From contig JAGTJL010000005.1 in assembly GCA_020746875.1 (NCBI GenBank), positions 248,001 to 312,000 of the forward strand: a stretch of 64,000 nt of DNA, in the 5' to 3' direction. A program made the position numbers and the translations under genes. Source of the DNA: Rhexocercosporidium sp. MPI-PUGE-AT-0058. Its lineage: Eukaryota; Ascomycota; Leotiomycetes; Helotiales. Positions 1-64,000 of the stretch are shown here, in pieces. Within the stretch, counting starts at the first letter, position 1. Every line of letters begins with the position of its first letter. The notes beneath the pieces are model-generated. The model made no database searches. It was not told the origin of the DNA and saw only the letters and a list, made by a program, of their open reading frames with translations.

Positions 1-1292
1 CGATCAAAATTCGGGTAACTATAAAGTTCGCGTCTTTCGCCAACCTTTCCGCTGCAGTAGTAACAGTGATCTGTCTGTAGCGATCTACACTTGTACCCGC
101 GTTCATTGTCAACACTCCAAGCGTGGAGGACTCAGTACACGTAAAATTTTGAGCATCTCGGTGGCTCACGTCGAAGTGTAGAAGCGATCATTGTAGGGAA
201 GAGAGATACCTCACCGTAAACTTACCTTACGTTACCTGGTTTCTTCCCACCCTCGCGCTTCCCTTTATTATCACGGGCCTCTTCAACATCCACCCCCGAC
301 AGACTATTCGAGCTCTCGAGGGAAGAAAGAGAGGTAAAAGCCGCCTCGCATTTCATTACATATCGAAGACTCAGGGCGAGACGCCAGAGCTCTCTAGAAT
401 ACAAACAAAAAAACATCGCATCGCGTTGAAGAAACCAAAGAAAAGGAAGACGCGAACCCCTGAATATGTCCCGGGCCGATTACGAGTACGAAAGCACAAG
501 CCTAAGAAACTCCCAGCAAGCGAGAGGCACTAAAACTCGGCTTCACTCGTTTGAACATAAACATATCCACTCTCCTCAGAACAACCTTACCGTGCAAATT
601 TTCTCATCAAAAGCTGCATGCAATCGCTAATCGAGGAATTCGAGCTCCCAATCTGCACAATACAGACTCCTAGACTTTTAGCATACTTATTCCAGCACAC
701 CAGCTTTAGGAAAGTCTGATCGCGCTGTTTGCGAGAAGCGAGCATGGCTCGACCCCACGCGAAACCGAGGAAAGGATGTGTCCAGACTAAGCAGAGAGAG
801 GTGAGGGAATGGGTCGTCAGTCCTTTCAAAGTTTAAATTGTGCGATTAAAGTGCATTTTCAAGTGTCTTTATAGGAAGGGAATCGGTAATGAAATCCCCC
901 GATTTGTCCTTTGATTGAGGCCAGAGGGGCAGCCAGCGAGTTACAGATCCCATCTACCTGACCGAAGGTTATATCCGGCATAGGTTCTCTAATACTCGGA
1001 ATTTGGCTACATTTTTCTTCTGCTTATGAATAGTATTATCTTGCATTTGGTCATGTTTTCACTCTCGTCCTCACGCTCCAGTCTTGACATAATCCTAAAG
1101 CAAGTGTCTCGTCGATAGTCTAGCGACTCTTCTAAAACGACACTGTTTCTAATAAAATGTCCTTAGTGCGACAAAGTGAAACAATCTTGCGAAATTGGAA
1201 CCTGCAGCCACCACAGAAACACCTACTCATTCTTACAATATGTTCCACTGGGTTGAGACACTCGATGTATTCAATCATCAGTCTCAGTTACC
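1..1292. other. intergenic, no supported gene
   Basis: I see no gene here. Two short minus-strand open frames (222-416 and 587-829) have no start context, intron signals or recognisable family motifs. The stretch lies downstream of the minus-strand NACHT gene and probably holds its 3' UTR plus the flank of a gene outside the window. Confidence 0.5.
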
Positions 1293-4146
1293 TCATTCCT
1301 CAGCAGCGTGTCTTCGATCCGCATCTCGCAGGAATGAATCAAGACCTGCCGAAGAAACATTGTTTGCCTTCAATTTTCTACAGAGTCTCTTCACCTGCGT
1401 GTATAAACCGGGTTTTAACTTCTGTACGTCAGTTTTACGAAGAACCTCGTCCATGAATTGTCGAGCCAGCTGATATAACGATGCGTCTTGAACCCACGAC
1501 TTCTCGTCTGCAAAGGGGTGCAGGATGCAGAAACAGAGTGGTTGGTCTATGTACGTGTCACTGCAGGTAGAGTTTCCCGTGAAATCTACTGGTGTCTCTC
1601 CCCTCAACGATCCCAGAGAGAGGAGGAAGAAAGCGCTTTCCAGTAGCTTAAAGGCGCTCGCCCGCATGCATCTTACGCTGCCTTGGGCGAGGTTGGCAAC
1701 TAGTCTGGGACCAAGTCTCAGATTCCACTTTTCCGTGTCCGCAAATGGGTCGATGCAATGTTTCAGGTATAGCAGACCCGAAGCGCGCAATGCGTTGTTG
1801 AACAGCCAAGTGTTGCGGAGGCCTTGCCTATGCTTTACTCTTAGGTCACTTTCCGGTCGCTCGGGGCCAGTGATTCCCTCTGCTTCTAATGTAAAGTTCA
1901 TCTCATCTAACCACTCCATGCTTTGAAGAGCATCGTTGTCGCCTGTGCTGCTGATTAGAGATGATCTAAAGCGAGGTTGAAGATAAGCTTACATGATTTC
2001 TCATAAAGGTCCGAGTATTGGAACGCACGTCTCGCAAGCCCTTCAAACTCACTCAATTTTCTGTATTCCCGAGGCATGAGTTTGGCTTCAGCAATCGTGG
2101 CTTGGCAAAGATAGCGCGGTGCACTAAATTGTCTCCTTACACGACTTGCCAGCATCTTCTGGACGTATTCGCTTTGTATGAAGTCTTTGGCAGACCGGTG
2201 GACAAACTCGATGTACCAGCCGTTGGCAAGTCCATCCTTCTTGAACATGACTAGATCGCGACAACGAGCACGCACCCGACGCTCGGCCAACTCGCAACGG
2301 CCCGTAATTTGGTCCAGTCCGAGGCGCCGCGCAGGTTGAAGTTTTGTGCCAAACAAGAAGTCTTCTTCGTCGAAGAACGATGCTGAAATCAATCGTAAGT
2401 GCGCTGCGGGATGTGCCTGACATGCTTGCAGTATCTCTGCTGACTGTACATGGTACACCTCCTCAACGGAATTCAGCATTTTCAGGAAGAAATCATCGAG
2501 CTTCTTGGGAAGTGCTTGGATTCGTCGCATGAGATCTTTGACCGTATCCCCTTCAATGAAGCCTCTTTTGAGGGACTGTACCACGAGATACACCCATAAG
2601 AACACACCTTCGGCCTCGTCGACAATCAGATTAATCACGTCATTGTACGTGCTATTCTCTTGTCGTAGAATAGCGAATCGCCGGTCCTGCTCAAGCTTGG
2701 ACTGTGTAAAGTTTCGAATGTCCGCCTTCGTCAGATCTTCGAGACGAATCATCGGGCGCCCTTTAAACCAGTCTTGGAAAACATTCCAGTCCCGACTAGC
2801 TAGACAGAGCTTGATCTTTGGGTTCCTCGCCAAATCTTCAAGTATGTCGAGGACTTCTTCGTGGTCGCCCTCATACTCATCGAGTCCATCCACGAAGAAG
2901 CAGACGCGGAGGTCTAGCTGAGTTTGAGCTTTGATCTTAGAGAAGCATTCACTCAGTTCGGATATCGTCCAGGGAGCCCTGTTCTGCACTGCAGCGTTCA
3001 AGCGGTCGATTGAGATGGCGATTTCGGCAAGTTTTGGACACTTGCTCAGCAGATCGCTGAGCAAAGATTGAAGAAGACCAGCCAACGACCTTTGCATGGC
3101 GGTTCCAGCAGCCCAGAAAAAGTGGCTCGCCCGGATCATCTCGTGTTGTCCGGCCCATGCCTGCAGAATCTGTTCTGTTCTTTTTTCCATACACACATAT
3201 TTCATGAACGTCGACTTGCCAGACCCCGGCTTCCCAGTCACCCAGAATATGCCGCTTCCGGAACGTAGCCATTCTCCTAAGCTAGGAATTTTGACGTCCG
3301 AAGCAGTATTGTCGTGGAACGCCCAGTCAAAAGTCGTGGAATGTGCTGACTCGACGGCAGCCCAACGAGCTGAGATACTCTCAAAAGATAGACTGTTGAT
3401 TGTCTTCAAGAGAGAAGTGGTATGCCTCCACTCTCCGGCGAGCTCGTGGATCCCCACCATCAACTCAGCAAAATCTGCTTTCGATGGAGCAAGTGAAAGC
3501 TGTTCCATCGCTGAAGCCATCGCACTCTCCAAATTGTCCGTACTCATCTTGATCATACGATCCGAACGCCATCTATCTTCAGATTGCTGCCGGAGAATAT
3601 CGAACATCTCGCGCTGGTGCTCGCTGGCAGTGTTAGATAACAGGAAGAGGTCAACGTCAATAACACATACCTAATTAGAGAAACCATCCTAGCAGTCATC
3701 TCGGATCTGAGATCGTCCAAAGTCCGCTCATATCTCGCAACATCCTCAGATTTTAGAAGGATCTTGATTGAAGCAAGACCGCTTTTGAACATTTTATGCT
3801 TATCACTCTTGACTTTGAGTTTCTGTAGTGCTTGGATCAAGTCGTCTGCCAGCTGCTTACAACGCAGAGCAAGCTTGCAAAGAGCTTCTTGGTGTACCGA
3901 TGGGGCACTCCCGGAGAGATGTACAGCAGCGGCACCGGTGTTGAGAGTCAGGGTCCTGATATCATGCGACAGCTTCCCACTCAACTCAGAGAGATCTATA
4001 GCCACACTTTCCACATCTGCATAGTCTTTGGACGCGCCATCAGCCGAGCCGTAAATACTGACTGCTCCTGAGATGATCTTCCCGCTGAAATCAATGACGG
4101 AGAGCACATTACTCGCCACTCCCAGAGCCGTGAGAGGGTCAAGCAT
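1293..4146 (-). CDS. NACHT-domain NTPase with fungal STAND-type N-terminus (NLR-like)
   Basis: Three exons: 4146-3671, 3623-1993 and 1942-1293, with introns of 47 and 50 nt. The joined CDS is 2757 nt, 918 aa. Residues 1-~160 form a helical N-terminus beginning MLDPLTALGVASNVLSVIDF, the style that precedes NACHT domains in many ascomycete NLR-like proteins. Walker A is GKPGSGKST at ~289-297 and Walker B is FFVDGLDEYE at ~401-410, so the NTPase looks intact. The region after NACHT resembles the helical part of fungal HET-E-like proteins. The last ~270 residues show no WD40, ankyrin or TPR repeats, so no classical ligand sensor is visible. The known role of the family is nucleotide-driven oligomerisation in heterokaryon incompatibility or immunity-like cell death. 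Whether this copy does so is inference. The second intron uses a CACAG acceptor after CTAATC; without it the frame breaks. Confidence 0.85.
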
Positions 4147-4805
4147 GTCGTAAGTAAGGCTGAAGCTTGCCTCCTACCGTACAGCGTCCTCACAACTTTG
4201 GAAAGGGCGAGCCTCTTCGTCTCCAGATTCTACACCCCTTGATGATATGGAAGAGCTTGGCAAAGGAAAGAGCAGTTTCCGGGGAGTATTCCGAATTCCT
4301 AAATTGATCCGAAAATTCAATTGAAGACGGAGGTCACCTTGTTGTTAGAGAAGGCTGAGGTGAGGAAGTCTGAGGTTTGAGGGCTCAGTTGGGATTACGT
4401 AAGTTCGAGTGTTGGACAACGCAAGAAAGCCACGCTGAAAGCCTGGAAGGCTGAGCGAGCATCACACGGCCATTGCCCTGACATTTTCCTAAACTTCAAC
4501 CTACAAGGTATCACATGCGTTGGCTCAAAAAATTCTGGTAATGTAACAGCAGAGGTAGGAAAGACGACTACTAGCCCCTAAAAACTTGACGCCCATGGGT
4601 TGGTAAGGGGCTGGACAGAAGGTCTATGTATTATACATTCTGTATGTTCTCTTATTCTATATTTGAGTCCTATACTATGTCGCATGGGATCTGTTTGTGG
4701 TATCCGTCAAGGCTTTTCTAGTGAACCTTTTGGTCTTCATCGTATCCGTATCCAAAGCCACCCCTCAAAACTCCCGCTAAATCTCAAATATCCCTCTCTT
4801 CTCGT
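4147..4805. other. intergenic between NACHT gene start and MscS gene end
   Basis: Upstream region of the NACHT gene and 3' flank of the MscS gene, both on the minus strand. A plus-strand open frame at 4600-4902 overlaps the MscS C-terminus and looks like a shadow. No RNA gene or repeat is seen. Confidence 0.5.
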
Positions 4806-7800
4806 CTATCTCTTCTTGTACTGCTCAGTAAAGGCCCTCCTTGGCTGCCCAGCCATCGGCAAGTCCCCTCTCTCAATAGCACTATCCCTTTGCACCGCTT
4901 GAGGACTAACAATGCCCGTCCTAGGATCAATCCTCCCCGCACTCTGACTCCTCATGTCCTCATGCCAACTCGCAGAGTTACTTCCGCTAGCTTCAGGAAT
5001 ATCAGGTAGATCATCCTTGCCAAACTCTCTTGTCCCAGCTTCGAGATCTTCAAGACGCGTTCCTTCTTCAGCCGTACCGAGCTTGGAGCGGTTACGCGAG
5101 AAGAAGCGGTTGCGGTGCGTCTTGGTGCTGCCGCCGTTGCTGAATTGCGAGTCTCGAGTGCTGGTGCGCTCCATGATGTCTTCGCTCTCGCGTCGATCTC
5201 GGCTCGAGCGGCCTGGGGCCGGAGATGAAGAAGTCGTCGTTATACGTGGAGGTGGGACGAACGGCTTGCGGTCTTCATAAACATCGCCAAAGTCTGCACC
5301 GGAAGAGATAGCAGACATGCCAAGAGAGAAGTCGACACGCTTGCCCATTTGGCCGATCGATTCGCCGCGCTGCCGAGAGATGGACTCGCCTCTGTTGCGG
5401 AGTATGGAAGGGTGCGAGCGAGCCGGTTGCTGCGGTGCTGTGATGTCGATTGGTGTTTCGCGGGCGAGGGAGCCGGAGCGTGGACCTGGGCCATCGGACG
5501 GTGGTTGCGAGTCGGGTGCGCTCGATTGGCGCGGGTAGGCATCGTGGAGATGCATTGGGAAGTTCTGAGTTGCTCCTGCGAGACGCATGCGTGGACCTTC
5601 GATACCAAGCTCGTTCATTGTGACCATCATTGCGCAGATGAATTTGTTGCGGCGCTGGAGACGGAGAAGTTCGTTTTGCCAATTGGATTTGTAGAAGAAG
5701 ACTACGTTGAGAGTGATAGAGTGGCATTCGTAGACAGTTCGGAGTTCAGTCAGGATATTCTTCTGGTATTCGCGGTTTTCCGAGGTAACGAATTCCAGGA
5801 GGCGTTCGCGAAGAGCGTCGATTTGATCCAGGGTAGTGCCGAACTTGACAGTTACGGGAACAGCTTCTGCAAGACCCCCTGAACGACGCTGATTGAGGAT
5901 GAAGAGAGTGTTTAGGTAACTATTGGGTGCTTGAACGACGTGGCCTTCCATCTTTTTGAACTCAGTGTACAGAAGTGCAATTTCTTTAACAAAGTAGTCA
6001 TCTCCTTTCATCTCGGATCCCGTGTTGCCGTATATGGTGACTCGGTCTCCGACATCAAAAGGATGCTTGACGAAGACAAAAATGACCGACTGAAGAAATT
6101 CCTGGGCAGTGGCTGAGAACAACCAAGAAAGAGCTAGAAGTGTTGACCCAGCTGAAGTCAAAACTCCGGATGCTGAAGTAGAGATCAAGGAAATGAAGAC
6201 AAGGATGGTAATGACAGCGACAATGAACATGAACACATCATCGAGCTTCGATACGACTGAGTCGAGGTCTTTGAGAGACGCGGTAATAGCTTTGCGTTCC
6301 CGACCTATCTCGACACAGACGGCTTCTAATTCCTCCATGGAGATATCACCGTTGAGATCTTTGTCAAACATGGAGAAGGCAGCAGTGGCTTCCTCATCGT
6401 TATCAAATGCAGGGCGAAGATCGTCAGCAAGTGCTGTCTCAGAATCTTGTTGTGCAAATGTACGATACAAGCGACGGGCCAGTACTTGAGAGCCGTTGGT
6501 GCTGTTCAATAGTTGAAGGACACTGAGTACGTTAGTAGATGTAATTGGGTAGGACAGGGAATGCTTACACTTGATGAGGGTGGGTAGAAGCTTTGACGGC
6601 CTGTCCAGTGAAATCTCCAGCTACCTTCCCTGCTACATCGCCAACCTTGTTGAAGACTTGGCGAGCATTCTTCTGTGCTTTATTGACAATTTGCATCGGG
6701 GTTCTTGTTCCAGATGAGGGCCCAGTATTGTTAAGCTCGAATTCAGAATCCTCCATTGCAATCTTTTCCTTCGAATAGACATATAATTTGACCAAACTTG
6801 AGATTTGAAATTTGTTGACCTCAATTCGATCGGCATAGGTCCGGAGGTGGAAACTGATGGCGATGAGCTGAATGATGATCTTCTCGACAAAATTCAAAGT
6901 CAATCCGACGAAGATGGAAATGATGATTTTGTTGACCGTGTTCTCCCATGGCCGGGTACCTTTGTTTCCATCATGGTGGTGGTTCTTCATCGTTGGCAGA
7001 AAGGAGATCTCGACTGCCAGACCCCAGAAGAAAAGAGTGGCCGGCACCTCGAGTGCCTTTCCCAAGTCCCTCCATTTCTTGCTGTTGTTCGTGAACAGAC
7101 TGGAGATCAGACCCATCGGGTATGGCAGACATTTTGCAATGATCTAGATAATATGAGTTAGCAGGTGTGGAAAGGACAACAGAATAGGAACTACTTACTC
7201 TCCCAAGCCAAAGTGTCAACCAGACAATCTCGAGCCAAATTCCAAACCAAAAGAGCTCAACATCTCCAACTGTGGAGTCTTCGAAAAGGAATAGGCCAAA
7301 TAGAGTTGGGATCAACAACAGTAGGGTAAGGGGCGTAATGTAGAAGAACCATCGGACCAAGAAAATCGAGTTGTGGATGCTCTTGAATACCTTAGCGATC
7401 TTCGTGGTAGGATGCGCTGGAGGTTTGTATATTTTGGTCTTCTCGTGTAGTGGGGTAGTATCGATATCGAAATCATCTACTGGTTCGGCGGCAGTTCGAG
7501 ATCTCGACCTTGCCATTGACTTTGACCTCCCAATACTATCATCGTTTGTCTTCTCCGCACTCGAAACCACTCGTTCGGCCCGCAGCATTTCCAAGTCATC
7601 GTCGAGTCGGCGTGACTGCTCTCTTTGTTGCGACAAGGACATTGGTGATCTATTCTCCCTGTCGAGAAAGTCCGGTCCATCAACATAGCTTGTCGTCACT
7701 CGCAGATGGTTGCCATATATCTCGTCGTTTTCTTGGCCCTGCAGAGTTCCATCCTCATCAGAGGAGCGTCTGTCGTTTATCTGGTTGTTGTGGATGGTTG

Positions 7801-7882
7801 GGACATTAGTACTGCTATTCGGCGGATCGGCCGCAAATGCTGGAAAGGAGAATTGCTCCTTTTCGCGGATGGGTGTTGACAT
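4806..7882 (-). CDS. EF-hand mechanosensitive ion channel (MscS family, fungal Msy1/Msy2 type)
   Basis: Exons 7882-7199, 7143-6569 and 6522-4806 (introns 55 and 46 nt) give 2976 nt, 991 aa. A Ser/Arg-rich cytosolic N-terminus is followed by hydrophobic segments starting near residue 170 ([19 protein letters not shown]). A canonical EF-hand loop [12 protein letters not shown] lies at ~473-484. Then come two membrane segments and the MscS pore/beta region containing [13 protein letters not shown]. The C-terminal ~250 residues are low-complexity Ser/Arg/Pro tail. Fission yeast homologues sit in the ER/cortical ER and control calcium influx and cell volume after hypo-osmotic shock; a similar role is inferred here. 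EF-hand, transmembrane and MscS order and total length match the fungal family. All three exons are needed to keep the channel core in frame. Confidence 0.92.
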
Positions 7883-9990
7883 GTCTGGCTTCTTGAACGG
7901 TCGGAGGAAACTAGATTATTGTACTGAAAGGCAGTTGAACCAGGGTTCGAACCAGTCTCGAGCTTCGGATAAAAGGGCTGCACAGCAGAATGAAGATATT
8001 GACGGTATCAAGCTTCAAATGATGCAGTGTTCGGATGCCCGTGAAAGGAATTGAAGTGTAGATGGACCCTGATAGAATTGGGGTTGGGAAATACGGGGTC
8101 TCGGGGGTGTATGTTGATGTAGATAGGAAAGGTATGCGGAGGAATGCTCGCTGGTTGAATACTAGGTACGCCAACAAAGCTTGCTCCTGGGATCTGAATG
8201 TCGTTTGTTTCTCTGATAAAGCACCTCAAGCGAGTGTCGTGTCTATAGAGACAAAGATGGGTACTAAAGTGTTAGGAAAGAAGACGGAAGTGATGGCACG
8301 ATATCAAGAGCAAACGAAGTGGAGATAATTAGAGTAATTGAGTGTAGAAGGCTCTGAAGCAGCCGCCAGCTATCTATCTAGACCCCGAAGCCTTGCCTCG
8401 CGTCCAGCCGAGTTGCAGCTTTTCCCAACGTCCATCGACCGACGACCGAAATATACTGGTGCTATTCCCAATTGAGCCTAGAGCTTGTAATCTAAGTTTT
8501 CTTATTGGGCTTTACCTCCGTCCAGTCCCATCCATAAATCAAGCTAAGAGAGGGGTGGGACCTGCCAAGCCCGCCTCTTTTCACCCCGACGGCTGCAACG
8601 ACGTCATTTCTAAAACTCTGCACAACGTACTTCTAGAAAAGGGCGAGCCGCGAATAATGTTGCATGTATTAATTGACTCGCACCGGACGGAAGGAAAGCG
8701 AATACGACGCTCAAGCAGACCAGACTAGACCAAGAGTCTGCAGTCCATGGCTTCTCTGAGTTGAGATTATTCGGCAATCAACATTTAAGTGAAGGTTCAC
8801 AAGCCAAATTTCGAGGTTGAAATAAGGTCTTGGCGTCGGTTTCACTTCTCTAAAATAAGCTCTCTCTTATCTACTGCCCTGACCCTGTCCTGTCCTGTGT
8901 GTGCTGGCTTGCTTGTGCCCCTGAATGTTGCATTTCATGAACCCTGCCTGCATCCGATAAGATCCGCCAAATCTCAGTTTTGCCTCCCTCTCATCCAATC
9001 GTCTATGCAACAGGCAAGAATACGAAATATCAAGTATCTTCCCTGCCATGATGACCCATGGTGCACGAATATCAGGTCTAGAAAGCGCTGATCTCAAAGC
9101 ACGCAACTGAATCGAGAATCGAGACCAAGGGATGGGCCGTGTGGAGTAGGACAATGATGGAGAAATGCAAGAGATCGAGATCTGTGGAACTTGGTTTGTG
9201 TGGCTAAATTCTGGGTAAGAAGGTGCTTGTTTGCTCGTATGTTTGGAAGGAGCTGTGATCGTAAGGTGTGGAGGCAGCTTCACGGTGGGAGGACGAGGAC
9301 CATTATTTGAAGATTGACATCTGTACGCCCATGAGCAGTTAGAGCAGTTTTTAGATCTCAAAATGTGTGCCATATTCAGCTATCTTTACTTGATATCTCC
9401 CTCCATATTCTCTTCCATGAAAGAGATCTCACTTGCTTCGTAGAATTTATTCATTTCATTACAGTACTGCCAACAGAGTTTGCTGCCAGTTCGTAACTTC
9501 AAAATTAACAGAGGGTTTCTCAGGAGAGTAATGCAAGAAGATAGCGAACTCTCTATTTAACTGCCGCGCAGAACCATCGCTTCATAGAACAGAAAGAGGG
9601 ATAGCCATCATGAAAGCTAATGACCAATTGTATGTGCAATCACGTGATGAGCAATTGCTTCTCATCACCATTCCTCTGGAGATTGACGAGGTGTTGGAGA
9701 GGTTTTGTTTCACTCACTGATAGCTCTCTGCCGTTTTGTTGCACATCGCATCTCATCCTAAGAAATGCCAAGTTCACTTCGTGACTTTCGAACGATGCTT
9801 TTTCCTTGGCGGGAAAAGCCTCCTTCATGCACCATTAATCAGCTCGCTTCAGGTCAGCTTCAGCCTTACCTGACTTCGACTTCGTGAGCTTTAACCCCAC
9901 CAACCAAGCATCTCAGATGTCCTTTCAGATATGTGATCAGGTCAGGGAGGTCACTATGAATATCATCTTGTTATACGACAGCACATCCTC
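7883..9990. other. 2.1-kb intergenic region
   Basis: Shared upstream region of the MscS gene (-) and the CRIB/GTPase fusion (+). Minus-strand frame 8867-9373 (168 aa) and plus-strand frame 8393-8728 have no domain, no credible codon pattern and no intron context. I do not call them genes. No tRNA or repeat found. Confidence 0.45.
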
Positions 9991-12148
9991 ATGGATTCCC
10001 TCTCTCTCACTCTAACTATCGGACCGGTCATCCTCAAGGCAGCAACTCTAGCGAAGCAATGTCGCGATATCCATGCCAAAGACACATCGCCGCCAGATTC
10101 TCTGGCTTCAGTTGCCGAAGAATGTACCCAGGTCCATCGCTTGCTAGAAGGCTTCCAAGATCTTAGTAGGCAAGACTCATCTCACGCGGGGGCCGAGACG
10201 ACAAAGAATATCAACCATGCGATTGGAACTGTACAGAAATGTTATCTTGAGATTCTCACGTCCATAGAGGAACATGTCGAAGCACTCGAGCAATCGATAG
10301 AACAGAGAGTAGATAGGGATCCCCACCTTGCGTTGAGGGTGATACAGGATGTCGGTTGGAAAGAAGGGGAAGTGTGGAAAATCCTCGATGAGTCTGAACA
10401 GCAAAGAGAATCCTTCAAGTCACTTTTAAAGGAGTTACAACTGTCAGCAATTCTTTTCTTTCCAATGTCTGTTTACTAAGCCATCATCAGGTCTCTTCAA
10501 CCCAAAGATTTTCATGTCCAACTCCAAGATGATCAAGTAGCCCCAATCCCGACTATCACAGAACCTCCAATCACTCAGGATTCGCAACTAGACAACAGCC
10601 GCTTCAGCATCGACAGTACTGCCACCCATGACTTCGCAATAAATCCAAGTCGCTTCAGCGCCAACAGTCTCTCCAGTCTCCTGTCAGCCACCCCATTTGA
10701 TTTCGACACCGAAGCCCTCTCCTCTCCCAGCTACCGCCAAGCGTTTGGCGAACGAGTCCGCAACATCATCTCTCGGCCTCTACACTCTCCAGGCGATGCA
10801 GCTCTTCTCCGCGCTGTAGAACCTCTCGAGAACGAAGAGCACTACTATGAGCAAAGCGTCGAGATTGAATGGGACCCTAGCATATCAGGGAGTACAATAC
10901 GATCCGACGACACGGGATCAAGTCGATCAAGTCTTAGGACTTTGGATAGTCAGGTGACTCTCTCGGGAACATTGATGACCAGACGACAGCAGATTGGACA
11001 TCCAGTCAATCCAGTACATGTCACGCATATTGGACTTGATCCCATTACGGGGGAATTTACGGGTTTGCCTGCTGAGTGGAGGAAGATTCTGTTGGCTGAA
11101 GATGAGAGGGCTAGAGCTGCTGCTAATCTCACGGCATCTGCAGAGACTTCGAAAAGCGAGAAGTCGACAACGATCAAGTTAGCTTCCTCCTCTCATGTCC
11201 TGCAAGAAGTCTCGCTAATTTAGGCTAGACTAGTGGTAGTGGGCGATTCGGGGAAGCTCAAACAATGTCTCCTTATTACCTACGTGACGAACAAGTACCC
11301 GTCCGAATATGTGCCGCAAGTGTTTGACAACTATGCCGTTACTATCATGTATGCACCTCTCTTCTCCACATTCATTCATAACATCTCCACTCCTTCCGAT
11401 TCCCATCCCATTTAAATTTCTATTTTGCTAACAGGATCCCAACCAGGGTTGGCGACAAGCCATATACCCTCGGTATCTTCGATGTAAGCTGCTGCCTTCT
11501 CTACAATCTAGTATTATCATATCCTAATCTGCAAATCTCGTACCACCTAACCATCGCCCATCTACCCACTTCCTTGTACAGCATGATGCACCAACGCAAC
11601 ACTTACTAATGCCATCCCCAGACAACAGGCCAGGAATCCTACGACCGCCTCCGCCCCCTTTCTTACCCCCTGACGGACGTATTCATGATAATAATCTCCA
11701 CATCCATACCCTCGCACTACACCTCCGCACGAGATACCTGGGCGCCCGAACTCAAGCACCACTGTCCTGGCGTACCCTTTCTACTCGTCGGAATCCAAGA
11801 CCCTCCCGACGCTGCGGTGGACACGGCTTCGAAGAAGAAGGCGCGTGTGGATTACGGTAGGAAACTTGCGATGGATATTGGGGCGGAGAAGTATGTGGAG
11901 TGTGAGTTGGAGAGTGGGAAGGGGGTGAAGAATGTTTTTGATGAGGTCTGTGACTTTATTTTCGTTTCTCTGGTGGATCCTCTTCTTGGTGTTGTTCGTT
12001 GGCGGAATTGTGCAGGATTATTTTGGCTCTTGGTTTATGTTTCTGACTCTTGATACAGGCTATCGTCGCGGCTCTCGAGCCCGTTGTAGTCCCGAAGAAG
12101 AGAAGGAGGTCGAGGCTGAAGTTATTGTCCAGGATCGAAGAGGACTAA
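9991..12148 (+). CDS. CRIB domain fused to degenerate Cdc42/Rho-like GTPase, with NLR-like N-terminus
   Basis: Six exons: 9991-10442, 10491-11177, 11229-11348, 11435-11483, 11622-11945 and 12059-12148. CDS 1722 nt, 573 aa. Residues 1-~150 are helical and start [20 protein letters not shown], like N-termini of fungal STAND proteins. A Ser/Asp-rich linker follows. A CRIB/PBD motif lies at ~319-350 ([14 protein letters not shown] then [10 protein letters not shown]), with the I, P, H, H and G of the consensus kept. From K380 the protein is collinear with Cdc42 ([34 protein letters not shown]). The nucleotide site is altered: P-loop reads GDSGKLKQC instead of GDGAVGKTC, switch-I Thr35 is Gln, the TQID guanine motif is IQDP, and the SAL motif is CELES. 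There is no CAAX box; the tail is polybasic KKRRRSRLK. Effector and GTPase modules in one chain suggest a self-binding or decoy device, which is inference. Introns before the P-loop and in the GTPase part place Cdc42-like sequence in frame. Confidence 0.85.
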
Positions 12149-12884
12149 TGTTCGCTCTCCGCGGAACGTACGCCGAAGCACCTCATCATAGAAGCGTAGA
12201 GTCCATCGGAGACGGAGAGGACGGGATCTCCTCTAGTACCCACAGCCAACATTGCTTGCCTTGCAAACAATGAATGCTGCATGGAGCATCAACAATGATC
12301 GCCAACCGGGCAGTTCATCCAACGAAGCGAGCCGAACCAACCCATACAGCTGAACGAGTCCGGATCCGATCTGCTGATCTCAAGAAAACCAAGGAGCTGT
12401 ATGTACAATATATTATGAATAGCTGCACCTCTTGACTAAGCTAAATCAACGCCAGGTCCAGACTCCAGAGCCACCTACTCGTGTCCTCTACGCTCCTCGC
12501 GTATACTCGAACCGCGTCGTAGGTATATCGCCAAGATATCGACTTGGCGCAGCGTCATTGACTTCCATGACATCCGACTCGCCGCACATCTTTTGTATAG
12601 TAGTGCTATTGGCATCGGTAACTCTTGTCGTGAATAGTAAAACCTTATTTATAATGAGAATTGGCTTTCAGCAGCCTCACGGGTGTACACTTTGTTGCTC
12701 TAGAATGCTGAGGACGGCGGGATGGTCTTGGCTTGCGTCGCCTGTTATCTGTCAATCTTCTTGGGATTTGGCAATGCCTCAGGTGTAGATAGGGTATATA
12801 TCATCTACTTTACATCTTGAATAGAGGTTTTAGATATCATCATCCATCATACACAGTCGTTTTCAGGAAACAGAAATCGCAGCC
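12149..12884. other. intergenic
   Basis: 3' flank of the fusion gene and promoter of the lipocalin gene. An open frame at 12432-12788 has no recognisable content. No repeat or RNA gene seen. Confidence 0.45.
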
Positions 12885-13916
12885 ATGTTCTCCCTCCCTA
12901 TCCTTCTCGCCAGTACCTTCTTACCAGCCCTCGCTAGCAGCGCCAAGTTCTGCGAATCAACAGATCTGAACTTGACAGTGACTGAATCACTTTGGGATGG
13001 GTATGATGCCTTTTCCCCTTTTCCCCTTCATCTCACACCCCGCCTTTGACTTCAGCATGCCTAGTTCTGATATTCTAAACCAGGCAATGCACATATCCCA
13101 AAGCGGATAGGAGCTTCGAACTTAATCAGTATCTCGGCCGTTGGTACCAGGTCGCCGGTACTCGCGCGCCGTTTACTGCGAGGGGTTCTTGTATTTATGC
13201 CGAGTATGGATTGAACGTACGAACTGTCTTCCTGGCCTTAAACATCCATCTATCCTCAGTATTCGATCCGGAGTTGCTCGAATTTTGAACTCCTGGTTTT
13301 GATTTACTTTCTCGAGGACTAACACATAAGCCCATGTAGGATAACGGGACAGTCTCCGTCTCAAACGGCTGCCAGCTTGGAAACCGCAGCATAACCATCC
13401 AAGGCACAGCGGACGCAGCCGACGAGATATATGGTTCCGATGGTGTGTTCAGGGTGCAGTTCCCTGGCCGGCCTGGGCATTTCTGCCCAGGGCCGAATTA
13501 CATCGTGCAGCGTGAGTTCTCTTACCTCTTCCTACCTCTTCCTGCCTTTTAAATACAATTGAAGTCATTTGCATGGGGTGAGTGAAAAGGTATGTGTAAG
13601 TGGAGATGAGGAAAGGGGGGATAGGAAGATGGAGACAAGGCTGACAGTGGTGATGATGCAGAACGTTCTGAAGACTGGGCTATTGTGCAAGCGTCTAATT
13701 TCTCGACTCTATTTTTGTTGAGTAGGGAGCAGAATCCGGGGGAGGGGAGCATTATGGTATGTTGATTTTCATTTTATGGAATTCGCGAAGGGGGGAGATG
13801 ATGAAGGAAGAGTTAGCTAACAAGGGATATAGGGCTGGTTGGTGAGCGCGGGGAAGTTGGGGAGTGATTTAACGGATGTTATTAGGACGAATCAGACAGG
13901 GCGTTTATTTACGTAA
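12885..13916 (+). CDS. secreted lipocalin (apolipoprotein D / Blc-like)
   Basis: Five small exons: 12885-13000, 13084-13216, 13340-13511, 13662-13756 and 13833-13916. They total 600 nt, 199 aa, all junctions in phase. The first ~20 residues (MFSLPILLASTFLPALASSA) are a typical signal peptide. The lipocalin signature G-x-W appears in YLGRWYQVAG (~55-64). The later strands GRPGHFCPGPNYIVQ and DWAIVQASNFSTLFLLSRE correspond to the conserved region 2/3 part of the fold. Six or more cysteines after the signal suggest disulfides. The family binds small hydrophobic ligands in a beta-barrel; the ligand here is unknown. No single exon shows the fold, so the gene is easy to miss. It lies 0.7 kb downstream of the CRIB/pseudo-GTPase gene on the same strand, but nothing shows a functional link. 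Confidence 0.85.
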
Positions 13917-14554
13917 GGAGAACATGGAAGATAGGGGATTCATGAGCTTGAAGACAACTGAATTGGGCACGTAAGAAGCTATAATGTTGAGACCGAGGAA
14001 GCCAAGGAAGTGAAAGGGATTTGCCCCACATAAGAAGCGAATGTTGATTCAATCTTCAACACATGTCCTCGGCTTTCCTCAAGAGAAATGCGATCGCGTT
14101 CAAACGGCGATTCTACAATTCCCTTGTGGCTTAGCTCGCAGTTGTTACTCATTTCCAAAACAATGCTTCGAGGAACAATTCAATCACAGGTATTGTGACT
14201 GTGACTTGAGTGACCACCCTCGAAAATTGCGTGCTCCTCCACTAGTTTTGCATGCTTCGCTAAGGTCTTGAGTACCCATCACAAATTCCCCAATTTGTCT
14301 GGCTGTGTATTGCTTTAGGAACAGGCGATCATTTTCAGCTGTTTTGCCCCATTCTTATCGAAGGAGACGAGGATTTCGAATGCAAGAGTGGGATGGTCTG
14401 AGTTGCACTTCATGCCAAAAGCTATATCTTGTCGAGTCACGCAATTTGTTACTCCTAAACTTGTCATCTTCCTCATATATGTCACTCGACTTCTTTGGTC
14501 CTTGTCCTTCCCTTCTGAGAGTCCTGAGATCTAAGAAACGATCTTCTGTCCACG
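13917..14554. other. intergenic
   Basis: 3' flank of the lipocalin gene and promoter of the monooxygenase gene. Short open frames at 14041-14271 and 14305-14775 show no domain; the second overlaps the monooxygenase first exon in another frame. Confidence 0.45.
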
Positions 14555-16035
14555 ATGACTTCAACCCAAGACCCAGGAAAGCTTCACATTGCCATAGCAG
14601 GCGCCGGGATAGCCGGTCTCACAGCCGCGATCGCACTACTCAAACATCCACTCGTCGAAATAACCATCTACGAAAAATCATCAGAACTCAAAGAGATCGG
14701 AGCAAGTATAGCACTGGGTCCGAACGGACTTCGCACACTCGAGAGATTAGGCTTGCACGATGCTATCTCCGATGAGGTAGCTTTCCGGGGTCCGTCGAAT
14801 TTACCGATGATCTATAGACATGTGAGTTGAGTTGATTATCCTTGGGAGGGGGTTTGAGTGTTGGAGGGGGCTGATTAATGTAGTGGAAAACGAATGAAGT
14901 TATCGGGAATGATTCGCATGAGAGTGTGACCGAGTATCTGCATCAGACGGCGCGGTATCATCGTGGACATCTTCACGCTGCGCTGGCGAAGCATGTTCCA
15001 AGCGAGATCATTCATTTGAGGAAGCAGATTATCGATGTTGAAGTGGATCCTATACAAGGTGTGACGTTGAATTTTCAAGATGGGAGTACTACTACCGCAG
15101 ATTTGCTTCTTGGAGCAGATGGTTTGCATTCTGTAAGTGGTGATATTCTCACTTTTGGAATAGAGATTAATATGCGTGCAGAGAGTGAGGCAATCCTTCG
15201 TTCCAAACTTTGAACTCAAATGGAGCGGCTGGACTGCTTTCCGAGCCACCTTCGATGTATCTCTGGTAGAGTCCATTCCAGATCTGCCAGAAGACTCAAT
15301 TCATTGGTGGGGCCCTACAAACTCGTTCTTCTCTTCTCGACTCGGTAAGAACAGTTTCACGACAGTGGGAAGTGTATTTGGAGATCCAGATGATCCGAAT
15401 GCATTGTATAGAGATGTTTCTTGGGACCAAGATGCCAGTCTTCAGGCGTTTCGGGAACTGTACAAGGTGCGTACGCAAACGACGGCCACATATATCGACT
15501 TACCTTCATAAAGGACTGGAATCCTGTTGTGAAGAGTTTGACTGAACTCACGCCAAGCGTTCGATTCTACCCCAATTATTCTTGTTCTACGTACCTCGAT
15601 ACATGGGTTTTCGGAGATCGAGTAACGCTCATCGGCGACGCAGCACACGCCCACGGCGGAGCTCACGCAACAGGTGGCTCACTTGCCATCGACGACGCAT
15701 ACACCCTTTCACTTGCTCTGAATTCAGTCTTCCCAGTCACAGCAACACGCAAGCCATCATCAGAAGAGATCTCAAAGGCTCTGAAGTTGTATGAGATGAT
15801 CCGAAAGCCTCATGCTGAGAGATTACTGAAGGCTGTGCATGCGGGAAATAATGCGAGGATCCAGAAATTGAGGAGCGGAAGAGTTGAGTCGGATGAGGAG
15901 TCAAGAGATAGAGCGGCGAAGGGGTCGAGTACGAATTGGTTGCATGAGCATGATGTTGTGAGGGCTTTTGAGGAAGCATTATTGAGGAATAGGGATGGCG
16001 ATGATGCTTTAGATGTGGTTTTAGCAAGGTTGTGA
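14555..16035 (+). CDS. FAD-dependent monooxygenase, salicylate-hydroxylase-like
   Basis: Exons 14555-14821, 14884-15132, 15182-15466 and 15514-16035 give 1323 nt, 440 aa. The N-terminal Rossmann motif IAGAGIAGLTAAIAL (GxGxxG) binds the ADP part of FAD. The second FAD/NAD motif is LLLGADGLHSRVR, completed only across the 15132/15182 junction. The third is the GD motif DRVTLIGDAAHAHGGAHATGG. This is the class A flavoprotein hydroxylase layout (salicylate 1-monooxygenase, FAD-binding-3 family), which hydroxylates small aromatics with NAD(P)H. Length matches the family. No signal peptide, so cytosolic. No biosynthetic gene cluster partners lie next to it, so the substrate cannot be told; secondary-metabolite tailoring is an alternative. 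Confidence 0.9.
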
Positions 16036-16453
16036 TACGAGAAGCGGAATGAAGCAGAATATTTATGTAGATGCTCAGAGAATCTTTTAATTTCCATAAA
16101 CCCAAACGCAAGGAGAGTCCATTGTTGATATTGTACTTCCAAAAATATAACCCCAAACCCACCATGTAGGCACCATCCATCCAACAACCCATATTCCGAT
16201 TTCCGATGAGAAGCCCAAAAGCCAAACCGATCAAGAAAAATGCATTCCGGGCAGCAAAAGCCATCAAAAAATCCCGATCTAAGAGGAAGATCCCACCATA
16301 CTGACTGCAGACGCCCCTCGGAACGGCCGCTTAAAACCCAGTCGAAACTCAACTCCAACGTCCTCCTTCCCTTCCCTTTGCTCCTCTCAACCAAAACTTG
16401 CACATCTCCATCGATCGTACTCGAATATGCCCGCATACTGTCCTCTACGCCGG
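16036..16453. other. convergent intergenic spacer
   Basis: 418 bp between two convergent stops. It should hold the two 3' UTRs. Antisense frames seen here are shadows. Confidence 0.5.
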
Positions 16454-17913
16454 TCAAGGACATTTGTCGTGCGTGCGGGGGCGTAGCACATCAGCGTACT
16501 CCGGATCGGATTCCGCGCTCCAGGGAATGGTTGTGCTGTCTGCGTCTGGAGACCATTTAGCTCCAGCGGGGCAATAGTTCGCAAATATTTCCTTGTAATA
16601 TTGGGATATGCGGTACCAATCTTTGAGGGAGAACTCAGCTCCTGCTGCGAGGAGCAATTTGACTGATTTTACATGTCTTTCGGAGTACAAAGAGCCCCAG
16701 ATAATACTGCGAGACAATGGTGTATCCCCTGTAGAAGTCTTTGGATGGACTTGCGCATTGGCTTTGAGTAGCAGTCTAATTATATCTATCTCACATCTTT
16801 GTGAGGCCGAGCGTAGTGGTGTGCTACCACTCAAGTCCGTTAAATTGACATCCGCGCCACTGTCGAGCAGCAGCTTTACAACAACAATGTGCCCCCAAAA
16901 GGAGGCCAGGTTCAGGGGTGAGGATCCAGAATTTGACAGAGTGTCAAAATTAGCTCCGCTCGCAAGCAACTGAATTGTTACGCCAACATGTCCTTGTATG
17001 GCAGCATAGTGGAACGGAGTGTACCCCAAGTGATTGGTGGCATGAAAATCTGCTTTATTCCGAATGAGTATCTTTACAAAAGATTCGTCGCCGCCAACTG
17101 CAGCAATATGCAATGTGGTGTCGCCATCGCTATCCGACTTGGTAATGTCCACTCCACAATGTATCAAGTGCTCGATACCTTCGTATTGCCCCTGCTTCGC
17201 AGCATCCTGAAGGGAAACTACATTGGGGTCCGCTCCAGAATCAATCAACTTTTTGACAATTTCGTATCTTTTCTCCCAAAACATGAGACTTAGAGCCGTG
17301 TTATTGTAGTTGTCTGCTTTATTGACATCGACGCCAGATTGAAGTAGAGTCTCAACGATAGCATCATGTCCTTTCTTGAGAGCCAGGTGGAGCGCGGTTG
17401 ACCCAGCCGAGTCTTTGGCAGATACTCGTGCACCCGCGTCCTCCGTGAGGAAATGTTCCACTTCAATCTTGTCTCCTCGACTGACGCATTCTAGAAACCG
17501 AAGATCTTGCTCATCTTTCAATAGCCGCTGCTTTTCCACAAGCGATAACTGGTTGTCGAAGGTCAAGGTTCTGATATGCTGAGGGTCTTCATCAACTCCA
17601 TGATATTCTCTCAGGTGTGCCAACAAATAATTCTGCGACAAAGTCCTACGCAAGCTGCACTGAGAGTACGGGCATTCGTAGGAGGCCCGCGAAGAGCGGT
17701 GGGTTTCTCTGTGTCGCTTCAAACCCGTTTTGAGGCTGAATGCTTTACCGCAAATGGCACATGGGTATGGCCTATCGTGCGTTTGGCGGTGTTTGCTACG
17801 TAGATAGTCGTTAGCATCATAAATTGTCGTTCTGAAGCTCGGTCTCACTTGTAGAGATATTTCTTTTGAAAGGGTTTCCCGCAGTCCGAACATTTGGCTG
17901 TGTAAGATTCCAT
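16454..17913 (-). CDS. C2H2 zinc-finger protein with C-terminal ankyrin repeats
   Basis: Two exons, 17913-17849 and 17795-16454, split by a 53-nt intron with branch TGCTAAC; CDS 1407 nt, 468 aa. I chose the ATG at 17913 because splicing then completes a perfect first finger (C8-x2-C11-x12-H24-x3-H28). Unspliced reading of the large frame loses it. Finger 2 is CAICGKAFSLKTGLKRHRETH-type with C-x2-C and H-x3-H. Finger 3 has a longer C-x4-C spacing. From ~150 to ~420 there are about seven to eight ankyrin repeats (AGSTALHLALKKGHD, GDTTLHIAAVGGDE, LGYTPFHYAAIQGH, GSSPLNLASFWGH, GSTPLRSASQRCE). The combination suggests a nucleic-acid-binding protein with a protein-interaction tail, common in Leotiomycetes and Sordariomycetes with unknown function. 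It is divergent to another C2H2 gene with a 390-bp shared upstream region. Confidence 0.88.
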
Positions 17914-18303
17914 TTTCACAAATGGTGGTCCATGTGAGTGATGGCAGCGGAATGATTCGCCTCGAAGGCAAAATATCAATTGGGGACAGCGGTATTAAAA
18001 ATGTTCACTTCCATAGAGAAAGCGCTGGCAGCATGGTGGCTTGGATGTGAGCTTGCTGTTGGTTGTCGTACAGTAAGCGAGGGCGTCGTCGGGCGTCGGG
18101 CGTCGGGCGTCGGGCGTGCTTACTGTTCTGTCAAAATGAATCTGAGATAATTCTCAACCACCTTCTGCTGCAAACATCGCGATTACCAGGCCGGTATCCC
18201 CAGCCAGCGAGAGACCATCTCAATACGTCCATTTCACCAACAACGATAACTCCCACAACGATCACGAAGACGGTATTCTACACCTTTTGAAAGCCTCTTC
18301 AGT
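17914..18303. promoter_or_regulatory. bidirectional promoter of two divergent C2H2 genes
   Basis: 390 bp between the two start codons. It contains a tandem array of the 7-mer GTCGGGC (about four copies near 18087-18118). Everything regulating either gene from upstream must lie here or overlap the neighbour. The array could bind a factor or be a simple repeat. Confidence 0.5.
18087..18118. repeat. GTCGGGC tandem repeat
   Basis: About four consecutive copies of GTCGGGC (also readable as GGGCGTC) between the divergent C2H2 genes. It is read directly from the sequence. Confidence 0.85.
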
Positions 18304-19479
18304 ATGGAGCAAGATCTGTCTTCTCGCGCAGCTGGCACAGAGCAGTGGGCGATTAGAGCTTTGGACAACATTCCTAAAATGCGTAGCATGGACTTTTGGT
18401 GAGGGGTTTTTTTTTTCTGACTAATCCGGTATGCAAAATGTAGTTTTGCAAAGTGTAGTTTCACTGGCAACAACTATTCTCCTCCAACCTCCAGTCAGCC
18501 CCCTGTATCCAGCACTGGACTTGACCACCTGAAGGCTCGGGTCGAAGCCCTCGAGCTTTGGCGAGCTCAATCCGGGCAGCACAACTTCACTCCTGGCAGC
18601 CATGTTCCGTGCGAGTGTGCGACACGACATCAATGTAGCCCAGCTCCTGGAATCGAGGCTGTTGGCATCAATGCCTCGCCAGCTTCGACCGAAGGTTACC
18701 GCCCAGCCCCGCCCACATTCAGCCAATCAAATCTCCAGGACATCTCACCAGTAAACAATGAGTACGAATTTATATTGCCGGTCCAGTCCAACACTATCAG
18801 TTGGCCGCATATTCCCCCCATAGCCGCCGATCATTCCGGATACCTGCTCACGGACGGTTGGCTGCTTACAGGAGAGAATAAAATCTCTGCTGCTAATGTC
18901 TCGACATACCCCTCCATGGGTGGCGAACAGTTACCTGGATACAGCAACTTCTCTACCGCCAACGCCAATGCTGCCCAGCCTCTTGGGGAAACCCAAACGA
19001 TCTATATGGCCTCCCAAGGAGGTGATGGTATGCAACTGACCAGAAGCTCTGTCGCCAACGAATTCGACGGTGGCGATTATATGGACAGCATGTTCGACTT
19101 TTCTGCCGCGTCCATGCCATTTGACACCAACGCCAATGTTGAATTCAACATGCCTGATGTAAACCAGGAAGATCATGATCACGAAACCATGGCTGCGGCT
19201 GCCACCTATACAATATCTACCTCACCGAGGTCTGGTGCCACAAGGGCTCTTATCGATTGTTCTCGACCTCATCGTTGTGTGGTTTCGATGAACTGTCACA
19301 AAACTTTTGCTCGAAAAGCCGACCGTGATCGCCACTCCCGCACACACGACCGTCACAGTATCCGTCCATTTTCTTGTTTGTTCCAAGGATGCGACCGAGT
19401 TGGACCAAATGGTTTCTGGAGGCTCGACAAGCTCAACGAGCACAAGGACAAGCGGGGACATTGGATTCGTCGAGCATAG
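18304..19479 (+). CDS. C2H2 zinc-finger transcription factor
   Basis: The ATG at 18304 opens a short exon (to 18398) joined through a 45-nt intron (18399-18443; branch CTGACTAAT) to the main exon ending at 19479. CDS 1131 nt, 376 aa. A second in-phase acceptor 15 nt later (18458) is equally possible. The middle is low-complexity Ser/Asn/Ala/Asp-rich, as in activation domains. Two C-terminal C2H2-like fingers follow: HRCVVSMNCHKTFARKADRDRHSRTH at ~308-333, written here by its ends C310 and H333, and a longer finger at ~343-371 (C-x4-C, then H-x5-H). This paired finger at the extreme C-terminus is a common fungal regulator layout. Targets are unknown. The start codon and intron are less certain than the C-terminal half. 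Confidence 0.75.
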
Positions 19480-20622
19480 TCCGTGAGTGCTGAAACGAAG
19501 CGACAGCTAGTGGAAGGTTTCTATGACATATTAAAGATTTTTCTTTATTCGATGGATGTTTGGGGGAATTTCGTTTCGGGTTCTTTCCTTGAGAGATATG
19601 GGTCAATGGTTGTGCGTCTTGTTGGAGGATTTCCTTGTCTTTACCGATCGCCCGCTTATCACTGGTCTGCGCGTGTTTACTTTCTCTCTTCAAAAATATC
19701 AAAATAAAATCTTTGCTTTTACTGCTTGAGACCTCTACTTCATACACTACTCTTTTGCCTAGTTCAAATTCCCATTCTCACGATCATCATCTCCATGCTC
19801 AAACCATTTGCCAAGATGTGCCGTTAAACAACCTCGCCTTGACGCCAAAAGTAAAATGGCAGCCCGCAATGCCACGGAATGAGTCTAGAAATATACGGAG
19901 CATTGAAGTGCTTAGACCTATGGGTTGTGGTGCCCGTGGTGATTAAGGGTACTGTAATAGACGCTGTCGCGGAATGTCCAGCGCCGCCAGAACGTCCCAG
20001 GTAAACGTCTCAGTTCATGAATCATGTTCAGGAACGCGTCGGTGAAGTCTACACATAGCCCCCATTCCCATGCGAATATTTCTGCCCTTCTTTAGACAAC
20101 GCTTCGACTTGGCAAGCTTACCTCCCTTGCCACTGTTACCCTCGCTAGGTAGTTTGTATAGGGTCGTCAGACGCATTCCTCATGTGTGGTTGTAGGGTCT
20201 CATAGAAGAACATGTCCTCAACTTCCGAAGGATTATTCTTGCGGTCAGGATGGCAGCGGGCGTATTTGCCAAGAAAAAGGGCGTATCGTCGGTGTGCTAG
20301 GCTCTGCTGTTAAGATACTATTGGGCCAGCAGTGAGATATCTGTCACACCTGGCAGGAGCAGCGATGCCAATGGATTAAGCCTCTCCAGCCTCTTAGTAG
20401 GCTAGAAGACCAAGTACCTGCTGAATCAGTTGGAATTGTACATGTCGCTCTTTGAGAGGAGAACCACAATGATGCAAGGTTCAGGTCTCCTCTACGCCCC
20501 GTGCAATCTGAAGCGGGGCGTTTCTACCACTGTCGGGTAGCCTGCGTTTCAGGGGCAGCACAACATCGGAAAGTGTGCGACCTCAACACAACATCCCCTG
20601 CCAGCCATCCAGCTCTTCCATC
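19480..20622. other. 1.1-kb intergenic region
   Basis: No gene supported. It carries the 3' flank of the zinc-finger gene and promoter of the amidohydrolase gene. Short frames at 19483-19946 look random. Confidence 0.45.
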
Positions 20623-21876
20623 ATGTATCTAGAAGTATTACTCAGCTTTGTTTCCCTCCTGCAGATAGCTTCATGTGGATGTCACGGCCATCACCACCAT
20701 CACGCTGGATCAGTATCGCATCGAAAAACAGCAATCACAAACGTACTAGTCTGGGATGGACGAAAGTTTCCAAAGGCCAGGAGCACGGTTGTTATCGTTG
20801 ATGGTATGATCTCGGATAGCAATTCAGTTGGAGCTGTCATCTTGAATGGAAAAGGGGGATACCTCATTCCAGGATTCATCGACTCGAATGTTCGTCTTAC
20901 GGACTGTGCGTACTTATCGATGATGCAGAAGTATGGAATTACTACTGCTTTGGATATGGGGACGTATCCTTATGAGGTAGTGATGAAATGTGGTGAGCAT
21001 TGTGTTACGGATATTCGAGCTTCGGGGGCGGTGGGAACTGTCAATGGAACGAAAATTGCTCGTGTTCCGGGGTTTCCAGCAGACTCTGTAATTCATACTC
21101 CCGAAGCGGGAAGAGCATTTGTTGCGGCTCGGATGGCTGAAGGGGTGGATTATATCAAGTTGCTTTTGGACCCATTGGGGCCGGATGATGCTACTATCAA
21201 GGCGGTTTGTCAAGCATTATTCCAGCCGAATTCCTTGAAGCTAATATCTGATCATAGGTAGTCAAAGCAGCCCATGAGAAAGGCTTGCAAGTCATCGCTC
21301 AAGCAGAATCATACGCACTTTATGCACAAGCAGCCAGAACAGGCGTTGATATCGTCACCCATGCACCGGTTGACAAAGCACTTGATGGTGTCGTGATCAA
21401 TAACATCACATCAAGCAATATGAAAGTCGTCCCTAGCTTGCTGATGATGCAGGTAATTACCATGATACACTCTTTTACACGCTTTCACTAATCAACACAA
21501 GTCAACCATCAACAACACAGGCGAACCGTTCTTCATGTATAACAACGTTGCAAATAGTGCAAACTCTCTCCTCGAGGCCGGTATTCCACTAGCCGCAGGG
21601 ACAGGCAGTAATGACAGCCCATATGTTTTAGCTAATCCACCATTCGGTGAATCTCTGCATGAGGAGCTCGCCATGATGGTAGCTGTTGGATTCACCCCAA
21701 GCCAAGCCATACAAGCTACCACTTCGGTTTCAGCTTCCATTTTCCAGATTGAAGACCGAGGAGCCATCAAACCTGGATTGAGGGCAGATTTGGTCATGTT
21801 GGGTGCGGATCCAACTGTAGATATCAGGAATACGAGGAAAATCTTGAAGGTGTGGGTAGAGGGTATTTCTAGTTGA
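20623..21876 (+). CDS. secreted amidohydrolase-fold protein with most metal ligands lost
   Basis: Exons 20623-21204, 21258-21452 and 21502-21876 give 1152 nt, 383 aa. A signal peptide (MYLEVLLSFVSLLQIASC) is followed directly by a His-rich stretch GCHGHHHHH. The body follows the imidazolonepropionase/prolidase-like amidohydrolase family: IPGFID at the strand-1 position, YGITTALDMG, DYIKLLLD, GVDIVTHAPVDKALDG, HPPFGESLHEE-like NPPFGESLHEE, and GLRADLVMLGADP at the end. Compared with active members, the HxH after GFID reads SNVR, the VAHA histidine is Gln (VIAQAES), and the GTD aspartate is Gly (AAGTGSND). The lysine of YIKL and the His of VTHAP remain. Enzymatic activity is therefore doubtful. 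A secreted binding protein or a protein using the His-rich N-terminus for metal is possible. I chose the ATG at 20623 since it starts the signal peptide. Confidence 0.82.
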
Positions 21877-22639
21877 GAATACATGATGAGGGGAAAGAGG
21901 TATCGGGCAGAAACTAGATAGATAAATAGACAGGTCAAAATACTGTCTTATCGTTGTTCAAGATATGAAGTCACAATTACGTGGCGCTAGACTTCCATTG
22001 TTTCTAGCCATAGGTCCTTTGTCAGGAAGTATGAGTGCCAGAATATTGAATGGAAACGAACCCACCTCGTTAAATCCGGGGGGGGGGGGGGGGGGCAAAA
22101 GTACGTACCATACAGCAATTAGTTTGCATCCAAGATCCGTACCAGTCTTCTCCATTCAATCAACAAGATCTGAGTTTCTCCACGACTACCCCGCCATCAG
22201 CTACTGAACCCTGAAAAAGTCTTAGAGCATTTTCTAAGGAGTCAAGGCGATGGAGCGGGGTTGATACGGAGAACGACCTTCAAAACCCGACACTCGTCTC
22301 GAAGATATCGCTGGGACTCCGATACTTAATCGGCGGTACTCCGAGGTGCGGAAACGTCGGTATTTGTGTCATTTGCCGGAGCTAGGGATTTCGTGTATGT
22401 TACCAGGGATCAAAGCTGGGGAAACAGACTAAGAAAGTAGCTATGTTAATTTTGGTCAGCGAGAGATGAACTGCCTAGGACCAGACCGAGTCGTGATGCA
22501 GATGATGTGGAACAAATGCAGCTTGGATTGCACTAGGGGCTTTCTGTAGTGTTCAGAGGTGTAGTACTGATGGAGCTTTCACTATTGCCTTCTACAAGTA
22601 CGTAGGCACAGACTCAGTAGTAGATTGGACATCCCGTAA
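21877..22639. other. convergent intergenic region with poly-G tract
   Basis: Between the stops of the amidohydrolase (+) and SMP-30 (-) genes. Holds an 18-nt G run and otherwise nothing recognisable. Confidence 0.5.
22078..22095. repeat. poly-G tract (18 nt)
   Basis: Uninterrupted run of 18 G. Length may be imprecise because such runs are prone to sequencing error. Confidence 0.8.
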
Positions 22640-23684
22640 CTAGATTCTCAGAAGTGCACCCCTAACATGATCACCAAGCTGAACACGCCATAGCTTATTC
22701 TCGTTCAATAAGAAAAGCTCGCCCTTTGCACCAAAACAGAAATTCGCAACCCCTCCTTCTACCTCCACAACTCCCAAGTGAACTCCGCCCGGTGACCAGA
22801 CATTCACACCGTCCCCACAACCGCTGTAAACATTGCCTTCCATATCACACTTGATGCCGTCAGGAGCTCCAGCAGCAACAAACGCGAATAGTCTTCTATT
22901 TATTAAGAATGGCTGTCCGGAGTATAGAGCGATGTCGAAGGCATATATGTCAAGCGACTGTTAGGGGCATCGCTGGCTTAGACAGTGAATGTACTTACAT
23001 CGTCGATGCCCGAGTGTCATCAGTACTTCCGTCGCCGTGTATCCAGTCCGTGTCGGTAACGTAGAGTATCTTCTCATCAGGACTGAAACATAGTCCATTC
23101 GGCCTCCCAAAGCCGTCTGCAACAGCTCTAACTGCTTTAGATAGGGGGTCATATCGATAGACTTGATTCGGAAGAACAGGGCGCGGTCGAATCCCCTGCT
23201 CATGACCGTAATTCGGATCTGTGAACCAGATGCAACCATCTGAATGAACGACTACATCGTTGACAGAATTGAAGTGACGTCCGTAGAAGCTCGAGAGCAG
23301 CAACGAGGATTTGTAGGGAGGAGATGACGACATGAATGCTAAACCTCCAGGACACGACAACGTCCCCTGTGCACAGAATAACACGCCATCCTTGAAGTTG
23401 ACACCTCCATTGGCCATAGGAACATTCTCTGTATCAATTCTCTCGCAGATTGCTGATCCATCGTCGAAAGTGACTTTGGATATCTGGATGGTTTTCTGGC
23501 CGTCGGCTGAATTTTGAAACTGATTGCTCGTGATGAACAAGGTATTAGCTTCGGGGATGAAGACACCTGCTTCATGAGCGAAAGGGCAGCTCTGGTCCTC
23601 GAGAAGACACTCCAATCGAGGCGTTGTGCCTAGAACCGCCTTGAACGTCTCGTTGTAGATCTTGAATGGGCTCGCTGATGGCAT
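22640..23684 (-). CDS. SMP-30 / gluconolactonase-family protein, splice site damaged
   Basis: Exon 1 runs 23684-22999 and ends at a strong donor GTAAGT. Motifs: NSVNDVVVHSDGCIWFTDPNYG, shortened here to NDVVV and WFTDPNYG, and GRPNGLCFSPDEKILYVTDTD-type strands (RPNGLCFSPDE). They match the six-bladed beta-propeller lactonases, whose metal site uses these Asn/Asp residues. The C-terminal part (GAPDGIKCD, VYSGCGDGVNVWSPGG, ANFCFG) is in 22895-22640. Family alignment predicts the second exon should begin with IYAFDI at about 22940, but the base pair before it reads AT rather than AG. The first usable in-phase acceptor is at 22896 (AATAG), giving 313 aa and skipping about 19 conserved residues. 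The gene may be a recent pseudogene or make a shortened protein. Members hydrolyse sugar lactones; secretion is not evident from this start. Confidence 0.75.
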
Positions 23685-24609
23685 ATTGACTTGGTTTCAA
23701 AAGTTGCGACTTCCTTCGCAGAATAACTTGTAGGCATGAGGAAGATCAATGTTATCATAAAAATGGCCCAATTAGCTTTATTACCGCATGTTTGACAATT
23801 GCCGGTAGATATCACTCCATTTCGTCCTCAGTGATTCGTCCTCGTTGTAGACTTGTTGTTGATGCATGCTGTCTGGGGCTGGAGCCGTCAAAGCCCGACG
23901 AACCCACTTCATCGCACTCCCCTGCTGGTACATGACTGGTGTATTATCGTCGACGTTCGCCGCGCCCGTCTGAGTGATATGGACTGAAAGTTTCTTGATC
24001 AATTATCAATGTCTTTAAGTCTAGGATTGTAAGTGGCATAAGGAACAGTTTGTGATCAGAATTGCTTTTGTAGAACTTTAATCTCGTGGTCATTAGCTAG
24101 AACAGGCTAGTGAATTTGAGTCTTAAATTTTGAATGTCTCAGAATCGAGGAGACCATATTGCATCCCAGATCCTTCCACCTCTCAACCTCCCAGTCCCTG
24201 GACCAGCAATATAGGTAATAATTGCAAGCTACCCTCGGTGGTCACTACCTAGCTGCTCTAGAGTAGTGGCTGCATTCGCATACTGTACGAGCAAGCAAGA
24301 GCATTTGCCGACCCCCCTGAAACCTCCTGCACGGCCTGACAGCTCTCCCCGCATCCTCCACATCCCTATTTTCTGAGTTGCTTGATTATTGAGGAGATAG
24401 CTTGCACTAAGACTCAGTGCGACTTGACAGCATTTGCCGCTCCCCTGCCAAGGATCCACGTCTCGGATTTGGAGAGAGATCTGAGCTTCTGCAGATATAA
24501 GAACCTCCTGGTGTTCCCCTCTTTTCCCTGTCCTGGTGCACTCAACCTCTCATTTCATAGAAGCAAACATCACTTGGAAATATTTCTATCATTGTTCCTA
24601 TCGACCAAC
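23685..24609. other. intergenic, divergent promoters
   Basis: Between the SMP-30 gene (-) and the sugar transporter (+). A minus-strand frame at 23781-24002 lacks an ATG near its start and has no family signal. A short hydrophobic frame at 23630-23815 could be a lost signal-peptide exon for the lactonase, but no splice pair supports it. Confidence 0.4.
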
Positions 24610-26449
24610 ATGTTCGAGCTTCGAGGCCGTGGCCTCTTGGGCGCTGTCACTGTCTTGACATCTCTTGGGTTCCTGCTCATAGGATTTGACAATGGACTCA
24701 TGGGTGGCCTTGGTAAGTCTTCCTACCATCTAAATAAATGTCTACTCTACTGATGATCATCAGTCAATGGCAAGCCTTTCATTGATACATTCGACAAGCC
24801 GGATGCTACCATGGTTGGGCTCATCGTAGCAATCTACGAGGTCGGATGTTTCTTTGGAGCTCTCATTAGCGCTGCTGTTGGTGAGCAGCTCGGACGGCGC
24901 AAAAGTATTGGTGGAGGCGTCATTGTCATGATCGTTGGCGCAGTGCTACAAGCCACATCGTATAGTCGTGCGCAGGTTGGTTCCTCATATCGCTTACTTG
25001 ATTAGGGAGACTAAGAGGTTCCAGATGATCGTAGCCCGTATTGTTTCAGGGGTCGGGATGGGTGCCATCAACTCCACGGTGCCCGTTCTACAGGCCGAAT
25101 TCTCGCCCAAAGCAACACGAGGAATTTGTAAGTCGTGAAAAGTTAGGACTGCATAGTTCAAAAGGCTAATGCGTCGACCTCAGTTGTTTGCGCACAGCTT
25201 TCAACACTCAATTTTGGCATCTTCTTCGTCTATTGGATCGACTATGCCTTCTCAAAACACACCAGCAGTTTTGCATGGAGGATCCCCACCATACTTCAAT
25301 GCATGTTCCTTGTTCCAATGTTGTTCATCCTCTGGATCATTCCAGAGTCTCCAAGATGGCTCGCGGCACATGACAGACCTGACGAATGTCTTGAAGTCCT
25401 CCAAAGATTACGAGGTGCCCAAGATGAGGTTGCAGTGCAGAGACTGCACAGCGAGATTCTACAGACTGTTGCATATGAGGCATCCATCGGAGCTGGCTCG
25501 TGGAAAGATTTACTCAAGAACGATCATATCAAGAGTCAGAGGCGGTTACTTATTGCTTGTGGTATACAGGCTTTCCAACAGTTGGGTGGCATCAACGCCA
25601 TTATTTATTACTCGGGAACGTAAGTGAAACAATTGGTATCCCAAAGAGGGGAGCATGGACTGACATTCAGCAGATTATTTGAAAAGTCCATTGGCTTCGA
25701 TTCGCACATGTCTTCTCTAATGAGTGGGTATCTCCAAACCTGGTTCTTTATCGCATCCTTCATCCCATGGTTCCTCATCGATCGCATTGGACGAAGACCA
25801 CTAGTAAGCACCATTCTTCCTCTGAGCCATCAAGCATGGCACTGACAGGTTCTAGCTGCTCTCTATGATAAGTGTAATGGCAGCTGTCATGGCTGTGCAA
25901 GCAGCTTTGATTTTCCAGGTTCAGAACAAAACTTCCATTGCACACAGTGCTGGAATCGGTGCTGCAGCTATGCTCTTCGTATTCCAAGGAGCCTTCACCA
26001 TCGGGTTTCAGGCTACCGTATGGGTCTACCCGTAAGTTGCTAACTCCTCAATATCCAGGCAAAGACTAAATTATGATGCAGCTCCGAAATCCTTCCCCTA
26101 CGTCTCCGCCAGCGGGGCTCATCCATCTCAACTGCCGCCAATTGGATTTTCAACTACGTAAGTATCAGTTAATTAAAGATGCCTACACTGAACTAACGTT
26201 GTGTTGCAGATGATTGTTCAGATTACACCAATTGCCATTGAGAACATTGGGTGGAGGACATACATTATCTTCGCTGTTCTGAACTCTCTCTGGGTTCCGA
26301 TTATCTACCTCTTCTTTCCCGAGACGAAGGGCTTGGAACTCGAGGCTATTGATCGGCTCTTCTCCGGTGATTCTGAGTTGGAGCCGTTGGAGACGCCCAA
26401 AAATGAGGTTCTCCACTTTGAAAGTGCTGCGGATGAGAAGCATGCCTAA
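24610..26449 (+). CDS. MFS sugar (hexose-type) transporter
   Basis: Eight exons: 24610-24712, 24764-24975, 25025-25127, 25184-25619, 25671-25803, 25856-26031, 26082-26157 and 26210-26449. CDS 1479 nt, 492 aa. Sugar-porter signatures are present and in order: LIGFDNGLMGGL in TM1, GRRKS loop after TM2, RIVSGVGMGAINSTVPVLQAE, PESPRWL before the central loop, QAFQQLGGINAIIYYS in TM7, DRIGRRPL, and PETKGLELE after TM12. Twelve membrane segments fit the length. It sits in the plasma membrane and moves sugar with protons in related proteins; the exact sugar is not readable. The acceptor of exon 5 is a tandem CAGCAG, so two isoforms differing by one residue are possible. No start upstream of 24610 is needed. 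Confidence 0.93.
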
Positions 26450-26722
26450 AATCCGGTGCTAGAGGGGTCAATCAAGGAGGATTCTCCGGCCTATAATTTG
26501 AAATATGTTTCCGAATACTAATACACCTTTCAATGGGGACAAATTGCTGCGCAAAAGAGATACTTCAAGTTTACGAGATCATCTTTGAGAAATTTAAGCC
26601 TGCCATCAGTACAGTTGTGCCAATTTCCCCAATGTTTACGAATATGCCTGCCGCAAAGTCTCTTGATATTGACCGAGCTCAAGGACAAACCTAATTCAAT
26701 CCAGTAGTATTGTACGCATCGC
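26450..26722. other. convergent spacer
   Basis: 273 bp between transporter and MDR stops; only 3' UTRs expected. Confidence 0.5.
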
Positions 26723-27911
26723 TTAATTTAACCCAAGAGTATCAGCGATGCGTACAACATATTTAGTCGCACCCGCTTTACCCTCCTTCAAGTCCTTCAA
26801 TGCCTGCTCAACCCCTTCCAATCCTTCCTCTCGCACTTCATACGAATGGCCTGAGAAAGTTCCTTGCTGCACAGCCCGAGTGAAATACCTAGAGAAGATA
26901 TAGCCCAACTCCGTTGCATCACCAACTGACTGGATTCTAAGCTGGTCATGTACCATCCCAACAGTCGGCTGGGACTTCACTACAGGGGAGACATCGAACT
27001 CATTGGGGTATGTGAAGATGATATGTCCTCCAGGAGCAGCCACTGCTTTGAGTGTGTCGGCACTTGTCTGCACGTTTGCTGTATCGATGGCGTGTTGTAC
27101 TTCATGGTATCCTGTTAATTTCAAAGCTTCTTGGATCTTTAGTGTTACGGCTTCAATCCCCTCTCGGTAAAAGATGATGGTGTCGCCTTTGCTTCGGTCT
27201 ATGAGTGTTTCCAGGTAATGAGAGCCTTTGCCTGCGATTGTGATGATCGGATGAATGTTGCCGCTTTGAGCAAGCTTGATCGCGAATGACCCGACTGCAG
27301 TACTCCCTCCGTAGATCACGAGTGGGATCGATGTTGTGGCTGGCGTCCATGGACATGGCAGGGCAAGCTCGTGATACAATACTACCGCTGTGGTGAGGGC
27401 TGCCAATGGGATCGTTGCTGCTTCTGGAAGGAGATTAGCAAGTGAATTAAATGAATTTAGTGTGCAGACCAACCTTCGAATGAGATGTGATTTGGAGGAT
27501 GAAAGGTTGTGTGACTCCAAGCAATCGCGTACTCCGCGTAGGAGCCTTGAGGGGTTGACATTTCATGGAACGCTGCAACTCGATCGCCAGGCTGTATCAA
27601 GTGAGTTCTCGAATCGTCTCATTGATTTGACCATGTAGTACTGACCTTGAATTCCACAACATTTGCCCCTACCTTCTTCACGATCCCAGACATGTCGCCG
27701 CCTTGATTGAGCCCATCTCTGGCTGACTTCAACAGTTCGTATATGGGACCCTCGGTGTACTGTACATCTGTGCAAGCTCTGGAGCTTTCCAATCCTTGGG
27801 ATTCATGCCTGAGATGATGACTTTGACGAGGACTTGATCGTCATTTGGTTCTGGAATCGGAGAGTCTATGATCTCGACTCTAGGCCCGATGTAGTTGATC
27901 ACTTCCTTCAT
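26723..27911 (-). CDS. MDR-family zinc-independent oxidoreductase (trans-enoyl-reductase-like)
   Basis: Exons 27911-27766, 27718-27646, 27591-27474 and 27423-26723 give 1038 nt, 345 aa. The N-terminal GroES-like part has MNPKDWK, GGDMSGIV, and PGDRVAAF in the conserved order. The Rossmann part has YGGSTAVGSFAIKLAQ, the GxGxxG-equivalent of this subfamily. Catalytic zinc cysteines are absent, as in the fungal toxD/LovC-type enoyl reductases. These use NADPH to reduce enoyl groups, some in trans with polyketide synthases. No PKS is nearby, so it may act alone. The exon 1/2 junction (donor GTACAG, acceptor GCCAG) removes an in-frame stop and restores the conserved spacing. Cytosolic, no signal peptide. 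It is divergent to the ELMO gene. Confidence 0.88.
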
Positions 27912-28740
27912 TTTGCTTTTTACGAGCGCCGAAGGGTAAGTGAAAATGTAAGTTCATAAGGAGTAGTATGTTTCAAATGGAGTGTGCAAAGGTAGTCTAC
28001 GACTTTTGGGGAAGTTTGATGTCTTTATATATCCATTGCTACGCAACTGAGGTAAGAGGACTGTCAATCGCAGAGAAGTCTCCGTTCAGCTCACTGTCTA
28101 GAGGGCACCCACCCAATGCAGTCTTCTCAAACAGCCTGAACCTTACTAAAAGATACTGTCTTTGTTGGCGAGCGGAGAGCGAGAGCGGGACTCTGATCCA
28201 CGGCCGAACGGAGGCGAGAAACCATGACCGTGAACCTACCCCTTCTTAATCCTACCCAATCGATGGTCAAGTTAGACTTCATTCCTCGAATACTGTACAA
28301 ACCACGAGTAATATGGATCGATGAGTATCGATCCAAGTTCAAACAGTCAATACCTATAATCCCCACCTTAGCCTTGCCACCAGTTGACTAGAAACAAAGT
28401 CCGCATAATCTACTTTTCCTCCTTCCCACACTAGCTCAGAGCCTCCCGAGTAAACAAAGATCTCGGTTGAGTCAACAAGCAAAAGGGGGGAGATTGATCG
28501 GCATGGCCCCACAGCCGAGCCCCTTTCTAGTCTGCACCCGCACGGACTTTCCACTTCCGACGCGACTTCTTTGGAAACCGAAATGTTGCAGACCAGGTAT
28601 CCGATCCAACTCAATACCATCCAAATCCTTCTGGCAGATATCCTCACTCCCCCCAATTGCCAATGCTCTCGACGACAGCCCTCAATCCAGTCTCAGCATT
28701 CTGATCGCGAACTGTGGCCAGCACATCCCCACACGACACA
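27912..28740. promoter_or_regulatory. divergent promoter region, MDR gene and ELMO gene
   Basis: 829 bp between the two start codons. No gene or repeat is seen; open frames here (27968-28249, 28127-28656) run antisense to each other without family motifs. The 5' part near 28670-28740 is C-rich, as in many fungal 5' leaders. Confidence 0.45.
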
Positions 28741-30921
28741 ATGGATCAAGCAGACATCCCCGCCCTCCTCTCACGCCTCTCCAGCGATGAAGATGCTATG
28801 CGCAAGATGGCAGTCTTCAAGCTGCAATCCTCGATCAACGATCCCGCCTTCGCAGACGTGTTCATCTCCTCTGGCGGCCTCAACATCCTCCGCCGCCTTA
28901 TCATGTCTACCGGTGGAAACACCCTCGCATATTCCCTTCAATCGCTGAGCCGGCTACTCGAAGTCGATATGGGCTGGGAGATATTTGAATCTACAGGAGC
29001 AGGGGAATTGGTGGAGAGGGTAGTCGAGCTCATTGTGGTACATCCTTTAGTTAATATTCTGCGAGGGGCAATGTCGATCCTGGTGGCTATCGTGTCCCAT
29101 CCGCAGTCGTCAAGAGGGGCTATAAGGACACCTGGAGCATTTGGATTTCGAGCTCTGAAGCCTGCGGTAGCAGTATATCCTCAATTCTTTGAGATGGTAG
29201 TGTCCCAGCTCAATTCGGCGGATCATGCACTATGCGCCAATGCGTTGATGCTGCTCAACGCGCTGATGAGAGATGCCATTACGAACGACAGCGGCAATCC
29301 AAAAGACGGCGTCGGAAAGAGCAGCGGGACAGGAGAGGAATGGCCGAAGTTCATAAAGAGGTTACAGGATCTGGGAGTTATCAAGGCGGTCTACGTCCTG
29401 ATGCAGAGCTCTGCGCTGCAAGATTTGGCACATCCGTTGCTGGAATTCCAAGCCTTGACGAAAGTTCTGCTGAGGAAATGGAGGGATGTGAAAGTTGATT
29501 TGGAAAGACCAGAACACCGACGGGCTTTGAAAGGGTTACATTTGGCCAGTGCGCCTGAGCGAAAAGATCTCATTTCAAATGGAGGAACGTCGAGGATAGA
29601 AGAGATGGCAGCAGATTCATCGAAGAAGGGGAGCAGGCGGCACAATCCAGAAAAATGGCGAAGATTAGGTTTTGAAACAGAGAGCCCTGCATGGGAATTC
29701 GATACGGCTGGATTTTTAGGCATGATGGATTTGACGGACTATGTGCGAAAACAGGAAGATGGGTTTCAAAAGCTACTTCTGGAACAGTCCTCCCGGCCGA
29801 TGAACGAACGTTGCCCGATTGCACGGGCTAGTCTAGCCATCACCACGATTCTGTATGAACATTTCGAGGTCGACAAGTCGGACGTCGAGGATGCAAAGAG
29901 TTATCTGGTATTGGATGGGATGAAGAATTACGACAAAATATTCCGCCCGCTCCTATTACAATGGTCACGACTGCATACTGCGAGTTTACAAGCGTTTTTC
30001 AGATTATGGAAATCCACTGGTGCCGAGCAGGAAGATTTTGACAAGGTGGCAGAGCTGGTCAGGATATTGATTGAACAAGTTGTTGGGCAGGCTTCGAGGA
30101 CGAAGGACGTTCAGGAAGTGGAGGAAGAGCTCGGTGAATTTGAATACGCACGCCTACGGGAGCTGCAAATGGAGCTACTTGAATTGACATTCGAGGATGA
30201 ATGGGGTCAGCACTTACATCAAGTTCGAGATGAGCTCAAGCACGAAGCCCTGCAGTTTGTTAAGGAACAGAGAATACGATGTCTCTTGTCTGGGGCTTGG
30301 TTTCCTAGATCCCTTGTAAACAAGAACGACACCTATCGTAATGGCACCCAGAGGACATCGTCGACCACATACAGATATGTTCGACTTTCACATAACCGCC
30401 GATATCTTCATTATGCAGACTTTGACGCTCAGACAACCAAAGAGCCCCCCTTGGATGAACTTAGTGAGAAGATAGACCTAAGCACAATCAGCTCTGTCGT
30501 TTCGAATGTCTCTGCAGCAACAGATGATAGCTCGAGCATCTCGACGACCTCAACACTCAAATCGCTCTCCCACACACCAAAACAAAGCTCAACAACCAAG
30601 ATCACCATCAACAGCTTTGTTGGTGGTTCAGACAGCAAGTCGCAGTCTTCTCATCAGGATGGTACTGAACGGGCCATCTTAACTCTGATGCCACCAACCC
30701 ACAGCCTCGCATCAGAGTGGCTTGATGGTCTTCTAATGCTGTTGAACCAAGCACCAATTACTGCCGAGACGAACAAGTTAGTCAACCTGGTCAGCGAATA
30801 TGGCCTTAAGATTCGCCTTTTGAATGTCCGATTGGATGATGGGTATGTAGGACCTCCAGAAGGCGCTGGCGTCGTTCCCAGTAGAGAGGGCTTGGATGAG
30901 GATTATTATTACGAAGTGTAG
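28741..30921 (+). CDS. ELMO/CED-12 family protein (Lmo1-like)
   Basis: Single exon, 2181 nt, 726 aa from the ATG at 28741 (MDQADIPALLSRLSSDEDA). The first ~300 residues are armadillo-like helical repeats. The ELMO domain lies around residues 350-470 (RASLAITTILYEHF, FRPLLLQWSRLH, SLQAFFRLWKS). A PH-like domain follows (RCLLSGAWFPRSL, YRYVRLSHNRRYLHYADFD), with a long Ser/Thr-rich insertion at ~590-650, then a C-terminal helix. In animals and yeast (Lmo1) this protein pairs with a DOCK-type exchange factor (Dck1) to activate Rac/Rho GTPases in polarity, cell wall signalling and mitophagy. The role here follows from the family. No DOCK gene lies in the window. It is the second Rho-pathway protein in the window besides the fusion at 10 kb. 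Confidence 0.88.
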   Translation: MDQADIPALLSRLSSDEDAMRKMAVFKLQSSINDPAFADVFISSGGLNILRRLIMSTGGNTLAYSLQSLSRLLEVDMGWEIFESTGAGELVERVVELIVVHPLVNILRGAMSILVAIVSHPQSSRGAIRTPGAFGFRALKPAVAVYPQFFEMVVSQLNSADHALCANALMLLNALMRDAITNDSGNPKDGVGKSSGTGEEWPKFIKRLQDLGVIKAVYVLMQSSALQDLAHPLLEFQALTKVLLRKWRDVKVDLERPEHRRALKGLHLASAPERKDLISNGGTSRIEEMAADSSKKGSRRHNPEKWRRLGFETESPAWEFDTAGFLGMMDLTDYVRKQEDGFQKLLLEQSSRPMNERCPIARASLAITTILYEHFEVDKSDVEDAKSYLVLDGMKNYDKIFRPLLLQWSRLHTASLQAFFRLWKSTGAEQEDFDKVAELVRILIEQVVGQASRTKDVQEVEEELGEFEYARLRELQMELLELTFEDEWGQHLHQVRDELKHEALQFVKEQRIRCLLSGAWFPRSLVNKNDTYRNGTQRTSSTTYRYVRLSHNRRYLHYADFDAQTTKEPPLDELSEKIDLSTISSVVSNVSAATDDSSSISTTSTLKSLSHTPKQSSTTKITINSFVGGSDSKSQSSHQDGTERAILTLMPPTHSLASEWLDGLLMLLNQAPITAETNKLVNLVSEYGLKIRLLNVRLDDGYVGPPEGAGVVPSREGLDEDYYYEV

Positions 30922-31996
30922 AATTGTTTTTCTTTTTCATGGCGGCGCGTATGCTGATACCCCTGTTTTTGTTGGCGGGACTAGTCTTGTCTGTACTGTA
31001 CTTTGTATGATAGATCGCATCGTTTGAATGATAGGGAGTGTAGTGACCGAATGTATACATATTCAGGGCAGTTGTTTCCTCACACGTTTCTTCTTCTTTC
31101 GTCGATCGCTTCGGAGACACGATTCCCCTTCAGTCTACACGGCTGAACCTCTAGTGGAAGGTCCCTTTGTTCCTGAGTCCTCTCAAGTTAATCTTACACG
31201 TGTGAGCCATCTCCAGGTACCTAGGTACTGGCTATCTAAAGAGCTCAAATTGCCGTTAGAGATCAGGAAATTATACTTATTAATTCAGATTTAGCAGGAG
31301 ATTCTAATACTATAAAACATTATATAGAAATTAAAGCGTTGTAAAATAATTAAGTGCTGTTGTAAGTGGTAGTAAAATTGCGGGGTGTCCGGAATGGTGG
31401 GGTGGGGACTTAATATCGCGATCGTACGCGTTAAAAGAAATGCTTTCGCCTTACGGTATTCGAGATGCCACCCTTCGGAGAAATCGGGGGAGGTGTAAAT
31501 CGATCGGTTTCGCCTGTATTTGGTGCTATGGTGGGGTGTTGAAGTTGTTGTTGTCTTAACGCGAGATGCGCACTTTCGTGTTCCCCAGCTAAATTTATCG
31601 TGCGTATCGAATTGTGACACCCACCAGTGGGCTCATTGTCTTTGCCTATCACAGTAGTGGACGGGAGCGAAATCATCGAACGGATAGAGAATAATGATAT
31701 ATCAGAATGTGCGATATGTTTATGGGAGCCGGCTGCACAATAGAAAGCATCTTCAGGATCTGGTGCTCGATGTAGAAGAGTTGCAGGAATCCTCTCCGAT
31801 CCGGAGCCTTACCACCCGGGAGTCATCATTTCATGACATACCAAACATGTTCCAGTCCTTAAGAATCTTCTGCCTGACAGGAGTAGTCTTTGCAACAAGG
31901 CAAATTTCATGCCTTCCGAGTTGTACCCCATACACGTCGCAGGCAACATGTAGACTTCAAGCTTTGCGAGACTCCTTCTCTATCAAACCTCTCAAA
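30922..31996. other. intergenic, 3' flank of ELMO gene to MITE
   Basis: No gene supported. The 31290-31690 stretch is AT-rich with small frames. The frame at 31694-32065 runs into the MITE and has no domain. Confidence 0.4.
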
Positions 31997-32511
31997 CAGC
32001 GTTCTCAAAAGCCCAGCCTAGCCTCAGCTCACCTTCAAGCTAGGCTACGCTGTCCCCCACCTTAAGCCAGGCTGAGGCTACCCATAACATTTCTAGGCTC
32101 GGCTAGGCCAGGCCGACCATAGTAAATAGCTAGGCTAGAGCAGGCTTGCCAAGGCTACCAATACACATGGGCAAAAAAAAATCCCAGGGCACCTGTGCAC
32201 GATATGTATGTATTAATTATACTAATATCTTCATATAATTTAGGTGAGAGATTATAATGTATGATCACCAGCCCGAATTGTCCGAAGCGGGGGGGGGGGG
32301 GTACCCAATAGGAGTATAGGAGTATATCCTCACATGACTCCACTTCTCAGCCCAGCTACGCTTGAAGCAGTAGCTGAGCCGCGCTAATCATCAACCCTAG
32401 GCTAAGCTTAGGCTTAGTTGAATGCTCCAAGGTCAAGCTGAGCTGAGCTAAGCGTAGGCGGGCTGGGAAAAGGCTAGGCCTAGCTGGGCTTTTGAGAACG
32501 CTGCTCTCAAA
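31989..32511. mobile_element. non-autonomous hAT-type MITE with 8-bp target-site duplication
   Basis: The element itself is 31997-32503 (507 bp). It opens with CAGCGTTCTCAAAAGCCC and closes with the exact reverse complement ending at 32503, continuing into a weaker inverted arm rich in AGGCT/AGCCT units. Flanking copies of CTCTCAAA at 31989-31996 and 32504-32511 form a perfect 8-bp duplication. CAG-start inverted ends plus an 8-bp duplication are the hallmark of hAT transposons. There is no transposase frame; the interior is AT-rich with a 13-nt G run at 32289-32301. The intact duplication and ends suggest a fairly recent insertion, mobilised in trans by a full hAT element elsewhere. Confidence 0.88.
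32289..32301. repeat. poly-G tract (13 nt) inside MITE
   Basis: Uninterrupted G run within the hAT-like element. Confidence 0.75.
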
Positions 32512-32619
32512 TGCGCTGCGCTTCATCCTCCCTGCATCAGCTCTCATACTGCATGTTCCTCACTTCCTCTATTTCTGTCATCGCCACTCTGCCCCAATAT
32601 GGCCCAAATCCTTGGTTAA

Positions 32620-32840
32620 CCGAAATCCGAACGGTATGGAGAATACACTAGTAGCTTATAGAAGACTACAGAGAGTCTATTTATCCACTATCCGTATTTC
32701 AAAGTTTCCAGAAAGGAATAAAATCGGAAACACAGCTCTCATCTTAGTGTCAATCGAAAAGAGCTCAGCAATGGTCTTTTTACTTCTTGAGCACGACGCC
32801 GACACCAATCGCAAAAGCCGGAGCGCGCCGATAGAAACTT
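32620..32840 (+). pseudogene. ankyrin-repeat gene remnant
   Basis: The frame here encodes IGNTALILVSIEKSSAMVF then LLLEHDADTN, which matches one ankyrin repeat (G-x-TAL-x-x-A-x-x-x and LLL-x-x-GADTN). Neither flank continues as a repeat array, and no start or splice context is visible. It sits just downstream of the MITE. I take it as a decayed fragment of an ankyrin gene; a small live gene cannot be excluded. Confidence 0.4.
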
Positions 32841-33566
32841 CTTGTGGGGAAGGTTGCCTTTCAAAGAGAAGACCATGGTCACTGGTCTTGCTCAACCTAC
32901 GCAGAAAACCCGCTCGGGCTAATCTTACAAACCCCTCATCTTCATTCCTAATTGGACTTCAAGTTTCCTCGTCTTCCTATCTACCCCCATTCATTCCTAG
33001 TCCTGATCACGCAGGTGGATCAACGACAGGCTGATCTGCATGCTTACCATGGGTGGTGTTCATCGTGAGTGGATATTTATTTTGGGTGGTGGTTTACCGT
33101 GGTGAGTGGATACACGTACTGTACTGCAGCATGACAAACTGAGCAACTTGCAGACCACGCGCATAACCTCCTTCTGCTATCGTGCTATTCAGACGTTGGG
33201 ATTTATAGCGAATATGCAGCCACGCTCGAAACAGGTTCTCATAGCCACCAAATGCCAAACCCGGGGTAAGGCTAGCAAATAGCAGTTGATGTACCTGGGA
33301 TGCTGTTGGATGGAAAGATACAGCCTTTGGTCTAATCAGCTGAATGACCAATAATGTCCAAGAAGACCTCCCCCTTGTGACCGAACGAGACTGTCGACAT
33401 GCTTGGCACCGTTGTTTGGGGGGCTAGTTGGGGAGGGAGGAGTTGCTCAATTATCCCTCCCAGATGAGAGAGAGCTTTTACAGAAGAAATAGCCGTATTT
33501 CAAAGTCTCTCCGCTCACTCTTCGCGACCCCTTCCAACCGACACCAGTATTGAGAATAGCATCACC
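32841..33566. other. intergenic, promoter of coiled-coil gene
   Basis: No gene supported. Direct short repeats GTGGTTTACC/GGTGAGTGGATA occur near 33050-33110. Confidence 0.4.
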
Positions 33567-34928
33567 ATGGCTGCCGCTGAGTCTTCATTCCAGCCCACAG
33601 GCCGGAAAGGGAAGAAACCCGTCAGTGAGCAAGAGTCTCACATTGTGTTTCCCCCTGGGCTGCGGCTCTATGGGCAACCCCGATGTCACATTACGACGAA
33701 CACTACTCCAACTAAGGTGGCGAGCAAATTCCCTCCAACTGGATTTCAGAATCCGAGAACAGACTTCGACAATGACGGTATTGACTCTGGTATTTCCGAC
33801 TTGGACTTCGAACCTACTCGGCACCATCGAGGATCAAAGTGGAAGAACTTAACCGCCAGAACGGAGGCTGGAGAGGCTTTATTATCGGTGCCTGGCGACA
33901 TGAGACTCGTAGATGGCTACATACTAGTTGGCCAAGAGCTAGGTTTATTAAATCTGCCAGGAGCGCTCCCTGGCGAATCGGAAGCTCAGCTGGCAGCAAG
34001 CCTCCAAATACAGACGGATGAGAGCGAAAGGCTGAATACCAAAAAGGAAGAAGTGACTAGAGAGCGGAACGAAGCAGAGAAGAAGGTCATCGACCTGGCT
34101 GATAGACTTCGAAAGGTAAATGCCGAAAATGAGAGCCACGGCGAGGAAGTCCAAATACTGAACGAAGAATTTGACAAGCTACGAACCTCGCTCCAAGAGG
34201 GGGTCGGTACTCTAGAAGCCCAGGTTCAGCATGCGCAGATGGACAAGACCTTACTCCAAGAGAGGGTCAGCACTCTAGAAGCCCAGGTTCAGCATGCGCA
34301 GACGGACAAGACCTTACTCCAAGAGAGGGTCAGCACTCTAGAAGCCCAGGTTCAGCATGCGCAGACGGACAAGACCTTACTCCAAGAGAGGATCGGAACC
34401 CTGGAAGAGAAAGTCGATTTATTACACCGCCTGCTGAACATCACTCTCGACCAGCCAAGTCTGGACCATGCACTTCGGGACGAGGAGATTCGGAGTCTCT
34501 GCAAGGATAACGATAGGGGGAAAGAGCAGGTAGAAGAATTGGTAGAGCAGATCTACGTACTCTATGTTGCTTATACCGAATCCGAAACCGACCTTGATCA
34601 TTTCCAAGCACTCTCGGAACATGTACAGAGGAGCAGCTTGCCGACACACAATGAAGTGCCTAGACCGCAGAGAAGGTCAAGCGAGATGGCTCTTACCATG
34701 ATACGCAAAAAAGGAAGGAAATTGTGAGTATCGAAGACCCTATTGAGTATCCTATGAAGAAGTTGCTGACAATTTAACATCAGCGGCGTCATAGCGAAGG
34801 ATGGCGAGGTAAAGTGGTTGAGACGTCCTTCTGTTGGCCAGTCCCGACACGGGAGCAGGTACGGCCGAGGGAAGCGGCGTTCAAGGCGAGGAGGAATTTT
34901 TTGGGCCGGGGGCCAGATACATGGGTGA
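33567..34928 (+). CDS. coiled-coil protein with recent 21-residue tandem repeats
   Basis: Exon 1 33567-34723 and exon 2 34784-34928 (60-nt intron, branch TTGCTGAC, acceptor CATCAG); 1302 nt, 433 aa. I do not recognise a named domain. Residues ~150-330 are heptad-rich coiled coil (SERLNTKKEEVTRERNEAEKK). Three 21-residue repeats of the type TLEAQVQHAQTDKTLLQERVS occupy ~213-275; units 2 and 3 are identical at DNA level. The C-terminus from exon 2 is strongly basic (RHGSRYGRGKRRSRRGG). There is no signal peptide or membrane segment. The second exon is supported by splice signals only. It is likely a lineage-specific structural or interaction protein. It lies between the MITE region and the HET locus. 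Confidence 0.65.
34203..34391 (+). repeat. three 63-bp tandem repeats inside coiled-coil CDS
   Basis: Units start at 34203, 34266 and 34329. The last two are identical and the first differs at about three positions. The unit is a multiple of three, so copy-number change keeps the frame. Confidence 0.92.
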
Positions 34929-36072
34929 AACATCAAAGGCTAATGAAAAGATTGACATTGGAAGGAGACAAGAGGTGGAAGGTGGAGTGTGTTGTCACAT
35001 AAACACCTCCTCTTGGCTTTCTCTCTTACCTTCTTTTCCAGATAAACTACAGTATTCAGCTCATCTCATCTCATCTCGCTTCTCTTTCGTTTACATATCA
35101 ATAAATACCCCATCTCCATCCATATCCAGCCAGCCAGCCAGCCCTGGCACAAGGTAGGTAGGTACTTCGTACAAGTAAACCAATAAACAAACAAACAAAC
35201 ATGCTCGTCATCATTACTTGGCGGTGGCGGTAGAGAGCGAGCATGAGACCGGCAGAGTGGTCGTGTGCAAGATTAAGCATTCAGCATAGACGGGGTTATT
35301 GATACCATACACCGTCACAGTGGAAGATGTCGACAACAAAAATCTAGGTAGTAAGAAGGAGGTCCCTGGAGACCCCTGCCTTTTCGTCCCTTGTGGAAAG
35401 TCGGGGCGGCGGATGCGGGGTAACAAGTAACCCGTCCCCTGCAGAGCAGAGCCGCTGAGGGGGTGTGGGGGTTCGTGTGATTGCATGGATGGCCAACCCA
35501 GCACTGTTAACTTTAGCACCTACGAAGTACAAGTTACCAACTACCCAGTAAAGTTCGAAATCGGCTTCAGTTCGGAACACTCAGTGATTTCTATTTTTGA
35601 CCCACAGTTTATTCGCACTAACCATAAATTGCTAGCCGATTTCCAGGCCTGCGTTCGCTTAACCCTGCTCTAACTGTCACGTCGTGATTTGCCTAAGGAT
35701 TAGCAGATATCGGTGGAGGCACACTTTATTCCTGCCTGACCTGAGAGCTCAAACACTACAAGCTCGTGCTATGCTTTGCTTCAATGTACGGCTGCACTCC
35801 TAAAGATTGGTAGCTGATACAGTACTAACTATACAGTATTTGTATAGACTATATCAAATTACATATACTGTACATATACCAGAAGAGCAACTTATGAGAC
35901 TATCAAAGAAAATTGACGGCCCTTTTTGCCGTCTTCAATTGCAAAGACACGTGTGGAAACCTTTCGGTTAACCAAAAATGGAGTGAGCCACATCGGCATT
36001 CAGGAGCAAGGCCGTTCATTACTAAGCTGGTTGGCGTCTTGGGTTTAGTGTTGGTTGCTTTCTGCTGTCTAA
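34929..36072. other. intergenic with microsatellites and left inverted-repeat arm
   Basis: Contains short arrays of CAGC near 35128-35142, TAGG near 35154-35164 and AAAC near 35187-35200. The left inverted-repeat arm is around 35540-35690. The rest up to the HET stop is AT-rich. No gene supported. Confidence 0.5.
35542..35690 (+). repeat. left arm of inverted repeat around HET gene
   Basis: The first 39 nt (35542-35580) match the reverse complement of 38314-38352 at 37 of 39 positions; both differences are A versus G. Weaker similarity continues inward, including a shared GCACTAACC and CACGT-GATTT segments. Confidence 0.75.
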
Positions 36073-37845
36073 CTACTTCACAGCAAAAGTTCGTATTTCA
36101 CATTCGGTATTTTTTTCAGATAACATCTCCTGCCATCCTTCTCCATCCATAATTCCATGAACGTAAGATTCCCCAACCAAAGCCCAGTCGTCTTTTTCTC
36201 CTCTCAAGATGACGGGAAACTGAGCTCCTTTCAACAGGCATACCTTATCCCCAATATTCGTGGTATATGGTCCCAGCCCCATGTAACCTTTATCAGTGAA
36301 GAAAAGAACCCTTTGAACGGTAGAGTCACGAACTAATGGGTCCGGCCAGGCAAAAATTCCTAAATCATGATCATGATCAGGGACTGGAACAGAGGCAAGT
36401 CGTTTCCCGAGAAGAGAATGCACCTGAGGGTCATCACTAAAGCATGCGGCATCTGCGCATACTGTATGCGCTAAAGCCTCTTGACGTGTACATCCTGTAA
36501 TGTATTTGGACCAAGGCGCAAGGGCAGCAATCTGCCAGCTCAAAGCAATATCCTGGTCTCGTCCGGAGTTGTCGAAACGGGGAATTGCTAGCCAAGAAAC
36601 TCCGTCAAATTCAAATCCCGAAGCATATAAAATCCCATTATCTTCGTCAATGCTGCCATTGAATTCCGTGTTATTCGTTGCGTTATATAGAGTTGTAAGT
36701 CGTAGGGAGGCGTCGAGAGACCTGCGGAGGAACGGTTTCGGCATATACGTTGATGTCCAGTCCGGAACCCACGATGGTAAGCAAAAATCGCCGACGGTCG
36801 CACAAAACCCAAGTATATCTAACCTTCGGTCGCTCCGTATCAGGTTGCATGCTACGCGAAAGTAGACATCACGGGCATTTGCGTTGTAATCGGGAACTGT
36901 GGATGTAAGGCCTTTCTCAGGAAATAGGGACGACAGTCCAAAGATCTTGTCGCGGGAGTCGGTTGCGTCAAAGGTATGAACGTACGGCAGCAAGAAGTAA
37001 AGATCTATGATGTCGGAAGCAATATGATTTTGCCGCATCTTTCGTATAGAGATCAATCCCCGCAGAGCGTCTGTGGAGACATTGTGCAGCTTTCCGGGTA
37101 ATCCATCAATCATGCTAATCCGTGTAATCCAATCCGCTGATTTTGTGAATGTTTCAAAGTCGTCTGTATAAGAACCACACCAGACAAGCGAATGGCAGGG
37201 TTCTTTTGGTGTTGTTGCTTCTTGGATGATCCAAACTCTCGTCCAATAACTTCTAGAGATGAGTTTATGAGTAGCATGAATAGCCTTTTCTCGAAGCAAC
37301 TTCCATTCCTCTCCTGGCATGATGTCTGATGAGAACTTTGATGATTGATTTAGCGGTTTGCGCTCACGAAAATAATCAAAATCCAGGACATACTCCATTC
37401 CCAGTTTCGCATCATCGTCCAGTTTACCTAACCATGAAATTATGGTCTGCGCTCGCTCGTAGATGTTTTTCATCATGGCAACTTGAACGTTTTTTTCCAG
37501 GGTGTTTGATTGATCAATGCAGATAGCATCAATCCAAAGCCACCCACCGTTCCAACGCTTTTCATCCAGCTCATTTTTCGTTGATAGCGTTTCAATCCGA
37601 CGTTTCGCTTCCAATAGGAATGCCTCAAGATTTGGTGTTATGCGAAATACAGTTCCTTGAAGGTTGATGAGCTTAGATCTGGCCTCGCCACCCCAGGTAT
37701 AGGATAACGCAGTGAAATGCGGTGCCGACTTTAAGGTACAAACACCGAGCTTTAAGGATATATGTTCGGAAGGTCCAATTTCAAATTGCACAAGGCGAAT
37801 GGAGTCATCTGGTAAGGGGCTGTATACGAAACCCTCCGAGTTCAT
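36073..37845 (-). CDS. HET-domain protein (heterokaryon incompatibility type)
   Basis: Single exon, 1773 nt, 590 aa, ATG at 37845. The HET domain occupies ~40-200 with its three conserved blocks: FTALSYTWGG (~44-53), GGWLWIDAICIDQSNTLEKN-type block (WIDAICIDQ), and MMKNIYERAQTIISWLG. A helical C-terminus follows (DKIFGLSSLFPEKGL, DVYFRVACNLI), typical of stand-alone HET proteins. HET domains are TIR-like and trigger cell death when nonself partners meet. No second locus member such as a HeLo or NLR gene is adjacent, although the NACHT gene at 1.3-4.1 kb is in the same window. The frame is intact. It lies inside a pair of inverted repeats 2.7 kb apart. Confidence 0.92.
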   Translation of the reverse strand: MNSEGFVYSPLPDDSIRLVQFEIGPSEHISLKLGVCTLKSAPHFTALSYTWGGEARSKLINLQGTVFRITPNLEAFLLEAKRRIETLSTKNELDEKRWNGGWLWIDAICIDQSNTLEKNVQVAMMKNIYERAQTIISWLGKLDDDAKLGMEYVLDFDYFRERKPLNQSSKFSSDIMPGEEWKLLREKAIHATHKLISRSYWTRVWIIQEATTPKEPCHSLVWCGSYTDDFETFTKSADWITRISMIDGLPGKLHNVSTDALRGLISIRKMRQNHIASDIIDLYFLLPYVHTFDATDSRDKIFGLSSLFPEKGLTSTVPDYNANARDVYFRVACNLIRSDRRLDILGFCATVGDFCLPSWVPDWTSTYMPKPFLRRSLDASLRLTTLYNATNNTEFNGSIDEDNGILYASGFEFDGVSWLAIPRFDNSGRDQDIALSWQIAALAPWSKYITGCTRQEALAHTVCADAACFSDDPQVHSLLGKRLASVPVPDHDHDLGIFAWPDPLVRDSTVQRVLFFTDKGYMGLGPYTTNIGDKVCLLKGAQFPVILRGEKDDWALVGESYVHGIMDGEGWQEMLSEKNTECEIRTFAVK

Positions 37846-38204
37846 GTTTATGGAGTCGAGACCGCAATCACGCAGCTGCTTGAGAGGGGCAAGGCCGATT
37901 CAAAGGATAGAAATGAGGTGATTGAACGCTAGTATCGTAGGCTGCCGAGAACAGGTAGCAGGTTGTGATCGGGCTGTTGCGCGAGACGGGTCCCTTCTCT
38001 CAACCGCCAGGTGAAAAGTTGACCTATTCAAGATTGTTGGTGCTGTCGAATGGTACAGTAGGAAGAAGACAACTGTGGAGGATGCATTTCAGACCCAGAT
38101 TTCTAGAATGTTCTAAGAGGCCTGGAGCAATCCTCAGGCAGCAACATTAAACTCTCAGGTGATATAGCAGAAAACCCCCCAATGACTGGCAAGGTGAATT
38201 TATG

Positions 38205-38352
38205 AGGAAAATCACGTGAACTAGGAAAATAGGTGAAGGCAGGGTTGCGGATGCGACTAGTAGCCATAGAGGGTTAGTGCCGCATAAAATGACGGTCCAA
38301 AATAAATCATTGCGTGTTCCGAACTGAAGCCGATTCCGAACTCTACTGGGTA
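38205..38352 (-). repeat. right arm of inverted repeat around HET gene
   Basis: Reverse-complement partner of 35542-35690, best at 38314-38352. It is separated from the left arm by about 2.6 kb containing only the HET gene and its flanks. Confidence 0.75.
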
Positions 38353-38508
38353 CTTGTTCTGATATTTCTCGATTGAAATTCCACTATTCTAATCAATTTC
38401 GAAGGCTTCGTGTGAGCCGCAGGCTGGCACCCATGTTTAGGTAGAAGAGTAGAAGAGAGCTCTATTATTCTCGAATACTCTCGAATATTCTTTAGTAATC
38501 CTTTCGGT

Positions 38509-38536
38509 CACGTGGGCGTCGACGCGTCGACGCGTC
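38509..38536. promoter_or_regulatory. CACGTG box plus double ACGCGT (MCB) palindrome
   Basis: CACGTG at 38509-38514 and the perfect 16-bp palindrome GACGCGTCGACGCGTC at 38521-38536, which carries two ACGCGT elements. ACGCGT is the binding site of MBF (Mbp1/Swi6 family), which drives G1/S genes in fungi. It lies about 155 bp upstream of the start at 38691. Regulation of that gene by MBF is inference. Confidence 0.65.
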
Positions 38537-38690
38537 TTCCGATCCCGATCCCCCAGGATCTGCAACCACCAACGTCATAGGTAAACAACCTTTACGACCA
38601 AGACAAAACCCGTAGAGCTCCTCACTGTTTTTGCCTTTATAAATCTTCATCCTAATCATCTTCATCTTCGCATACTATATCGCAGTTATC

Positions 38691-39667
38691 ATGGAGTCAC
38701 GTCGCAGTGGCAGCAAGCCTGTCGTGACCGAGAGCAACGCAAAAGCATCATCGGCCCCTGAGTCCGAGAAATCGGGCAGCACAACAAAGAAGAGGAAGGC
38801 AGAGGATGCAACACTAGTCAACGATAACAAGGAGAACGTGAGCCCGACGCCAGTCTCCAAATCTCGGGAAATTAGCAGCACAGAGAAGAAGAGAAAGGCC
38901 GAAGATGGAAAGCCGATTGACGTTGAGAAGGAGAGTGATAACTCTGGTTCCCCGATACAGCAACCAAATCCAGAGACCACAGAAGGCTCAGGAGATGAGC
39001 GAGAGAAGACACCAGGACGTGATGGGCCAATCAAAGAAGATCAAATGTCTCTCGAACCTGATATCAAACCATTCAAAGGAGAGCCAGGGCACAAAGTCCG
39101 AAAGACTGCCCGCGAGAAAGAGGAGGAGTACCGTCAATTTGCGCTGAAGAATGAAGGGCATACGTTCCATGAGTATGTGTATCTCCCCATCATGTTTTAT
39201 CATACAAAAATGACGCCGGTGCTGATTCACGGCTTCACAGACTCCATGTCTGCTTTGAGAAAGGACCCAACGGCTCACCTACATACGACAAAGCCGGCTT
39301 TCAACTCGACTTCGATAAAGTTGCAGATTGGTTCAAACCACAGGCCTACAACAAAAGCCGCATAGTCAACGGGATGAGCAGAGCAGTCGAGAACCGCCAG
39401 AAAGAGACCAAGAGGATGGCTGAGCTGTTCTTTGAGAAAGGAGAGGCGCCCACGGATAGTAGCGATCTCTGTATTCAGGCAGTCTATTGGAGAGATCGTG
39501 TATCTAAGGATTTGAATGTGCCGTGGCATAAGACTGGAGTTAAGGAGTTTGAGGAGTGGGATAGGAGGGGGTTCAGGAAGGCGAGGAGGGGCGAGTATGG
39601 TAATCCGTCTGAGGCTGAGAGGAAGAGGATGCTGAGGATGATGACTGGAGCTTCGTTGCGAAAGTGA
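38691..39667 (+). CDS. nuclear protein with twin KKRKAED motifs, function unknown
   Basis: Exon 1 38691-39172 and exon 2 39241-39667 (68-nt intron, acceptor CACAG) give 909 nt, 302 aa. The junction makes a continuous segment HTFHELHVCFEKGPNG. The acidic/basic low-complexity N-terminus has two copies of KKRKAED (near 33-39 and 66-72), good monopartite nuclear signals. It also has many SP/TP sites, possible CDK targets. The C-terminal ~150 residues (DWFKPQAYNKSRIVNGM, YWRDRVSKDLNVPWHKTG) look globular and conserved in type, but I do not recognise the family. The upstream MCB palindrome would fit cell-cycle-timed expression of a chromatin or replication-related factor. That role is only inferred. 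Confidence 0.75.
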
Positions 39668-40217
39668 ATATCCCAGAATCTCGATTTTGGCGTATGTATG
39701 TGTATTGTTGTAAGATATAGCCACGAGTTAATAAATATTTCAGGATGGGCTTCACGGCACATTTTGTTATTTGGGCTCAATCTTTCTTCTTTTGTTTTCT
39801 CTCATCCCATCGAAACCTTTCTAGGTTCTATTTAATTACCCCAATTCGGGCATACCAGGCCGCTGTTGATCACCACAAGTGCCGGTGGTTAGAGCTACCG
39901 AAGCATTCAAGCGGCTCTAAATCGTTGGCGTGAAGCCATTGACACGGGGCTACAGTAGCCCCGGTCTTCGGAAATCAGTGGAGGGGGACAATTCTATTCG
40001 AGAAGTTCTTAACCGTTTAGGGAATTCGGGGGGTTCAGATTAACTAGCTATAATGATTCTAGACTTGCCTTAGTATTGATATTCGCAAGTGACGTCGGAG
40101 ACCTTCTTTGAGGAATCTATAATTGAAGGTGCTGTACATTATCTCAGCTTCCACAAATTTTATGCTGTTCTGGTTCGAAGTTTTTCAATTCTTCCTTTTG
40201 AAATTCTGATCTTCACA
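39668..40217. other. intergenic
   Basis: No gene supported; 3' flank of the KKRKAED gene and the former promoter of the GMC pseudogene. Confidence 0.45.
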
Positions 40218-42434
40218 ATGAGGGTCCAGAGTCATGATGTGTTCCTGGCTGCAAGCTTTCTTCGAGTAGCCAGCGCCCAATACATATCCACTGGCCTCGC
40301 AGGGTCTTACCTCACTAGCTCCTATTTTGGAAACCGCTTCAAAACGAAACCTACGACTACGTGATTGTCGGCGGTGGAACAGCAGGTCTAGTCGTCGCTC
40401 GTCGACTTGCCGAGAATCCAAACATCACCGTTGCGGTTGTGGAAGCCGGAAGTTTCTACGAGTTTAGCAATGGCAATCAGAGCCAGATTCCGTTTTACTC
40501 GACAAAGTATGTTAGTGCAGATCCGGAGGATACTCAGCCATTGATTGATTGGGAGTTAGTCACTCTGCCTCAACCTGTAAGTGTTTGTTCGTGCATAACA
40601 TATGGAAAGGGTTGACTGAATCTCGCTTGCCAGCAACTCAACAACAGAAGAATTCATTATGCGCAAGGCAAATTTCTAGGAGGAAGTTCCGCTCGAAACC
40701 AAATGATCTATCATAGGGAACTTCAAGCCGCTCTCCCTTTCATAAAAAGTAGCTAACATCTTCCCAGAGGCTCAGCGGGTTCGTACGATCTCTAGGCAGA
40801 GCAAGTCGGAGATTACGGATTCGCATGGAAGAACATCCTACCTCACTTCCAGCGCTCCATCAACTTCACCACCCCAAATACCTCAAAACGAGCCTCAAAC
40901 GCCACAACCCACACCCTCTTCAACACAATCGCATACAACCCCTCTGGCGGCCCTTTGCACGTCTCCTACCCCAACGCCGCTCTAGGTATCTCAAGTTATG
41001 CCGAAAAAGCGTTCACCGCTGCTGGATTCCCAGTCTCAGATGGCTTCAGTGATGGTGTTTTGAACGGGTCTCAGTTCACGCCGTTTACGGTTAACCCAGA
41101 GAACCAGCAGAGGAGCTCGTCGGAATCTTGCTTGAATCTCAAGGTCTATTAGTCGACGCAGGCGATGAATATTTTGTTTGATGGGAATAAGACGGCCGTG
41201 GGTGTTAATGTGTCGACTGCGGGGAGGAGCTATATGCTTATGGCGAGGAGGGAGGTGGTGTTGGGTGCTGGTGCTGTAGGTTTTCATAGAGAAGTGAACT
41301 GGGTAGTGCTCATTTTCGCAGTTCCATTCGCCTCAGCTTTTGATGGTTTCTGGTATCGGACCAGCGGAAACACTGAGGAAGTACAACATCTCTGTGGTGA
41401 AAGACTTGCCGGGAGTTGGGCAGGATATGCATGTAAGTGGCCCCCTGAAGATTTGTTCTGTCAAATTATCTCACGCTGTGCAGGATACCGCCGCTATTGG
41501 AGGTATAACATTCCCAATGACAACTATTTCTACAAAGACGATTGCAAACAAAGCAACACTACTGGCCGAAGCTACACATGACTATCTCACGAACCAAACT
41601 GGTATATTGACTCTAGGCGCTGGTGACTATATCGGTAAGTCTTTCTCCCTTCTTTACAACGAGACCAGCTCCTCTTATTCTCCTTCAGGCTGGGAAAAAC
41701 TCCCCCAATCCTACCGCGCCAACCTCTCCGCCAACACCCAAGCCTACGTCAACACCTTCCCCTCCGACTGGCCAGAAATAGAATGCATCGTAAACGGCAA
41801 CGGTCGAACCCTCTCCGACGGCAACACAGCCAATGGGATCAACTACGCCACGATCGGACTCCTCCTCCTCTCTACCGCATCTCGCGGAAACGTCACTATT
41901 GCTTCGAATAGTATGTTAGACAAGCTTTTCATAAGCGTGAACTGGCTTCTAGATGAGAGGGATCAGGAGATTGCAGTTCAGGCTTATAGAAGAGGCAGGG
42001 AGATCTGGTCGAAGTTCGATCTGAGTTTGAAGATGGGGGAGGAGGTGGTTCCGGGTAAGAATGTGACGAGTTATGAGGAGATTTTGGGGTATATTAGGAC
42101 GAAAGGGGTGGGGGCTATTCATCATGCTACTTCGACTTGTGAGTTTTGCACTCTGGATTTTGATGGTTGATGGGTGGGTTGCAGTGCTAATGAGTGACAG
42201 GTATGATGGGGCGAGCGGATAATGGTATGGCAGTTGTAGATAGTCGTGGGAAGGTGTTTGGGTGCAGAAGTTGAGGATTCTTGACTCCTCGTCTTTTGCT
42301 TTCAATCCGCCTGGACATACTCAAGGTGCAACTTGTAAGGTTAGCAAGATGTCATTCTTTCTCGTACGGAATACTGATGCTTCCCAGATGGACACGCAGA
42401 AATGCTTGTTGATGATATCATCAAGGGGAATTGA
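40218..42434 (+). pseudogene. secreted GMC oxidoreductase (glucose/choline dehydrogenase-like), disrupted
   Basis: The reading starts with a signal peptide (MRVQSHDVFLAASFLRVASAQ). It then shows [58 protein letters not shown], and HHATSTC/MMGRADNG near the end, so the GMC fold was once complete. I see five lesions. A 1-nt frameshift lies near 40343 before the FAD motif. A donor near 40720 reads GG instead of GT. TAG stops occur at 40793-40795 (where Trp is expected) and 41150-41152. A second 1-nt frameshift lies near 42260. Introns at about 40577-40633, 41277-41325, 41634-41688, 42147-42200 and 42334-42387 are still recognisable. The catalytic C-terminus (YGHAEMLVDDIIKGN) is readable up to 42434. 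Recent inactivation is likely; sequencing error cannot explain all lesions. Confidence 0.85.
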
Positions 42435-43246
42435 GAATGTGGATTTGAATATGGATAGCAAGCCAGCTCAGGCCAACTCAAGCCAATTGAAAAACGTCTT
42501 GTTGGTCTTCGAACTAATCAGAAAATTGACACGGAGGATACAAAGACACCTAATTTACTAGGAATTCAATCCAGACTTTTCCAGACCCCCCCCCCCCCCC
42601 CCCCCCCCCCCTTCTGGTCGATTCAAGCAAGCTCTCGTCGTGTCTTGGTTAAACATCTCTCGCAGCACTGCGTCTCAGTCTCGGGTTCTCAACCAGGTCG
42701 AGGTGGTAAGACTGTTTTTATGACATGTTCGTTCTAATAAAATGAAACAATAGGACAAGACGGTTTACGGACTTGGTTCTTTCAACACCCTGTCTTAAGA
42801 CTTGTTTACAAAAGCGAGCCGAGCCAAAGTCTGATATTTATTCGATCGTTTGGAAGTCTCCAGACACGACTAAATCAACGAGTTATACATTACTGCCACT
42901 CAGATACACATTCACGAATTTGGGCCCATTGCCTAGTTGAATACTCTTGGACTCGATTCTCGCAAGCGTTGTGTATTGCGTACATGAGATAGCACGATTT
43001 TTTTGATAGCCAAGGACGAGGGGAGTGTATCCTCGCTTAGACACTAAGTCCACTATTTCTACAGGATGACCACCTTGTAATACAGGCCCGTCCCCACTAA
43101 AGGCTAGTTGTTAACTCGCCACCAGACCCTCAACACGGCCAGAAATCGGCACACAGAACCTCTGCCACGTTGCAGAAGCCTGCCAAAAAGAAGAAGAAGA
43201 AGAAGAAAAAGATATAAAAGAAACATGAACGCAGAATGACAGAATC
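42435..43246. other. intergenic, pseudogene to tRNA
   Basis: Apart from the poly-C run I see nothing. The Pol III terminator region of the tRNA is the T-rich (minus strand) stretch 43190-43230. Confidence 0.5.
42586..42611. repeat. poly-C tract (26 nt)
   Basis: Uninterrupted C run about 150 bp after the GMC pseudogene end; length may be imprecise. Confidence 0.8.
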
Positions 43247-43318
43247 TAGCAATTCCTGGTTTCGATCCAGGGACCTCAGGGTTATGAGCCCCGCGCGCTT
43301 CCTCTGCGCCAAATTGCT
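43247..43318 (-). tRNA. initiator tRNA-Met (CAT), no intron
   Basis: 72-nt cloverleaf on the minus strand. Acceptor stem AGCAATT/AATTGCT is seven perfect pairs with discriminator A. The D stem is GCGC/GCGC. The anticodon arm is CGGGG-CTCATAA-CCCTG with anticodon CAT. The T arm is CCTGG-ATCGAAA-CCAGG. The A1:U72 pair and the T-loop sequence ATCGAAA instead of TTCGA-type mark eukaryotic initiators rather than elongator Met tRNAs. The G-C pairs below the anticodon loop agree. CCA is not encoded. A T-rich stretch follows on the transcribed strand. Confidence 0.93.
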
Positions 43319-44376
43319 TTTCTTGTTCTCTCTCTCTCTCTGTTTGTGTCTTGTGTCGTGTGTCATGTCATTCGCAAGTGACATATCAGAGGCATTTCTG
43401 TCTGCTGATTTGTCGAGAGTTGCTTATTTGCGTAGATGGCATGGAGAGAGAGGGATGTGCAGGGGAAAGGGAAAGGGAAAGTGGAAAGGGGAATATTTCT
43501 GCTGTGCTTTGGTGGGACTGGGTTTTGTGGGGTGGGGTTTTCGGGCGGGGAGGGGGGGCAATTGCACTAATTGCAATGTGATGTGAGGTGAGGCTAGGGG
43601 AATGGAATGAGCGAGTGGCTTTGAGGAGGTGGGAGGTTAGGACTGAGGTTAGCGGGTCTTCATGGCTTTCTTCTCCTTGTTTTGTTGGGTACTGCGGTAC
43701 TGGGGTTTGATATTGAAGAGTACCTGGGGATAGGTGAGGGTGGAGTGTTTGTTCGAGCTGGGGAGTTCGTTCGCTTAAGCAGGGGCTCGGTTAGTTATCT
43801 ACCTAGGTAGGTGAGGAGGTGAGGTGAGTAACTCTCGACACTTTTGTTATTTCTGTGGCCTTCTCTTTTCGTAGTTCAATTCATATTCACTGTTGTTCTT
43901 TTATTCTTCCGTGGCTTACATCCCATACAGGGAGTGGGGTTTCACTCTTGAGGAGAGAAGGAGATGATAGGTGCGAAGAGGTGAAGGCGCGAAGTCAACA
44001 AATCCCGTTTTTTATCAGAGATTGATAGAAGCTAGGTCCGTTGTGTTCATTCATTTGATTCTCTTCTCTTTCTCTCTCTCTCTATTTTGCCCGTACGCCT
44101 TTAATTTTTCCACATGTCCTCGTGGTGTCTTGACCCCATTTTCTTGTTCTTTCAAGGATTCGAGGGGAATCGCAGAATGGGGAATCCCAGTATTGGTAAA
44201 TCCAAATCCCCTCTCTAAACGCCAAACATTGCATTGCATCATATCGCTTTTCTAGAGCCCTATTCAAGCTCAGGGCACCAGATTCACCGAACCGCTTACC
44301 CACCAATCGTCTATAAAATCCCCGCTCAATATGCCAAAAGTATGCAAGAAAAACCGATGAAGTTGTACTATGCAGT
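43319..44376. other. 1.1-kb intergenic, G-rich then CT-rich
   Basis: Low-complexity GGGA/AGGG-rich DNA (43440-43640) and CT microsatellite near 44065-44083. Frames 43236-43586 and 43971-44255 look like shadows of biased composition. Confidence 0.5.
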
Positions 44377-45467
44377 TCATTCTAGGTGGAACCTCCCCTT
44401 CAAGGCATCAAAAATAATGAAGATGAACGCACTACTCGGCGCGCTTCTAGCGACTGTGATGCCGCATCCCCTGTACAGTCCCTTCAAACCATACTGTCTC
44501 CATAGAGCAACGCCCTCGTCCCAGAACTTGACTTGCGGTGCCGTGCTCGATACCGAAACGGTCTGCATACGCGACTTAATGGTGTCTGCTGGGAAGAAGA
44601 GGAAGTTGTATGACATGCCTGCTGAGGCACCAGCGACGGCTTGTTGCCAGAGCGGGAGGGGAGCGAGGCCGGTTTCCGATGTGGTGGGGAGGTTCTGATG
44701 TTTGAGTGTTGAGGTTGTGGAGGGTATTGGCGCACGTTTAGAATTGAGATGGCGGAAGAGGAGAGTTACTGTCTCTTTACTGCCGAACCAAGCTGCACAT
44801 CCGCCTGTTTCGCGGATGAGAGTTCCTAGCTGGCCGTTCCAGAAACCGCGGAGGCCTTGGTGACGGAATACCTCACGGATGACGGCTAGTGGGGTGGGAG
44901 AGCGGTGGACCATGCCGTCAGTGCTTGCTTTGGCTGGGACTTGGATTTTGCATTTCACTAGCTCGACGGGCGTAAGTACTAGACTTGTGAATGCGCCGGA
45001 TATGGCACCGGTGAGCCAGAGTGCTGAGAGAGGGAGGGGTTTCTCGCGCTGGTAGATGCCGGCATTGAAGAAGCCTTCACGGGCTACGCGTTCCCAGAAG
45101 AAGAGGGAAGACGTTTCGAGGGCGGCGCCAACGAGGGGGGCGGATATGCCGCGATAGAGACCAAGGAAGCCATCGCTGCGGAGGGATTGCTTGAAGCAGT
45201 CCAGAGGACCGGTGTAACGGAGGGGAAGGTGGTCTGGCTGGGATTGTAGGCGGACTTTGACTGTATCGAATGGGTACTCGATGTATTTCCCTGCTACTCC
45301 TGCAATCTTGTGGGTAGTCAGTAAGTGGGTTTGTGAGGGGACTGAGGAAGGCTAACAGAGCCAAACATAATGTCCTCCACGGCGTCCATGAGAGCTTCTT
45401 TCCCCTTGACTGAAAAGGCTGGAGAAGCCTCGGAGGAGGTGAACTCTGGTGTAGCTGTGGCTGCCAT
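44377..45467 (-). CDS. mitochondrial carrier, ornithine transporter type (ORT1/ARG-13)
   Basis: Exon 1 45467-45357 and exon 2 45306-44377 (50-nt intron) give 1041 nt, 346 aa. Three mitochondrial carrier signatures appear: [23 protein letters not shown] and [11 protein letters not shown], each followed by the G-x-x-x-x-x-W/Y-R/K-G pattern ([24 protein letters not shown]). The start segment [25 protein letters not shown] crosses the intron. The specific wording matches the fungal ornithine carrier, which exports ornithine from mitochondria for arginine synthesis and polyamines. Related basic amino-acid carriers are the alternative. It is in the inner membrane, six transmembrane helices. Its start is 1.2 kb from CGR1 in the divergent direction. 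Confidence 0.88.
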
Positions 45468-46660
45468 TTCGTTCCAAGGTTGTGTTCCCTTCTCTGTAGT
45501 GGAGGTTCCGTGATCGGTGGTTGGGTCGACGAGGAAGAGAAATGCTATTTGTGCTTTTGTGATGCTTCACTAACAGCGCAGAACAAGTTTCCTCAATTAT
45601 TCCCTTCCCGCTGTATCCTTCGTCGTGCCAACAATGTATGCGTGTTGGCAGATGCGAGCAAACCAGGCGTGTCGTGTTGAGGACCGGTTCTGTGTTACAC
45701 CGTTGGTTGGAAGTGGGCAATGAGGAGGAATGGACCCCAATGCGGCGTGGTTGGAAGGTTTTGCTGTCGTGAAGGAACGAGCAAGAAGGCAATGCGAGCA
45801 CTTCTTGCTGTTGTTATGCTCCCATCGGAAGGGAAACTGGGAGTTGGAAGTCTGCAGACGGAGTTTGTGTAGTGCAGAAAAGGTTCGAGGTCGGGGTGGG
45901 TGGGTGAGTTGTCGTCACTTATCGATAGGGTGATGGATGCAAGGCTACTGTTATCGAGGAAGCATTTCGAGGAGCGGTCAAGACGCGGGAGGAGGGGAGG
46001 AAGATGAAGTCCGCAGATATGTGGAATCGAGGAAGGTTTATAACAGGTTGACGTGTAGAGAGGACCCGGGAGTTGTGGTAGTAGGTAGGGTTGGGTTGGG
46101 TTGGCTGGAATGTCACAAAAATGTCTCTTCTCTTTGCAGAAAAAACCACTCACCGCGCGAACAGGATGCTGGCTGCAGGCGCGGGGCTTGCGGGTCTCCG
46201 TGTTGCCACAGGGCAAGGCAAGCGAGGCTAGAACATGGAAAAAGACTGCGATTTGGAGAAGCTGAAAATCGAACATTTATTTTCTATGGGAAGGTTGCAA
46301 TTCAATGTAGGGAGTAGCTCAAAGTCTTATCTAATATTGGTTAGTACTCTGCAGCATTTTCACCGCTCCCCAAAGACCTATCCATCCTCCCTCGGTCCCA
46401 AGCTGGTGGGGTTGATTCTTACTTTAGCATTAGCGCGAGGATTCTTATCAGATCTTTCCTCCCGCCGGATTACTTATTTTTCATTTTTCCTCCTCCTCCC
46501 TTCTTCCTTGCTCAATCAGATAAGAAGACTTGGCAGTGGCATCCCGCCATCTTGCTCCACCACCTTTTTTCTCCGACCAATCCAGAGACACCACTGAGTT
46601 TTCGACATTTACATCGACCTCGACCTCGACCTCGACACCGATATCGACGAATCTGCGAAT
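45468..46660. promoter_or_regulatory. divergent promoter region, carrier and CGR1
   Basis: 1.2 kb between starts. CT-rich stretch at 46440-46560 and TCGACC tandem hexamers at about 46612-46640 in the likely CGR1 leader. The minus-strand frame 45695-46276 lacks motifs and is rejected. Confidence 0.45.
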
Positions 46661-47222
46661 ATGTCTACCGAAGTCGAAGTTCCCGTTGAAGCTACTGCTG
46701 CTGCTGCGCCGCAGGGGATGCGTAAGAATGGTATGTTGGGGCGATCTGATTTGCCCGACCTAAAGAGGATGATAGAGTTGGCTTGTTAGAGGAGAGGGAG
46801 ACGACAGAAAAGAGACAGGATGCTGACGCTGCGATGAACAGGCAAGCAATGGCACGAACCAAAGACCGCCTTCCGTCCCAAAGCAGGCAATGGCACATAC
46901 GAGAAGAGACAAGCCGAGCGCGTGGCTATGGCTGCTGTGAAGGCAAAGGAGAAGGAGATGAAGGACGAGAAGGAGGCTGCTAGGAAGGTGCGTCGACTTC
47001 CATTCTTACCCGAGGATGATTATAGAAAGGGGAATGGCGAGCTTAGGAGTTGAGGAATAACGCTGATATGTATATCTACAGGTCAAGATCCAAGCCATCA
47101 AAGACAAGCGCATCAAGAAGGAAGAGAAAGCCCGGTTCGAGAAGCTGGCCGAGACGATGCATCGCAAGAGAGTAGAGAGATTAAAGAGGAAGGAGAAGAG
47201 GAATAAGATGTTGAAATCTTGA
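46661..47222 (+). CDS. CGR1: rRNA-processing protein CGR1
   Basis: Exons 46661-46730, 46842-46987 and 47082-47222 (introns 111 and 94 nt) give 357 nt, 118 aa. The body is the Cgr1 signature: [13 protein letters not shown] followed by almost uninterrupted charged helix ([42 protein letters not shown]) ending [12 protein letters not shown]. The yeast protein is a nucleolar factor for 60S pre-ribosome assembly and 27S/5.8S-ITS2 processing. Length (about 115-120 aa) fits the family. An Ala-rich N-terminus ([10 protein letters not shown]) is ordinary for fungal copies. The start is the first ATG of exon 1. No single open frame covers the gene. Confidence 0.93.
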
Positions 47223-47801
47223 GGAGTGATGTTACATTTGCGGGGTATGCGAGTTATGGCGACGAAGTGAGGCATATTCGGCATGGCACAACGGCGTTTC
47301 TGGTAGGAAAATGGCTCGGTGTTGGGAGTTGGGTTGAGGGATTTACATTAAGAGCGTCTTGAATGTGCTAGACTCTGGACTTGTGGAGGATCTGCGAATA
47401 GGTTTCTATAAAGTACCTAGGCATTCTGGAGACTATCCTTCGTACACGCGGCAAGTGCGTGGAGGTAGGTCTCTGAGGACCCCCTGGGAAGCATATCTGA
47501 AAGAGAGGACGAATGGCTTCAAACCAGCCAGCCTACCTTCAAGAAACGACCAAGACACACAACGAAAACTCAAGTATACCAAAAAACAATTCAATAACAG
47601 TGAATTAGTCTACAAATCATACGTCCACTTGGAGATGCTTGGTGACTCTATAATTTATCCTACGCTGCACTCACGCATGAACCTCGGCCCGCCAACCAAG
47701 CTCCCTTGACATCTCAGCCTTCTCTACCTCACAACCTCCAACTCTTCTCAACAACCTCCCTCTCTCCCACAACACTACAAACCACACAGCACCCTCTCAA
47801 A
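47223..47801. other. intergenic
   Basis: Flank between CGR1 and the coiled-coil membrane gene; the frame 47359-47709 has no domain. The last 100 bp are CA-rich leader. Confidence 0.45.
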
Positions 47802-49079
47802 ATGTCCACCCTGCCCCACCTCGAGCCAGTAAAAACAAATTCCATGCCCCTCCCAAGCACAGGCACAACAACAGCAGCAGCAACAACAACCACCTCTCCA
47901 ACCCGCCCCAAACACCTAACAACCCGCTCTATAACAGAGGTAAACCCACCTCCCTCCCTGCCACGGATACCGCATCACCACGGACACATAAGTAAACACC
48001 ACCATCCGCATATACATCACCATAGACTGAGAGATGGTGGCCGGGATGGGAGTGCGAGTGGAGAGGCGGGGGGCATTGGAGGGAGTAGGAGTGAAGGGCA
48101 TACGCCTAGTGAGAGTCGGGTTGGGAGTCGGAGGGGGAGCTTCAGGGGGGAGGATGGGGGGTATGGAATAGGTGGTGGGCATGGCGGGAGGAGAGAGAGG
48201 GTTGTTAGGGAGGGGGAGGTGAGGGAGGAGAGGGAAAGGGGGTTTTGAGAGCTACGTTCGTGATCCCTTTCTTCTCGCATCTGCCTACCCACTTGATACC
48301 CTGTATTTGGGGAAAGAGAAGACATACTGGAGTTCTGGGCTTTAGTTTTGGTACAACGTTGTTTGAATCGTATGCTAATAGATGTACAGCGAACTCCGAA
48401 ACGCCCTGAACACCCTCAACACACACTCCAACCTCACCACCCGCCGCCTCGACACAACCTACTACTCGGTCCTCGAAAAGCTAAGCGCCTTGCAATCCAC
48501 CATCACCTCGCTCAAAGAACTCGCACACCTCACGCGTGGATTGACAGAGGAATTCGCAACAGAAGCCCAAGAGGTGGTCGATGACGCTACGGGCCAGGTG
48601 GATGGGTTCGATGGGTTCCGCGCGCAGGAGGGGAGAATTAAGGGGTTGATGGAGAGGGTTAGTGGGGGAGGGAGAGGATTAAAGTACTGGGGGAGAGGGT
48701 GGATGTTGTTAGGGAACGGGTGGAGGGGTGGGAGGTCGCGGAGAGGGAGTGGCAGGATAAGACGAGGAGGAGGTTAAGGGCTCTGTGGGTGGGGATGAGT
48801 TTTGTTGTCGGGGTTATGGTGGTTCTTATGGCGGTTAGGCATACGCCCGTTAGGACTGCGGGGGGTGGGCTTGACGAGAATGGGAGAGAAGTGAAGGGCT
48901 TGAATGTTACGGGCTTGTTGGGCGTGTTTCCTGATATGAAGGGGTTGAGGGAGGGGAATGAGAGTTGGAATATGGTGAGGAAGGGTGTGGGGGAGGGGGT
49001 ACTGGAGAAGTTGAGGGAGAATGAGAGGGATGGGTTGGGGGAGGAGGATCCTAGGCTGAGGGTTTTTGATGAATTGTGA
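47802..49079 (+). CDS. coiled-coil single-pass membrane protein with His-rich N-terminus; apparent frameshift
   Basis: Exon 1 47802-48218, intron 48219-48381 (branch GTATGCTAAT), then exon 2 from 48382. The N-terminus is Thr/Pro-rich with a His cluster (HHHGHISKHHHPHIHHH). Exon 2 encodes coiled coil SELRNALNTLNTHSNL, LEKLSALQSTITSLKEL. After about 48665 the useful frame shifts: the continuation RERIKVLGERVDVVRERVEGWE and the membrane helix ALWVGMSFVVGVMVVLMAV are in another frame that ends at 49079. One extra G in the G run near 48668 would join them. It could be a sequence error in G-rich DNA, a real frameshift, or an unseen splice. The topology suggests a tail-proximal membrane anchor with ~90 lumenal residues. 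Function unknown. Confidence 0.6.
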
Positions 49080-50965
49080 ATTGTGATTTAGGGTTGTAGG
49101 CTGGTATGGTATTGAGGCAGATGCCTGGCTGGGACGCAATACATCCATGAACCATAGGGGAGTACCTACGGATAGAGAAGTGAGTTGATACCAACCATGC
49201 GACTTGGGTAGTCTACGATACAACCAGCAGTGGATGTGGAGCTGAATATATCATCGCAAACTACAATACCACACCAGACACTAGTCCACTCAAGTCAGTA
49301 CCTGAGACCGAAGCATTTACAATGATTCTTCATAGCCTTCGGCAAAGGCAGACTATCCCAATCCCCATCGCCGTGCCGTTCACTTACAATACAGTAATTA
49401 AGTACCCTTCTTGGCCCAACCGTCGTCGTCAACATCAGCCCCAGCCAAGACCTCCTGCCCAGCAAGGCTGAACCAAGTGGAACCCTCCCTCTCCACACCC
49501 AACGACCACGACGACGATGTAATTGGAAGACTCCGGGACTCGGCTCGCCTTGACTCAGCTGGTCTCCCTTCTGCTCTCCGCAAAAATACCTTGAAAAGAT
49601 GTTCGAGGTCGAGATACAGGTCGAGATACCTTGCAGACCTTGCAGGCTTTGCAGGAAGACAAGGTCAGGAGACTAGGCGGTGGTCTTGGGAGGGCGATGC
49701 GGAGGGGAGATGGTGGATGGCTTGGTGGCCGTCTTTGCCGTTTACTGTTGATGCTGTACTTCCTTTTGCGTGGGCTGGACTACAGGAGCATGGTCTGGCT
49801 TGGCTTGTTGATGTAGGGTGTCGATTTGAGTTGATACTTACTGTACGTGATGGGCTTGAGGAAGTGCTTAGATTGAAGGCTTGATGACGAGGAGTGGTAG
49901 TAGGTCCGGAGTGAGTACTGGCATGGAGAGAGATAGAACTTAAGTCTGTTTCCTCGTACCTAAAAAGTCAGAGCTGTTCTATTTCACTCTCGCTTCGCAT
50001 CCTGTCTTGCGAATGCCGACGACATTCTCTTCCCTTCTCAATAAAATCCCTTAATGGCTGACAAGAAGGTAAAATATGTATTCTAGAGGTAGATTGGCTG
50101 AGTATAGTCAATGAGGCGATTCGCTGCGAAACAGCGCATTGTCTGCCTCTTTCGAGTAAGAAGGTAAAGTAAGTCATCAAGTATGGTTCGTAGATCGGGT
50201 TAGATGGGCTGAGATCAGCTGCGGCTTGTTTACCGTCGCATATGTGTCTCACTCATAAAGTCGCAAGAAGTATGGGATGAGGGGTTTAAATCGACTTCAA
50301 GAGCGTACATAAATAAATCAAAGTATAAAAGCTGGGTCGCTCACCAAGAGACGTGAAGAAGAACAAGAGTCTGGGCATTAATTACTCTTCCCTCCCGATG
50401 ACGACGGATCACGGCCAAGCCACCAATTCTAGCGCGGGAAACTGGCACATCCCTGTCGAGAATCATCAGCAGGAGCAGTACAATTACGTCTCGGTGCGCC
50501 TTCACTTGAATCCAACCACGACTTCTTTTCTTCCTTTTTCGCGGCGAAGATTCGGATCCAAAGTATATCTTCGCTCTTTGCCGTACATCGTCGCTCGCTC
50601 ATACCTTTGCTTTACTTACCTACGATTGCTTGCGAGGAGCGTAAATACAAATAGAGAGGGAGCTGGTTTGGTCATCCTTGCATTGCATGAATAACCCCTC
50701 GACAAAATACCCCGCTACCGCTCCCATACCCAGACACCATCCATCCACTGCAAGCTTTTGTCAGCCTCCAAGCAAAGCTGCAAAGTACTGGATCCTATCG
50801 CGACTGACTCGACGACGACTCGACGACCTCTCCCTCTTCTGCTCCTGTTGCAGTAGCCATCAAATTTCACTGGGAAGGTACTGGTTGACGAACAGTAGCA
50901 TTCGCAGGAAAGAGGCATAGCAGCATCAACGTGCAGAACCAGAAGAGCAGAATCAGACAGACAAG
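49080..50965. other. 1.9-kb intergenic region
   Basis: No gene I can support. Frames at 49411-49884 and 50353-50694 show no domain. A TATA-like GTATAAAAG occurs near 50324, followed by an open stretch, but no conserved product is evident. Confidence 0.4.
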
Positions 50966-53900
50966 ATGGCGCAGAATGGCAGTGTTGTGCCTGCAGCGGC
51001 ACCGAAAGCAGCTGGAGGATCTACCACTGGACAGACTCTCACTGGGAAACAAGAGCATTGTAAGACTTTCCCTCCTCCTCCCGCTCTTCCTCCCACCATC
51101 AAATGCCTCAAACCTACCCCTCCAAACCACCATCTCTACCCCTAGATGCTAACCCATCACAGACCTCAAACGCGAACTCATCTCCCAACAAGTGAAGTAC
51201 GAAATCACCGAGCTCAACTCCCCCACCGCCCTCCAACGCTTCGGTGCCCCCTTCAAATCAGACTTTGGCGAGGTCTCCCCGCTGGACTCGGAGCTGCCAA
51301 TCTTGAGGTATATCTTTGTGCATCATGTTCGCGAGTTTCCGTTCCTGGATAAGGCGAAGGAGAAGGAGTTCTGGCAGGATAAGTTGCAGGTGGTGAGTTC
51401 TACCCGTTACATATTTGCATGGTGGGGGTTGGGATATGGATTGGGGAAGGAATGGATGGGATGGATGTGACGGAATGGAAAGAATCAGGTTATGGACTTG
51501 TGCTGACGGAAGGTAACAGTTCCTGCAATCGTTCGCCAATAAACACATCTCGTCCTCGGAAGATCGACTAGAAGAGACAAAGCGCAGAAAGCTATCTATC
51601 AAATGCCAGAAATTGGTCGAGCTAATGATGGTCTCTGGCATTCCTACCGCCTCAGGATACGAGGAACGGATTCGATTTTCGGAACTAGAAGTTGTCGATG
51701 CCGGGGCTATCGATCTTGGTGTTATGCACAGTTTGCCAGAAGGACACTACACGAATGGCTGGGATGTGAATGTTGCTGGTGTGCGAACGACTTCTGTCAA
51801 GCGGAATATTCGATACCACAAACATGCGGTATGTTTTACATGTGGTGGCTGATTTGGGGGAAATGCTGATTGGTACCAGGAATTCATATTGAGAGTCAAG
51901 AGGAGGAATGAGTTGGAATTCTTTATCGGGAGACGTTATGGCGATTTCACGAGGTTGCACAAGAGACTACGCACCGAGTTGCCTGGAAAGGTCCTCCCTC
52001 CAATGCCGAAGAAGAATAAGCAGAGCTCGACGGCTTCGAATCTGTTGAGTGGACTCACTGGGAGAGGGGATGATGATGATGCTTCGTCCATATCATCTGT
52101 CTCAACAATGGGCACTATACCCCAAGTTACCAGTTCTATGAATACGCTTTCAGTCAAAGGTGTGTTCAAAATCGCTCTTACAAGAATAAGCTAATTTCCT
52201 AGACCACCGCAGAAGTCCTTCGTCAGCCTCGTTCGGGAGGAACTCGCCTCGTGTATCTGTAGATGGCAGACCTTTAACTCCAGCACAAGATGATGTACGC
52301 AGCCATATAAAACCATCTAAAAGAAGATCTAAAAAGCTTACCGTATCGCAGACTGTAGTTTTATGGCGCGAGAACCAGCGGATTTCGCTGCGAGCGTTCC
52401 TCCGCACCCTACTCTCCAACCCGCAAATCGCTTCTACGAGAGCTATCCAGGATTTCTTGACCTTCCAGCCAATGACTCCTACTGATGCCGATGTTGAGGA
52501 TATTGCTAGACGGAAGGCTATGGATGAAAAGAGAGTTGAGGAGCAGAAGCAGTTTTATGAGATTGCTAGGAAGAGAGCTGCTGATTTGGATGTCTACATG
52601 GAACAGTGAGTTTGCCGAGATAGTTGATGACATTGACTAATGAAGCAGATTCCGCCGAGATATCATTGAAAGCAACGGCCTCACCAAACTCTTCAAGGAA
52701 ATCAAAGAGAAACAAACGATCCAAGATTTGAGCATCCAGTACCAGAAATTCGCTGAGTGGCTCCGAATTGAGGTTGCAGCTACGATTTACCATCTCTTCC
52801 TAGCCGAGGACAACTCCCCAGAACTGTTTGCCCAGATGAAGAAGATCCATTCCATGATTCCATATACCATGATCAAGAACGCCATCCGGATAGCTAATCC
52901 TGCAGCTGTGATGTCCAGCATTCTGGATATCTTCCTCGCTCAACCTTTCGGTGCTAGATCATTGATGCAGCGTATCTTTGCTTTCACTCTCAATGATGGT
53001 ATTAAGAGTTTCCAGAAATCGATCGATTCACTCATCACCAAAGTCGATGACGATGTCCTCTGCGACAAACTGAAGAAATTCTCTGACGCACCAGAGGACA
53101 TAAAAAATGCCATTAGGAACGAATCGGAAACCGAATCTGTAGATCTCATCGTTGCCATCCTTCGTTCAGAAGATATTGAGCCGCCGTTGAACTCAAAGCA
53201 GATCGGCAAGGTCTTCAATGCATATGTGGCATGGAACAGTGCTGTTGAGAATGTCGACGAGGAGATGAAGCAAGGAGCCCAGCTTTTCTCATACATGAAG
53301 CAACTGTTGAAGCTATACACGAGACAACGTGATAAGGCCATGATGTTGAGCATGATCGAGGAGCCAGTCACATTACAGCTTCTTAGAGATCTCTTCACGA
53401 TCTTCTACGAGCCGCTTGTGCGTGTGTACAAGTCTGCGAACGTTTATAACAGTGTCACGGACTTTGCAGTCTTCATCGACGACATGATTACGGTGCGTAC
53501 CATCCCTCTTACTCATTTGTTTTTACATCGCAGAAGCTGACAACAACAGGTCGTCGATAAATGCCGCGAACAGGACGTCTCCGCAGACCCTAACCAAACA
53601 GTGCAAGCCTTCATAGACCTCTGCCAACGCCACGAACACAATTTCTACAAATTTGTACACGAAGTCCACACCCATGACAATGGTCTCTTCACCCAACTCA
53701 TGGGCTGGATAGAAGGCATTCTCGAATTCCTGCGCCAGGGTCCAAAAGCTGGCAAACTCGACATCAATGCCCTCTTCGCCGGCGCTGTCTCAGTAGGCCA
53801 ACTCGACAAGGCCAAAGCCATCGCTGAAATCGATTCACTGATCGCCTGGCAAGAAGCACGGAAGAAGTGGCACTCCGACAAAACACGCCAGAAGATGGCT

Positions 53901-54203
53901 GCGGAGGGTGGAGCACCTAATTCTGAGACTGTACCTGGCGGAATCGCATTCAACAGCGCGGACTTCGGGCTCGATCAGATGGACCTCCAGGAGATGACGT
54001 ACGCGGACGATGAGGAGGATAGTAGTGATGAGGAAGAAGAGGACGATGAACTGGATCCTATTGCTGCTGAGAGGAAGAGGCGGGCAAGGAAGCAGGATCA
54101 TCTTAGACGGACGGCGGGGGAGCCGGTTAAGCCTGACGTTAGTGAAGTGTATAGCTTGAAGGAGAGCTTCTTGAGTATGTTGAGGATGGTTCTTGCTGAG
54201 TAG
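50966..54203 (+). CDS. PX-domain protein with PXB and DUF3818 regions (yeast YPR097W/Lec1-like)
   Basis: Seven exons: 50966-51059, 51163-51392, 51520-51828, 51880-52159, 52203-52605, 52649-53492 and 53550-54203. CDS 2814 nt, 937 aa. Region order: an N-terminal PX-associated region (~30-200, YLKRELISQQVKYEITELN across a junction); a PX domain (~195-300, FILRVKRRNELEFFIGRRYGDF and LPGKVLPPMPKK, the phosphoinositide-contact RRY and proline loop) with a Ser/Asp insertion; then the large helical DUF3818 region (SLRAFLRTLLSN, AEWLRIEVAATIYH, DIFLAQPFGARSLMQRIF). The tail is acidic (EEDSSDEEEEDDELD) and ends with a conserved helix. The yeast relative binds phosphoinositides and influences lipid droplets and ergosterol at the cortex. 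Similar membrane-lipid work is inferred. All junctions are in phase. Confidence 0.92.
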
Positions 54204-56773
54204 GCGGAGAGAACGGAACGTGGGAAGATCGGGAATGAGGCTACATGGATGGACAGGATGGGATGGGATAGTAGAGGGCTTGTATATGTGAGGGTTGGAT
54301 GAGGACTTTGGGCTGGGTTGGGTTCTCCTGGAATTGAGCTTGGGAGGCGGGAACAGTATTTCGCTCCCTTCAACACTAGCATATGGACGATTGCGATGTG
54401 AATAGAGAGTAATCATGGCAAGGAAAAGACCACGAGCAGCGAAGACGAAAGCGAGAGAGAGCGAGAAAACGCAAAGAAATGATAGATCAATGAGGTTACG
54501 AACTTTTTAAGGGCAAACAACGACGTAGAATTCTTTTCTTTTACGGAGAGGAAAAGCAAAAAGGTAGCCATAATTGTGTCCCACTACAGGTCCTCCTCCT
54601 CCTCCTCTTCTTCTTCTTTCCATACCCATTCTATTTACTTCCGTTTTGAGAGAATGCCTATTAGATACTAATGCAAATGTATCAATGATAATATTTCTCA
54701 CTTTTGCTACCTCTTGGCTGTGTATGCAAGGAAAAAACTCCTGCTTCTTCTTCTTCTTCTTCTTCTTCTTCTTCTTCTTCTATTGTAGCTATTGCCAAGT
54801 CAAGATTAGCTAAGGTGTGCGATCCGATGAGGTGGAGGCGAGGCGAGATCAAATGGAAGGGCTGTGTTGGGAGGATAGATAAACTTTTTTTTCGCTTTCA
54901 TTTACTCTCCCCTTTAGAGACTGCATGCACGTGTCTTTATTTGTTTGTTTACTATTGAGTATAATGTTGCTTATAGAGGATATTGGTGTTCGGTGGTGTG
55001 TATTGATGGAGGTTATGTACATGAGTGCAGAGTGCTGAGTACTGAGTTGTGTGAGTGAGTACGCGATGTGCTATGATCTGGGGAAGAGTTACAGATGGAC
55101 AGAAATGGAAAGCGAAGTCGAGGAAGAGAAAGTCAGTTGGTTGATGGGATATAATTGTTCAGGTGTGAGGGAAGTGATGATGCGAAATAGCAGAGAATGG
55201 TCATGTGATGCTGTTTAGAGGTGTGTGTGATCAAGCAATGATCGACAAGGAGACGCACGTGGGAGGCTAATGCAAGAAATTCTCATTAGGAGGAATGCTC
55301 CGTGCTTGTAGATTTGAGAACGGGATGTGGGATGGGGGTGGAGTGTATACAGGGAGAGGAGAGTGGATGTTTACTTTAGCCGAGCCAATTGTTCGCGAAT
55401 GTGGAAGCGAGATAGCTTTGGTTCTCCTGATTGGGATGGAGGTTGGGAAAGGGGGTGGGACTTCACCTCGTAGCCACTGTGGCGTGTGGGGCTGTGACGA
55501 GAGAATAGAGTGGCAATATGCACATAGATGGATGTGTGTGGGATCGACTCTGCGTTTGGATCTGCGTCGGGATGTGAGGTGGGTTGGGGTATGGAATGGA
55601 AGGGAGCTCGCGCTGTCACTTAGCCGAAATCTGGGGTGCATGTGTATGTGTAGATTGTATGTATTGTATATTGTGTTTCGATGGGGTTAGAGGGGAGAAA
55701 TATGAGGATATGTGAGGCGGTGTGAGACTAGGGTGGACGGACAATAGAGTACAGAGTGGAGATGAGAGCAGGGGGGAGGAGAGGTCAGGTGGGATTCGAG
55801 GAGCTTTAAATCATGGAACTGGAGAAAGTATACCATAGTTTTTCTATCCCTCTCGTTGGGTTAGGGAGAAGGAAGATGGTGGACCTTGAAGGTTTTCTTA
55901 CGAGCTACTGTGGTCTCATGAGAGTGACATGACATGGAGCAAAATAATATCATAGAGAACTTGTTGAATGTGTATTTGTTGAGAAGGGAAGTGGTTGGTG
56001 GCGCGGTACAAAACAGTACCGATGCCCTCCCTACTCTACGTCCTTTAGTTCCTGTTGGGTTCTGGGCTGTCGTGTGTACTATAAGCGGACATACAGTATA
56101 ATAATAAGTCCCCCCAGTCGAGCCAGGCCATGTCTCTGAATTAATTTGATATTGCATCGTATATTTGTGGTGTGTTGTATTTGGAATGAGAGGCTGTTAT
56201 TGAGATCAAGCAACGGTGGAAGCGGAACTACCTACCGATGCTCAAGAGATACAAGCAATAAAGTAAGCACCAGATGAAACGATTCAGCCTCATGTGAAAG
56301 GGTGGCCTTACAGTGTGGTTGGATAGCATGGGGATGGGAGGTTTAGCCGCATGAACGAGCGGGGTGCATGCGTTATGTACATTTATGTACTGGGATAGGA
56401 TTTCATTTATTTCCAGGAACTGGATCTGGCCTGGGTTCGCCGGGCTGCATAGAGTGCGTGTCAGGTCATGTCACACAAGAATCGACTTGATGGATCCGAG
56501 GCCGAGGGTGGATTACAGACAGGAGTGTGTGAGATGGGCATAGCTGAATAATCCGCGAGAAAGCTTGAAAGTGTTTAAAGCTAGCTTGCTGATGATGAGG
56601 TGGATAGAGAGAGATATGTTAGAAATGAATGTATATACAAAGAATATCATGGAACCGCTACCATCGCTCTACGTCACATCACATATCGCGTCTCGTTTCA
56701 TTTCGTTTCTGTCTGTCCCGTATGTAAATTTGAGAATATATACTGAGTGCTCGAGTTGGAAATTCGTCCGCGC
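54204..56773. other. 2.6-kb convergent intergenic region
   Basis: Between the PX-protein stop and the cellobiose dehydrogenase stop. Contains a CTT array and GT/GA-rich DNA (55000-55800). Frames such as 55295-55690 and 55861-56157 have no family features. The length is unusual for a convergent spacer, but I see no RNA gene or transposon ends in it. Confidence 0.45.
54744..54781. repeat. CTT microsatellite (38 nt)
   Basis: About twelve perfect CTT units. Confidence 0.92.
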
Positions 56774-59667
<2,894 letters not shown>

Positions 59668-61193
59668 CGTGGTAATGGACTACTCCGAAAAATAAAGAAT
59701 GGTCGAACACAAAAGCCACAAAGAAGCCGCCGAGAGCGGGAGATATTTCGACTTTATAACATCTACCCCAGTCCACGGGGTACGGCAGGGTGACATATCT
59801 CGGCGTCTCACTGGAGGAAGTAAACAACACGCTTGTAAGGGACGACCATAGATTTCTAATGCGGGGAACAGAACAGAGTGCTTGGCCAGGGTCAGAAACT
59901 AGGATTAATCAAACCAAAGGAAGAAGGGAAATTACCCGTTTGGTCTTGAGAGATCCAGATGAGTGTTTCTGGGCAGCCATCAGTTTACCCTGCCGGTGAC
60001 CGTTATGCTTTGGGGCCAACGTTTTGGAGAAATTAATATAAATCAATTCAGGCTCTGCGGCAGGGGCACTCCGCATCCTCGCGCAATTGTTTTACCGGTG
60101 CATCCTGGTCACACTGGCTCTTTGCAGCCACCAGGCACGAGATAGAGTAGTATTGTGCTCAACTGGCTAACCTCAGCCGGGAAGGACGAGATGAACCACT
60201 CGAAGGCTTCCAATAGCATTGACACGGTCGAAGTGGTGCAGAAATGGAGATGGTATGCATCGGAATAGCCTCAAAATGGCACGACGGTCAGCGGATGCAG
60301 CTCAAGAGAGGGAGGTGACGGCAAGCCTCATGTGATGCACCAAAACTTTTAGATGTTTATTCCCCGATGATCTGGTGGCGGTTGATACACTACCAGCATG
60401 CAGTCAGATAATAACGAAGCCGGGACACGGATAAGGTCCATGGCTGGTAGATGATAGGTGTATAATGTGCGACGCATGAACATGGTTCAAGACGGACAGA
60501 CCATCTGCCGTAGCCAATTATGAGAAGGAGAAAGAAATGAAGCGATATAGGTACAGTATGGCTCTATAGCGAAGGATCAAGCACACGCAGGAGGTGCGTT
60601 ACTGTTCTCAAAGCTTATGAGATCAAGGATTAAGCTTTGCTGGAAAGTGCTTTCTGGTCCCATGCTCAAGCAAGGTAGTAGGTATTTAAGGATTGAAGTC
60701 GTTGTACATGTGAGGAGGAGACAATGATTTACAAGTAGAAGAATCGCACATCCCATGCGGGATGATCAGATAGAGAGATGGACGGAGGTATGAGAGATGT
60801 CGTTGACGTATATACATTACAGACATTACAGACAAGATGGAAATGAGAATCGAGCATCGGGGGGCACCGAACCGAGCTGAGCGAGCGACCGGCCGGGTTA
60901 ACCTTTTTCCGAATTTCAGTCCCTCGGTAGAATCCGGAGGCTCACGTGCCCCGGCTATGTCCTCGGCCCAGATGGAGCACATTGGAGTCTCGTCAGCAGG
61001 AATGGCGCTCGCCGTGATTGGCTCAATTTCTACCTTAGAGCATTTCATAGACGACATGATCAAACAAGCACAGTTCGGATCTGTTTGAATTGCCTCTTTT
61101 TGCCTCCAAAGACAGACCCTTTTGCTGCCCGCCACTTCCTGAGCCTGTCTCTCCTCTCCCATCTTTCTTCTTCCTGGGTTCAGTATCTTCAAT
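59668..61193. promoter_or_regulatory. divergent promoter region, cellobiose dehydrogenase and SDH flavoprotein
   Basis: 1.5 kb between the two start codons. No supported gene. The minus-strand frame 60686-61252 overlaps the SDH first exon and has no domain. Candidate sites: CCCCGG/CCCCAG-type boxes (near 60950 and 59764) that could bind carbon-catabolite repressors, unverified. Confidence 0.45.
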
Positions 61194-63396
61194 ATGTCTT
61201 CAATTGCCATGCGGAGGTTCCCCTCTGCCCCTTCCGTATGTCCATCAACCAAGGCCGAAACGATCAGGCATTGGCTTGCTAACCAAAGTTGCAGCTTTCA
61301 AAGACCTTGAGGAATCAAACAAGAGCTTTCTCGGCGACGAGACCCGCTGGTAGGATACGGAGTCTTCATCATACGGCCCATAACATCTAACCCGAGTCGC
61401 AGCTCGAATCATTACACACGCGCCCCTCCGAGCAAAGGAAGCTTCCCCATTTCTCAGCAATAAATACCCTGTGATCGTATGTACACCCGCGAGCACTCAA
61501 TCGACACACATCTGATGAAAATTAGGATCACGAGTACGATGCGATTGTTGTCGGTGCTGGTGGAGCTGGTCTGCGAGCAGCTTTCGGTCTTGCCGAGGCT
61601 GGTTTCAACACCGCGTGTATATCCAAACTTTTCCCAACTCGAAGTCATACCGTGGCCGCGCAAGGAGGAATCAATGCCGCGCTAGGAAACATGCACGAGG
61701 ATGACTGGAGATGGCACATGTACGATACCGTCAAGGGATCGGATTGGCTCGGAGATCAGGACGCTATCCACTACATGACGAGAGAGGCACCACAATCTGT
61801 TATCGAGTTAGAGAACTACGGATGTCCATTCTCGAGAACAGACGAAGGCAAGATGTATGTTTGTACATGGACTTTTGGACTTCTCCTGCTGACTTGAGTA
61901 GTTACCAAAGAGCTTTTGGAGGTCAATCGCAAAAGTTTGGAAAGGGTGGGCAAGCCTACAGATGCTGTGCTGCAGCAGACAGAACCGGACACGCTCTTCT
62001 ACATACTCTCTACGGTCAATCTCTACGACACAACACCAATTACTTTATCGAATACTTCGCTCTGGATTTGATCATGGAGGATGGCGAGTGTAAGGGTGTT
62101 ATTGCCTATAACCAGGAGGATGGTACTCTACACAGATTCAGAGCACACAACACTGTTTTGGCTACCGGAGGTTACGGACGTGCGTACTTCAGTTGTACAT
62201 CTGCCCACACTTGTACAGGTGACGGAATGGCTATGGTCGCTCGTGCCGGTCTTCCCAACCAAGATCTCGAATTCGTTCAATTTCACCCAACTGGTATTTA
62301 CGGAGCTGGCTGCTTGATTACCGAGGGTGCCCGTGGAGAGGGAGGATATCTTCTAAACTCTGAGGGTGAGCGGTTTATGGAGAGATACGCACCAACTGCC
62401 AAAGATTTGGCCAGTCGTGATGTCGTTTCTCGGTCAATGACAATGGAGATTCGGGAAGGCCGTGGTGTTGGTCCAGATAAGGATCACATCTACCTTCAAC
62501 TCAGTCATTTGCCTGCTGACGTTCTCCACGAACGTCTTCCAGGTATCTCTGAGACCGCCTCTATCTTCTCTGGTGTCGATGTTCGCAAGCAACCTATTCC
62601 AGTTCTTCCAACTGTCCACTACAACATGGGTGGTATCCCAACGAAGTACACCGGTGAGGTTCTTACTATCGATTCTGAGGGCAAGGATCAAGTTGTTCCA
62701 GGTCTGTTCGCATGCGGTGAAGCTGCTTGCGTTTCTGTCCACGGAGCCAATCGTCTGGGAGCAAACTCTCTCCTCGATTTGATCGTCTTCGGTCGTGCCG
62801 TATCCCACACCGTCCGTGACAACTTCGAGCCAGGTATGCCACACAAGGAGATCAGCGCCGATGCTGGTGCCGAGTCCATCAGCATGCTCGACAAAATCAG
62901 AACCGCCGATGGACCACTCAGCACGCATGAGATCCGTCTCAAGATGCAAAAGGTCATGCAGACAGACGTCAGCGTTTTCAGAACCCAAGAGTCATTAGAC
63001 GAGGGTGTCAAGAAGATCAACGAGGTCGATCAACTGTACAAGGATGTTGGAACCAAAGACCGAAGCATGATCTGGAACTCGGATTTGGTCGAAACCCTGG
63101 AATTGAGAAATCTGTTGACCTGCGCGTAAGTATTTCCCACAAACAAACTTAGGAATAGATTACTGACCTCGCCAAGCGTCCAAACTGCCGAATCAGCAGC
63201 CGCAAGAAAGGAGTCCCGAGGTGCACACGCCAGAGAAGATTTCCCAGATCGTGACGACAAGAACTGGATGAAGCACACACTTAGTTTCCAAAAGAAGCCA
63301 CACGGCAAGACCGACCTCACCTACAGAGGTGTCGTCGCTCACACTCTGGACGAAGCTGAGTGTGCGGCTGTCCCTCCCTTCAAGCGTGTGTACTAG
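61194..63396 (+). CDS. SDH1: succinate dehydrogenase flavoprotein subunit, mitochondrial
   Basis: Six exons: 61194-61235, 61295-61349, 61403-61476, 61526-61854, 61902-63125 and 63177-63396. CDS 1944 nt, 647 aa, matching the usual ~640. Residues 1-~45 are an Arg/Ser-rich mitochondrial presequence ([14 protein letters not shown], then [13 protein letters not shown]). The FAD dinucleotide motif is [14 protein letters not shown] (~65-78). The covalent FAD His is His98 in [10 protein letters not shown]. Substrate-site segments [23 protein letters not shown], shown here in part as FHPTGIYG and GARGEGG, the HYNMGGIPT loop and [13 protein letters not shown] are all intact. The C-terminus ends PPFKRVY. 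The enzyme oxidises succinate to fumarate in complex II. The first two exons are only 42 and 55 nt and must be spliced to build the presequence. Confidence 0.97.
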
Positions 63397-64000
63397 ATTA
63401 TTCCGTTTGTTCTGTATTGTTGGGCTGGAGAACTGGTGGGTTTTAGCCCTGTAGCATAGTATAGCTGCGCTTGGTGGGAGCGTTTACGTGGTTAATGCAT
63501 TTTTTGAACATATATTTACTGGTCTGTAATGGAGTTCAACACCCCGTGAGATTTCCCTTTCCTGCCACATCCATTTCGACACTTGCGTGTCGTTTCGATC
63601 CTCCGGAACTAATTAACCCTTGCAATTATACCACACTCGCATCTCCTAAACTCAATTACTAGAGGCTTCTTAGATTCACCTTCCCCCTCCAATATCGCAA
63701 GCTAAGCACCAATCTTCCATCCCGATTTTTCCTAAAACAAACCTTATCACCTCCCGCTCCAAACCTTACTTTATTCGCGAACCCAATCACTAAATCTGAC
63801 TTTACCCAAACCTTCTCTCCTTCCCCTTCCATCCATTCCCTTCCATCTCAACGTCGTATTTCCTCATATCCCTCTCTCCCTCCGCGTAAGAATTACCCCA
63901 CCAATCTCATCAATCCTTTACTCCTGGAGCTTTTCCGTCCTCCTAAAACTCCATAATACGAGTTCTTGTCTGCGGAGGCGGGTTTTGGTTGTCCGCCAGT
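63397..64000. other. 3' flank and pyrimidine-rich tail
   Basis: 604 bp after the SDH stop. From 63540 it is strongly C/T-rich, as in promoters of plus-strand fungal genes, so a gene may start just beyond the window. Nothing codes here convincingly. Confidence 0.45.

Follow-up and report, generated by a model that had tools for sequence, protein, structure and literature searches.

A predicted fungal protein that joins a Ste20-like CRIB motif to a Cdc42-derived pseudoGTPase may contain a dummy version of the protein it targets

The window analyzed here, a 64,000-nucleotide stretch of the genome of the fungus Rhexocercosporidium sp. MPI-PUGE-AT-0058 (contig JAGTJL010000005.1), harbors a gene whose predicted product consists, in this order, of a PF17111-like helical bundle, a Ser-rich linker, a Ste20-like CRIB motif, and a domain derived from Cdc42, which we call pseudo-Cdc42. 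An earlier note on this DNA had placed a CRIB motif and a Cdc42-like domain in the same protein, and this is borne out: the Pfam PBD and Ras models match the product of a single spliced frame with 44.5 and 91 bits, respectively, scores that exclude chance. Judged by its motifs, the GTPase part is a pseudoGTPase, a point that the note had not made. These features raise the possibility that the protein locks or senses Cdc42 signaling by means of an internal mimic of the protein that it targets.

The gene model (9991-12148, forward strand) comprises six exons, with GT-AG introns throughout, spliced into one frame. The previous model had proposed a spliced frame of 573 amino acids with exons at 9991-10442, 10491-11177, 11229-11348, 11435-11483, 11622-11945, and 12059-12148; the six exons and their GT-AG introns stand, whereas the length does not. 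The difference arises at the 3' end of intron 3, where CTAAC is the sole branch-like site found within 60 nt. Of two acceptors, the one at 11434 is placed 1 nt past the branch-like A, whereas the one at 11446 lies 13 nt past it and restores the spacing of Cdc42. The four residues added by the acceptor at 11434 (IPTR) are absent at that place from the other seven Rho rows of our alignment. Because the acceptor at 11446 is better placed and its use removes the IPTR insertion, we prefer it, and the product is likely to be 569 amino acids in length.

Exon 1 (9991-10442) carries the start codon and the PF17111/Helo-like helical N-terminal domain (residues 1 to 150). Intron 1 (10443-10490) is 48 nt long and contains an in-frame TAA; a scan for branch sites gave no match in this intron, and a branch-like TTTACTAAG was spotted there by eye. 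Exon 2 (10491-11177) encodes the Ser-rich linker (16% Ser) and the CRIB motif. An SRFS repeat in the linker was examined as an amyloid-like motif and is not significant, as 84 of 1,000 shuffles match or exceed it. Intron 2 (11178-11228), at the K of TIK and in phase 2, joins the CRIB and GTPase exons. Exon 3 (11229-11348) encodes beta1, a degenerate P-loop (GDSGKLKQ, 11242-11265), and a switch segment; exon 4, at 11447-11483 with the preferred acceptor, encodes beta2 and beta3; exon 5 (11622-11945) retains a switch segment, has lost G4 (IQ and then a deletion), and has ELE in place of SAL at G5; and exon 6 (12059-12148) encodes alpha5 and a polybasic tail, KKRRRSRLK, with no CAAX box. Intron 3 occupies 11349-11446 and intron 5, between FDE and AI, 11946-12058. 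Intron 4 (11484-11621), between FD and T, is an extra intron that is absent from the model of the genome's cdc42.

That the fusion is an error of the gene model, with two neighboring genes or an assembly joint behind it, is highly improbable. The CRIB frame, without splicing of intron 2, stops at 11221-11223, and intron 2 coincides in position and phase with intron 1 of cdc42. The earlier note had named a GTPase-only gene with a start near 11229 as the finding that would speak against a fusion. We reject such a transcript because no start codon precedes the domain in the GTPase exons: upstream of exon 3, the unspliced frame is closed by a stop (11221) two residues away, and Met does not occur in the GTPase part until residue 420, within the domain. 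An alternative start could come only from an upstream exon, for example, at M313 ahead of the CRIB motif, and a shorter product beginning at M313 is conceivable. Retention of intron 2 (11178-11223) would bring in the stop at 11221-11223 and give a protein with the CRIB motif and without pseudo-Cdc42, a possible second isoform.

The Pfam Ras model matches residues 380 to 547 (91 bits against a cut-off of 21.6), and the Cdc42-derived domain spans residues 379 to 569 of the 569-residue product, in agreement with the Cdc42-like domain proposed before at 380 to 570. Cdc42 stands on top of the PDB matches (best E value, 5.8e-63), and the first Rac1 is found in row 37 of the best 60 of 673 matches. 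Spliced-alignment models were made of the genome's Cdc42 (80% identical to the human protein), Rac1, and four further Rho genes. Eight loci were modeled; L041 and L042 (Ras/Rab-like, 27 to 28% identity) were excluded from the Rho alignment, and L043 and L044 were not used. All three modeled introns of cdc42 (at K7, M47, and E173) recur in the window gene, at K380 (phase 2), M420 (phase 2), and E540 (phase 0), the shared sites following TIK, TVM (TIM in the window gene), and FDE. The chance of such agreement is about 1e-7 (four random sites among 570), and the modeled introns of Rac1 and the four other Rho genes lie at other positions. In a tree of eight rows, the pseudo-domain groups with the two Cdc42 proteins with a support of 99/97, and the nearer of the two is not resolved. 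Because all three cdc42 introns recur with unchanged position and phase, the GTPase part looks like a DNA-level duplicate of cdc42. An origin of the domain from Rac is rejected by the intron positions and by identity, which is 87/187 to Rac1 against 108/188 to Cdc42. A recent duplication is likewise unsupported, since the domain is at least as close in identity to human CDC42 (111/185) as to the Cdc42 of the fungus itself (about 58%, 108 to 109 of 188 positions). As the CRIB exon ends in TIK like exon 1 of cdc42, the joint between CRIB motif and GTPase probably lies within the first exon of cdc42, with loss of the start codon of the latter.

The domain had been read in the earlier note as a GTPase, and this part of the reading fails. 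The motifs of the nucleotide site are destroyed, with G1, the Thr of G2, the Asp of G4, and the SAL of G5 lost, and the mechanism must for this reason differ from that of a GTPase. In our motif and contact alignment, which was built on the 573-residue model, 17 of the 51 columns that do not vary among seven canonical Rho proteins (human CDC42 and six of the fungus itself) are changed in the window gene. These comprise G12S, G15L, T17Q, F28Y, T35Q, A59T, the deleted D118, L119, and R120, S158E, and the CAAX Cys, and in addition L55, F82, S89, N92, V93, and K96. T17 and T35 are ligands of Mg2+, and D118 is the residue that reads guanine. Columns kept in the pocket are G10, D11, K16, D57, T58, G60, and Q61, and those kept on the protein face are Y32, P34, V36, F37, N39, Y40, R66, L67, R68, L70, Y72, and F169.

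The losses are biased to the nucleotide pocket. Compared with the fungus's own Cdc42, 10/22 nucleotide positions are kept, against 16/19 CRIB-contact positions (Fisher's P = 0.02) and 73/127 of the remainder; when T35 is counted as a contact, the CRIB-contact face is kept at 16 of the 20 listed positions. Among hand-picked invariant columns, 8 of 14 nucleotide columns are lost against none of 12 on the protein face (P = 0.002). The true Rac1 gives the opposite order on the same lists, with 22/24 nucleotide positions and 12/20 CRIB positions kept. The list of CRIB contacts is our own compilation from passages of two papers (PMC5500802 and PMC9241073); "Tyr-24" of one source does not exist in human CDC42 (Y23, T24), and both positions were therefore counted. 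In switch II, 13 of the 15 positions from 62 to 76 are kept, D63 being Ser in the window gene, and F56 is also kept. The tail extends seven residues beyond the CAAX end and contains no Cys; the CAAX Cys column holds Arg in one alignment and Leu in another. From the lost motifs we predict that pseudo-Cdc42 should not bind GTP or Mg2+ in the usual way, and from the lost CAAX box that it cannot be prenylated, while the CRIB-binding and switch II faces are nearly intact.

This combination would also suit a protein that acts in trans, in which pseudo-Cdc42 holds a Rho GEF of the Cdc24 type through switch II and the CRIB motif holds Cdc42-GTP, so that polarity regulators are scaffolded or sequestered. 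The dominant negative T17N form of the GTPase sequesters its GEF. The window gene carries T17Q at this very site, where T17N lowers nucleotide affinity and gives a dominant negative, as stated in PMC3627919, and both the conserved switch II face with F56 and the absence of a CAAX box, hence of an ordinary membrane switch, would agree with such a trap or bridge. However, the P-loop is altered far past T17 (G12 and G15) and A59 is Thr, and a GEF may therefore fail to engage; in addition, the N-terminal domain is given no role. We consider this alternative somewhat unlikely.

The loss of a third of the invariant residues (17/51) could, on the other hand, point to a decaying or nonfunctional fusion whose motifs were lost through relaxed constraint. 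Comparison with the fungus's own cdc42 gives a pS of 0.76, which is saturated, and a dN of 0.37, and third codon positions are identical at 39%, first positions at 69%, and second positions at 72%. All of 300 neutral simulations run to this divergence acquired stops, and their identity never exceeded 0.378, against 0.58 observed. When neutral change was confined to one branch of at least 0.5 substitutions per site, again 0/300 copies were free of stops and identity was at most 44%, against 58% observed. A neutral branch of 0.25 per site does reach the observed identity (mean, 0.581) and leaves 4/300 copies free of stops, but we reject it because it is too short for saturated synonymous sites. 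The saturated synonymous sites together with the absence of stops show that the pseudo-domain, whose nucleotide site is now ruined, has been kept under selection during at least some of the time that it has existed. Decay is also disfavored by the five GT-AG introns, the intact CRIB motif, and the concentration of the losses in the nucleotide pocket, and we regard it as very unlikely.

The CRIB motif itself is clear. The earlier note had seen it at about residues 319 to 350, and the Pfam PBD model (PF00786) confirms it at residues 318 to 354 (10990-11100) with 44.5 bits against a cut-off of 21.3. The conserved residues of a CRIB motif are an Ile, a Pro, two His, and a Gly, and the Ile is followed by Ser. 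In comparison with the CRIBs of the genome's Ste20 and Cla4, the Ile, Pro, two His, and Gly are all present in the window gene, and the Ser after the Ile is replaced by Gly. Identity is 20/36 to the Ste20-like kinase of the genome and 18/36 to its Cla4-like kinase, and these two kinases and the window gene are the only three places in the genome (62.7 Mb, 60 contigs) that score above the CRIB cut-off. The inhibitory segment expected after the CRIB of a PAK matches at none of 21 residues against either PAK (ungapped), whereas Ste20 and Cla4 agree with each other at 10/21. We conclude that this is a Ste20-like motif predicted to bind Cdc42/Rac.

The N terminus had been described as a helical domain of the STAND type, a claim that the profile comparison supports and the Pfam cut-off does not: the protein has no match at an E value of 1 or below to the N-terminal families of NLRs in Pfam, including PF17111 (PigL_N). 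Our profile was made from 20 of the 30 PF17111 loci of the genome (10 short, C-terminal, or fragmentary ones were dropped) together with the NLR of the window, and it scores 24.4 bits against the N terminus, where the best of 500 shuffles reaches 11.0. Aligned by hhalign, the N terminus matches the PF17111 profile with 94% over 143 columns, and in pairwise comparison 8 of 21 member sequences reach a z value of at least 3. With the NLR row left out of the profile, the whole ORF scores 23.0 bits, the first 152 residues 20.3, and these residues in reversed order 7.0, and the best other ORF of the window (the window gene and the NLR excepted) scores 4.9. A single-sequence AlphaFold2 model has helices at residues 3 to 30, 35 to 59, and 65 to 107, with a mean pLDDT of 73 and a pTM of 0.62; the other four models of the N terminus have pLDDT values of 52.7 to 58.5. 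Fold comparison of the single-sequence model with two programs gave, among the best 50 matches of each, helical bundles of many kinds and no chain of HET-s, MLKL, or RPW8; as this does not speak against such a fold, we give preference to the profile comparison. The N terminus thus resembles the PF17111 (Helo-like) domains of the genome, with a modest profile match. PF17111 appears as Helo_like_N among the N-terminal domains of fungal NLRs in PMC9815663, where the related HeLo domains are described as pore-forming.

No NACHT or NB-ARC domain is found in the protein by Pfam at an E value of 1 or below, and no repeat domain was found in it either. Since the nucleotide-binding domain is absent, the protein is not an NLR. 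An NLR gene does lie in the window at 1296-4173 on the reverse strand, with NPHP3_N/NACHT and DUF7791 domains and a helical N terminus of its own that scores 42 bits on the PF17111 profile. The whole genome holds 158 NPHP3_N matches (each fragment of a split gene being counted) and 41 PF17111 matches, several with stops, and is thus NLR-rich. Its HET, NACHT, and PF17111 genes point to a filamentous ascomycete.

Several other genes of the window were noted. A small secreted lipocalin-like gene, assigned by eye, follows immediately downstream at 12886-13950 (forward strand). On the reverse strand are a frame for a mechanosensitive ion channel that also matches EF-hand weakly (4809-6620), a single frame with a C2H2 zinc-finger-like match and ankyrin repeats (16457-18004), and a HET-domain (heterokaryon incompatibility) gene (36076-37899; 90.5 bits). 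An ELMO/CED-12 gene, of the family of Rac GEF subunits, lies on the forward strand at 28705-30918, about 17 kb from the pseudo-Cdc42 gene.

The Helo-like N terminus, of a family present in fungal NLRs, raises a further alternative, an integrated decoy or guard. Pseudo-Cdc42, and perhaps the CRIB motif, would be the bait taken by foreign proteins directed against Rho GTPases, and modification or binding of the bait would free the helical domain and lead to cell death. Thr35 is a common target of Rho-modifying enzymes. In the window gene, however, this position is Gln, a bait has no need of a CRIB motif, and a protein without a nucleotide-binding domain is no NLR receptor. The NACHT-type NLR 6 kb away and the NPHP3_N matches of the genome are in line with a decoy, but the neighbor is weak evidence because NLR genes are so many in this genome. 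Fungal NLRs with a CHK-2-like kinase domain have been proposed as decoys (according to PMC12258605). On balance, we consider a decoy unlikely.

We consider plausible, if not quite probable, a different reading, in which pseudo-Cdc42, independently of nucleotide, stands in within the chain for the ligand of the CRIB motif and is displaced by true Cdc42-GTP or Rac-GTP. At rest, pseudo-Cdc42 would sit on the CRIB motif in cis through its kept beta2/alpha1/alpha5 face, without nucleotide and assisted by a tether of about 25 residues. Cdc42-GTP or Rac-GTP locks switch I via Thr35, which the stand-in cannot do, and the stand-in would be outcompeted; the chain would then open, and the N-terminal bundle would be free to oligomerize or to recruit a partner. 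Such a protein would report how active Cdc42/Rac is, and the dead copy would set the threshold in the manner of the pseudosubstrate of a kinase. The cis contact, its displacement by Cdc42/Rac-GTP, and the helical bundle as output are the parts of this scheme that we infer.

A lock in cis is favored by the largely kept contact face (16/19) and by the unmatched PAK inhibitory segment, and engineered CRIB-GTPase chains (Raichu) are reported to close in cis (PMC6035793). In the data given in PMC9241073, T35S alone weakens binding to PAK1 26-fold, from 20 to 520 nM, and D63 is described in PMC5500802 as lying close to a CRIB histidine in ACK. Because T35 and D63 are lost, the CRIB motif and pseudo-Cdc42 may touch only weakly or not at all. 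A stand-in that has to yield to the real ligand would be expected to lack T35, and so, equally, would a domain that makes no such contact. The earlier suggestion that the chain folds on itself is compatible with the kept CRIB-contact face (16/20 positions), but T35 and D63 are lost. As the trans, decoy, and cis readings share the same anatomy, sequence cannot separate them. We are more doubtful about the stand-in reading carried to its end, namely, a natural pseudo-ligand lock in which the dead Cdc42 copy shuts the CRIB motif and a rise or imbalance of Cdc42/Rac-GTP arms a Helo-like bundle for cell death or signaling. If true, the lock would be a natural counterpart of the Raichu sensor, wired to an immune-type output.

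The window gene is apparently single-copy, as no second protein of CRIB-GTPase build was found in its own genome (21 matches, 25 candidates scored). No relatives were found in viral contigs (3 pattern stretches) or prokaryote genomes (27 pattern stretches), as expected of a fungal gene. Among the literature matches listed, from open-licence papers and on several topics a small share of all matching papers, there was no natural CRIB-GTPase fusion, and none is mentioned in passages of a review on protozoan CRIB proteins (PMC8847673). Nor did the titles and abstract openings of the matches listed contain a fungal link between Cdc42/Rac polarity and the helical domains of non-self recognition. The protein, if it works as proposed, would connect Cdc42/Rac polarity signaling with the helical output domains that fungi use in non-self recognition. 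In plants, Rho-type GTPases are described as acting downstream of NLRs (PMC7565977).

Among known systems, pseudoGTPases are an accepted class, and those of class (i), such as pG1/pG2 of p190RhoGAP and CENP-M, are described in PMC5593906 as recognizable GTPase domains with degenerate G motifs. The window domain is alike in being a small-GTPase domain with lost nucleotide motifs (Ras, 91 bits) in a multidomain protein. It appears to differ from the examples given there in that it comes directly from cdc42, keeps its effector face, and shares its chain with the matching effector motif. Among the literature matches listed, the closest published lead appears to be Rho6 of Trichoderma, described in PMC8146680 as an atypical, Rho5-related protein with an N-terminal extension of about 130 amino acids and an altered G1. 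Compared by description only, both are atypical fungal Rho proteins with an N-terminal extension and a changed G1, but the extension here is about 378 residues, the kinship is with Cdc42 rather than Rho5, and the Lys of G1, lost in Rho6, is kept. The 111 Rho proteins of that survey span 151 to 338 amino acids, so that none is as long as the window protein, and the word CRIB is absent from the survey's text. Fungal NLR/STAND proteins with Helo_like_N (PF17111) resemble the window protein in their helical N terminus by profile and differ in the NACHT/NB-ARC and repeat domains, which were not found in it. Raichu biosensors likewise tether a CRIB motif and a Rho GTPase in one chain but are engineered and carry a live GTPase, whose contact with the CRIB is, as described, weak with GDP and closed with GTP, whereas the GTPase of the window protein is predicted to be dead. 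PAK-type effectors (Ste20 and Cla4) are alike in the CRIB motif and have a kinase domain and an inhibitory segment, in place of which the window protein has pseudo-Cdc42. In autoinhibited CRIB effectors such as PAK and WASP, the CRIB region is covered by another part of the same protein until Cdc42-GTP takes the place of that part. There, the covering part is a kinase or a VCA segment, whereas in the window protein it would be a copy of the ligand, and if a dead GTPase and its own effector motif do interact within one chain, the protein would offer a direct view of an internal mimic gating an effector.
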